Program-made: the position numbers and the translations under genes | Part shown: in pieces, positions 1 to 64,000 of the stretch | Position numbering within the stretch: the stretch's first letter is position 1 | How the letters are laid out: every line of letters begins with the position of its first letter | The notes under the pieces: generated by a model | Seen by the model: the letters and a program-made list of their open reading frames with translations, nothing else | Database searches by the model: none | Told to the model about the DNA's origin: nothing | Assembly: GCA_030737835.1 (NCBI GenBank) | Contig: JAUJYN010000015.1 | Location: forward strand, 1,060,954-1,124,953 | DNA from: Acorus gramineus | Taxonomy: Eukaryota > Streptophyta > Magnoliopsida > Acorales > Acoraceae | Length of the DNA stretch: 64,000 nucleotides | Reading direction: 5' to 3'

Positions 1-423
1 TACTTATTCAAAAATTGTCCTTCCCTTAAACTCATATACACATGCATATACAAATCCCACCACCATGCCTTTATATATATATATATATATATATATACAT
101 AGTAAAAATAATATACGTACGGAAGCTTATCCCCCTTCTATAAACTACGTACTACACTTACAAATCCCATCGTGATCAATTAAGTTTTCTACTATGCATT
201 CCTTTTTCTTTTATGATTATAAACACACCATAACCTAATATATGCCAAAGCTACTAACACATAAGAATAGTATGCAAAAAAGAATAGAGGCATATCGTGG
301 CTCGTGTGGCCACGGGAGCCTCCGCCTCGGCCTCGTCGGGATCATCCATCCCGTCGTTGTCTCCCTCCTCATCATCCCCCTCCTCCTCAAACACGGCCTC
401 CTCGACCTCCCCCACACCAAGAC
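1..423. other. Left flank: AT-rich DNA then a GC-rich coding-like stretch
   Basis: The first 290 bases are AT-rich with a TA microsatellite and no recognisable gene. From about 290 to 423 the sequence turns GC-rich and, read on the - strand, is rich in Glu, Asp and Ala codons. The same style of sequence resumes right after the solo LTR at 2985, so the LTR was inserted into this older block. I do not recognise the protein family. Confidence 0.4.
71..97. repeat. TA dinucleotide microsatellite
   Basis: An uninterrupted run of TA units of about 27 bases. It is a simple repeat with no evidence of function. Confidence 0.9.
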
Positions 424-2979
424 TGTCACGCCCCAGGGCAGCCGTCCCCGATACGTGGCAAATATATATAATATCAGCAGTCTATACAGGAGATCAATAA
501 AATACTCTAAACAACATCGAAAATGACAACACAGACAATAAGGTAGCTGACATAATATAAAAAAATAGTGGAAGCTTAAACGACTGAGTTTGTAATTCAA
601 GGACACATTACAGACCCGAATACATAATCAACTGTCCTGTGAGAGCCAATATACACAATGACATCCAAATACAAGTATGTGCCCAAGCACGGAATACAAT
701 ACATACAATCAAGAAGGGGATGCTGATGGCCTCTCACTCGCAGAACGTGACGCTGCTCCGCTACTGCTGTGGTGCCTCGGGGAGCTCCTCCTTCAGATCC
801 GACTCAGATATAACTGGAGGAAAAGAATATGCGAGGGGTGAGCCACACGCTCAGTGAATAGCACAACCCATGCATCACAATTCATATTAACCTTAAATGA
901 TTTATAGTCCCTAACACGGGAACAACTACACATTCTAGTGGGTCGTTTCATCGCCAACCCACCTCCCCCCCCCTCACCCTCACCCTTTACTGGGGGTGAC
1001 ATGGGCCTCTTGGGGCATACTAGACCGCTCTCCACCCCTGGTCCACCCGGTAGCCTCTCCCACACTCCGTAGCCTCCACCTGGTATACTCCCACTATCAG
1101 TACTATCCGACGCATCGGAGGTACCTACGGACGGGAGCCCTCTGTCAGGTCAGCCAACGCCGGGGAGTCCCTACATCGGATCCAACCAAAAGGAGAAGAC
1201 AGCCTACTCACACGGATACAATCCTCTTGGATCCGTCGACACCGATTTGTAACGCTAATAATGTCATGAATTCTCAAGAATTCCTCCAGGGCGCATAACT
1301 CAGATGCGGGGAGACATATATTATAACAACAAGGTTATAATATTCTCTAAGGCATGCTTGTAACTATATGCTCACATTTTTATTTAATTAGATTAAACTA
1401 GATGGGAACATGCATAGTTCGGGGCTTGGTGTCTGGGCATGCATAGGCCTCTATACATGATATAAGGGTGCATATCCCTAGCATACAAGTCTAAGGTGGC
1501 ATGGATACAACATATTAATCATGCATAGCATAGTTTTACATTTATTACATGTTAATACACAATTATGGTGCCCCAGGGGAGGGCAATGCACGCCTACGTG
1601 CATCGAACGCCTCCCTACTGGGTTGGATTGTCCCACTCACCGAAACCCGGGTCGTTGCGTGACCGTCCGTCAAGATCTGCAAGACATGGGCATTCAATAT
1701 GGTGAGTAAACTACACAAATACATAAGAAATTTACTAGAAATACCCAACACTCGGACAAGCATGCATACGGACCCGCACGCATGCGAGCACGCACGTACG
1801 CACGCGAGTCCGAGTGCCCCGACACCCTCCCGAACCCTCGGGCAGCCATACGCATGGCCCCCCGCATGCGCACGCACGAATGCGCACGCCCGCACGCACC
1901 CCTGCACCCCTGGCACACTGCCGCGCCCCTGCCCGCGCGCCCAGCCAGCGCGTACCCGCGCGCACTACGCGCCCGCGCAGCACGCCGCGCGTCTGCGAGT
2001 ACGCGCGCGCACTCGCCGGCGCGTTCGTCTGCGCACACCAGAGTCTGCCTGCGCGCGCAGACGCGCGCGCACGCGCGCGGATGACTCTGCACGCGCGCCC
2101 GAGCCCCTTCCACCCCCTCCTCAGCCCTCCCACACCCCCTAACACCCATGCATAGCATGCATAACCATTTACACCCCCTAATCAACATCTAAACAAGCAT
2201 AGGGAGGAGAAGGACTTACCCAAAGAGAGGAGGAACAAGGGAGGGAACTCGGGTGCCCTTCGCACACCAAATCGCCACCACCAAGACCACCACCTCCTCA
2301 GCCACTCTCAGCCCTAAAAATGGCTGAAAACAGGGGTGGGGGAAGCCATGAGAGGGAGGCAAAGAAAAGGGAAAACAAAACAAACAACATGGAAAGGTAG
2401 ATCCAACCCTTACCTTTCTTTTTCCCTTCAATGGCTTTCTTTTCTTCTTCTTCTACTAGCTCTAATGGGGGAAAATAACAAGAGGGAGAGATGGATTTTT
2501 GTGTGTGAGAGAGAGAGAGATGAAGAGAAGAGAAGGGAAGGGAAGGGGACGCCAACTTTAGGGCACACACACACACACACTCACACACTTAGGGTTTTGG
2601 TGTTTGACTTTGAGTCAACCCAACCACACAAACAAACAAAACCATTTGACCAAGTCAATGGTCAAACTTGACTTGGTCAAAGTCCTCTTTGACTTGGTCA
2701 AGTCCCCCTTTGACATTCCCACTCGGTCAAAACCTGGATACGATTCGGAACTGTCAAATTCTGAAACGTTACCGGAATTCGATGAAATTTTTGTGAGTGG
2801 TTTGAAATGGCATCAGGACACATAATGTGCAGTTAGATTTTCAATCGGAGTTCTCAAGCTCATGATGATAGCTAAAAGTCCAAAATTTTAGCGGTTTCGA
2901 TCGAAAAAAGAAAAAGTTGAAAAACTGCCAAAAATGTCCCAAAGATGACCAGAAGGCTAAAAGTGACACATATATAACA
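424..2979 (-). mobile_element. Solo LTR of a long-LTR (gypsy-like) family
   Basis: On the + strand it begins TGTCACGCCC and ends ATATAACA, the same termini as the paired LTRs at 33220 and 39225. It is flanked by a perfect 5-base target duplication AAGAC (419-423 and 2980-2984). No internal domain is attached, so it is a solo LTR, the usual product of recombination between two LTRs. Parts seen: C-rich hexamer repeats near 966-985, a 36-base block at 1641-1676 between splice-like motifs, a GC-rich low-complexity stretch at about 1770-2130, and a donor-like GTAAGT (reverse strand) near 2219. The long apparent reading frames in the GC-rich part occur on both strands and are not genes. The element sense strand is the - strand. 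Confidence 0.9.
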
Positions 2980-2984
2980 AAGAC

Positions 2985-3665
2985 CCCCGGCCTTTGTGGC
3001 CTCAGCCCCTATATCAGTGTCCTCAGCCTCCGCGGCCTCGACCCCGATCTCCTCGCCTCCCTCCATGCCCACCGCACCGGAGGTTAACCCCTCAAAAACA
3101 CCTAAGGCCCTTCTCTCCTCCCTGGCCTCCGTAGCCTCTCTATCTAACATCCCTACGATGGCATCTAAAGATGCCCTCTCACTCTCACTAACCCCTTCGA
3201 CCGCACCCTCGTCGACGCTTCGAACTCCAATCCCATGCTCTTGGCCACCATCGGTCGATCACCGCGCCTCCTCTTGCCCGTATACCCGATCACATTGCCC
3301 GTAGGAACCATAGAAACCCCTGGGACAGCCCCCGAAGGCGTCTCCCCGACAAAACCCGTGCCGGCACCCACCAACGGCGTCCCCACCACACCCATCACCT
3401 CACCCATGACCTCATCCTCCACCCTATCACTCTCTAATGACGAAGGGCTCGGACTACGCTCTCCACAAGCCGCCTGCGGTTGTTTGCCCCTCAAAGCAAT
3501 TACCTTCAACCTCATCATCTTCCTCGGATTGGAAAAAAAAGGTGAACCCAAACTTAGGGTGTCGAAATCAAAGGAGAAAGAAGGATTTAGGAGGAAGAGA
3601 GAATGAAAGAAAATGAAATTTTCGGTTTTGAAATGAAGGAGAAGTAGTGGAGGGGGAGGAACCAT
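2985..3665 (-). other. GC-rich coding-like relic, unknown family
   Basis: On the - strand an open stretch from about 3665 down to 3165 gives a hydrophobic start followed by a Gly/Val/Pro-rich sequence; a second, Glu/Ala/Gly-rich stretch follows from 3150. A TATA-like ATTATAAG-type signal lies just upstream on the same strand (about 3706). I recognise no conserved domain. The setting, between LTR pieces and next to the AGTAGCCGCC module at 3721, suggests the start of an old retroelement transcript, but a host origin cannot be excluded. Confidence 0.3.
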
Positions 3666-4673
3666 TTTGAAACGTATGAAGAGAGAGAGAGGGGCCCCTT
3701 TTTCGATTATAAGGGACCTAGTCGTCCGACAGCTACTCGTGAGTAGCCGCCCCTTACCAGGCGGCGAGTATGGACTAGCCGCCCCCCTCTGACGGCTACA
3801 TTACAGTAGCCACCCCATACTCTTTGCCAAAAACATTCATTTCCAAGTTTTCTAAAAACAAACAGCCATGTATTGGTTTATTTCCAAAGCTTACTTGATC
3901 TAACACAACTTTCTTGAAAGTTTTTACCACATTTCCAATACCATTCAGTTCGAATTTCTTCAGTTCTGGTTCCTTTCCAGAATTTTTATCCTTTAGATGA
4001 TCCAATTCACCAACACAAATACCTTTACTTGCTTTCTGTCTGTGATATCCCCTTGATTCACTGAGCTACCCGAACACGGGTACAGTAGGCACAAGGAAAC
4101 TGACGTTGGGCTGCTCCGTGCACGATGACTAAGAACCTCGTCCGAGGGTTGGATCACTCACTACTTTACTTTTTCCGCCTTCCACCTGGATCATTCTTTT
4201 GGTTAAAAATTCTAGTCAAGACCTAGCCTCTGACAATCTAAATCAACTCCTTGAATAGTACCGGTCATGTTACCTAAACTTCTTGAAGGTTGGGCCGGCC
4301 AAAATAAGGGTCTCTTTCCTTATCATCGATCGAAGTCTTTCTGATCGAAGTCTTTCAGTTTCACACAAAGACTCCGTCCGATGAGGGACAATTGTAGATG
4401 CCCTAATTTTGACTGTCCAAAGAAAAGAAATTTACTTCAAGTAATATTGGAAACAACCACATTTGGACATTCAATAGAAAACTTCCTTAGAAAAACTAAA
4501 CCGGAAACCCTAGTCCACACTTAGAAGGTCTAAAGACCTGGACAGAGGTGGCTACTAGAGAGTAGCCGCCCCTTTAGCCGACTCCAAACCGCCTCTCTGG
4601 ATGGGACATAAAGCAGCATTTAATGCTGATGATTGCGGCAGTTTGTGCCCTTTAGCTGCTCCATCCCTATAAT
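3666..4673. other. Old repeat mosaic with AGTAGCCGCC palindromic modules
   Basis: Two copies of a GC-rich palindromic module (AGTAGCCGCC facing GGCGGCTA-type arms) lie at 3721-3816 and 4548-4594. Similar modules recur at 32645-32702 and 33073-33130. A short - strand open stretch at 3796-4005 has no recognised domain. The remainder shows nothing I can name; it is probably degenerate LTR or leader sequence. Confidence 0.3.
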
Positions 4674-6289
4674 TAATTGTTATGTTATCGTGCATGTAGT
4701 TCATGTACATAACTATGATATAATTCTCCTGTAATATATATGCGCATGTTAAAACTGATTAGGCTATCTGAAATAGGAGTGGGTATGACCCGCTATCGGG
4801 TTGTACCTTATTAGTTAGAGCGCTAGCGATGTAATCGCCCCCTTGCATCCGAGCGATGCACTCGATTGGAATTCAGGAGAATTCATTATCATATCGGTTT
4901 TGTTAAGCCGATGGTTTTGGCATTAAGCTAGGCCTATCCATGTTAGGCGAGTGTATGAACCGCCTGTTGGGTTATGCCTTGGGCTTATCTCTGTGCGAGA
5001 GCAGAGGTGACTCCCTGCGTCTGAGCGACGCATCTCTATGGGAGTTCAAGCATATTTTGATAGCATCGGTATGGGATTACCGAGGATAGTTGATTTTCCA
5101 TAGGGTTTTCATTGCGAATGCGAAGTCTTCCTCCCAATATCGTCATGCACCGAATCCCTAGTGTCGAAGCTGTCCTGTGTAGTGCCACCACTTGTAAGTG
5201 CTACCGATGCGTACTGTTGTACCCATCTGGCTTATGTACCAATCGTGGAAGGCCGATAGGTAGAGGCTACGCGGGAGAGGGCTACCAGACGATATTGCGA
5301 GCGTGGAATCATTCTCCCCCTTCATCGAATCCGCGTTGAAGGTGCCCAATGTTGAAACTGTCCTGACAGAGGGCTTTCACTTGTAGGTACTACCGATGCG
5401 TTTGGCAGATGTACTGATCATGGTAGTATACCAGGTAGAGGCTACTCGGGAGAGGGCTACCGGATGACGAAGGGTGTAGAGCAAAAAGGATTCTCCCAAC
5501 AGTCCCGTGTCACCCTTAGGGCTGTGGTTGAAGGTGAGTTGAAGTCACGTCGTCACGTGACTCATATACCCATCGAGTATACTCTAGGTATGCAGCTCCT
5601 AACGCTTGAGGTATTGAAGTATATCTCTACATCGTAGCGGATGGGCTCATTGTATCTTGTTATCCAGTAACACCATTTGTTATGGTTAACAGTTGTTCCT
5701 CCCCTAGTGTCCCAAAAGCCTCCCTCCGGGAAGTGAGGATGAGAGCAAGGTATGGTTGCGCCGTTGCGTGACCTTGTTATCCTTTGGATTTCTACCCATG
5801 TTTTTCGTTGAAAGGAAATTGCCTTAGTATTGAATTGTTGTGATGGTGTTTGGTTTTCAGCCACTTGTTGAGCTTGTAGCTCACCCCTCGCATATTGTTT
5901 CTTTTACAGGGTCGGTGTTAGGCATAGAGCTGGAGCTTCCCTGTGGCGTGGTCTTGCGTGTGTGGAGCGTTCCGTCTAGCGGGTGCCAAGTGCGAGGCTG
6001 TCAGCAGTCCTAGAGTCATGTATTTGTTAATCGTGCGTGTTGCACTATTTGTACTTTATTTGGACAAGACTTGACTCTCATAGGACAGTGATTGTGTATT
6101 TGAGTCTGCAATAATGTTTTGGTTTACAAACTTAGTGATGTTTTATGCTTCCGCTTTTCAGTGAGCTATCAGTTATCATTGCTTTGTTAGCCTTATAAGT
6201 TTTATTGGCATCATTGTTGACCTCTTGTACTGATTGCTGATATTATATATATTGTCACATCTCGGGAACGGCCACCCTGGGGCATGACA
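4674..6289 (+). mobile_element. Truncated LTR fragment, same family as the LTR at 57673-61360
   Basis: Similarity to the large solo LTR begins abruptly at 4674 (matching about 59770 in that copy) and runs to the terminus GGGGCATGACA at 6289, an LTR end. Shared landmarks include the tandem ACCGATGCGT and GGTAGAGGCTAC blocks, the GAGCTTGTAGCTCACC block near 5870 and the CTCATAGGACAG block near 6078. Roughly the first half of the LTR is missing. It abuts another LTR fragment directly. Fossil. Confidence 0.75.
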
Positions 6290-7955
6290 GTACGCACGAG
6301 CACGTGCGAGCGTGCGCGCGCGGCTGGCAGTGCACGCAGGTGCGCACGCAGGGCAGTGTGCGTGGGCTGTCTGAGGGCTTGGGTAGGTGTTGGGGGGCTT
6401 GGGCATGCATGCGAGCCCGTATGCGTGCATGTCTAAGTCTTTGGCATTTCTAGTTAATTCTAAGTTTTTTTATGTAGTTATATTCACCGTATGAGATGCC
6501 TTTGTCTTGTAAATCTGGGCGAACGGTCACGCAACGACCTGGGTTGCGATGAGTTGGTCAATCCAACCTAGTTGGAAGGCGTTCGATGCACGTATACGTG
6601 CATTGCCCTCCCCTGGGGTACCATAACTGCATATTAAACTTGTTGCATGTATATGTTATTGCCTGTCTTGCTAGGTTGCATCCATGCCATATTAGATATA
6701 GTATGCTAGGACTATGCATCTTTGTATCATGTGTAGGGACCCATACTTGTCTAGGCATCATGTCTCATGCTAGCATAACATTGATTCTTACATGCACCCA
6801 TCTCGCCTAAGAATATTCTTAGCCTACCTAGGAATACATAAGTGTAAGCATGCCTTAGATAGTATTGTAACCTTGTTGCCATATTTATTTAATGCCTCCA
6901 TGATTAATTCCTTGTGTAATTATTATGCATCTTGTATCTTTTATATATGCTTATAATTAAGCCATGAACCTTGCCTAATGAGGTTAGGCAAGTGTATGAC
7001 CCCTTATGGGGTCATACCATGGCATTAGATATGAATCGTATGTCTTCCCCACATCCGAGTTATGCGCCCTGGAGGGAATTCATGAGAATTCGTTACCTTA
7101 TCAATGTCTAATAACCGGTGATGATGGATCCATGAGAATTGTGTCAACGAGTGTCAAGTGTTCTCCCTTTCGTCGGCTCGGTGTTGAAGCTGCCCGGCAT
7201 TGTAGCTGTCCTGCGAGGTGCTCCCAGGTACTACTCATGACGCTTGTTGGTGCGCCCATACAGTAGAGGTAGTGGTCATGGGAGGCTACCAGGTAGAGGC
7301 TACCCGGGAGAGGGCTACCGGATGACGAATGGTGTAGAACAAGCGAACTTCTCTCGATAGTCCTATGTCACCCTGCGAGGGTGAGGGAGAGTGTGTGGTG
7401 GGCTCGGGTTGATACATGACCCACGAGCTTAAGGGGTTACTCCCATCTTGTTTGGTCCTTAAATGCTTGAAATGTTAAATATGAGTTGTGTTTCATGAAT
7501 TGTACCATTCACGGAGCATGTGGCTCACCCCTCGCATTTGTTTCCTCCAATTGGCGTCGAGTCGGATCTGAAGAAGGAGCTCCCGTAGGCGCGGTATCAG
7601 CAGCGGTGCAGCGTCCATGTCTAGGATTTTGTGAGTGAGAGGCCATCAACATCCCCCTTTTCTTGTATGTATTTGTTACTCGTGCTTGTGCAAAATACAT
7701 GTATATTGATGTCTTTTGGTTTATATTGGCTCTCACAGGACAGTTGATTATGTAATCTGGTCTGTAAAGTATTTTTGGATTACAAACTTAGTTGTTTAGC
7801 TTCCGCTATATGCATGTATATATATTGTAACAGCTATCGCTTGATTAATTGCTTTGTTGCCTTGGATGTTGTGTAGAGTTTTTATTGATCTCGTTATAGA
7901 TAACTGATATTATATATTTGCCACGTCTCGAGGACGGCCGCCCTAGGGCGTGACA
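6290..7955 (+). mobile_element. Truncated LTR fragment with TGTCACGCC-type terminus
   Basis: It starts inside the GC-rich low-complexity part of an LTR and ends with GGGCGTGACA at 7955, the reverse complement of the TGTCACGCCC start seen at 424, 33220 and 39225. Landmarks shared with intact LTRs are the GAGAATTC-containing block near 7077, a GAGGGTGAGGG run near 7377, the ACGGAGCATGTGGCTCACC block near 7512 and the CTCACAGGACAG block near 7731. The first third of the LTR is absent. Fossil. Confidence 0.75.
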
Positions 7956-8260
7956 TTGATAATTAAAAAAAAGGTGAAGAATCAGGTTGTGAAGGTTTTG
8001 TGGTCTATGCTGACGGCTCATGTCTGTCGCTGAAGATCAACGAAAACATGCTTTACACTTTTGTCAAAGAACAATTGCAACAGATTTTATCCGTCGCTAA
8101 AGGAATAAAAAGACAGACTATATCGATGGAAACAGCGACGGTCTTAGTCCGTCGCATGACTTTTCACGACACCATCAACGCCAACGGACCTGCGATTACT
8201 ACTATCCATCGCGGAAGGTCTACAGCGACGGACAAAGTTCGTCAGGAAAGTTCCTAGATT
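7956..8260. mobile_element. CACTA-type transposon debris (GCGACGGA repeats)
   Basis: Several copies of the motif GCGACGG or its complement CCGTCGC occur in both orientations (near 8090, 8133, 8148, 8211 and 8225). Such short inverted subterminal repeats are typical of plant En/Spm (CACTA) elements. The CACTA terminus itself was not found, so only an internal or subterminal remnant is present. Confidence 0.5.
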
Positions 8261-9150
8261 TGTTTGATCTTGCACAGCATAAAGATGGTTTGGTGGAGCA
8301 GTTTTGGAGATCAGATATAGAGGGGGCTATTTGGCTGGTTAGTTTGCAATGCATGTTAGCCAAGGAAGAAGAGGAGTTGTTCTCTGCCTTGATCAAAGAA
8401 TTGTAGGAGTTTGTATTGCCTAACTATCCGAATAGAGCTTACTGGCGTTGTCAACCCAGGGTGACGTTTATTGTGATACGCTACTACGAGTGGTGGAGAA
8501 GGAATAAGCGTCCTATGACATCTACGACTCAGAAGTTCAATGAGTGAGATATGAAAATAAAAAATCCCATTAAAAGTGAAGTTTTGACTTATGTTTCAAG
8601 ATAAGCTTCTCACCAAGGTATATCATGCTAGATGAGCTCCTCAGATAGATACCACTTGTCTGATATGTAGAGGGGGATTGGAGAAGAGTCCACCACACGT
8701 TGTTCTTGCATGCTCGGTCGCGAAACAGGTTTCACATTTCAAGGAGTTTGTTCCTCTCTTGACAACCTATGGAGGGCAGGGAAGGATTTGAAGCCTTGAG
8801 GAGATAAAGGGGTGAAAGATAAGGTATCGCAAGTGTTGATTTTGGTGGTTCTTGGGCTTTATGGATTAATCGCAACCACTTCGTCATTAGAGGGACTCCA
8901 GTGTACATGGAGAATATATATCTGGGATATAATTACATATCAGATAAGATATTGGAGTGTTTGTTGTGTTGGTGCGAGATGCATGTCTTTTACTAGGGGT
9001 TGGGTTGATTTTTCTTTTACAATTGACGCAATTAGAGAAGGGAGTAGATACCTCTTCTATTTTCCTTTCTCTGATCGGTGTTTTCATGGGCATCTTTTGT
9101 AACCCTTTCTGTATTTGGGCATTCTCTTTCTTTGAATGAATTTAAGGACG
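8261..9150 (+). pseudogene. Degenerate LINE-like relic (zinc-binding RT tail)
   Basis: Read on the + strand with several stops, the piece at about 8650-8800 carries a Cys-x2-Cys motif followed by His and Cys (CLIC near 8668, then HVVLAC), which resembles the zinc-binding domain downstream of plant LINE reverse transcriptases. About 90 bases later a WALWINRN sequence resembles the segment that usually follows that domain. The stretch 8275-8560 is coding-like but unrecognised. The copy is decayed; the call rests on short motifs only. Confidence 0.35.
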
Positions 9151-11306
9151 GATGTCCATCGACCAGAGGTGGTGATGGCTCAATGATTCAGAATGAGGTC
9201 AATGATAAGAGAATATTTTAATTAATTGTGTAGAAAGATGGTTGACACAATCAAATAAACTGTGACGTTCAAAGAGATGGTCAGGACGATTAGAGAGTTA
9301 GTGGTTGAAACATTAATTTACATTTTTTTTATGGTGCTTCCAGGATTTGATCATTTGATCTCTTTTACAAAAGTAAAATGTACTTATCGACTTAAACAAA
9401 TCTTTTAATTGTGAGATAGCAAAAATAACATTATTTCTTCCTTTTTACTACTTAAAAATCAGTTGTAACTTATATGAGGCAATTATATCTTTAATAATAT
9501 TCATTACAGCTAACCTGGACATAGACAATCTTATCAATGACATAAATCATTTTCTCACATGGTCCTTGTTTTATTTGTCTCTCTTCGCTATAGATTCAAC
9601 TTTAGATCAAGGATTAGATCAAGTTTTGGGAATGGCTTCTGTGCTGGAATTTCCTGCTTTAATCAGAGTATAAAAGAAAATAATTTAATCAAGCACCACA
9701 TGACCGTACATTTCATAATTATATAATTTACCAGGTGATAAGATTTAAAACATTTGACTAAGCATTGTTTATACACTATATATTTAATTTACTTAAGGTA
9801 CCAATCAACGCAGATCACATTTATACACCAAGAAAAAGAAAAAAATCAACGCAGATCACATGGGGACTTGCACGTGATTTTTTTATATATTTTATGGGGA
9901 ATGCCGACAAAACTTTTTTTTTTTTTTTTGTTAGAATGAAGACGTCTAACTCTTTCTATCACCAAAATTTATATCTCACGTGCTTCAGCCATAGGTCATC
10001 AAATAAAATATCAATTGATATTCAATTTCATTTTTATATTATAAAAAACAATCATTAACTATACTGATTCTCCAAAATTATATCAGACCTAAGAGATTAA
10101 ACAACCCCTTAATTTATTTTTTATTATTTTCAAAATGCAAATGATAATAAAGATTCCATAATAGACTGAATTGGCACATATATAGTCTCGTATAAATACA
10201 ACAGACAATGATACACCAACTAAACAAAGGACTGACAATCTTTCCCCATCCAACATGACCCTCCACATAGTTAAACGACAAAAACAAGATGATCGAAGGC
10301 GCACCTTACTATGCATAAACAATTGCCCCACCCTCATGTCGTTTTCTTTAATAATTATCTACTTGTGCATGTATGTGTAACTCCCAATTCTCCTTTTCCC
10401 TTTGTCCGACTGGTTGTTGTCGTTCCTCCTCCAGTTCAATTAGATTTAAATCCAAAGAAAATTATATGTTCACTCCTGTGTGCATCTTTATTTGCTGTTT
10501 CCACTTTTTTTTTATTTTAAATATGTAACCGTCTATTAGAAAACACATTAATATAAGAATTGAATTATATATTAAATATACATTAGTTTATTTTTTAAAA
10601 AAAATAAAAAAACAACAGTAATCATATACATTGTGATAGAACCTATAAAATGAATTAAATGCATATATCATCGATCTTAAAATCACAGTAAAACATTTGG
10701 AAAAATGACATATATAATCAGTCACTTGTGCAGCCCAGTGTGCATCTTCATTTGCTATTCACAGGTTTTTTTTTTTTTTATAAAATATGTATTTATCTAT
10801 TGAAATACATACTATTATATGAATTAAAATATATTGAAATATACTATAATATTTTTTTATAAAATATATAATCGTCTATTGAAACACTTACTATTACATG
10901 AATTGAAATATACTATAATATATTTTATAAAAATAAAAAAATTATAATTATAGACATTGTGTGAGAACCCATGAAACGGTGTGAGTGTATCAGCCCTCCT
11001 AAACAAAAAAAAAAACATTTAGAAAAATGATTTATTCCGTCTTTCATGTAGGACCGTGTGTCACCCTCATTTTATTTATTATATGAATTTAAAATATATA
11101 ATGAGATACACATATATTTAAAAAATAATTTTTTTTTGAACCCTTATAAAGTCTCATACACTCTTATAACATACTAATGAGGCATATATTGTAAAACCAA
11201 TTAAATGTTTCAACGCTCAAACATCTAATATTTTTTACAAATGACTATTCGTGACGGCTTCCTTTGAACAATCTTCTGATCTCCTTTCAAAAATCAAACC
11301 AACAAA

Positions 11307-11308
<2 letters not shown>
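9151..11308. other. AT-rich region upstream of the first MATE gene
   Basis: No gene is visible. It should contain the promoter of the MATE gene starting at 11339, but no single convincing TATA box stands out in such AT-rich DNA. It includes poly-T runs near 9912 and 10762 and a two-copy AT-rich duplication listed separately. Confidence 0.5.
10478..11050. repeat. Two-copy AT-rich tandem duplication upstream of MATE gene 1
   Basis: A unit starting GTGTGCATCTT at 10478 is repeated from 10739. Both units contain an ATTTGCT-type start, a poly-T run, a TATGTA-CGTCTATT-type segment and end with AAAACATTT-GAAAAATGA (10690 and 11011). The copies are diverged. A third partial copy may follow at 11051. 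Confidence 0.55.

Positions 11309-11338
<30 letters not shown>
11309..11338 (+). promoter_or_regulatory. GA-repeat in the 5' leader of MATE gene 1
   Basis: About 15 GA dinucleotides run directly up to the start codon. A shorter GA run (24549-24559) sits at the same place in the second MATE copy, so it predates the duplication. GA repeats in plant leaders can bind GAGA-binding (BPC) proteins; whether this one does is unknown. Confidence 0.6.
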
Positions 11339-11344
<6 letters not shown>

Positions 11345-14300
11345 CATGAGAGAGGTCCCCTCCTTGAGCACCACTCGGCGACGACGGCCCTGTTCAAGGC
11401 GGAGGATGACGACATCGAACCCATAAGGGGCGTCGGAGACTTCTGGAGGGAGTTCAAGGTGGAGTCTAAGAAGCTCTGGTACCTGGCCGGCCCGGCCATC
11501 TTCACCTCCATATGTCAGTACTCACTCGGCGCCGTCACACAGACCTTCGCCGGTCACGTCGGCGACCTCGAACTCGCCGCCGTCTCCATCGAGAACTCGG
11601 TCATCGCTGGCTTCTCCTTTGGCGTCATGGTAATACTCAAACGCAGATCTCACCGGATTTTAATGAAAACTGCGTAGGTTTTCTATTGTTTATCTATAAG
11701 AGTTTTTTTTATTATTATTTATTATTTTCTACTGTTTACACACACTGATACACGTGTAATTGTTTACAGCATGAATCAAGCTGACGAGGTTGCACCTGGT
11801 TTGGATTACCTAATCAGATTCCCTCTCTAGCTTGGTTTCATGGTGGTTGTTCAGCTTCTTGGATTCTTAATAAAACCTTCATTAAAAAAGAAAAACAGTG
11901 TTGTCACACGGAAAACAGAGTGTTCTACATGCTGTTCATATCTGCATAGTTACCGAGTAAGGTATATATATCTTTTTAAACAAGTTACATATTTTGTTTA
12001 TTTAAAAATTTTGTGTTTAAAATTTTTTAATGTTCTTAATCCAATGACTTTATCCAATAAGCCTAATGGTACGAATATTTTTCTTAACATCGTATATTTC
12101 ATTTTATAAGATTTATTAGTTTTTAAAAAAATTAAAACCTCAAGCAGACCTGTCTGCTTTACCTAACATTTTTCAAAAAAAAACAAAACAAAAAAGTCCA
12201 TTCTGGTGACAAAAGACTGCCATAATTTAGTGGCCTGAATGCCTGATCGAATTGTCAAGAGACACTTCAGGATGATTGGTTCTCCCTGCGTCACATGTCC
12301 ACGTCACTTTGAATCACTGTAAAGACTATAACTTTGATGTGACAATTATTGATCTTGTTTTAAAGGTTTTATTGACCCAATATTGACTAATTGGAGAATC
12401 AATTACAAAGAGACATTAATCAATCACTTCAAGTAAGATTGATTTTCTTTTCATCACTTACCCAATCATCTTCAAATTGATTCGAACTTTTTTTTTTTTT
12501 TTTAAATGTTATATACGGCTTATTTTATAATTCAAAACGCATTACATAGTTTATATTTTTTTAAAATGTGTATTTTTCTAATAAGATATATTTTTTATAA
12601 ATATAAAATACATGTTATTTTAATAAATTGAATGGTATGATTTATTAAAAAAATAAAAACATTTTAATGAGATATATATATATATAGTTATAATAAATGA
12701 AGGCGGTCAACAAAATATATAAGACTACCTGTGGTTTTTTAAAAATGATTAAGTCTAATAATTTTTCTTTTTGCATTAAATTATATATTTTACTAGATAA
12801 TATTTACAATTTTTAAAAACACAGCTCGGGATGGGGAGCGCGCTCGAGACGTTATGCGGACAAGCGTATGGCGCGGGGCAACTCGACATGCTGGGCATCT
12901 ACATACAGAGGTCATGGGTCATACTCAACTCAACCGCTCTCATACTCAGCTTCCTCTACATCTTCGCCGCTCCGATCCTCTGCATCATCGGTCAGGACCA
13001 CGACATTGCGGCCGCGGCTGGCAAGTTGTCGCTGTGGATGATACCGCAGCTATTCGCGTACGCGATGAACTTCCCCATTGCAAAGTTCCTACAGGTAACA
13101 GAAAAATAAACAGTTTAAGGGCCACTGGCTTAACATTAGGTCAATTGGATTTAAATCATAATATAATTAAAATATTATTTATTGTTATTAAAAAAAATAA
13201 ATTTATAAAAAATATGAAATATTTTAAAAAAATTTAAAACATTGCCCGTAGGCGCAAAGCAAGATGATGGTGATGGCGGGGATATCGGCGGTGGCCCTGG
13301 TTTTGCATAGCTTCTTTAGCTGGCTGTTCATGCTGAAGCTGAGGTGGGGACTGGCCGGGGCGGCGGTCGCGCTAAATGCCTCGTGGTGGGTGATCGTCGT
13401 CGCGCAGCTTGTGTATATATTTGGTGGGTCGTGTGGGAGGGCTTGGTCCGGGTTCTCGTTCGAGGCATTTAGGAACCTTTGGGGGTTCATCAAGCTCTCC
13501 ATCGCCTCTGCTGTCATGCTCTGGTAAGTGTTTTTATACACTAATCATTTCTATGGTCTAAAATTTAATCTTATATAATTTTTTTTATATTTTTTATAAA
13601 ATGATATCATTCAATATTCATTGGAGTATATATATTATAATTTTTATAAAGTGTATATCTCATTAGATAAAATATATGATTTTAAAAAAAATAAAAATAT
13701 ATACATTTTGTATTTTAAAATGTAAAATGAATTGAGTGGAACATTTTTCATTTTTTTTTTTTGGTTTATAGTTAACTAATTCTACATGTTTGTGTTATAC
13801 ATGCAATTGTATATGCATGTGTGTAGTGCTTTGCCTACATTTTTGGATCACTGTTGAAGGAGATCAATGTTTTAAAAGTTGACCAAACCTGTTGTCCAAT
13901 AATCCAATTTGTGACCCAAATTGTATACACGTCCATTCTAAACCAATAAAAAAATAACGCATCATTCTATCATTTCAAGAACGTGAGTTATTACTTTTGT
14001 ATGGGTGAGTTATCAATTTTTTATTTGTTTAGTTTAAATTTATAATAAAATTTTAGACTTTTGAATATGCAGGGTTGATTAGACAAAAAGATTAATAAGA
14101 AACAGTTTATTTATTATTATTATTATTGTTATTTTTATTTTTTTTGGTAAACAACCCGTTGGGTCAATTTTTTTGAGACCTTGGATTATATAAAAAGTCA
14201 ATGTGGAAATTTAAACATGGAAAGTAATTTATGACTTCTGTTCTTATATTTTAGTGTACCTTAGGCAAAGCAAATTTAAAAACAGTGAGTGGGTAGTCAG

Positions 14301-17142
14301 TCGTTCAATCAGTCATTGCCTTAATTAATAAATAGTAATGCAGATGAGGGCATAAGTTGCACATATTTAACAATATTGTGAAGCTTTGCATTATGTCACT
14401 GCACATGTTGTCCATCACATAACATCAATGCGTTCCTGAAATACACTTTTCAGAAGAAAAAAAATGCGTTCCTGAAATACGTGCACTGACATGTCACATG
14501 GAGAGAGAGAAGTGGGAGATTGAAATTCTTTAAATTTAATTGGTGAGAGAGATAAGACATGGTTGGCTACTTGGACAAAAGGATGAGTGATAAAGAGTTC
14601 CTACGAGAATAAACGTGTGAAAGAACGATTAATATTTATTTAATATAAAAAATAATGAGAACAACCAGTAAACAGTTGTTTTAATTTTAAAATAAAAATA
14701 AAGATATATTGTTTTATTTAAATATTGAAATAACATTTATTTTTATTTTTTATCTAGATTTTAATAAATATAAATATGAATAAAATTGATAGATTTTTTA
14801 TTCTCTAAAATTAAAATTACTTATCTTAAAAATCTTAATCCCTTTTCAAACAAGCCTTATGGGTCCCATAATTAATTAATCTTCATTGAGGATATTATGA
14901 ACCGGGGATTAATTTATATACATGTATCACAGACGAAGAGAGCATTATTTTTTTTTGTCCCAAACGCAGAGACACAGTGGATTTGAAATTTTGAAAAAAA
15001 ATTAAAATGAATTTTCAGGTACACGTGTTATAATATTCCACATTATTGTACACAAATTACATCTTTAAGATGATAATTTTCTATCCTTTTTTTAAGCAAA
15101 CAAATATTACATGAGTAGTGCATGTGATATGTAAATACAAATAATATAAAGTGTAATTAGTTGGTATATGAAAAAAATTAGTGGATTTCAACTTAATAAA
15201 AATGATTTTTAATAAAATGTGAAGCAGCAGTTTGTTGTCTACTTGTATACCAATGTTAACATATGGTAAATAAATGGAAAATGTTAAAGATCCATTTTCA
15301 ATCTCAAATGCTGGTCACACCTTTTTAAATTTTTTTAAAAATGAGATATGTGATTTTGTAAAAAAAATAAAATATATATCTGAATGAAATGTGTAGACTT
15401 ATTTATATAATGTGTAAAAAATTCTAAGTTAACAAGGTATATATCTTATTAGCAAGTGGCTAACAAAGTATATTGGGTTATAAATGGGCTAATTGTAACA
15501 AGGCTCTAAATAGTTCGATGAATCACCAAGCAAACTTATTAGACTTGTAAAGACTTGTAACACTGTTCAATGTAATTTTTTTTTTACTTTTGCAGCCTGG
15601 AGGTCTGGTATTTCATGGCCTTGATTCTCTTCGCTGGATATCTCAAAAACCCCAAAGTTTCAGTGGATGGACTCTCAATTTGGTGTGTTACAATTATTAT
15701 GTGATATATCCATAATTTCCCATTTATAAAAATCAAGACCTTACCAAGATAATACTGTCATGTTAACTTGATTTAACTACTTGTTCAACAGCATGAACAT
15801 ACTAGGATGGGCAGTCATGGTGGCATTTGGATCCAATGCAGCCACAAGGTCTGTTTGCATGGCCTCTTAAAAACCAAATAGTTTGATTTTGCTCATTTGT
15901 AATGAAAAGATGAAACAAAAAAGAGCATTTTGGATGATGTTGTTGCAGTGTTAGGGTGTCCAACGAACTTGGAGCAGCCCATCCAAGGACTGCAAAGTTC
16001 TCTGTTGTGGTGGTGGTCATAAGTTCATTTGCATTAGGTGTCTTCATCTCTGTCATACTATTGATCTTTAGAAGGCAATACCCTTCTGCATTCACAAGCA
16101 GCACTGATGTGAAAAAGCTTGTCTATGAACTGACGCCATTGCTCGCAACATCGATCATAATCAATAATGTCCAACCTGTTCTATCGGGTACTATCAACAA
16201 TCACAGGTTGTATATATATATAAATCATAATTTTTGATGTATGAGTTGATTGATCTTTAATTTTTACTATTACAGGTGTGGCCATTGGAGCTGGATGGCA
16301 AGCAATAGTTGCATATGTGAACATTGCATGCTATTACATCTTTGGTGTCCCTTTAGGTCTTATCTTGGGCTACAGACTTGATTTTGGTGTCAAGGTAATC
16401 ATGCAATGTTAATATTTCGTATGATTTTCGATTGATTATGGTGAAAATGAATAAATTATATAGCTTATAAAGAATATTAATAGTTTTTGTTCTCCGATAA
16501 CTACATACACACAATAAAAGATTGGAAAAATGGTACGTACATTAATTTTTGTAGTCTCGTGTTTCAATCCACACATGTTTTAATTTTTTAAAATAATATA
16601 CATTATTTAAGGAGATATATATTTTTATAAAAAAATAAAGTATATGCTTCAAAATGAATTCTATGGTTTATTTATAGAAAATGTAAAAATAAATAAAAAT
16701 AATAAGATATATACCCGTGTTAATGTTAGTATATGGCGCTAACCAGATAAGACTGAAATTTAGACTGGACAAATAGACTGCTCTAAAATATTAATGGTTT
16801 GCTAAGGCACATTGAGACAATGCTTCAACTCTTAACCAAGAATGATATCACAGGGCATCTGGTATGGAATGCTTTCCGGGACAGTACTTCAGACATTGAT
16901 ACTTTATTGGATGATTCATAGGACAAATTGGAACAAGGAGGTAAGTCTTTTTTGGGGCAGTTATTCCTGAATGTCTCTTTTTCTAATTAGAGCATTCTTT
17001 ATGTCATTCAAATTAAGTATAACATTCATTTTGATATAGTTAGTCTGGTTCTCAACTAATTGAATATATGATATTGCAGGCTTCAGTTGCTGTGGATAGA
17101 ATAAGGAAATGGGGAGGACACTCTAATGATCTTGTCAAATAG
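11339..17142 (+). CDS. MATE efflux transporter (DETOXIFICATION family), nine exons
   Basis: Exons read as 11339-11629, 12825-13094, 13252-13523, 15596-15682, 15792-15848, 15949-16187, 16276-16394, 16854-16940 and 17080-17142. All introns are GT-AG and the exons sum to 1485 bases, 494 residues plus stop, the usual length for plant MATE proteins. The start is the ATG right after the GA repeat and gives a typical MATE N-terminus (PLLEHH). Visible family marks are LAGPAIF near residue 50, GQAYGAGQ near 109, KFLQAQSK across the exon 2-3 junction and SVRVSNELGA near 326. About twelve hydrophobic segments are spread along the chain. Plant MATE carriers export organic cations, alkaloids, flavonoids or other metabolites by proton or sodium antiport at the plasma membrane or tonoplast. 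It looks closest to the DTX27/DTX29 type; the substrate cannot be read from sequence. The first three exons are markedly GC-rich, later ones are not. All exons are in frame, so it is probably functional. Confidence 0.93.
12481..12692. repeat. Recurrent AT-rich intronic repeat (copy in intron 1)
   Basis: An AT-rich segment with a TTTTATAAA-AATAAAA core and an ATGAGATATAT motif. Related segments occur in other introns of the same gene (about 13560-13735, 15320-15420 and 16560-16715) and upstream near 10780-11150. It may be a short interspersed AT-rich family or just convergent base composition. Confidence 0.35.
14565..14856 (-). mobile_element. PIF/Harbinger-like MITE in MATE gene 1 intron 3
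   Basis: About 292 bases with terminal inverted repeats resembling GGCT-GTTTGGA-AAGGGAT. The reverse complement aligns along its length with the segment at 29840-30136 downstream of the second MATE gene. TIRs starting GGCTTGTTTG and a short T/A-rich 3-base target duplication fit Tourist-type MITEs. The two copies lie in opposite orientation. Confidence 0.55.
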
Positions 17143-17586
17143 ACATATCAACCTTCCACAATCATTTCAAATCCCAACACCATCTTTGTGAATGGTGCTC
17201 CATTACATTCTTAATTGGAAATGGATCAGAGTTTTTTTTTACTACAAAACTGAACTTTTCCCCTACTGACCTTTTTGTTTCACGCATTCAATGAATATGG
17301 AATTAGGGCTTGGTCATGATGCCCAAGGTGCTTTACTTTCAATTAATATCATGCATAAATATGCATGGTAGTGGTAACTTGTTGGAAGTAATTACATGAA
17401 TCCACACGTTTTAGGTTCTTAGAAAAAGATTAAATTTTTGGTAGTGAATGGCAAACATGTGGATTATCTGCGTGAATGCAGAGTTTAAATGCCTGGACTT
17501 TTCTTTTTCTTTATCATTTTTTAATTGGTAATGTGTAATGAATTTATTTAGAATATAATGAAGAAATTATAAAATATGAAATAGGA

Positions 17587-17916
17587 CATCATCTGTTCTT
17601 TTCTTCTTCGTTTTTATTTTTGCTTTTCTCTGTCCCCCATCTCCCCCCCCCCCCTTTAATCAAATTTGAGCATCAACTGTTTTGATTTTATTGAAATAGA
17701 TATGTCCACAAGATACTCAAAAAAAAAAAAAAAAATTCTTGAGTTCGAGTCTTGACCCTGACTTGCCCATCTGTTTGTTGGCGATTATTCGAAAGCATTT
17801 TTCGTGGGACCAGGACAAACAGGCGGAGGTAGCATTCCCAACTCGATTGTAAGGTCAGCCACCGAGAGTCTCTCTGATAAAAAAAAAACAAAAAAAACAA
17901 AAAAAAAGGAAAAAAG
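17587..17916 (+). mobile_element. SINE-like retroposon just downstream of MATE gene 1
   Basis: A 330-base insert lies between two copies of the 13-base direct repeat ATATGAAATAGGA (17574-17586 and 17917-17929). It ends in an A-rich tail immediately before the second repeat, the mark of target-primed insertion. A B-box-like GAGTTCGAGTC lies at 17741-17751, but no A box is visible because an A run sits where it should be. It could be a SINE or a short processed transcript. Confidence 0.5.
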
Positions 17917-18262
17917 ATATGAAATAGGATTATACAAATTCTCACCAATGGAGGGAGGGATTGTCAAAGCATTTTTTTTTTTTTTATTGGTAATCAAAGT
18001 GTTGTATTTCTATAAGAAAATTTTACAAATGCACCGCACAAACATAGGGAATGCAGGGATGAAGAAGAGCTTAAAAAAAAAAAACCACCAGGAAGGGAGG
18101 TGGTCTTCCTTTGTGAACTCCTCTTACCAAGTATAGCAATTACAAAAAGATAGAGGAGGGGACAAGAAAACTTTGGTCAGTCCCCCGTACATTCACAGAT
18201 TAGCTGTTTCGTATGTAGCCTTGCATTCTCCTGTCTTGTTCAATTGCATCTATCATTTCCTG

Positions 18263-21200
18263 TCAAATATGACTAGGATTGAGATTAGTTTCCCCCCTTG
18301 AAGACTGGTATGCCGCTGCCAAGTCAGCAGGGGTGTTACCTTCTCTATAAATGTGTGTAGCTTTCCAGCAGGTGAGCATTTGAAGTCCTTGTTGGATCTT
18401 TCGTAATGATTTGAAAACAGACCAAGGAACATTTTCCTTCCCATGAATCCATGCCAGTGCTGTTGTAGAATCAGATTCAATCCATAAATTTGATGCACCC
18501 AAGGAAATGCCCATCCAAATACCCCTCTCAATAGCTTTCAGTTCTAAAAGATTGATTGAGGGGAGGTCAATCCGGCCTGCCAGCTCTGCAATGTAATCAG
18601 CCTCGTTATTACGAAGAATAGCCCCATATCCTCCTCTATCATCAGCAAGGGAGCCGTCAGTATTCAACTTTAGCCACCCTTCCAAGGGAGGAAGCTAAGT
18701 GACTGTGATGGTGGTGGGTTGCCTTTCTTTTGTATTCAGACCAAAGAAGGCTGCAATGCTCATAATTTCAGATGTGGAGGGGGCTTGGAACACTTTGCAT
18801 ATGGTTCTATCCTTGATGCTGCTCTTCAGTCTCTTAAGGAGAAACATTTTGTGTTGCTTGATTCCCCTGAAAATTCTATTGTTTCTCTCAGTCCAAATAA
18901 ACCAGATGGTTGTGGAGATGAGAAGGAGCGCTAACTCTTTCTTGAAAGGATCTGTTAAGGAGTTGGTCAACCATTGAGACAAGGATTCCAGCCTGCAAGG
19001 AAGAGCTGATCGGATACCCAAGCCATGGAAAAGAGATGACCATATGAATCGGGAGTAAGAGCAACCCAGAAAAATATGATCTGCTTCCTCATTGGCTGAG
19101 GTGCATAATGGGCAGGTGATGATTTGGGCTAGCCCTCTTTTATGTAACCTTGTAAGGGTGGGGAGCTTGTTGAGGAAAGCTTGCCAAGTGAATAAACAAT
19201 GCTTTGGAGTTTGAAGAGGTCGCCATAACCATTTTGTCCATTCATGAAGGGATGATCCTCTATTTCAAACTTCCTTCCATGCTTGAGTGAGCCCCAGGTG
19301 ACCTGTTTTGCAGGGATACTAGTACAAAATATCTTACCCAAGTCCTCCAATTTCAATTTGCTCAATGTCAGCCCAAACTGCATCCAAATTCATTGAGGAC
19401 CGGAATGGTTTCATCCTAATGCCCTTGAGTTATGAAAGCTGAGACAGTGGCTACCTTAGGAGGGCCCCAATCATAAGACAGTCTGCCCAACAATTGCCTC
19501 AGACCTTTACCATTGATCCACGGGTCATACCACAAGTTTGTAGTTTTTCCTTCGAATAACAGATATCTTGCTTTTGGAATGATCCAGTCCCTTGCTTTAA
19601 TGATATAGGACCAAGAGGAGGAGCAGCCAGAAGAAGGTTTAATACTCCAAATGTTCTCTTTTTTTAGATACATTTCCTGCATCCACTTAACCCACATAGA
19701 CTTTGTATTCTTCGCAATCTCCCAAAAATGGACTCCTGCTACCCTAGCCGTCCAGTCCTTTGTGAGCTTAATATTCAAGCCACCTTCCTCATAAGGTTGG
19801 CATATGATGGCCCAACTGACATTGTGAAATTTCAGAGAATGAGAATTTCCTTGTCAAAAAAAGTCTCAAAGAAGTTTATCTATGGCTTTTTGTGTTTGTC
19901 GAGGGATGCAAAAAGTGGAGGACCAAAAAACATGAAATGAAGATAGGACAGATCTGATAAGTTCAGCCCGTCCTGCTTTTGAAAGGGAGTGCCCAGTCCA
20001 GGAGGTTATTTTCTTGCGAATCTTGTTGAGGAGAGGAGTACATAGACTATTTTTGAGAGAACCATGAAATAATGGAAGGCCAAGATAGTGCACTGGGAAA
20101 GAGAAAAGTCCAATGTTAAGCAGCTGAGCAAACTGATCTGATGGAGGTCCAGCACTTGCAAAAATTTGGCTCTTGGTAGTGTTGAGTTGCAGCCCAGACA
20201 AATCAAAAAAAGAGGAGAAAAGTGCTTTTAGTGCGAGGGCTGAGCATGGGCTGGTATCCATGAAGACAAGAAGATCATCAGCAAATGCCAAGTGTGAAAT
20301 ATTTAGCTTCCTACGAGTGAAAAGACCCAAAGATCCGTCCTCCACCAGGCGATTTAAATTAGTGGATGGTGATTGAATAACCAAAGTGAACATAAGAGGT
20401 GACAAAGAATCTCCCTGACGAACGCCACAACGGGAAGATAAAAAACCCTCTGGGGCACCATTAATGAGGATAGAATATCTTGCTGAAGTAATATAGTCCA
20501 GACATAAATTGATCCAGTGATCATTGAGCTTACAGCTTTTGAGAACCTCTTCAAGGTAGTCCCACCGGATACTATCGAAAGCCTTGCGTAAGTCGACTTT
20601 GATGCATGCCCGAGATTTCCTTGAATGCTTAGATATTTGACCAGTTCATGAGCAAGCAAGATGTTGTGATTAATTCTTCTTCCTTTGATGAAAGCCGCTT
20701 GGGGCTCACTGACGAGGTGGGGGAGGATTGATTGTAGCCTCGTAGCCATGATTTTGGTGATGATTTTGTACAATGTGTTACACATAGAGATAGGATGGTA
20801 GTTGTCAATTGCTTCATCATTAAGAGATTTCGGTATGAGTGCTATGAAGGAATGACTTACTTGCTTTAGTAGACCACCATTGCAGAAGAAATGTTGTATG
20901 GCCCTCACCAAGTCAACTTGGATAGTGTCCCAAAATAGCTGAAAGAACCGAGCTGAAAAACCATCAGGGCCAGGAGAGCTTAAGGGTTTTAAGCTAAATA
21001 TTGCTGTACGAATCTCAACAGATGAGACAGGGGAAGTAAGAGTGAGATTTTCTTCTTCTGAAATTGTGCCATGGGGGACGACTTGAGGGATGGGGGCTCC
21101 ACTGTCCCGATTTAGCAAGTCTGAATAGAAGCCAACAATGTGCTCTTTGATCTCCTTTGGTTGAGTAAAAACAACTCCATTAGGGGAGCGTAGCCTACTA

Positions 21201-22324
21201 ATAGTATTCCGCACCGATCGAGTTTTGATCGAATCATAGAAGAATTTGGTGTTGGAATCGCCAGAGGATAGCCAAAGCTGGCGAGATTTCTACCTGAGAA
21301 AGCACTCCTCCTGGGCAAGACAAGATGAGTATCTGAGACGGGTGGACATTTCTACTTCTTGAAGAATTGTATCTTGTGGATTTTGTTGCAGTTGTGCTTG
21401 AAAGTTGCTTAGCTTGTCGGTACTACGTTGAAGGGTTTGTTGAATAGGCCCAAAAAAATCTCTGTTCCACTGCTTAAGAGCAAGTTTCACAGCAGAGAGT
21501 TTCTTAACAAGCCTGAACATCGGAGAACCACGCACCTTTGTCTTCCAAGCTGTATCAACAATTGCATTGAAGTGAGGATGAGATTCCCACATCTCATAGT
21601 ATTTAAATGGCTTCGGGCTAGAAGGGATGAGGGGCTCAAGAGATACTTTCAGTGGAGAGTGATCAGAAATGCCCGGAGCCAAGTAATTGACTATGGAATG
21701 CTGGAATAGATTGATGAAGGAAGAGTGTACCAGGAATCTATCAAGCCTACACATAATTCTCTTATCTTGGCGATTGTTCCATGATAGAGTGTGTCCAAAA
21801 GCCTTAAGATCTTGAAGACCAGAATCATCAATACATGAGTTAAATTTGCGAAGCCTCCTCGAGTGGACAGGTTTCCCTCCAGATTTTTCACTGCTATACC
21901 TCACTTCATTGAAGTCACCCCCAACCAGCCACGAGGAGTCTTTGAGCCTAGAAGATATATTGAGAAGTGAATTCCACAACTGACGTCTCTCGGAGTATTG
22001 GTTAGAAGCATAGTCCGAGGTGATAAAAATAAGATGCTGAGTGGTTTTGCATTGGACCGAAAAGTGAACATACTAACTAGAGTGATCAAGGATTTGCACG
22101 GCCACTAAACCACTATTCCATAGGATACATAATCTTCCACCACAGGAGAGAAAAGAAGAGTCAATATGTGGCAGTTTCCTTTGCAACACACTAAGACCAG
22201 CAGCATCAAGTTTTGTTTCCACCAAACTTGCAAAGGTAGGTTTGTGTTTCCTAAAGAATCTACTTAATTCCAGTTGTTTGTTTGGTACATTTGAACCTCG
22301 AACATTCCAAAAAATACTCTCCAT
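18263..22324 (-). pseudogene. LINE ORF2 (endonuclease, RT, zinc-binding, RNase H), decayed
   Basis: The start at 22324 gives an apurinic-endonuclease-like N-terminus (FWNVRG, then VETKL); GGDFNEV lies near 21915 and SDHSPL near 21650. The reverse transcriptase covers about 21000-19870, with the SPGPDGF block near 20970, ALIPK near 20840 and the catalytic LAFADDLL block near 20300. A zinc-binding-type region lies at about 19380-19040, followed by IWFIWTERN near 18890. RNase H is at 18685-18263, with TDG, LELKA, ESDS and a final PAD giving the expected acidic residues. In-frame stops occur near 22072 and 21289 and there is a frame change near 20600, with more downstream, so no full ORF2 protein can be made. 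Confidence 0.88.
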
Positions 22325-22499
22325 AAAAACAGTGTAGGGGTGGGAGAGAGGATGGGTAAATTAGGTTGAGGCCCTCCCTGGCCCCTTGGAGGAGGGACAA
22401 AGGGTATTGACCACTTTTTCATTTCCTATCGATGATATGTTCTCTTCCTCAAGATCCTTAAAGAAATCCTTAATTGGTTGATTTTTGTGAGCCTTTCCT

Positions 22500-24000
22500 C
22501 TTTTGGATCCAGCTCCAGATTACATTGAAGAGGTCAATGGTTTGGCTTTTTGATTACCAACTTTCTTCCTCACCTCACTCTTCAGGTCCTCTGTACTAGG
22601 AGCAGGTCCATTAATAGGTTCGATACTAGGTGGAGATAGATCGATTACAAAAGATGGTTCCTTTAAGTCCTGGCAAGGGTAAAAAATCAAGAATCCTACT
22701 ACCCCGGAGGCATGGGCACCTGGTTTTCCTAAGAGATCAGTAGCAACTTGAGGCTCCCCAAAAGACTTGACTAAAGTGTCCCCTGGTTGGGAAGAAAAGA
22801 CATCTACATCTGTATTTGCAATAGCTCGACTATCCCAGACTGTGGGGAATTGCTCTTGATCCTCCCATGTTTCATGTTTCTTATTCTGCTGATCTTGATC
22901 TGCATTACAGGAGGCTGGGACTGAGGGTACTGGCAGTTCCTTCTTATTTTCATTTTCTTGCCTTTGCTGGGCCTTGGTATGCATCAACTGTTTTGTGTTT
23001 TTCTATCTGGTCCACTGTCACTGCTCCAATCACATCCACCGAGCTGGTCTCCCCTATGACCATGCTAATCTCTTCTACCATAATTTCTTCTTGAAGAGGA
23101 GAAAATTTGTTGGCTGAGTTAGTTCCTTGCAAAGGCTGCTTTGTTTTCATGGCGTCCGCTAGGATTTTTCATTTTTTTGTTTTTGTTGATTTGTTAACCT
23201 CCTGCCATTGCGCTGTGACCTTTTATTTTCCTTTGACCAGAGGAGCCTTTGGAGCGTCTTTGTCTCCCTTTACATTTGTAGTTTTCATTTCATAAGGCTT
23301 CATGATGCATCACGCTTCATCATGCCCAAAAGTTTGGCAAAATTTGCATGCATTAGGTTTCCAGTCATAGTCAACCTTGAATGTTTCTCTGACTCTTGGA
23401 AGAATATCAACAAGGATGGAATCTGGTAGGACTTCGGACGCCTCAACCTCTACACAAATTCGGGCATAAGAAGCTCTTGTGCATTTGAGGGTGGCTCAGT
23501 CAGCATAAAGGGGAACTCCGATGATGCTTCCTATACGACTAAGACAATCCTCCTCCCAAAGGTGAAGTGGGAGATTAGGTAATCTAACCCAAATTGGCAT
23601 GGAACTTAATCGCTCTTGCTCCATTCTCACTGCAAGGGACCATTTATGAAGAATGAAAGGGCGGTGGTCCATTGTCCATGGACCCCCTTCAATAACTTTT
23701 GTAACATCCTAAGCCAAGGAAAACTTTACTGTAAAGAAGCCATTACCATGAAGGAGGAGCTGGAGCTCTCCTTTTGGATTCCATAATTTTTTCAAAAATT
23801 GCAAGAAAGGAGTGTAAACAAGGATTTTACCAATGATATAGCCGACGACTGCATCCACTCTCAAAGATCGAACTCACACAAAACACACCTCTACGGTGTG
23901 TGTTCCTGCTTTAGGGAATAATTTTTTGGGGATATCCCATGTGGCCACGTCCGGGGTTAAGCGAAATTTTCCCTCCACAGTAACAAGAACCACAAACTCA
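22500..24000 (-). pseudogene. LINE ORF1 (DUF4283/zinc-knuckle type), decayed
   Basis: Upstream of ORF2 in element sense, translated pieces resemble the nucleic-acid-binding ORF1 of plant L1 elements: a segment around 23740-23560 including WTMDHRPF and PIWVRLPNLPLHLW (DUF4283 type), then CKFCQTFGH near 23330, a CCHC-type zinc-knuckle start. A charged Gln/Glu/Lys-rich tail is open at 22987-22520. Stops interrupt the frame. Confidence 0.7.
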
Positions 24001-24010
24001 TTCTAATTTT

Positions 24011-24560
24011 CTTTCACCAACTTTGTAGACCTGAATGTGCCAATTCATAGATAACACTCCTTTATTGAGAGGAATCATCCAATTTAAAAATTATATAGCC
24101 TTTTAGTTAAGCTTCCAAACAAAAATCCAATTATATTTTGAATTCGCATGTAAATTTTAAATTTTTTTATTGAATTCCTCCGAAGCACCTTATTGTTGTT
24201 TTAAAGGTCTTTTCGAAACCTATTTGAATGTAATTTTGTTTTTGTAAAAATTAAAAACTGAAAATATATCTGAAAAAATATATTTAATTAAAAGTTTATT
24301 TTAGCATTTAGTATAAAAAAAAGTTTTTAATTAAAAAATAAGTTATTGGGAATCAAATTTTATAAAACTTTATTTTTACAAAATCATGTTTTCGAAATGA
24401 TTTTCCAAATAGACCCTCATCTATCTCCATAGGTATTTAATATTTTAAATCAGTGAAACGTGCCCTTTATATAAAAATACATGTTCCTCGTGTCATTATC
24501 TTTAATTCAAACCACAAGACTATGAAAACTGTTTTGATAATAGAACGAGAGAGAGAGAGT
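24011..24560. other. AT-rich upstream region of the second MATE copy
   Basis: No gene is seen. It holds the presumed promoter and leader of the MATE pseudogene starting at 24561, ending in a short GA run. It is not obviously similar to the upstream region of the first copy. Confidence 0.5.
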
Positions 24561-25376
24561 ATGGAGGACTCGAGACGGCCACTCCTTGAGCACCACTCGG
24601 AGACGGCCCAGTTCAAGGCCGATGACGACGACATCGATCCCATAAGTGGCATCGGCGACTTCTAGAGGGAGTTCAAGACAGAGTCTAAGAAGCTGTGGTA
24701 CCTGGCCGGCCCTGCCATCTTCACGTCCATATGCCGCTACTCCCTCGGCGGCCGGCGCTGTCACCCAGACCCTCGCCGGTCACCTCGGTGACCTCGAACT
24801 AGCCGCCATCTCAGTCGAGAACTCTTCATCGCCGGCTTCTCCTTCGGCGTCATGGTATAACAGACACAGACACACACACACACAAACACTTACTTGGAGG
24901 TCATATGCACCTGTAGAGTGCAAAAAATCTCAAATAAATAATGTCCTTGAACAAAAGACTAAGACGATTTGCAAGGCAATTTTAGGACTTAGTGTATCAT
25001 TTTTCATGTGTATATATAAATAATGTGATGTGCAAGTCCCTGGAATGGCGGAGACAAAAAGTTCTAATTAGGGAGGATTGATGCCCTTTTTAGAGTTTTA
25101 GGTTCCACAGTTTCATCTTGGTTTTGGAGCGTAAGTGTCCATTTGGCAGTGTGTCCAGGAGCACTGCGTTGAGGGAAGCGAGAGTAAGTTGAAGAAGCCA
25201 TGTCTTAAAATGTTTTCAACACGAAGAAAAATAGGTGTTCAATCCTACCACCGGCCTTGGTGTTTCTTCAAACACCGTCGTGATTTTTCTGTTTGTCGTG
25301 GAGGTCACGTTCCACCGCGTCCACTGACGCAAACGCTCCCCAGACACACTCCCAACGGCGCCTAATCTTCGATCTT

Positions 25377-25727
25377 TTTTTCGCTTGGTAAATGGAAATC
25401 TATTGCTAATTGAAAATGTTACAATTGTACATTATAGAATAAGAAGGGAAGAAAAGAAAAGATAAGATCTGGGGGACAAAGAGCCACCCAGGTGATACAT
25501 TTCAATACATAGAACAAGAAGAGACTAATTCATATCGCCATGGAGTCAAGGCATAAAACGTCAATCAATGCTCACCCGATCATCAAGAATATCTGAGATG
25601 GATGGTGCCATGCTTATCATGCCAAATGAGCTCTTTGATGTCATTCCCAAGCTGAGAGGGTTGTAGATAAGAGACACCAATTTCAGATTGAGCAGCAGCC
25701 AGACAGTCAGCAATTTCAGATTGAGCA
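25377..25727 (-). mobile_element. 5'-truncated LINE in intron 1 of the MATE pseudogene
   Basis: A 351-base insert lies between perfect 16-base direct repeats CCTAATCTTCGATCTT (25361-25376 and 25728-25743). Its left end is a T run, the A tail of a - strand retroposon. The right part, read on the - strand, resembles the end of a LINE RNase H domain (AD-LAAAQS). It is a classic dead-on-arrival LINE insertion. Confidence 0.85.
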
Positions 25728-26223
25728 CCTAATCTTCGATCTTACACGAACTTCTATTATGTTTTCTTCGTTATTTTGTATTCTGGGCATGTACTCATTT
25801 TCTATCTAAATTTTCTAAAAAAACATAAAATGATAAGAAGTATATGCAAGTCTTGTTGGTTATGATTATGGTTCTTGTATGATAATAGCTCGGGATGGGG
25901 AGCGCGCTGGAGACGCTGTGCGGGCAGGCTTACGGAGCGGGGCAGGCGGAGATGTTGGGCGTCTACATGCAGCGTTCGTGGGTCATACTCAACTCGACCG
26001 CTCTTATACTCAGCTTTCTCTACATCTTCGCGGGGTCAATCCTCCGCGGGATCGGTCAGGAGCCCGAGATCGCGTCTGCGGCGGGGAAGTTCGCGCTGTG
26101 GATGATGCCGCAGCTGTTCGCGTACGCCGCGAACTTCCCCATCGCGAAGTTCCTGCAGGCGCAGAGCAAGGTGATGGTGATGGCGGCGATCGCGGGGACG
26201 GTGCTGGTGATGCACTGCTTGTT

Positions 26224-26663
26224 TTTTTTTTTTGAAGCAAAGGTAGATGTTTGCTACCCGATTCCATTTCTGATATCGAATTACAAACTCCGAAAGGAGG
26301 GCGAATAGAAAACGTAAAGAAAGAAAAACATGTAAGATACAATTTGGCCCCCTCAGTCCCCGAGGTTAGAAGAGGTATCTAAACCAACGGGAAGGGTGAG
26401 GCAGCCCGCTCCGCAGCTACGTCGTGACTTGTATCCTCCCGCCTCTGAATGTCACCTCCTCCGCGTTCGCGATGAACCGTCCCCAGTCCCTGACGCATCC
26501 TCTAAACATGTCCCACATGTTTTCTTTGTGCGCCCTCGCCCCTCGAAAGATGACCTCGTTCCGCGTCCGCCAGATGGTCCATGCCCCCGCCGGTATGATG
26601 GTTTGTGCGATCGTCGTCTCCAAACTGTTGTCCGTCGGGTTTGGCCTTCCGGGCTGCGCTTCC
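26224..26663 (-). mobile_element. 5'-truncated LINE inside a MATE pseudogene exon
   Basis: A 440-base insert is flanked by the 11-base direct repeat CACTGCTTGTT (26213-26223 and 26664-26674) and begins with a T run of about ten bases. On the - strand it encodes a WTIWRTRNEVIFRG segment, typical of the region after the LINE zinc-binding domain. It splits the codons between the VLVMHCL and LSWLLMMRLG parts of the transporter and adds stops. Confidence 0.9.
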
Positions 26664-27247
26664 CACTGCTTGTTGAGTTGGTTGTTGATGATGAGGCTCG
26701 GGTGGGGGATGGCGGGGGTGGCGGTTGCGCTGAACGCGTCGTGGTGGGTCATGGTGGTCGCGCAGCTTGTTTACATATTTGGTGGGGCGTGCGGGAGGGC
26801 GTGGTCCGGGTTCTCGTTTGAGGCGTTTAGGAACCTTTGGGGGTTCGTCAGGCTCTCCATCGCATCAGCTGTCATGCTTTGGTGAGTTTTTTTTTTTTTT
26901 AATATTCATTAAAAAAATACCTATTTAATTTAAAATAAAACAAAATATATTTTCATAAAGAAAATATATATTATTAAACGAGATTTATTACTTTTAAAGT
27001 TAAAACTGTCCCTAATATTAATATATCTTTTGTTAAGTATAAGTGACGGAGAAGGGGTAACTTGAGGTGAAATACAATTTGCATATGAAACAAGTTCCGT
27101 ACAACATGTGTTTAGTTTTTGGCCCTTGAAGAAATAGTAGGCTGATGCATTAACATTTTTAGAAACTAAAGCCCAAGGACATAGGTATAATATACAAGTA
27201 CAGAAAACCAAAAAGAAATTTCTAGGATCCTGAGTAGTTGGCATTTT

Positions 27248-27410
27248 ATTTTTTAGTAGACAAGGCCCAAAGAAAGCAAGTACACTCAAACGCAAGACTT
27301 GAAACACACCCCATGAGAGGGGGATACACAACGGACTTGAACCCGTGTCGTTCACGAGGGATTCGTGCAACTCTTCCATCTCGCTAGGCGAGAGGACGTG
27401 CAAGTAGCTT
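27248..27410 (-). mobile_element. tRNA-derived SINE in intron 3 of the MATE pseudogene
   Basis: On the - strand the piece has an A-box-like TAGCGAGATGG (27376-27386) and a perfect B box GGTTCAAGTCC (27333-27343), spaced as in a tRNA promoter. The 3' end runs into an A-rich tail. A 7-base direct repeat GCATTTT (27241-27247 and 27411-27417) flanks it. The short length (163 bases) and lack of a foldable tRNA body argue for a SINE and not a tRNA gene. Confidence 0.7.
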
Positions 27411-29324
27411 GCATTTTTGTTGTTGGCCACTCTCATAGATACCATCAATGTTATACATTGTATCGTTTATTAGATAATACTGCTAGGCACGTGCACTGAC
27501 ATGGTGGGGGGTTTGGATGGGAAAGTTTGAAGATAGAGATCCATCAGACATATGGGTCCCATTTGATTGAATTTGTGATTTCGATTTAAGAAGTTATTGT
27601 TTTTTGTACGTTTATTGAATAATTTTGTGATTTTATGTGAAAAAATATCACACATATTCACCTAACACGATATATAAAAATTATCTAACATGATACACAT
27701 TTGATGGATCTCTATCTATAGACAAAGTTATATGCATTAAATTAATGTATTTTATATTTTTAGAATACTTATATAATAGAAATTGATAAAATATGAAATT
27801 GATCTAGACCCTGATAGATTTTTTTACTTACTTTTGCAGCTTGGAGATCTGGTATTTCATGGTCTTGATTCTCTTTGCTGGATATCTCAAGAACCCTAAA
27901 GTTTCAGTGGATGGACTTTCCATTTGGTGAGTTATATGTGAATGTCATTGCCCATAATTTTGCACCAAATCACACAATTTCAGAATTAATACATTATCAT
28001 AGTTTCATGTTAATTTGATTTACCCACTTGTTGAACAGCATGAACATATTAGGCTGGGCAGTCACGGTGGCATTTGGATCCAATGCTGCAACAAGGTCTG
28101 TTTGCATGACAGTTGAAAAACCAATTATTTGAATGTTCATAATTTTTAATAGAAAGAAAAAATAACACTCTTATTGATGTTGTTACAGTGTGAGGGTGTC
28201 CAATGAACTGGGAGCTGCCCATTTAAGGACTGCAAAGTTCGCCATTGTGGTGGTGGTCATAAGTTCATTTGCATTAGGTGTCTTCATCTCTATCATACTA
28301 TTGGTCTTCAGAATGCAATACCCTTCTGCATTCACAAGCAGCACTGATGTGAAAAAGCTTGTCTATGAACTGACACCATTGCTCGCAACATCGATTGTAA
28401 TTAACAATGTTCAACCCGTTCTATCTGGTAATTCGTCTTCGTCATTTGATCTTTGCACATTTACAATTACAAGTTGTATATCATAATTTTCGACATTGAT
28501 CTTTTACTATGACAGGTGTGGCCATTGGAGCTGGATGGCAAGCACTAGTTGCTTATGTGAACGTTGGATGCTATTATATATTCGGCGTCCCTTTAGGTCT
28601 TATCTTGGGCTATAAACTTGATTTGGGTGTCAAGGTAACCATAGCAAGTTTTTCCATTTTACATGAGTTACCTTGCTTTCCCCTGACTTTAAACAGTTCA
28701 GCTGATTTGAATTTTATAGTTTAAAAATTCATAAAATAACAGTTTTTGTTCTCAGTGAAATAAATGCACGTGTAGTTATAATGAAAGGGTTTTCTTGCGG
28801 CCAGCCCCAATTTTAGTCCCACCAAAAGTATATAAAAATTTGGTATGATTACGTATACATTCATATGAAGATGTATTCGTAACTCTACACATTTTAATTG
28901 AATGTATGGCTCTGGAGGTTAAAAGTGAGGAAAAAAATGAGGTTTGATGTATTTTTATTCACAATGAAAAGGGTATTATGGATTGCCAAGGCACATTATG
29001 ATGATGCCTCATCTTTTTAACCAATACTGATATCACAGGACATCTGGTATGGAATGCTTTCTGGGACCGTACTTCGGACGTTGATCCTTTTTTGGATGAT
29101 TTATAAGATAAATTGGAACGAGGAGGTAAGCCTTTTTTGGGGCAATTTTCCTTGATGTGTGTTTCTTTAAATTAGAGACTATTCTAAAAGTCATAATTAC
29201 ATTATAATATGGATTTATAATTGTTAGTCTTGCTTTCAATTTGATGGTTTTGCAGCTTTCAATTGCTGTGGATAGGATAAGGCAATGGGGAGGACATTCC
29301 AAGGATCATGTCAGACATGCATAA

Positions 29325-29839
29325 CATGAGTTCCAACATTCCACAATCATATCAAATTTCAGCACCATGAAGAGGGCTCCATTACATTCTTGAAAATTAA
29401 TTTCAGAGCATTCGAAGTCATTGAAATTTTTTCCCCTTTTGAGCTATGTGCTTCACCCATTTTAAGAATATGTATTTTTTTTTTATAATGGAAGGACGCC
29501 CCGTAGCTAGCCTTATGATCGAGCTGGATATGCTACATTTGCCTGTGTTTGTGTACCTAGAGAGAAGAGAAGAGAAATATGCTATTATGGTTAGGTGATT
29601 ATATTAAGGTGTTTCACTTTGAAATATCATGGTAGTGACAAGAGTTGCAACCATTGTTCATGGTTTGGAGGTGGCAAGAAGATTTCAATGCTTGGGTTTT
29701 GAAATCCATATGAGTTATTTGAGTGTAATCTTGATAGTTTCCATCTCAAAATTCGTCGATGTTTAGTCGTGGAAGTAATGAACTCTGTTCCTATTAAACA
29801 ATGCCACATGTTAGTTTATCCAATCCTTAGGAATATTAA
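29325..29839. other. 3' flank of the MATE pseudogene
   Basis: AT-rich sequence following the stop codon, probably the 3' untranslated region and downstream DNA. No gene, RNA or element recognised. Confidence 0.5.
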
Positions 29840-30136
29840 GGACTAGTTTGACAATGGATTAAGATTTTGAAGATAAATTATCTTAATTTTAAATAATAAA
29901 AAGTCTATCAATTTTATCTATATTTACATTTGTCAAGGGATAAAAAGTGAGGATATATAAATGTTATTACAGCTTTTTGGTAGAACAAAATATTTTCATT
30001 TTCATTTTAAAATCAAAACAAATGTCCGCACTTTATCCCAAATTATTTTTTATATTAAACAGGATAAGTTATTCTCTCTCTCACTTATCTCTAAAGTTAT
30101 CTTTTATCCCACCACCTTATTCCCTTCCAAACCAGC
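29840..30136 (+). mobile_element. PIF/Harbinger-like MITE downstream of the MATE pseudogene
   Basis: About 297 bases with inverted termini (GGACTAGTTTGACAATGG at the left; reverse complement of the right end GGCTGGTTTGGAAGGG). It aligns in opposite orientation with 14565-14856. A TAA trinucleotide at both edges may be the target duplication. Confidence 0.55.
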
Positions 30137-30449
30137 CATAAAAGAAATCATTGGCCCCAAGTGTTCTGTAATGATAACAATTAGCACGGATAGTTCATTT
30201 TCTGGTTGGTATGCTTTTCTTTAATAATAAAATTAGAATTTCAGGTGAATAAGGTCAGAATTAACAATCACATTAGACACTCATGGGTTATGGTGAACTA
30301 GTCGACTTCAACTATTAGGACTGATCCAAACTATTTGAGTCGCTTTTTTTTCAAAAATGTGTCATTAAACATTCTTGCAGTCACCACTTTTGGAGAATAA
30401 ACACGTTTTAAAATTTTGTCAAATATATATTTGTGTATAATAAAATAAA
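30137..30449. other. Short AT-rich spacer
   Basis: Nothing recognisable between the MITE and the Mutator-like element. Its last nine bases are the left target duplication of that element. Confidence 0.5.
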
Positions 30450-31514
30450 GGGGGACTTGTTCAAATACCCCTCAAGTAAGGGTCAAATTTTTTTTCTACC
30501 CGTGGATTTTGTTTTATTTTTTATTTACCCCTCAAATCTGATCCTATTCTTTTTTTGCATCTGAATTTTCATAATACCCAAACTATCCCTTATAGACAGA
30601 GTTACATAAATATAGAAATATAAAGTGATATATACAGAATTATACACATAGTTACAGATATTTAATAGTTATCTAAAAAAATATTAAAGTACGCAAAATA
30701 TGTTTATACACAAAATGGTCATATACACATTTTCAATGTCATTACATTGTCATCTGTAAATGCATTCAGTGTACACAAAATTATTATAGATACAATCTCA
30801 AAGTTTCATTAAAATAGATACATCAATTGTTTGAATTACCACAATTTCTTCAAATCTTAATGATTAATTGTTTTCTCTCCTTTAATCTTCTTCATGTCCT
30901 CTTGGGTAAAATGAAACAAGATTATCGAACTAGACATTTAATGTACTTCATAATGAAAAATGAGTTTTTCAAGCTATATCAAACAACAATCAAACACTTA
31001 AACAAATTTTTATTTAGCAATATAAATAAAATTAGTAATAGCATGAATTAGAACTAAAAATTTATGAACAATTGTAATATTTTAATAAAATTACTTCTTG
31101 ATCCATGTACTTAACAATTACTGAAATCAACATTTACATAACAACTACAACAAAAACTTTCAATGTGACGCCCAATGACATAATCTACTATTTACATAAT
31201 AGAAATGTAATATCTTCTATTATTCTTATAACAATTATAACATAAATTACAAAAACTATAATTTATACAACAAATATGTAATATCATACATAGAACTAAA
31301 CTAAAGATATGTAAATTATAGAAATGTAACGATCAATTATAGAAATGTAATACTAATTTACAGATGGGGATGGTTTAGGTATGAAAAATGAGGTGGTATA
31401 GGTCTAGGGGAAAAAAAAAGATTAGATTTCAGGGGTAAATAAAAAATAAAAAAAATTCCGAGGGTAGAAAAAAAAATTAGACCCTTAGTCAAGGGGCATT
31501 TGAACAATTTTCCC
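30450..31514. mobile_element. Non-autonomous Mutator-like element with long TIRs
   Basis: The two ends are inverted copies for about 110-130 bases (left end GGGGGACTTGTTCAAATACC, right end reverse complement GGGAAAATTGTTCAAATGCC). A 9-base duplication TAAAATAAA flanks it (30441-30449 and 31515-31523), the length expected for Mutator-like elements. The 800-base interior is very AT-rich and has no transposase. The A/T-rich target makes the duplication slightly less certain, but it matches exactly at both TIR edges. Confidence 0.85.
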
Positions 31515-31560
31515 TAAAATAAATGCTTTCATAAAAACTATGCACTCAAGTAGATTGTAT

Positions 31561-31822
31561 TGAAGCAAGCTCTCATGAACCCAAGGACATATCCATGAGC
31601 CAGCTGGCAATCCTCTATTTGAGGAAACGTCTCCAACATAGACATTTCAGTTACCTATTTTATAGCAATCAGTTATTATGTTTGTAATCCTCTAATTGAT
31701 GATATGTCTCTTACCATCTTTGTCATCCTCTAATTGAGGAAACGTTTTTTGAATTATTTTATAAATACAAACACCAACCCAACAATATGGGTAAGAGTGA
31801 TTCAACAATATTCTCACCTTCA
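31561..31822 (+). repeat. Left LTR of the copia fossil
   Basis: Starts TGAAGCAAGC and ends TTCA, matching 49489-49751 almost throughout. It contains two similar TCCTCTAATTGA-GGAAACG segments and a CAATATGGGTAAGAG block. Confidence 0.9.
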
Positions 31823-31894
31823 TATGGTATCAAAGCCATCATTGATCCAAGCATAGTCTAATCTGTTGAGTATCACCTTCACCCGTGTCCATCA

Positions 31895-32218
31895 ATGGCA
31901 ACAGACCAAACCTCCTCATCACTACTTTCCACCACACTTCATACTCTTCAAACCACCCATATTCACCACTTGATATCTGTGAAACTCGATCGCCACAATT
32001 ACTTACTATGGCGCACCCAATTCATTTCCCTCTTGATGGGATATCATCTTGAAGGATACGTCGATGGGACGATCCCGTGTCCTCCTCGTACCCTCTCCGC
32101 CACGGATACAACAACTAATCCGGCTTTCACCGCATGGGAAACACAAGATCAGGTCCTTCTTGGATGGTTACTTTCATCGCTCTCCGAGACTATTCTTGCT
32201 CAAGTTGTGGGCCTCACT
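31895..32218 (+). pseudogene. copia gag, N-terminal part
   Basis: An open stretch begins ATGGCAACAGACC and reads VKLDRHNYLLWRTQF, the conserved copia gag (UBN2-type) signature near residue 30. It stops matching the family at about 32218, where foreign sequence begins. Fossil part of the copia element. Confidence 0.85.
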
Positions 32219-33214
32219 GTCGGTATCGGATTTCGGAAGGGGGCTTGAGGGGGTTGGATGTTGCTCCGGGGAGCCTTCCTCCCTCTCTTCCTGGTCCTTC
32301 GGGGGTCTACGTGTGTGGGGGTTCTTTGGAGGCTCGGGTCCGAAGAGCTGCGCCTTGGCAGGCTCGATCAGATCGTCTCTTGAAAGGGGTGATGGGTTGG
32401 TTTTTCGTTCCCGGCTGAGGCAGCTGACCGGTCCTTAGGAGGATTCAGGGGTGGTTGTGATCGCCACCTGCTTTTCTCAAAATGAAGGAAAAATTGGGGT
32501 GGATTTGATCGCCTTCGTGGGGGAGTTGGTGGGGCCTCCGCTCTAGGACATAGACATGCTGTACATAGACGTGAAGACAGGGATCCTCTTCTGCTTCGGG
32601 AACTTGACTAAAGGAGAATTGGGACTTAGGTGGGCTAGGGGAAGGGCTGGCTAGTCGGATTTAGCCGCCTGGTAGGGGGCGGCTTGTTTTGAGTAGCCGC
32701 CTAGGATTTGGCTCTATTTGGGCAGAACCTGGGAAGGGAATGGGTTAGGGTTTGGCAGGGGTTAAGCTTGGTTTAACTTGGGTTTTGGAGAGGGTTTTTG
32801 GAGTGTAGATTTGGCTTGGAAATGGGTTTTATCTCTCTTTCTCTCTAGGGTTTCAAGTAGGGGGAGGGGTATGGGCTTGTGAGTATGGCTTGGGAATGTG
32901 TATTGTTGTGGATGATATGATTGTGGGTGATGATGAAGTGCTTGGAGACTCTCCCTATTTATAGTAAAAAGGGTGTAGGGGAGTGTCAACTGGACAATAG
33001 ATCAAAATGGATAATAAGGTGCTTGATTTGACCTTCCATTAGATCTTTGTGGCCTGACATTGTCCAAGTGAAGGGCGGCTAGTTGAAACTAGCCACCCAG
33101 TAAGAGGCGGCTCCTCGTAAGTAGCCGCCCCCATCATAACCTATCAAACGTCTCATCTCTGACAAGCGGTGGCTTGAGTTGGTTACTAAGGTTGAACCGG
33201 TTGAGATGGGGATC
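32219..33214 (-). other. Unidentified 1-kb piece inside copia gag
   Basis: This stretch replaces copia sequence and has no reading frame I recognise. On the - strand it has a TATAAATAGGG promoter-like signal (about 32950-32962) followed by leader-like sequence. Palindromic AGTAGCCGCC modules lie at 32645-32702 and 33073-33130, as at 3721 and 4548. No target duplication was found. It may be a fragment of an LTR or leader from an unnamed family. Confidence 0.4.
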
Positions 33215-33219
33215 ATGCA

Positions 33220-36200
33220 TGTCACGCCCTAGGGCTGGCCAACCCCGGGACGCGACAGGTGCATGTATCATATCAGAAGCCTACACAGGAGGTCAATAAT
33301 ATATATCATACACAGACAACTAGAATGACACACATGCAACAAAAGGGGCTGACATGATATATACACCAAATGCGGAAGCAAAGACTGAATCTGTGAATAA
33401 ACATTCTACAGACTCGATACTCAATCATCTGTCCTGTGAGAGCCAATATACACAAATACAACTGAACATATACAAACACGTGCCAAGCACGGAAATCAAA
33501 TACATACAGTCAAGAAGGGATGCTGATAACCTCTGGCACTCGCGGAACGTGGCGCTGCTCCGCTACTGAAGAAATCCCTCGGAAAGCTCCAACTGCTGCT
33601 CCGGCTCTAGCTCAGGCTCAGTGACCACTGGGGAAAAACATGTGCGAGGGGTGAGCCACACGCTCAGTGAACAGCACAACCCACGCAACACAGACAATAT
33701 TTACCACAATATTCCATTATTTTAATCCAGCCATCAATACATAACAAGATAAACCAGTGGTTCGTACTTCGCCGAACCACCACACCCTCACCCTCACCCA
33801 TCCATGGGTGACATAGGATTTTGGGACTGATAATCATCTATTCACAAATCCAGTAGGTCGCTCATCGCCAACCCACTACACCCTCACCCTCACCCTACCA
33901 CGGGTGACATAGGATTTTGGGACTGACTAGGCTGTTGGTCACCCTTGGTCCACCGATAGTCTCTCCCTCCACTCCGTAGGCCGCCTGGTCTACTCCCACA
34001 TTCGGCACAGTCCGAAACCAAATCAGGAGGTGCCTACTAATGGGAGCCCTCTGTCAGGAAGGCCCTGTCTAACGCTGGGGGTAGCCTCTACCGAATCCAA
34101 CGCAGGGAACAGAACAGCCTATCCATACGCCTATGATCCACTCGGATCCGCCAACTACATATCATTACCACTCAAATGTCATGAACTCTTTAGAGTTCCT
34201 CCAGCGCGCATAACCAAGATGCGGGGAAACAAGTACAATCAAAAGCAGTGTTGGAATATCACTGGGGGAAAGAAACTCGGGAGGGCGGCGTGAGTTCCCG
34301 ATACAGGGTACCCCGACAACCAAACAAGGAACACGGAGTACCCTAACACGGGTCTCACCGCTGTCCTCGCAAGGTCCCTCCCCTATAATATTCACTACTC
34401 ATGCTAATAATCATACCAAACACACAACTCTACCGTTCTGAATTCCTCAGAACCCACCAGGGCGCATAACTACGATGCGGGGAACATGCATAAGGTTATA
34501 ACAGGGTGGAATATCATTGGGGGAAAGAAACTCGGGAGGGCAGCGTGAGTTCCCATTATAGGACACCCCGACAACCAAACAAGGAACACGGTGTACCCTA
34601 ACCCGGGTCTCACCGCTGTCCTCGCAAGGCCCCTCCCCTATAATATTCACTATAACATGCAATTTAACAAGTACTAGCATTTAATTTAATAAATAAACTA
34701 GTAGGACGCATACATAGGTCGAGGTTTCCTAACATGAAGCAGGAGGCATGGTGCATGGCTCTTACACCTATCCTATGGGTGCAAGTCCCTAACAGAAAAG
34801 CCTAGGGTAACATGCATTTCTACATATTCATCAGGCTCACATGCAATACATATTATTACAGGTTAATATAATCCACGGTGCCCCAGGAGAGGTCGGTATA
34901 CGCCCAAGTGCGTATAACACCTCTCTACTGGGTTGGATTGTCCCACTCACCAGAATCGGGGTCGACGCGCGACCGTCCGTCTAGATCTGCAAGACAGACA
35001 TTCACTGGTTAGAATAAATCCATAATGACCCCAAAATACATAACACACACAAATAGACACCCAACACCCCCCGGCAACCACCCGCACGGCCGGCCACCAC
35101 CCGCCCGGGCACCCGACCGCCCGGGCGCACCGCCGCGCCTCGGCCCGCGCACCGCCGGGCCCCTGCCCGCCGCCGAGACACACCGCCGAGCTTCCCGGGG
35201 CACCCCGCACGCCCCCGCGCGCAGCGCCCCGCCCCGCGCGCACCTCCGCCACCTCGCGCGCACCTCGCACGCTCCTCGCACACCTTGCCGCACCTCGCGC
35301 GCACCTCGCACGCACCTCGCCGCACCTCCGCGCACCACCGCGGCCTCACCGCGGCCTCCGCGCACCGCCACGCACCCTCAGCCACGGCCTCGCGCACGCC
35401 ACGGCCTCGCGCACGCCATCCGCACCCTCAGCCACGGCCTCGCGCACGCCGCGGCCTCGCGCACGCCATCCGCGCACCCGCGCGACCCGCTCCACGCGCA
35501 TCAGCCGCCCAGCTCGCCCAGCACCGGCCAGCACCCTGCACCAGGCCCGCGCGCCCTCGCGCGCACGCCGCGCGTACGCGCGCCCGCGCACGCACGCGCG
35601 CCTGCCCGCGCGCACCCGACCTGGCGCCGCCTGGGTTGCTGCTGCTGCTGCTGCTTGGCCCGGACGACCTGCCACTGCCCGAGCGCCACCACCACCCCTC
35701 CCTTGACCACCGACCACCCTCCGACCACCTCCGACCACCCTCCGACGACCCCCACTGCCGCCGACCACCCCCAAACACCCAACCCACCTTCCTAGCATTC
35801 ATCTATGCAAGAAAAAGAGGGAAAGGAGGCTTACCGAGGGGAGGGGAAGACGTTCGGTAGCTCTCCGCGCGCCGAAACCTTCCTCAAAGGCTCTCCCACG
35901 CCCCGATCTATCACGGCCCTCGATTTGGCTCGAAACAGAGGAGAGAGAGAGGAGGTCGGGGAGGCTAGGATCGTCGGAATTCGGATTTGAAGACACCGGA
36001 GTGTAGATCGGGACCCGATCTACACTTCCCGTGCTTTGGGTTTTCGATTTTGAGGGGTGGAGGGGGCTCAAACGGAAGAAAAACGGAGGAGAGGAGAGAG
36101 AAATCACGTCGGGAGATGATGAATAGTGTATGATTTTTGATTCTTTTATATAGAGCGCGACTTAAAAACCCGGATACGCCCCGGAACTGCGAAATTTTTG

Positions 36201-36414
36201 CAAACGATGCCAGAATTCGATGAAATTTTCGTGGGAGGTCTAAAATGACACCAGGACACCAAATATGCAGTTAGATTTTCAATCGGAGTCCTCTAGCTCA
36301 GGACGATAGCTAACAGTCTGAAATTATGCGGTTCCGACCAAAAACCCTAAAAATTTTAAAACTGCCAGGACGCTCTAACGGTTACCAGCAGGTTAAAAGT
36401 GACACAATATAACA
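33220..36414 (-). repeat. 3' LTR of the gypsy-type element
   Basis: 3195 bases. Parts in element sense: TATATAAAA-type TATA box (36152-36144), donor-like GTAAGC near 35834, GC-rich low-complexity stretch (35050-35760), 36-base block 34987-34952 between TTGCAG and GTGAGTG, a 210-base internal duplication (about 34183-34395 and 34452-34665), G-rich hexamer repeats (33785-33799 and 33872-33895) and the conserved acceptor-like block near 33620-33670. Confidence 0.9.
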
Positions 36415-36479
36415 TTCTTCCCCCCTTAGGAAATTTTGTCCTCAAAATATGCAAAAACATCTAGGAGGGGAAAAGATGC

Positions 36480-37000
36480 GTCACACCTGGCATCCCTTGA
36501 GCTCCTAAGTGTCCTTAACACCGGAACGGTGCTGCCATCGCACCTCGACCAACTGGACGGTCTTGGTGCAGAGCCTCCTCACGCGGCGGTCCATGATCTC
36601 AATCGACTGCTCCACGAATGACTGTCCGGCTCAGAGACGAGCGGCCCGAACGGAATGACGTGAGCAGGATCACGGACACCTTTACCCAACTGCGAACCCA
36701 CCACTCCAAGACGGAGAGGTAAGAATTGGCGCTGAGGTGAGCCTCCGAGTAAACTCCAGGAAGCTCTCCTCGCAAGACGGGGACCACTCGAACCGGACAT
36801 CCTTCCGAGTAAGGCGGTTAAGAGGAACAGCTATCTTCGAGAGACCCTCGTCAAGCTTCCTTCAATAACCCTCCAGACTCGGGAAGCTCCGAATCCTTGC
36901 GGGGTTCGACGGTCGACGCCAATAAGACGCGACGAGCGTCTTGCCCGGGTCCACAGATATTCCTTTACCAGAAATCACCCAGCCCAAAAGGCCTTAACCT
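36480..37000 (-). pseudogene. gypsy pol relics (integrase end and RT-RNase H pieces)
   Basis: On the - strand, one piece near 36960-36800 resembles the block after the reverse transcriptase (GWVISGKGISVDPGK, then LTRKDVRFEWSP), and another near 36600-36500 resembles the end of gypsy integrase (EQSIEIMDRRVRRL). Most of pol is absent. Fossil. Confidence 0.65.
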
Positions 37001-37029
37001 CTAACCAAAACTCACATTTGATCTACCAT

Positions 37030-37735
37030 CCATCTGATGCTTCCATGGTATCCCTTACCTGGGAAAAGAAACCTCGAGAGGGCACCATGGAATCCCGATA
37101 TAGGATACCCCGACAACCAAACAAGGAACACGAAGTACCCTAGCCCGGGTTCCAACGCCGACCTCACAAGGCCCCTTAATCCAGAAAGGAACACTGGAGG
37201 AAGACATCATTTAAAAGAATACCACTAACTCCTCCGGATCATCTACATCTAGATGATCACCCAACGATGTCATTCAACATCCTTTGCAAGACCGACCCAA
37301 CATCATTGGGAACGGTCCAACAGAAATTGGGTCACGAGCGACCCGCCTTCGCCTCATCCACACCCTCACTCCCGAAAGGAGACATTTTGGGACTTTGGGA
37401 GAGACTTAGACTGCTCTCTACCCCTGGTCCACCGGTAGCCTCTCCCCGCTCCGTAGCTCGCCTGGTCCTCTGACCGGGAGCCTGTCTAACGCCGGGGCTG
37501 TACTACGCGGATCCAACTAAGGGGAGAGCGATTCCACGCTCGCGACACCATTCAATAACCTCTTACCGGGTAGCCCCTACCTAGCATACTCCCAAATTTA
37601 GTACCCCTCCGACTGCATCGGCGGTACCTACTGATGGGAACTCACTGCCAGGACGGCTATAACCCGGCTTCCTTAACCCAAACAACCGCTCTTGACACTC
37701 ACTCATCCAGATACCCCACACACTTGCATAATAAC
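37030..37735. repeat. LTR-like segment inside the gypsy internal domain
   Basis: This stretch repeats pieces of the element's own LTR type: the CCCCGACAACCAAACAAGGA block near 37106, the CTGGTCCACCGGTAGCC block near 37422 and the GGTACCTACTGATGGGA block near 37623. It sits between the pol relics and gag where pol should be, in the same direction as the LTRs. It suggests past recombination with an LTR. Confidence 0.6.
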
Positions 37736-37757
37736 CACCAATTACACACACATATCC

Positions 37758-39105
37758 TTATACTAGAAGCTGGGAACACAAGATGATACCTCGAACCATG
37801 ACACCCGAAGGCTGCGCCTCCTCGGCCGTAAGCGCTGCAACTCTGCCTTGAACCAACCGCGGCTGAGGAACAGGAGCACGCCTCGGCCGCTGCACTGGCT
37901 GCTGCTGGCGCTGAGGCTGCTGCTGCTGCTGGCCCGGAAGCTGCTGCTGCAAGAACGGCGGCTGCGGAGGCATCACTCGGGGCCGATCGGCATCAGGGCA
38001 ATTGTATCTGATATGCCCGATGCGCTGACAATGAAAACAGCGCCGCTTCTCCGGCTGCCAGGACTGGATGGGCACTGCTGCAATGGGTGTTGGATCCCAT
38101 ACTGGCACCGCATCTGCTGGAGGAGAGGCAGCCGCTGACTGCTCGAAGCGGGGCCTCTTCCTCTTGCGCTGCCCCTGGTCCCGACTCCCGGAAGGACCCT
38201 GATCTGAAGAAGGGGTCGGAGCCCGCACTTGAATCCCGAGGTCTCTCTCGACGGTCTTCGCCCGAGACCAAGTCGGAGAACCTCGTGAAAGCCTGGGCGG
38301 TGACGTGCACCGGATGGCATTGCTCAGACCGAGCTCAAACCGACGGCACCTCGTCCCCTCATCCATCACCAGGCTGGAGCGAACCTGGAAAGGCTCGTGA
38401 AGCGCGTAGAGTAGTCAGCGACGGACATAGTGCCCTGAGTCAGCTGCTCAAACTCCCGCTCCACTAGCTGCCGCGCCGAGAACGGGAAGTACTCATCCAA
38501 GAAGTACCTCCGGAAACCCGCCCATGAAAGCCGCTCCACTCCCTCTGGAATGTCCACCACTCGGGTAGCCCACCAGTCGGCGGCGTCACCCTTCAACATA
38601 AAGGTGGCCAGACTCGCTGGCGATCGGTGCAAAGCATGGCCGCGAAGATCACATCCACCTCCCTCAACCAACGCTCTGGCGCAAGAGGATCTGCCGACTG
38701 CCCATGAAACTCGGGAGGATGGAGCTTCAGAAAGGCGTTGAGGCCGCTCTGCTGCACCCGCGCTGCCGCCTCTAGCTCCTCCTCCCTCTGCAGGGGATCC
38801 TCAACTCCAACTGCCGGAACTGCCACCGGAACTGGGGGTACATCGGGTACCACAGGCGGATCTACCACCAAGGGGACCGGCGGAACTGCCTCGCGGGTCG
38901 CCCTCAGCTCCTGAATCTCCCTAGCCTGCTCTGCAATCATCCGCGTCTGTGTCTCCACCAAATCTGCCAACCGAGCGAAAGCACGCTCCCAAGCAGGTGG
39001 CTCCTGCGTCAAGGGCTCTCCGGTAGCATCCTCGTCTCTGGTAGGTCCGGAAACCTCCAAAGACCGAGAGGGACCTCGTCCGCGCCGTCCTCTGCGAGGA
39101 GGCAT
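37758..39105 (-). pseudogene. gypsy gag region with zinc knuckle
   Basis: In element sense it starts at 39105 with a basic MPPRRGRRGRG end, then a Pro/Val-rich stretch, a retrotransposon-gag-type core (FMLKGDAADWW near 38600, FRRYFLDEYFP near 38510) and a CCHC zinc knuckle CFHCQRIGHIRYNCP (about 38042-37998), followed by a Gln/Pro-rich tail. Gag packages the element RNA in virus-like particles. The region is broken. The knuckle and core place it in Ty3/gypsy. Confidence 0.85.
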
Positions 39106-39224
39106 ATCAGCACCCTAAGAAAACCAGACACTAGGATCAGAATACTCACATCGAAATCCTAGGACTCATCTCTACGAAAGGAAGACTATTGGCTCTGACA
39201 GGACCAGGCTCTGATACCAACTTT

Positions 39225-42200
39225 TGTCACGCCCCAGGGCGGCCAACCCCGGGACGCGACAGGTGCATGTATCATATCAGAAGCCTACACAGGAGGTCAA
39301 TAATATATATCATACACAGACAACTAGAATGACACACATGCAACAAAAGAGCTGACATGATATATATACACCAAATGCGGAAGCAAAAGACTGAATCTGT
39401 GAATAAACATTCTACAGACTCGATACTCAATCATACGTCCTGTGAGAGCCAATATACACAAATACAACTGAACATATACAAACACGTGCCAAGCACGGAA
39501 ATCAAATACATACAGTCAAGAAGGGATGCTGATAACCTCTGGTACTCGCGGACGTAGCGCTGCTCCGCTACTGAAGAAATCCCTCGGAAAGCTCCAACTG
39601 CTGCTCCGGCTCTAGCTCAGGCTCAGTGACCACTGGGGAAAAACATGTGCGAGGGGTGAGCCACACGCTCAGTGAACAGCACAACCCACGCAACACAGAC
39701 AATATTTACCACAATATTCCATTATTTTATCCAGCCATCAATACATAACAAGATAAACCAGTGGTTCGTACTTCGCCGAACCACCACACCCTCACCCTCA
39801 CCCATCCATGGGTGACATAGGATTTTGGGACTGATAATCATCTATTCACAAATCCAGTAGGTCGCTCATCGCCAACCCACTACACCCTCACCCTCACCCT
39901 ACCACGGGTGACATAGGATTTTGGGACTGACTAGGCTGTTGGTCACCCTTGGTCCACCGATAGTCTCTCCCTCCACTCCGTAGGCCGCCTGGTCTACTCC
40001 CACATTCAGCACAGTCCGAAACCAAATCAGGAGGTGCCTACTAATGGGAGCCCTCTGTCAGGAAGGCCCTGTCTAACGCTGGGGGTAGCCTCTACCGAAT
40101 CCAACGCAGGGAACAGAACAGCCTATCCATACGCATATGATCCACTCGGATCCGCCAACTACATATCATTACACTCAAATGTCATGAACTCTTAGAGTTC
40201 CTCCAGCGCGCATAACCAAGATGCGGGGAAACAAGTACAATCAAAAGCAGTGTTGGAATATCACTGGGGGAAAGAAACTCGGGAGGGCGGCGTGAGTTCC
40301 CGATACAGGGTACCCCGACAACCAAACAAGGAACACGGAGTACCCTAACACGGGTCTCACCGCTGTCCTCGCAAGGTCCCTCCCCTATAATATTCACTAC
40401 TCATGCTAATAATCATACCAAACATACAACTCTACCGTTCTGAATTCCTCAGAACCCACCAGGGCGCATAACTACGATGCGGGGAACATGCATAAGGTTA
40501 TAACAGGGTGGAATATCATTGGGGGAAAGAAACTCGGGAGGGCAGCGTGAGTTCCCATTATAGGACACCCCGACAACCAAACAAGGAACACGGTGTACCC
40601 TAACCCGGGTCTCACCGCTGTCCTCGCAAGGCCCCTCCCCTATAATATTCACTATAACATGCAATTTAACAAGTACTAGCATTTAATTTAATAAATAAAC
40701 TAGTAGCACGCATACATAGGGCGAGGTTTCCTAACATGAAACGGGGGACATGCTGCATGGCTCTTACACCTATCCTATGGGTGCAAGTCCCTAACAGAAA
40801 AGCCTAGGGTAACATGCATTTCTACATATTCATCAGGCTCACATGCAATACATATTATTACAGGTTAATATAATCCACGGTGCCCCAGGAGAGGTCGGTA
40901 TACGCCCAAGTGCGTATAACACCTCTCTACTGGGTTGGATTGTCCCACTCACCAGAATCGGGGTCGTCGCGCGACCGCCCGTCTAGATCTGCAAGACAGA
41001 CATTCACTGGTTAGAATAAATCCATAATGACCCCAAAATACATAACACACACAAATAGACACCCAACACCCCCCGGCAACCACCCGCACGGCCGGCCACC
41101 ACCCGCACGGCCACCCGACCGCCCGGGCGCACCGCCGCGCCTCGGCCCGCGCACCGCCGGGCCCCTGCCCGCCGCCGAGACACACCGCCGAGCTTCCCGG
41201 GGCACCCCGCACGCCCCCGCGCGCAGCGCCCCGCCCCGCGCGCACCTCCGCCACCTCGCGCGCACCTCGCACGCTCCTCGCACACCTTGCCGCACCTCGC
41301 GCGCACCTCGCACGCCTTGCCGCACCTCGCGCGCACCTCGCACGCACCTCGCCGCACCTCCGCGCACCACCGCGGCCTCACCGCGGCCTCCGCGCACCGC
41401 CACGCACCCTCAGCCACGGCCTCGCGCACGCCACGGCCTCGCGCACGCCATCCGCACCCTCAGCCACGGCCTCGCGCACGCCACGGCCTCGCGCACGCCA
41501 TCCGCGCACCCGCGCGACCCGCTCCACGCGCATCAGCCGCCCAGCTCGCCCAGCACCGGCCTCTGCTCGCCCAGCACCGGCCTCTGCTCGCCCAGCACCG
41601 GCCTCTGCTCGCCCAGCACCGGCCAGCACCCTGCACCAGGCCCGCGCGCCCTCGCGCGCACGCCGCGCGTACGCGCGCCCGCGCACGCACGCGCGCCCGC
41701 CCGCGCGCACCCGACCTGCGCGCCGCCTGGGCTGCTGATGCTGCTGCTGACTGGCCCGGACGACCTGCCCCTGTCCGCGCGCCACCACCACCACCACCCT
41801 TGACCACCGACCCCCTCCAACCACCTCCGACCACCCTCCGACCACCACCATTGCCGCCGACCACCCCCAAACACCAAACCCAGCCCTCTAACACGCATTC
41901 ACGCAAGAAAAAGAGGGAAAGGAGGCTTACCGAGGGGAGGGGAAGACGTTCGGTAGCCCTTCGCGCGCCGAAACCTTCCTCAAAGGCTCTCCCACGCCCC
42001 GATCTATCACGGCCTTCAATTTGACTCGAAACAGAGGAGAGAGAGAGGAGGTCGGGAAGGCTAGGGTCGTCGGAAATCGGATTTGAAGACACCGGAGCGT
42101 AGATCGGGACTCGATCTACACTTCCCGTGCTTTGGGTTTTCGATTTCGAGGGGTGGAGGGGGCTCAAACGGAAGAAAAACGGAGGAGAGGAGAGAGAGAG

Positions 42201-42515
42201 CTAGTCGGGAAGATGATGAATAGTGCTACTCGATTTTAAATTCCTTTTAAGTAGAGCGCGACTTAAAAACCCGGATACGCCCCGGAACTGGGAAATTTTT
42301 GCAAACGATGCCAGAATTCGATGAAACTTTCATGAGAGGTCTAAAATGGCGCCAGGACACCAAATATGCAGTCAGATTTCCAATCGGAGTCCTCTAGCTC
42401 AGACGATAGCTAACAGTCTGAAATTATGCGGTTCCGACCAAAAACCCTAAAAATTTTAAAACTGCCAGGACGCTCTAACGGTTACCAGCAGGCTAAAAGT
42501 GACACAAATATAACA
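39225..42515 (-). repeat. 5' LTR of the gypsy-type element
   Basis: 3291 bases, nearly identical to 33220-36414. The main length differences are a 30-base repeat gain near 41311-41340 and a 21-base minisatellite at 41544. It carries the same GC-rich stretch (41050-41850) and the same 36-base block (about 40954-40989). Confidence 0.9.
41544..41624. repeat. 21-base minisatellite in one LTR only
   Basis: Three full tandem copies and a fourth partial copy of a unit starting GCTCGCCCAGCACCGG. The partner LTR has a single copy near 35511, so the array grew in this LTR after or during insertion. Confidence 0.85.
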
Positions 42516-42520
42516 ATGCA

Positions 42521-43290
42521 AATCTAGCGTAAGATTCAAACCATGCGCAAGGGATCCTTCTCCATGGCCGAATATTTTGACCGAGCAAAGAAACTAGCGG
42601 ACAACCTTGCCGCCTCCGGTTAACCAATGTTAGACTCAGATCTCCAACAAATTATGTTGAGTGGTCTTGAATCGGCATATGATGCCATTGTCAGCACCCT
42701 CACAACCACCATTGATGATTTCTCTATGGATGACTTCCAAGCTCATCTCCTTGCCTTCGAGATGCACCTTGAGGCACAACAAGCCCTCCTCCAACCGGTG
42801 GCCAATGTTGCATCTATTACCAACCACAACCGCCCAATCCAATATCCTCCATCGGCTCCACGACAATCGGTCCAACCTCATAGGAGTCGATCCTTCAATC
42901 ATTGTGGGCGCAACAACAACAACACTCGATCGGGCTATCGCTCCTCTATGGCCCCATCCTCAATGGGTCCCTGCCAACTTTGTGGTCGCAAGAACCACTC
43001 CACAGGAACGTGTTGGTATAGGTATGATCAAACCTACCAACCCATGGCTACAACTTCTCCAGCCCACTCTACTGCATATGTGGCATCCACTCAACCGTCC
43101 TCCGAGCTCAATTGGCTTCAGCTTCATTATGAATATGATGGTCCTGAAAAATTGCATGTTGGTAATGGCTCTGGAATTCCCATCTCTCATACTGGTATGT
43201 CCACTTTTACACATAAAAATAGAGACTTCCATCTAAAGAATATCCTCCATGTCCCAAATGTTTCTGCCAATCTACTTTCTTTTTAAAAAT
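42521..43290 (+). pseudogene. copia gag C-terminal part and protease region
   Basis: Copia sequence resumes right after the gypsy target duplication with FSMAEYFDRAKKLADNL-type gag sequence. A CCHC knuckle CQLCGRKNHSTGTC lies at 42972-43013, and protease-like sequence follows near 43140-43280. Fossil part of the same copia element as 31895-32218. Confidence 0.8.
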
Positions 43291-43439
43291 TTGCCCATGA
43301 TAATAATGTATATTTTGAATTTCATCCCACTTTTTTTCTTGTTAAGGACCGACGTACGGGGATGGTGGTTCTTCACGGACCAAATAAAGGGGGTCTCTAT
43401 TGTCTCACCCATATATGTGCAAATCCCAAATCCAAGTCC

Positions 43440-44303
43440 TCCTTTTGGGCGTTTATTGTTGAACGTACTTCTATGGACTCTTGGCATCAGCGCCTAGGAC
43501 ATCCCATGATGAAGACGGTCAAGCATGTTATTTCTCATTTTTCTCTTCCGGTCTCCAAGCATTAGAGTAGTCTATGTAATGCATGTCATGTTAGCAAAAG
43601 TCATAAATTGCCATTTCATTTGAGTTCTACTATTTATAAAAATCCTTTGGAGTTGATTGTTTTTTATATTTGGGGCTCTGCCCCGTCTGTGTCTCACGAT
43701 GGATTTCGTTATTACTTGCTATTCATGGACGCTTATAGTCGTTACACGTGGGTGTTTCCAATTAGTTCCCGCTCCGATGCCCTACAGGCCACATTCATTG
43801 CCTTTAAGCAAAATATTGAGAACCTTGTTTGTCAAAAAATAAAAACATTCCAATCTGATAATGGGGGTGAGTACCTCAAATTTAAATCCTTTTTATCTAC
43901 TCATGAGATAACTCATCGTTTCTCTTTCCCCCATAAAGCGAAACAAAATGGTCTCGCCAAACATCACCATCAACACATTGTTGAAACTGGTCTCACACTC
44001 AAGGCCAATGCCTCCCTTCCACATATCTATTGGTCGGATGCCTTTTTAACCACTTGTTATTTGGTCAATTGCTTACCCACATCTCTTCTTCAAAATAAAA
44101 CTCCACTTGAGGTTCTCTTCAATTGCTCTCTAGACTACACCTCACTTCGTGATTTTGGATGCATATGCTATCCTCACCTCTGGCCTTATAATGCTCACAA
44201 GTTTGTTCCACGTTCCCTTCTGTATCTATTCTTAGGATATAGTCCATCTCATAATGGCTATAAATGTCTTCATCTACCTACCAAGCGCCTCTATATTTCT
44301 TGA
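43440..44303 (+). pseudogene. copia integrase region
   Basis: A pre-integrase SWHQRLGHP block near 43480 is followed by an integrase core with FMDAYSRYTWVFP near 43725, FQSDNGGEY near 43850 and the copia-specific FLGYSPSHNGYKC near 44233. It inserted element cDNA into the genome in the active ancestor. Broken. Confidence 0.85.
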
Positions 44304-44689
44304 CACGTGTTATTTGACGAGGAGACTTTCCCCTTTAATAAGGCTCATCACCACTCATCCCTACACAATAGTACCTTACCCCCACCATCCTCCACCCCAG
44401 CATCCCTCCCATTACCAACATCTTCCTCCACCCTCCCACTATTCTCTACCACTAGTACCCTCTTACCACCCCAAACCCACCCATCACCTCCACATGGCCT
44501 CCCTTCAACAACTCTCCCTATACTAGCTCCCACTACTCCTCTCTCACCAATTGAACCACCATCACATTCCACTCCACCATCAGCCTTACCTGTCCCTCCC
44601 ACTCAAAATACTCATCACATGCTCACCGGCTTCAAGATGGGTGTCTTCAAACCCAAAGCCTACTCCGCTACCAAACACCCCCTTTCCAA

Positions 44690-46098
44690 GGATGACATTG
44701 CCGAACCAACATGTTTTTCTCAAGCCAATATGGATCCTCTTTGGCGGAAAGCTATGGATGATGAGATTAATGCTCTTATTACTAATGGGAATTGGAGTTT
44801 AGTTCCTTCAACAGGTCATATTAACGTGGTTGGTTGCAAATGGGGTCTTCAAAGTGAAAAGAAAATTTGATGGGTAAGTTGATCGCTATAAAGCAAGACT
44901 TGTAGCAAAAGGCTTCAATCAGCAAGAAGGGATCGACTATGGAGAAACCTTCAGTCCGGTTGTCAAACCTTGCACCATTCAAGCTGTCCTTAGCATTGCC
45001 ATCTCCAATGGTTGGCCACTTCATCAACTTGATGTTCAAAATGCATTTCTACATTGTGTCCTTGATGAAGAGGTCTACATGAAGCAACCCCTAGGATTCA
45101 TTGACGCTCGGTTTCCCACTCATGTGTGTCATCTCTACAAGTCACTCTATGCTCTCAAGCAGGCACCCCATGCATGGTATCATTGTCTTAGCCTCTTTTT
45201 TCATGATGTTGGTTTTATGGGATCCAAAACTGTCACTTCCCTCTTCATCAAGCGCACATCACAATCGATTATGTTTATCCTTGTTTATGTTGATGATATC
45301 ATTGTTACTGGATCTCACATGGATTGCATCCAAGAGCTTATTTCTCAGCTACAGACTTTGCTATCAAGGACCTTGGTGTCTTGAATTATTTTTTGGGGAT
45401 ACAAGCACAACGCTCCTCCACCGGCTTGTTTCTCTCACGGCGAAAGTACATTGTCGATCTCTTGAAGAAAGCTAAAATGGATGGTGCCAAACCTTCCTCT
45501 ACTCCTATCAGCAGTACTGAAACCCTTTCCAAGTTTAATGGATCTGCCCTCAGTGATCCCTCCCTATATAGAAGTGTGGTTGGCTCTCTTCAGTACCTCA
45601 CTCTAACACGTCATGACCTTGCCTATGCAGTAAACAAGGTCTGTTAGTTCATGCAGGCTCCAATAGATACCCATTGGCATGCCGTTAAACGAATTCTTTG
45701 CTACCTCAAGCATATGGTCTTCAACTTAGAGCATCATCGTCTACCTACCGAAGTGCATTTTCTGACTCTGATTGGGCTGGGTGTCTTGATGATCGCACCT
45801 CTACTAGTTGATATTGCATGTTCCTTGGAACGAATATTATCTCTTAGAGTGCTAGAAAACAGAAGACCGGTTCCCACTTTAGGACGGAGGCTCAATATAG
45901 AGAATTATCCATTGCTATAGCTGAACTTATTTGGATCCAATCTCTACTCAGTGAGCTTGGCCTTCCATCTGCATCACCCCCTACCCTATGGTGTTATAAT
46001 CTAGGGGCAACCTACCTTATTTCTAATCCCATCTTTCATGCTCGCACTAACCATATCGAAATTGACTATCACTTTGTGCGTGAAAAGGTTGCTAAAAA
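44690..46098 (+). pseudogene. copia reverse transcriptase and RNase H region
   Basis: Reverse-transcriptase blocks include [11 protein letters not shown] near 45020, [12 protein letters not shown] near 45140, the catalytic YVDD at 45286-45297 and LTRHDLAYAVN near 45605. RNase H follows from about 45690 and is interrupted at 46098 by the solo LTR; its last part continues at 49351-49440 (KDQVADVFTKGL). Broken. Confidence 0.85.
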
Positions 46099-49000
46099 TG
46101 TTATATATGTGTCACTTTTAACCTTCTGGTCAGCGTTGGGACATTCTGGCAGTTTTTCGGTTTTTTTCGTTTTTCGATCGGAACCGCTAAAATCTTGGAC
46201 TGTTAGCTATCGTCCTGAGTTTGAGGACTCCGATCGAGAATCTAACTGCATATTATGTGTCCCGGTGACATTCCAAGCCACTCACAAAAGTTTCATCGAA
46301 TTCCGGTAACGTTTCAGAATTTCACAGTTCCGCGGCGTATCCGGGTTTTGACCGAGCGAGAAGTCATTGGGAGAGTTGACTTGGTCAAAGTGGACCCATG
46401 ACTTGGTCAACCCCTTTTGTTTTTTTGTGTGGTTGGGTTGACCCAAGTCAAATCTCACTTAAGCCTCCCTAATGCTAGCTTAAACCATAATTAACCTAGC
46501 TTAGCCTAATCTAATTGTGGGGATTATATTTAAGTGAATCTAAAATATCTCCCCCACTATTCATCTTCTTCTCCAATTTGATTTCTCTCTCCCCCTCTCA
46601 CTTTTTCTTGATTTTGACCTAGCTAGAGAGGTTAGAATAAAAAAACACAAAGAAGAGAAAGGTTAGATCTCATCCCGATCTATCCACCGGTGGTTTCGGA
46701 TTCGAGTTCCCACGAGTTTGACCCCCTCTAACCCCCTCTTTTCTCCTCAGATTTCAGCTGGTTTTGGGGCTGAGGGAGGTCTTGGTGTTGGTGGCCTTTG
46801 GGGAGGTGTTTCGGTGCGCGAAGAGCAACCGATCTTCCCCTTCCTTCCTCTCTTTCTTTGGGTAAGCCTTCTTTCTTTCCTTTCTTGTTTAGATGCTTGT
46901 TAGGAGGATGTTTTTGAGTTGGGGTGGTTGTGGGTGGCCGTTGGTGGCGGTCGGAGGCAGTTAGAGGCCATTGGTGGCCGGTGAGAAGTGGTAGAGTGGC
47001 TCGGGCAGGGTGCTGGGCTGTCCCGGGTGGTCTGGCAGGCAGGCAGGGCAGCGCAAGCAGGCAGTGCTCGGGCAGGCAGGCGCGTTGGGGGCGTGCTGGT
47101 AGGCACGCTGGGGGCGTGTGCTGTCAGGCGTGCGAGCGAGCGGGTGCTGGGCGCTGGGCGTGTGCTATCGGGCGCAGGCAGGGTAGCGTGGGCGTGCGCG
47201 TGGGCGTGCACGCGGGTGGAGCTCGGTTCGGGCGCATGCGGGCAGCGGCGCGCGCAGGCAGGCAGGCGCAGGCTGGCGGCGCAGGCAGGCAGGCGCAGGC
47301 GGGTGAGCTGCGGGCAGGCGCGCTGGGCACGTGCTGACGGGCTCGCTGGGCGCGTGCGGTCGGGCGCGCTGGGCGCAGTGCGCGGCGTGCGAGCGGAGTG
47401 CTGCGCAGGGGCGCGTGGACGAGCGGGTGGTGTGCGGGTGCTGCGCAGGGGGCGTGGTGCGCGCAGGGCGAGCCAGTGGTGCGAGCGGGTGATGCGAGCG
47501 GGTGGTGCGCGCGGGGTGCGGCGTTGGGGCGCTGGGCGTGCGGGTGTGCGCGCAGGTTGCTGCGCTGGGGCGCAGTGGGCGCGCGGTGCACCCGGGAGGC
47601 TCGGCGGGTTGTCCGGGCGTGTGGGCTGGGCTCGGCCGTGCGACTGGACGCGCGGGCTGAGGCGCGGCTGTACGCCTGGGTCGGGTGGCCGTGCGTACGG
47701 CTACCGGGGGGTTCGGGAGCGAGTCGAAGTGCTCGGGCTCGCGTGCGTACAGGCCGTATGTACGCTTGTCCGAGTGTTTTGTATTTTAATGTATTTTTGG
47801 ATTTATTTGTGTATTTTACTCACCGATTTGATTGCCCTATCTTGCAAATCTTGACGGACGGTCGCGCGACGACCCGACTACCTGTGAGTGGGACAATCCA
47901 ACCCAGTAGGGAGGCGTTATATGCACTTGGGCGTATACCGTCCTTCCCTGGGGCACCATGGATTTATATTAACTTGTTGTAATATGTAATCCATGCAAGC
48001 ATGATAAAAATGTAGTATGCATGCTACCCTAGACTTTGTATGTTAGGGACTTGCACCCTTAGGATATGTGTAAGAGCCATGCATCCTGTCACCCTGTTAT
48101 CATGCTAGGAAGCCTCGACCTATGCATGCGCCCTATTAGTTTGATTTATTAAATTAAATGCTAGTATATGTTTAATTGCATGCCTTAGATAATATTATAG
48201 GGAGGGGCCTTGCGAGGTCAACATTGAGACCCGGGCTAGGGTACTCCGTGTTCCTTGTTTGGTTGTCGGGATGTCCTATATCGGGACCTCACGCTGCCCT
48301 CCCAAGGTTTCTTTCCCAATAATATTGTCACCTTGCTATTATTATTATTATTCATGTTCCCCGCATCTTGGTTATGCTCCCTGGAGGGAATTCTGAAGAA
48401 TTCATGGCATTAGAGTTGTTGTGATGTGTTGTCTGCGGATCCGAGTGGATCATATGCGATGGATAGGCTGTTCTGTTCCCTTCGTTGGATCCGTGTAGAG
48501 ACTACCCCGGCGTTGGTAAGGCTATCCCGTGCAGGGGCTCCCATCAGTAGGCACCTTCTGATTTGGGACGGACTGTGCTGAATGTGGGGGTGGCCAAATG
48601 GCCTACGGAGTGGGGAGAGACTATCAGTGGACCAAGGGTGACCATCAGCCTAGTCAGTCGCAATATCCTATGTCACCATATTGAGGGGTGAGGGTGAGGG
48701 TGTAGTGGGTTGGCGATAGCGACCCACTGGTTTGTGTAGTCCCAATATCCTATGTCACCTATTGAGGGGTGAGGGTGAGGGTGTGGTGGGTCGGCGATGT
48801 AGCGACCCACTGGATTTGTGTAGTTTCCTGCCACCTTGAGGCTTGTGTAATGATAATTGTGGTTAATAATATCTGGTTGTGGTTAATATAAGCTGTGATG
48901 CATGGGTTGTGCTGCTCACTGAGCGTGTGGCTCACCCCTCGCATAATATTTTTCTCCAGTGCTATCTGAGTCGGATCTAGAGGAGGAGCTCCCTGAGGGA

Positions 49001-49345
49001 TTTCATCAGTAGCGGAGCAGCGCCACGTCCCGCGAGTATCAGAGGCTATCAGCATCCCTTGTGATTGTATGTGTTATATTCTGTGCTTGGGCACGCGTTG
49101 TATTTGTTTGGATGTCTTTGTATATATTGGCTCTCACAGGACATTTGATTATGTATCGAGTCTGTAGTATGTTTTTGGATTACAGACTCAATCTTTTAGC
49201 TTTCGCTGTTTGTGTATATATTATGCCAGCCTTGTTTTTGTCTGTGTTGTCATTTTAGCTGTTGTGTGAGTATGTTATTGAACTCCTATTTGGACTGATA
49301 TCCTATAAACACTTGCCGTGTCCCGGGGACGCCCGGGGCGTGACA
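46099..49345 (+). mobile_element. Solo LTR inserted in the copia RNase H region
   Basis: 3247 bases from TGTTATATATGTGTC to GGGGCGTGACA, the inverted equivalent of the paired LTRs at 33220 and 39225. The 5-base duplication AAAAA lies on both sides (46094-46098 and 49346-49350) and copia sequence continues exactly across it. Parts: TATA-like TATATTTAA near 46526, donor-like GGTAAGC at 46861, GC-rich stretch 46980-47720, the short conserved block near 47845-47885, two G-quadruplex motifs (48684-48709 and 48765-48790) and an acceptor-like block ending CTCCAG at 48959. It is more diverged than the gypsy pair, so older than that insertion. Confidence 0.92.
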
Positions 49346-49488
49346 AAAAAGGGACTTAATGTACGGTTCATCTCCTCCAAGGATCAAGTTGCAGATGTTT
49401 TCACAAAGGGCTTAAGTGTTGCACGCCTTGCTTTTCTTTGAGACATGCTGACCGTTCACAGTGGCCCGCTCAACTTGCAGGGGCGCAT

Positions 49489-49751
49489 TGAAGCAAGTTC
49501 TCATGGACCCAAGGACATGATCCACGAGCCAGCTAGCAATCCTCTAATTGAGGAAACGTCTCCAACCTAGACATTTCAGTTACCTATTTTATAGCAATCA
49601 ATTATTATGTTTGTAGTCCGCTAATTGATTATATGTCTCTTACTATCTTTGTAATCCTCTAATTGAGGAAACATTTTTTGAATTATTTCATAAATACAAA
49701 CACCAACCCAAAAAAATGGGTAAGAGTGATTCAATAATATTCTCACATTCA
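49489..49751 (+). repeat. Right LTR of the copia fossil
   Basis: 263 bases, matching 31561-31822. A purine-rich GCAGGGGCG tract lies just before it. Confidence 0.9.
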
Positions 49752-50364
49752 TAGATTGAATACATACATTTTTATATTTTTCATAATAGAGTTCATCTCT
49801 TTTTCATTGTTTACCCCATGAAATGTTCTTTTGGACATTGTTATGTACTTTTTGTGGATGCATTTACTTGACATGCTCATTTAACCCAAAACATCATAAA
49901 TATTATATTATCATTATTTTTTGAGACAGTTCTTAGAATCTGAAATTTAAGGTATAGTTTGGATAGACATAAGTTTTTCTACGATTTATGACTATTCTAG
50001 AAATAAATACCAGTGAAATAAATGATTTTCTGTTTGGATGTGTTTTTAGTTATTCTCATTGGAAAACGTAATAATGAATTAAGTTTTTATTGTTCGGTTG
50101 ACTATGTATAAGTCATGGAGAACATGTAAATAATGTGTGGATAATCATTTATAAAAAATAAAAAAATGATTTGACGTGTGAGTCTCCAAATATGGTAATG
50201 ACAATTAATTTGACAATGTGACCCCCATTTGGATTCGGAAGAATAACGTAATTTTCAAGGGGACCTGGAATACAAATGCCTGTTGTGGAGGTAAAAATCC
50301 ACACCACGACACGTGTTAGGCTAGGACTGACGTGTCATAGCAAGACGGATAGGGCCATGTGTGG
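49752..50364. other. AT-rich spacer right of the copia fossil
   Basis: No gene or clear element. It is the original target-side DNA of the copia insertion; phrases such as TAGTTTGGAT near 49955 hint at MITE-like termini but no pair was found. Confidence 0.4.
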
Positions 50365-51210
50365 TGTTATGCCCTTGTCATTTGGAGCCATTTCGGTTAA
50401 GCCTTGGTCACTTCTGGGTCATTCAGGGCCTTTTTAATTTTTTGATCGGAGCCGCTAAAATTTTGGCTTTTAGCCACCTGCGGGAGTTAGAGTACTCTGA
50501 TTGGAAATCTGACTGCATATTATGGGTCCTGGTACCGTTTAGTACTACTCATAAAAATTTCATCGAATTCCGGTAACGTTTGGAAAAATATGCAGTTCCG
50601 AATCGTATCCGGGTTTTCGAGAGTTCCTGGTTGGGCGAATAGTGTGAGATATTTTGGGGATGTGGTGACCCTTGGTAACCTTACCCCCACCTTGCTTAGG
50701 GGTGAAGAAACCTTTGGTTATTGGTTATGTGAGTGGGTGAGCCTAACCCTAACCTCACCCCCCCCCTTAAGGTCACCCCTAGGCACTATTTGGGCATGAA
50801 AAAGACTTTTTTGCCCTCTCTCTCTCTCCCCCTCTCTCCCAACTCGTGGATCTCTCTCTCTCCCTCTCTTGGTCTCTTTTTCCTCTCTTTGTGTGTGGAG
50901 AAGGAGGAGGAAGAAGCAAAGGAAGGAGAAGGTGAAGGAGAAGATGAATAGTGTATGAAGGGATGATCTAGCTAGGGTGAGTTTGTGTGTGTGTATGTGT
51001 TGTTGTTTCTTTCCCTTCTCCATCTCCAACCCTCTCATGCCTCCCCTCATGTTTTCCTCTGTTTTTCAGCCAAGAAGGGCTGGTGGAGAGGCTGAAGAGA
51101 TGGTGGTAGTAGTGGTGGTGGTTGAGGTGGTCGTGGGTGTGTTGATAACCCCACATCTCCCCATTTCCCTCCCCCTGTTTCGGTAAGGCAGCTCACTTTC
51201 TCTTAAAGAT
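50365..51210 (+). mobile_element. 5' part of an LTR related to 57673-61360
   Basis: Begins TGTTATGCCC and follows the first 800 bases of the solo LTR at 57673 closely, including the GTACCGTTTAGTACTAC block, a CT-rich tract and a donor-like GGTAAGG near 51183. It ends where another element fragment starts at 51281. Fossil fragment. Confidence 0.75.
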
Positions 51211-52318
51211 CTCAGTGAATCTAGTATATAGAGGCATATTTTTAGGATTACGTCTTCTTATGATTTGATCAGCCCGTACCAAATAGACCTACAATCCGCA
51301 ACTCACCTTAAAGGCCTAACAAAAATCCCAACTCCAAATAAATATTAAAATGTTCATATCTCACAATGATCCGATAATCAATATCCATTTATTTCATAAG
51401 GCCCACATAATCGATCAATCCTCGAATAAATATTTAGACAAATCCGATGAGGCTCAACTATAATTCCAATGATCGAAATAACTCAATCCAATCAATTTAC
51501 ATCCAAATAACAATAATATCCAATTAATATTCATTGATCCCACTAAACCAAATTAATTGATTTAAGATCCAATTTGAGTCACCAAGATCAATAAAATCAT
51601 AAAAACCCACAAATCAAATTATACTCATTAAACATCCATTTGGGATCCCTTTAATCTCTAAAATTCATCAAACTTTGTCATGAAGCTAAATATTTGAATT
51701 CTAAGAAACTGCACAGAAATCTTTGAAAAATCATAACTTTCTACCCGTAACTCCGAATTGGACGATTCATGATTCGTTGGAAAGATCTTTTCGAAACCTA
51801 TTTCTGTTTGTGAAATACAATTTTTCCAGAAACGACTCTATCATAGTCAAAAACATGATTTAATGATCAGGTATACAATCAACCCGAAAATAACCCTTAA
51901 ATCCCAAAACCAATAAATCTAGTTTGATCTTAAGAAATCCTTCGAGATCCATTGAAATCTAATAAAAACATCATCTATTTAAAATCAATCAAACCCTAAC
52001 CCTAATCCATCAACCTTCTTCCCCAAATAATCGATTGACACAATCATCTCTTAACAAAAAAATAAATTGAAATACTAAACAACAAAATCAATAGAGAAAG
52101 ATTTCTCACCTTGTAGTGCTCGACGGGTAGAGCTAGGTCATCACCACCCTTCATGCCTCATGAGAATTCTGATGCAAACCCTAACCCAAAACGTGTTATA
52201 TAAAAGGGGTTTTTACCAAATTATAAAACGACCCCTCAAGTATTCCAGGTTTACAACGAGGTCCTTATCCGACTTACAACAAGATCCCTGTACGATTTAC
52301 AGACAAGTCCCTGAAGGC

Positions 52319-52838
52319 TAGGGCTGGTAAACGAGCCGAGCAGCTCGGGCTCGGCTCGGCTCGGTTAAAGCTCGCTCAGGCTCGTTCGATTAGACAAACG
52401 AGTCGAGCTTGAACAATTTTTAAAGCTCGGTTTGTAAACGAGCCGAGCCCGAGCCGAGCCCGAGCCTAGACGAGCTCGTTTACTTAACTGAAAAAAGGTT
52501 AACGAGCCGAGCCCGAGCCGAGCCTGAGCCCGAACTTATGTTACTTTCACATGTATAAGGTGTTGTGATTTATGAAATGTGACTTCTTAAATGTTAAACA
52601 AGATTTTTTTTAGCTAAACGAGCCCGAGCCGAGCCTTGATTTGAGCTTCAGCTTGGCTTGTTTAACAAACGAGCCGAGCCGAGCTTTAACCGAGCTTTTC
52701 ACGAGCCCAACGAGCCAAGCTTGAACACAAAATGAAGCTCGTTCCCGAACCGAGCCGAGCCCGAGCCGAGCCTGATACTAAACGAGCCGAGCCTGAGCAG
52801 GTCAAAGCTCGGCTCGTTCGGCTCGTTTACCACCCCTA
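52319..52838. mobile_element. hAT-type non-autonomous transposon
   Basis: 520 bases with inverted termini TAGGGCTGGTAAACGAGCC (left) and its near match at the right, flanked by the 8-base duplication CTGAAGGC (52311-52318 and 52839-52846). The other LTR of the host element has the empty site at about 56668. The ends are packed with GAGCCGAGC motifs in both directions, as in hAT subterminal regions. No transposase is encoded. Confidence 0.9.
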
Positions 52839-53459
52839 CTGAAGGCTACAAAAAGGTTTTCTGGATTCGCAACCAGATCCCTGGGCTCAATAACTTAACA
52901 TAACATCCTAAGAACCTAATTTCCTCAACTCCGAATATCACCAAATTTCAACCAAAATATCTTGAGACTATAACGATCTCCAGAAAAATATAAAATAAAT
53001 ATTTCAACATCAATTTATAATTTTTTATAATTATAAATCAAATTAGACCCATTTGGGCCTACCGCCAAATCAAAAGTGAAATAATTAAATTTCAATTAAA
53101 ATTTCCATTATATATTTAAAATAAATATATAAGGCTAAAAATACAGAGACGTTACATTCTTCCCCCCTTAAAGGAATTTAGTCCTCTAAATTCAAAGGAG
53201 AAACACAAAATAGAAGACATACGACATCCTATAATAACAAAACAATCATTCATCATACATTCAAACAATAAATGTATGAGTCAGTTAATGAATCTGACAC
53301 ATACACGGCAATCACAACAAATACAGACAATGGTATAAGAATCCATCTTATACGCCGCAAACAATCAAACAAACAAGTATATAAGTAAAAAACCAATGCT
53401 CCGCATTGAAATTCCAACTTATACCGAAACAAACAACATACAATGACAACATAACAAAA

Positions 53460-53850
53460 CAATCATATAAGCTTGGTCCACAATGCTTCCGCTGCACCAC
53501 TCTGATATACAGTGACCCAAACGACAAGTGGATTAACTTATACGACATAGACAAAAACAATAAGACATTCACAAATCACAACAATTACTGTATAGGTCAA
53601 ACCCACCTACGCCCCACACTATAGGTGTTTTAACTTATACAATATAAGCAAGATCAACAATACACATAAATTGCACACAATCATTTGTATAAGCCAGGCC
53701 TACCTATGTCCCATTCCACAGGTAATCCAACTTATACCATACAAGCAATGACAAGAAAACAAATTAAGAAAAACAATATTCATCCAAATTGTACAAGTCA
53801 GGTCCATTTACGTCCCATACCATAAATGGTCCAACTTGTACAACACAAAA
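53460..53850. repeat. Degenerate tandem repeat in the non-coding LTR element
   Basis: Three to four units of about 100 bases, each with a GTATAAG-CCA start, a CCTACGTCCCA-type middle and an AACTTATAC end (for example near 53590, 53688 and 53797). The function is unknown. Confidence 0.6.
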
Positions 53851-54369
53851 GGGGCAATTATGACACTAATGACATTCCTAACATTAGGAATAAGAATTAA
53901 TTTACCACAATGCACATTCACGAATTTGATGTGTCTTTCACATCGCCATTAGAAACATAAATACATTCTCGAATGTCGCAAATACTTAGCCATGTATAAC
54001 GTTGAAAACAATCTCAATCTCTTTGGTGCGCTTTCCAACGTGCGCTTAATCCACCAAAATTTTGTCATAACAAAAACAAACAAACGGTTAGAATGCAAAC
54101 CCTATATGCAATGCATCTTAACATGCCCTAAGCCTATCCTAGGCTTCAAAGGAAATTCTCCTATAGGCCGCCTTAAGATCCAAAAGATAACTACACATAA
54201 AAGATTACCCTAAGCTCCATAATCAGAATTCTAAGGTAACCAAAATAGCCCAACCAGATTTTTCTATAGGATAGCAAAACTTAATCTCCTTAGGTTATTC
54301 GAGCTTAGACCCTAAACTCAACAGATCAACTAAGATGGCCATAACCTACAGTCCGAGAGTTGAACTTAC

Positions 54370-54395
54370 GCTCTGATACCATTCTGTATCAGAGC
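54370..54395. repeat. Perfect hairpin built from primer-site sequence
   Basis: GCTCTGATAC and GTATCAGAGC form a 10-base perfect inverted repeat around a 6-base loop. It lies in an upstream copy of the primer-site region, which is duplicated 150 bases away at 54521. Confidence 0.8.
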
Positions 54396-56985
54396 CAGAT
54401 AAAAATACATCTACTCCATAACTCCAGAGGATAATTAAGTCCAAGTTTACATGGAATCGTAAACCTAAGCTCTAAGCCAACTAATATATCCATAACCTAC
54501 AGTCCGAGGGTTGAACCTATGCTCTGATACCATTCTGTAACGCCCCCGATCCACGACTCCGTTTTGAAGCGTGAAATCCGGAAGCGTTAACTAAATTCCT
54601 CGAATCTCAGAGTTATATATATATATATATATATTTTTTCATCCAGAGAACATACGAATACATCACCATAATTATACATATATTGTCAATGCTAAAATCC
54701 AACACAAATTCAATATACATCGAAAACAACTTAATTTATATATCCACACTATCATACATATGGGTCCTCTACATGCCAAAGAAATGACCAACACCTTTTA
54801 CACAAGTCTAGTGCTCCGGAAATAAAATACGAGCTTCAAACTCCAACGCCTTAACGAGATCGACAACCACCAACAGCTAATCTGAAAGGTTGGGAAGAGA
54901 GAGGGATGAGCTACCACACGCTCAGTGAATGGACACAAGTGTCCCAATAATATATTATACTTCAAAATAATCAGTTAAAAAGTGTCTATGGAACAATTGT
55001 TGTAATATAAAGCAAAGCTTATAATAAAGAAGCCATTTAAAACATTCAAGGATATAATAACATTTCTCTTTCGAATAAAATGTGATGTCATAAAAATCTT
55101 CTCATGATTTCAAACTACATGATGTATATGAATGCAACGGACACGCATGCCCGCTTTCCACGACACCTAGCCGCAGAGATTTCACTTTGGAAATCGGGCC
55201 ACGTAGACATAGCCACCTAGACTTGGGTCAAATTTAGACCGCAGCCACCTAGACTGAGCCACCTAGACGATTTGATGCATGCACAATCAAAACTACTTCT
55301 TTCAAGTATACAGCATGCGACAATTTTCATAAATCCCATAATTTCAATGCATAATATATCCAAAATATCAACCTATATGATGATAACATGCTCATATGGT
55401 TCATACAAGATAGATTTCATAATCATAAAATAACATGATGCTTTTCAAATAATATAGAGACATCCACTCACCTCCAGTCCACGCAATACAAACCGATGCA
55501 CGTGCATGAACGCTACACACTCGCACGTGGATAACCTAGCATAACAATTATGCAATCAATAAATAAGAAAATCATTCAATCATGACAAACAACTGAAAAC
55601 AACTTACAACAACACTCAGCCCAATAATCCCAAGAGCCCGTACCAAATAGACCTACAATCCGCAACTCACCTTAAAGGCCTAACAAAAATCCCAACTCCA
55701 AATAAATATTAAAATGTTCATATCTCACAATGATCCGATAATCAATATCCATTTATTTCATAAGGCCCACATAATCGATCAATCCTCGAATAAAATATTT
55801 AGACAATCCAATGAGGCTCCACTATAACTCCAATGATCCAAATAACTCAATCCAATCAATTTACATCCAAATAACAATAATATCCAATTAATATTCATTG
55901 ATCCCACTAAACCAAATTAATTGATTTAAGATCCAATTTGAGTCACCAAGATCAATAAAATCATCAAAACCCACAAATCAAATTATACTCATTAAACATC
56001 CATTTGGGATCCCTTTAATCTCTAAAATTCATCAAACTTGTCATGAAGCTAAATATTTGAATTCTAAGAAACTGCACAGAAATCTTTGAAAAATCATAAC
56101 TTTCTACCCGTAACTCCAAATCGGACGATTCATGATTCGTTGGAAAGATCTTTTCGAAACCTATTTCTGTTTGTGAAATACAATTTTCCCAGAAACGACT
56201 CTATCATAGTCAAAAACACAATTTAATGATCAGGTATACAATCAACCCGAAAATAACCCTTAAATCCGAAAACCAATAAATCTAGTTTGATCTGAAGAGA
56301 TTCTTCGAGATCCATTGAAATCTAATAAAAATATCATCTATTTAAAATCAATCAAACCCTAATCCATCAACCTTCTTCCCCAAATAATCGATTGACACAA
56401 TCATCTCTTAACAAAAAAATAAATTGAAATACTAAACAACAAAATCAATAGAGAAAGATTTCTCACCTTGTAGTGCTCGACGGGTAGAGCTAGGTCATCA
56501 CCACCCTTCATGCCTCATGAGAATTCTGATGCAAACCCTAACCCAAAACGTGTTATATAAAAGGGGTTTTTACCAAATTATAAAACGACCCCTCAAGTAT
56601 TCCAGGTTTACAACGAGGTCCTTATCCGACTTACAACAAGATCCCTGTACGATTTACAGACAAGTCCCTGAAGGCTATAAAAAGGTTTTCTGGATTCGCA
56701 ACCAGATCCCTGGGCTCAATAACTTAACATAACATCCTAAGAACCTAATTTCCTCAACTCCGAATCTCACCAAATTTCAACCAAAATATCTTGAGACTAT
56801 AAAAATCTCTAGAAAAATATAAAATAAATATTTCAACATCAATTTATAATTTTTATAATTATAAATCAAATTGGACCCATTTGGGCCTACCGCCAAATCA
56901 AAAAATGAAATAATTAAATTTCAATTAAAATTTCCATTATATATTTAAAATAAATATATAAGGCTAAAAATACAGAGACGTTACA

Positions 56986-57340
56986 ATTTAAAGGGGTAAA
57001 ATTATCATTTACAGAGGATTTTTGGCATTTTTAACGAATTCTAAGGGGGGTTTGTGAATACTACGTGACTATTCATCTAAAGGGAAGCATTGTTATTCTT
57101 ACAAATTCAGTATTATTTACTATTTTTTTTATCATTCTCTATGCAACTCAGATTCTATAACTATTATTTTAGAAATTATTATTAATGGGACTATAGGTCA
57201 ATTCACTGAGAGTGTGGTAGCTCACTCCTCTCTTTATTCTCATTTTTCAGAGTAGATCGATAAGGTGGTTCAGTCTCGTTGTGGTGCAACAGATCGACGT
57301 TCGTGTTTTGTAGGATTTGCTGCATAGGTTCCAATAAGCC
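56986..57340 (+). mobile_element. Degenerate LTR fragment, opposite orientation
   Basis: The TTCACTGAGAGTGTGGTAGC block near 57196 and the TTTTTCAGAG that follows match, in reverse, the block near 54905 of the neighbouring element. The rest is decayed. Confidence 0.4.
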
Positions 57341-60300
57341 TTCTGCATTGTGGACCCATTATCCATAATCAAGATAACAGTTGCATTCATAAAATAGGCA
57401 TGATGCAGTCATGATATAAATATAATTAGTTTCAAAATCTATGTAGAGACTAGACCCACTCACCTTAGGTCCAATGACACAGAAACAACCCCAGAAGGCC
57501 TAAAGCACTCTAGTCAGACCTGAAACAATGTGAACCGATCAAAATACATACATATAGTACAAAACCTGATGGTACCCGTACATGCAGAAAATGGCGGCTC
57601 CCACAGAGACTGTCACTGACCAACCCGACGGCTCCCATTGGGGCCGTTACTAACAAATCTGGTTGCTCCCATTGTTATGCCTGTGTCATTTGGAGCCATT
57701 TTGGTTAAGCCTTGGTCACATCTGGGTCATTTAGGGCCTTTTTCTTTTTTGATCGGAGTCGCTAAAATTTTGGCTTTTAACCACCTACGGGAGTTGGAGT
57801 ACTCTGATTGAAAATCTAACTGTATATTATGGGTCCTGGTACCGTTTAGTACTACCCATAAAAATTTTATCGAATTTCGGTAATGTTTTGAAAAATATGC
57901 AGTTTTGAATCGCATTTAGGTTTGGCCGTTACTAGGTTTTGGTGGGTGAGATATTTTCAAGTGTGTGGTGCTTCTCCGCACGCTTCCCAATAAAGCAAAA
58001 AATGAGTGGTTGAGTGAGGGTGAGCCTAACCCTAACCTCACCACCCCCTTACGGTCACCACTAGACACTATTTGGGCTTGAAAATGACATTTTTGCCCTC
58101 TCTCTCTCTTCCCCTCTCTCCCATTTCGTGGAACACTTTCTCTCCCTCTCTTGGTCTCTTTCTTTTCCCCTCTCTGTGTGTGGAGAAGGAGGAGGAAGAA
58201 GCAAATGAAGGAGAAGGTGAAGAAGGAAGCACAAAAAAGGTGAGTTTTGTGTATGTGTTGTTGTTGTTGTGGTTCCTCCTCTCTCAAGCTCCCTCTCATG
58301 TCTTCCCCCACCCCCTGTTTTTCAGCCAAAGAAGGCTGAGGAGGGCTGTGGAGGTAGTGGTAGTGGTGGTGGTGGTCGAGGTGGTCGCGAGTGCATCGAC
58401 GGCCCCCGAATCTCTCCCTTTCATTCCCCTTCCCTTGGTGAGCTCTTCCCCTTCTTTTCTTTGGTTTTTCATGGCTTTAGGGGTTGTTGGGAAGTTGTGC
58501 ATGCTACGTAGTTGGTTTAGGGTGAGTGAGGAGTGTGGGGGATGGGTTAAAGGGGGTTAAATTGTTGCTTGGCACGTGCGCAGGTTCGTCCGCGCGCGTG
58601 CGCGCGCAAACGGGCGCGCAGAAGGGCGCAGGCTGGCGGGTGCACGTGCGCGCGGGTGCGCGAGTGAGCGCGGAGCAGGCGCTGGCAACACGTGCAGTGC
58701 AGGCGAGTAGTGCGCGTGAGTGTGGACGGGCACCCGCAAGCGTGCGTGCGCGCGGGGCAGCGTGTCTGGGCGCGCCTGGGCATGCGACAGAGTGCCAGTG
58801 CGCGCGTGCGTGTGCGTGCACGTGCGTGCAGGGGCATGCGCGGGGCTGCCTAGGGGCTCGGGTAGGTGCTAGGGCACTCGGGCATGCGTGCGTACGCGCG
58901 TGCTCGCATGCGTGCGAGCCCGTATGCGTGCATGTCTATGTCTTTGGTATTTCTAGTAAATTTCTAAGTGTTATAATGTGGTTATACTCACCATTCTGAT
59001 GCCCTTACCTTGCAGATCTCAGTCGGATGTGATGCGCGAGGTCTCGGGTTGTGGTAAGTGGTTTGATCCAACTCCTCGAGATGCGCTCGACGCGCGTAGT
59101 CGTGCGTTGCGCATCGATGGGGCACCCTAGCTATACTACTTGTGTAGATAAGTTGTATGGCCATGCTTAAACTATAATATTTTAGACATCTTTCATGCTA
59201 GGCTTATATTGCATGTATTGTATCCATTTATGAATGACTGTATCACATGCGTCCCTCTAGTATGGGCATGTATTCTGTAATGTGTATGGATGTATAGAAT
59301 AGGCATGCCTTAGGTAGTATTGTAATACTACTCCCACCATATTAATTGGAATATCCAGCATGATTAAGTCTGTGTTAATAACGGGCACCTGCCTAATATT
59401 CCCTTGCGATAAGACTCGAGGGCGTGGTGTAGTTGTTGCGCCCATGATAATGGGGCAAATCTATGACCAACTTCACGAGATGATGATCTCTCTCGCCCTC
59501 TCCCTCTGCACGAACTGAGTAAGTAGATGCGATTTCCTACTCGACTCAGGTTCGTTTGGAATATTGGCATGCACCTGTTAGTGCGCGAGATCGCGGTTGA
59601 CCCTTTCTTTTAAGTTGGTGATATCCAACGCATGCTTAAGTTATGCCTTGTGTGCTTATATGATTAATGGCCATGTATGCATGTTTAAGTGAGCCATTCC
59701 TTGTATGTATGTTGTATGATTTGTTGTTTATGATGTAAATCCATGTTAGGGGTAACCCTTATAGTCAATTGTTAGATGATCGTGCATATGGTTCATGCAC
59801 ATAGCTATGATATGATTCTCCTGTTATATATGCGCACATGTTAAAACTAATTAGGCCTATCTGAAGCCGACGTGGGTACGACCCGCCGTTGGGATGTACC
59901 TCATTAGTTAGTGTGCGAGCGATGTAATCGCCCCTGCATCCGTGTGATGCACTTGAATGGAATTAAGGAGAATTCATTTGTTGTATCGGTTTTGTTAAAC
60001 CGGTAACTTGGGCATTAAGTTAGGTGATTATCGAGAGTAGTTGTTCTTCCATTGGGTTCGCTTTGCGAACATGGAGTGTTTCCCCCCAATGTCATCCGTG
60101 TTGAAGCGGGTCGGGTTGTAGATGTCCTGACAGAGGGACCCCACCTGTAGGTACTATCGATGCATGTGACAAGATGTACTGATCATGGGGGTATACCAGG
60201 TAGAGGCTACCCGGAAGAGGGCTAACGAATGATATTGCGAGCGTAAAATCGTTCTCCCCTTCGTTGGATCCGATGTAGGAACTCCCCGGCGTTGGAAAAG

Positions 60301-62668
60301 CTGTCCTGACAGAGGGCTCCCATCCGTAGGTACTACCGATGCGTTCGGGAACGTACTGATCGTGGGAGTATACCAGGTAGAGGCTACCCGGGGAAAAAGC
60401 TACCGGTGGACCAAGGGTGTAGAGCAGTCTAATCTCTTTCAAAACTCCTATGTCACCTCTAAAGGGTGAGGGTGAGGATGAGGTGAAGACACTTCGCCGC
60501 ATGACCCATTCGTTGTTTGTCCGTTCCCATAGTTGTTGGGTCCGGTTGTGTATCGATGTTCAAAGACATCGTTGGGCAGTTATCTCGATGTAGATGATCC
60601 AATAGTGTTGTGTAGACCAGTAATTCCGCATCTCTTCGACCAACGGTATGGTCTCTCCCCAAAAGTCCCAAGAGTCTCCCTCCGGGAGTGAGGGTGAGGG
60701 TGAGGTCGGTGATCCAGTAGTGTTGTGTAGACCAGTAATCCCGCGTCTCTTCGACCAACGGTATGGTCTCTCCCCAAAATTCACAAGAGTCTTCCTCCAG
60801 GAGTGAGGGTGAGGGCGAGGTTGGTCGCGCTGCCGCGTGACCTTGTTATCCATTAGTCTCCCACCCATGTTTTCTTTGAAAGGAAATTGCCTTAACATTG
60901 AACTGTTGTAATGGTGATTGGTTTCCAGCCACTCACTGAGCTTGTAGCTCACCCTCGCATACTGTTTCTTTTCAGGGGCAGTGTTGGGCGTGGAGCTGGA
61001 GCTTCCCTGTGACGTGGTCTTATGTGCGTGGAGCGTTCTGTCCGGCGGGTGGCGAGTGCGAGGCTGTCAGCAGTCCTATAGTCATTTTATGTATTGTAAA
61101 TCATGCATATGGCACAAGTTGTATTTTTTTGGACTAGACTTGGCTCTCACAGGACAGTGATTGTGTATTCGAGTATGTAATAATGTTTTTAGTTTACAGA
61201 CATTGTTGATATCTTATGCTTTCGCTTTTCAGTCAGTTATCATTTATCTTTGCTTTGCCACCTTGTGTGTTGTTGTTGGAGTCTTTGTTGACCTCAGGTA
61301 TTGATAGCTGATACTTTTTACATTGCCGTGTCTCGGGGACGACTGCCCTGGGGCGTGACATCCATAGGGGCCCCGTCCGAAACATACTCGGCGGCTCTCA
61401 TTGGAGTCATCCCGAGGTAGAAGCATGAAACCCTAAATTTTTTTGTAGAAATACTTTAAAACATCTACCATTGAAAACAAGACAAAAGTCGTTTTTAAAA
61501 CGTTTGTTAATCAGAAAAGAATCAATTGTCGAAATCAAATCATTCGTACCAAAAATCCGATTAAAACCAATCAAAACTCTTTGAAAATATCTTTGAAAAC
61601 CCTAGGTCTATCATAGGTATAAATAACCAATATGGATCTACGTTTAAACCCCAAAAATCATAGATATATGCATAGGTTCGGATCTATGTGTCCAAGGTTC
61701 AAAATAAGGCATAAGGATCATAAAAACATGATTTCTACCTTAACGAATTAACCTAAATATGGTATCTACATAAGCATATTTATTTTTACATGAAAGGCTT
61801 ACAAACCATCTTTAAAAAAAAAAGACTTAACATCATGGCTATATCATAAAATCCCACACCCTTTAAAATCATATGAAAATCCAATAAGAAAACCTAAGAA
61901 AGCATAAACTTCCAATATATTCATGTGAGACATAATACTATCATCAAAGCTTACAAAAACATCATAAAATCATCATTATATCATTGTTAAAACATAGCAA
62001 TTCAAAATCATGCGAAAACGCCTAAGAAACAAGAAGAAAACCATCCTCTTTGTTTGGAAAACCTTGAAAACGAGATCATATTAAAAGAACATCTAAAGGG
62101 AATCATTATAAACCAAAAACTCTTCAAAACTCTTTAGAAAACTCACCTAAACCCTTGCTCGAGTTCCCTTCCCGAGCCCCTCAACAATGGTGTCAAAAAC
62201 AAGAAAAAGAAGATCTTTTAGGTTTGAAATTTCTAGGGTTTCAAGGCAATGAAAGAGAAAAAGTGGTTTATAAGCCTCTCATACATGTGAGGAAACAATT
62301 ACGAAGCCAATAATTTGCATTAATCCCGATTAATGCACTTGTTCCTTCCAAAAATGAAACCTATTTTTGAAAATACGATTTTCCAGATTGACGGCTCCTA
62401 TAGCATCCGTCACCCAGGTTTCCGACAGCTCTCCCCGATCCGTCGCCCATGTGCCCGACGGCAGCTATAAGATCCGTCAGACATTGTCTGACACCCTGTT
62501 ACTGTTTGGTCCATAGCTTGATCTATACGGATCTGATTTATGATCGGTAGAAAGCGTTGGAAAGCAAACAAAACGAGGAATCTAACCACGCCAAACCATT
62601 ATAAATTTGGAATACTAATCATACCATAAAAGCAGGTTAATTACGGCCTAAAAGTCAGAGTCGTACAA
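57341..62668 (-). mobile_element. Older LTR split by the solo LTR at 57673-61360
   Basis: The pieces 57341-57672 and 61366-62668 flank the inserted LTR. GGCTCCCATTGG-type repeats occur on both sides (57590-57670 and 61370-61415), showing they were once contiguous. The right end GTCGTACA at 62668 resembles the GACGTTACA end of the element at 56985. Donor-like CTCACCTAAACC lies near 62143. Its own left end is not clear. Confidence 0.5.
57673..61360 (+). mobile_element. Solo LTR, 3.7 kb
   Basis: Runs from TGTTATGCC to GGGGCGTGACA. Flanks CCCAT (57668-57672) and TCCAT (61361-61365) are a 5-base duplication with one mismatch. It contains a donor-like GGTGAGC near 58437, a GC-rich stretch (58570-58960), a 38-base block 59016-59053 between TTGCAG and GTAAGTG, G-rich hexamer runs near 60465, 60690 and 60800, and an acceptor-like block ending TTTTCAG near 60974. 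There is no internal domain. Fossil. Confidence 0.85.
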
Positions 62669-64000
62669 TCACCAACTTAAAAGGGGAAGGTTAAGCACGA
62701 TCTCGCGCACCAACAGGCGCATGCCAATATTCCCAAGCAAACCTGAGTCAAGTAGGAACCACATCTACCTACTCAGTTCACATAAAGAGGGAGGGCAAGA
62801 GAGAGAGAAGGCCTCATCGTCTCAGGAAGCTGGTCATAACTTTGCCCCACCAAGATGGGCGCAACAACTATACCACGCCCTCAAGTCTTATGACCAAGGA
62901 ATATTAAGTATACACCCGGTTATTAACCCAGGCTTAATCATGTTAGATATTACTAATATAGGGTAGCATTACAAACAAGGACTACCTAAGTCATGCCATA
63001 TTCTATACATTCATATAAACACACATAACACATGCTCATACAAAAAGGGTGCATGCAAACATAATCATTCATGCATGAATACAATACATAGGCAAGTACA
63101 TGGTAGAATAGGGGGGTTCTACACAATATACGAGCTATACAGACCTAGCATGCAATATCTAACATAATATGGGTGCCAAGATGCCCCGTGGAAGCGCGAT
63201 GCATGACTACGTGCATCGAGCGCTTCCGAAGGGTTGGATCGAACCACTCACCGCAACCCGGGGCAGCACGCACGGAAGATTGCACACGTGCATGACAGGC
63301 AGGACGGCATGCACGCGAGCAACACGCACGCACGGGGAAGCACGCACACACGGGGCAGCACCCAGGATGCACAGGTAGAGCACGGCGCGCTGGGCACGCT
63401 GGGCACAGGCGTAGGGAACTTTGGGCACAGGCGCAGGGCACGCCGCAGGGCACGTTGGGCACCAACGCAGGGCATGCCGCAGGGCACGCTGGGCACAGGC
63501 GCAGGGCATGCCGCAGGGCACGCTGGGCTCTGGGCAGCACGCACGTGGGCACTTCGACACCCCTATACCCAAGCAACCATGCACACACACCAAATCACAA
63601 ACACTTAGCATGCACCACCTCCCAACACACCCAAATGTGCTGAAAAACCAGAAAAAGAAGAGGGAAAGCTCACCTAAAGAGAGGGGGAGGGAAGGGGGAG
63701 ATGTAGGGGCTCGCAAGCACACCCTCGACCACCTCGACCACAACCACCACCTCTTCTTTGGTTCTCTTCTTCTTGGCTGGAAACAAGGGGAGATGGGGAA
63801 ACCAGGGAACCATAAGGGGGAGCTAGAGAAGGAGGAGAAGGAATAGACAACAACAATGGCACACACCTTTATTGATCTTTATCTTCTATAGATCTCCTTC
63901 TTCTTCTTCTTGCTCCTACTCCACCAACCACTCACACACACAAAAGGGGAGTGAAATAGATGCAAAAGAGAGAAAGGGAGATCAAATAAGTGATTTTCGA
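62669..64000 (-). mobile_element. LTR fragment in inverted orientation, cut by the window end
   Basis: The sequence ATCACCAACTTAAAAGG onward matches, in reverse complement, the 59640-58300 part of the solo LTR, including the GGTTGGATCGAACCACTCACC block near 63232, a GC-rich stretch (63290-63550) and a donor-like site near 63672. The older LTR ending at 62668 inserted into it. It continues past 64000. Confidence 0.7.

Follow-up and report, generated by a model that had tools for sequence, protein, structure and literature searches.

Splicing has been described in a few plant LTR retrotransposons. In Ogre, a Ty3/gypsy element of the Tat group in legumes, only some of the transcripts are spliced (as given in the available portion of PMC6317226), and in the Ty1/copia elements BARE1 of barley and EVADE of Arabidopsis splicing favours Gag production, with separate RNA pools for translation and replication in the case of BARE (available portions of PMC3735527 and PMC12786077). 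For Diaspora, a Ty3/gypsy element of soybean with a very long leader, donors in the LTR and acceptors flanking the gag start have been predicted; in the same 2005 paper, as far as its available portion goes, no introns upstream of gag had been reported (PMC1142308). A 2025 review treats Ogre and EVADE as notable intron-bearing exceptions among plant LTR elements and recounts the TyH3 experiment, in which loss of an intron from the new copy shows an RNA intermediate (PMC12786077, in part). Other splicing is described in PMC7730604, PMC12992720, and PMC7010299. Searches of the open-access literature turned up no description of introns that lie entirely within an LTR, which is not proof of absence. 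In the leaders of retroviruses such as HTLV and the foamy viruses, a donor in R/U5 separates RNA fates; the acceptors of these introns lie in internal genes, and the introns are not known to be contained in the LTR.

The element examined here would resemble Ogre as a plant LTR retrotransposon with partly spliced RNA (PMC6317226, available portion). In BARE1 and EVADE, as far as the available text of the sources goes, splicing takes place at or behind the gag end and creates a stop, whereas the introns predicted here lie upstream of gag; the arrangement typical of Ogre, BARE, and EVADE, with an intron inside, behind, or between coding regions, was not found, as predicted introns 0 to 2 are confined to the LTR and intron 3 stops short of gag. 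The Diaspora introns are a medium-confidence prediction only (PMC1142308, available portion), whereas genomic footprints support one intron in the present element. Finally, the TyH3 intron was inserted by the experimenters (PMC12786077, in part), whereas in the present element the same kind of record comes from introns native to its LTRs.

The window, a 64,000-nucleotide stretch of contig C53 in the 398.6 Mb genome of Acorus gramineus, holds several related long LTRs that start with TGTTAT and end with GGGCGTGACA, besides partial ones:

46099-49345 (+), LTR A, a solo LTR of 3,247 bases with TG...CA ends and AAAAA at both flanks
42515-39225 (-), LTR B1, the 5' LTR of element B, with TSD TGCAT and the PBS directly after it
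39209-39220 (-), PBS of element B, TGGTATCAGAGC, adjoining LTR B1
38366-39105 (-), gag start ATGCCTCCTCGC and gag pieces of element B, with Retrotrans_gag at E 1.3e-16 in one piece
36414-33220 (-), 3' LTR of element B, with the same exon and intron signals and a donor at 35835
2979-424 (-), LTR D, a solo LTR with TSD GTCTT
57673-61360 (+), LTR C, a related long LTR, probably solo

Element B has the features of an LTR retrotransposon, namely TG...CA LTRs, a TSD, a PBS, a polypurine tract (AAGGGGGGAAGAA) before the 3' LTR, and gag, which was scanned as separate open pieces and whose zinc knuckle scored 19.4 bits, slightly under the 20.8-bit cut-off. Because only ~2.8 kb, with the gag pieces, separate its LTRs (36415-39224), it is probably non-autonomous. 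The PBS directly after LTR B1 fixes the direction of transcription, as in the first-pass annotation. The retrotransposon is probably of Ty3/gypsy type, and may belong with the Tekay/Del chromoviruses given its long LTRs, termini, and PBS. These families are large, with 5,088-6,478 first-look candidates in each of four genome searches. LTR A is embedded in a copia-like coding stretch (45900-46098 and 49346-49500, read by eye). At 50365-51182 the start of a C-like LTR runs into a donor-like site and soon after into other repeats; the donor that had been placed near 51183 is this site, with the sequence GGTAAGG at 51182. At C53:778-815 kb, copies match window LTRs A, B, and C at 93, 94, and 99%, which suggests a segmental duplication.

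Within these LTRs we predict the following exons and introns:

46556-46861 (+), LTR A exon 1, no ATG, from the start-site-like ACTATTCATC to donor GG/GTAAGC
46862-47847 (+), LTR A intron 1, 986 nt, holding a GC-rich stretch; the homologous intron is precisely absent from junction copies
47848-47883 (+), LTR A exon 2, 36 nt, bounded by splice-like sites
47884-48959 (+), LTR A intron 2, 1,076 nt, GTGAGTG ... GCTCACC ... TTTTTCTCCAG, with conserved sites
48960-49066 (+), LTR A exon 3, 107 nt, no ATG, followed by GTATGT at 49067
41931-42224 (-), LTR B1 exon 1, by homologous signals
40989-41930 (-), LTR B1 intron 1, 942 nt, by homologous signals
40953-40988 (-), LTR B1 exon 2, 36 nt, by homologous signals
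39633-40952 (-), LTR B1 intron 2, 1,320 nt, with two tandem hairpin-block copies inside
39514-39632 (-), LTR B1 exon 3, 119 nt, no ATG, by homologous signals
39115-39513 (-), element B predicted intron 3, 399 nt, from the LTR GTATGT to TTTTCTTAG before gag, spanning the LTR end and PBS, by motifs only
2413-2324 (-), LTR D intron 0, with exon 1 ending at 2220, exon 2 at 1676-1641, and exon 3 from 813, by motifs
58240-58325 (+), LTR C intron 0, with exon 1 ending at 58437, exon 2 at 59016-59053 (38 nt), and exon 3 from 60976, by motifs

The first-pass annotation had described a shared, ordered set of signals in LTRs of at least two families and both orientations, and its motifs are present: donors at 46861 (+), 2220 (-), 35835 (-), and 58437 (+), to which we add 41931 (-); a block of 36-38 bases at 47848-47883, 40988-40953, 1676-1641, and 59016-59053, and after TTGCAG at 34992 (-) in the 3' LTR of element B; and acceptors ending at 48959, 814, and 60975. 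The donor formula GGTRAGY is uninformative as a signal alone, with 47 occurrences on both strands of the window. In LTR A the block is preceded by TTGCAA at 47842-47847, so that the acceptor AG of exon 2 is broken; a copy with the same 3' flank, L012, apparently a segmental duplicate of LTR A, keeps TGCAG. The start-site-like ACTATTCATC occupies its place in the A and B LTRs but not in C or D. In LTR A it lies ~30 nt downstream of TATATTTAAG, and transcription may start there. An AATAAA-like stretch after this site might have served as a poly(A) signal, but this was rejected, as the stretch is absent from the other aligned copies. In LTR C of the window no donor 3 was recognised, GTATGT being absent. 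Exon 2 of LTR A and of other copies holds a palindrome, GTCGCGCGAC (47861-47870 in LTR A), which resembles dimerisation palindromes of retroviruses.

We evaluated these signals in an alignment of 35 related LTRs, five from the window, 12 of the A family (20 fetched, 13 with both ends), and 18 of the B family (20 fetched, 19 with both ends); loci L002-L008 were left out of the analysis. From 5' to 3' the sites follow the order of a pyrimidine-rich exon 1 end, GTAAG/GTGAG, CTNAC, TTGCAG, exon 2 (36 nt; 38 nt in C), GTGAGTG/GTAAGTG, GCTCACC ~24-27 nt before the second acceptor, CAG, and exon 3. Donor 1 has GT in 35/35 LTRs, acceptor 1 AG in 33/35, donor 2 GT in 34/35, and acceptor 2 AG in 34/35. 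The branch-like CTNAC lies ~21-26 nt before exon 2 in all 35, its fixed letters kept while N varies (C in 21, T in 12, A in 2), and an AG falls between it and acceptor 1 in 11 of the 35. Intron 1 has the GT...AG ends and branch motif expected of a spliceosomal intron. Plant introns are U-rich according to the available portion of PMC3735527, whereas intron 1 of LTR A is GC-rich instead, at 75-80% GC over 47000-47699. In further C and D pieces donor 1 is kept in 20/20, and a short intron 0 of 83-94 nt lies within exon 1 in 13/13 D and 6/7 C pieces. Of the 34 copies examined, 32 have the candidate donor 3, GTATGT, at 107-122 nt from the start of exon 3. In all five copies printed, the acceptor-like TGGTTTTCTTAG lies outside the LTR with its end 9 nt upstream of the gag ATG.

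The earlier proposal that the motifs should be better conserved than their flanks held for the four cores, at a weighted conservation of 0.96-0.99 vs 0.74-0.86 in the +-60 flanks. It did not hold exclusively, as the cores stand at the 78th-83rd percentile of LTR columns with other LTR blocks equally conserved, and it failed for the second pyrimidine tract (0.81 vs 0.86) and for the two bases preceding donor 1 (0.72 vs 0.75). Selection acting on the splice sites is plausible, the aligned copies being related and their conservation counts not independent.

A spliced RNA, if reverse transcribed, should leave LTRs that miss exactly the intron. A pattern for the exon 1-exon 2 junction gave 36 zero-mismatch matches across the whole genome and 113 at up to one mismatch; the reversed pattern, used as a control, gave 0. 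Those with one mismatch are mostly altered acceptors, as judged from the matched letters of the 100 listed among the 113. We fetched 30 of the 36 zero-mismatch loci, and in all 30, picked as they were by the exact junction pattern, exon 1 is joined directly to exon 2 and intron 1, 543-1,182 nt long in intact copies, is missing. Projected onto the intact LTRs, both break points of every one of these copies coincide exactly with the donor and acceptor in one or more of the 35; the exon 1 match runs to the last base in 16 copies, and in the other 14 it stops 2-14 bases earlier and was continued ungapped through the pyrimidine block. Donor 2 reads GTGAGT in 29 of the 30. Four of these copies were extended downstream, and all four keep intron 2, its acceptor, and GTATGT, followed in three by a PBS. 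The pattern for an intact acceptor with exon 2 has 8,021 genome matches, so by these two patterns the intron-less forms amount to ~0.45% (36 vs 8,021).

The intron-1-less copies include A-like, B-like, and D-like LTRs, and some occur as pairs ~5.1 kb apart in which both LTRs lack the intron (C2:7693223/7698346, C54:738886/744001, and C78:713390/718478), with pair identities of 97.6, 94.8, and 99.3% over ~600 bases. The LTR starts of element B are 6.1 kb apart, so that the spacing of the intron-less pairs is shorter by about one intron, and the absence from both LTRs is expected if both receive their U5 from the template. The D-like L056, L057, and L063 lack intron 0 as well, by their printed letters. 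The intron 0 junction pattern, which does not recognise copies that are one T shorter, L057 and L063 among them, found one place, an exact match in L075; L077, which lacks intron 1, still shows intron 0-like signals.

Such copies might instead be ordinary deletions, which are common in LTRs, or an ancestral intron-less form, with splicing playing no part. A tree of 85 rows, based on the exonic flanks and the first part of intron 2 (20 rows with under half of the columns; intact copies biased to relatives of the window LTRs), requires a minimum of six changes of intron presence, five to six in bootstraps, of which four are forced by well-supported branches, and by itself it does not separate gain from loss. 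The breaks, on the other hand, fall at the GT and AG sites in every copy fetched by the exact pattern, a single base (G) is common to both break points, the changes forced on the tree are four, and among the matches to the exon 2-exon 3 pattern no comparable junction was recognised. The intron 1 signals are moreover common to the A, B, C, and D LTRs, so that the intron is old. We regard an origin of these copies without splicing as highly improbable. Because copies with exactly intron 1 removed occur in several lineages, its signals appear to be used by the spliceosome, and it is well supported, though indirectly from DNA, that intron 1 is spliced from RNA and that spliced RNA has been copied back into DNA.

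Equivalent searches for the remaining introns gave a different picture. Genome pattern searches for exon 2-exon 3 and exon 1-exon 3 junctions recognised none among the matches listed and fetched. The exon 2-exon 3 pattern, which with up to two mismatches allowed would recover 29 of 35 virtual junctions, gave 20 matches, all with two mismatches and by their letters without exon 2 (none fetched). A second junction pattern would catch 27 of 35 at up to one mismatch, both virtual counts coming from automatic parsing that misplaced sites in several rows; among the best 100 of its 3,512 matches, comprising eight with zero mismatches and 92 of the 3,504 with one, no junction was recognised, and two of the eight zero-mismatch loci, L064 and L065, proved on fetching to have mutated acceptors, as the other six appear to by their letters. 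If intron 2 were lost at the rate of intron 1, roughly 16 cases would be expected among ~3,500 exon 3 starts. The exon 3-gag junction had 0 matches in the genome; this absence is expected, since such an RNA would carry no PBS. A pattern for C-family exon 2 was uninformative: apart from the copy in the window it matched a single place, and the acceptor is ordinary in both.

That footprints exist for introns 1 and 0 only, at 36 junction vs 8,021 intact acceptor matches for intron 1 and with no other junction recognised, would fit a reading in which nothing but these two introns is spliced, the other sites being ancestral relics or chance occurrences, with introns 2 and 3 never removed. We consider this unlikely: conservation at donor 2, acceptor 2, and GTATGT equals that at the sites of intron 1, the depletion of AUG described below extends over exon 3, and an RNA without intron 3, having no PBS, would not be expected to leave a footprint. 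Introns 2 and 3 are predicted from their conserved sites.

In 31 of the 35 aligned rows we counted ATG triplets in the predicted exons and introns. Exons 1 to 3 together average 455 nt and hold 0.29 ATG vs a Markov expectation of 2.73, ATG being the most depleted of the 64 triplets; one or two ATGs occur in 6 of the 31 copies. The LTR introns hold a mean of 51.8 ATG, a count higher than for every other triplet made of these three letters. Dinucleotide shuffling, applied to four copies singly, gave weak results (P 0.015-0.082), so that the strength of the result lies in how well the copies, which are related, agree with one another. Once the three predicted introns are removed from element B, the first ATG is that of gag. 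The introns thus most likely serve to make a translatable gag mRNA, with the PBS-retaining RNA as the putative template and hence two RNA pools.

The first-pass annotation had read each solo LTR as a self-contained gene for a spliced non-coding RNA. Promoter-like, donor, exon 2, and acceptor signals do all lie inside the LTR, and the splicing of intron 1 that it proposed is supported by the precise-loss copies. The stand-alone RNA, however, is quite improbable: an end site within the LTR is not established, solo LTR A has itself lost its exon 2 acceptor, and, in the copies that have all sites, AUG-depleted exons up to donor 3 with an acceptor-like site outside the LTR, beside the gag ATG, form the pattern of an mRNA leader. 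A leader for gag fits better because the exons are AUG-depleted and the PBS, the gag start, and TGGTTTTCTTAG lie just outside the LTR.

Intron 2 of LTR A also contains a long hairpin block, which recurs in element B:

48200-48317 (+), conserved long hairpin block in LTR A intron 2
40264-40636 and 34262-34634, further hairpin blocks, the block being doubled in most B LTRs
37059-37176, further hairpin block in the internal part of element B

The ~118 nt block folds at -38.9 by alifold vs -17.8 +- 2.4 for 30 column-shuffled alignments, with 98% of cells paired across 29 distinct copies, a few double-sided changes, and a single-copy z of -2.4; two copies of it occur in 19 of 20 B-type LTRs. Rfam returned a single match, far below its cut-off. 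By BLAST the block was not found in LTRs C and D or in the intron-1-less copy L107, and it is therefore not a universal feature of intron 2. The hairpin may be a packaging or dimerisation element. One could go further and propose, tentatively and as a joint claim, that the kilobase-long LTRs hold gag leader introns through which splicing sorts two RNA fates, an mRNA to be translated, which is completely spliced, AUG-free, and without the PBS, and an RNA to be replicated, in which introns 2 and 3 are retained, and that intron 2 is kept in every template for packaging or reverse transcription, for instance for the hairpin of the A and B families.

Our preferred reading, to which we assign a probability of roughly 0.8, is that these LTRs contain a spliced 5' leader, that of a probable Ty3/gypsy retrotransposon, with introns 0 to 3 as modelled. 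Transcription would start inside the LTR; introns 1 and 2, plus intron 0 in the C and D families, would be removed wholly within it; and intron 3, which begins in the LTR, spans the PBS, and stops 9 nt short of the gag ATG, would be removed as well. The resulting gag mRNA would have a leader of ~455 nt with almost no AUG. The template for reverse transcription would be the RNA in which intron 3, and with it the PBS, is retained, and this template would sometimes already be without intron 1 (and, in some D-like copies, without intron 0). With the U5 of the 5' LTR copied into both LTRs, such a template would yield a new element with two intron-less LTRs.

This reading offers an explanation for kilobase-long LTRs and AUG-rich leaders, and the intron-less copies would document, in a natural setting, that spliced RNA goes through reverse transcription. 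It contradicts the statement on introns upstream of gag in the available portion of PMC1142308, and the element would join Ogre and EVADE, the exceptions named in the available portion of PMC12786077. It would also make testable, by RNA sequencing, how an LTR element separates the RNAs for translation and for replication.
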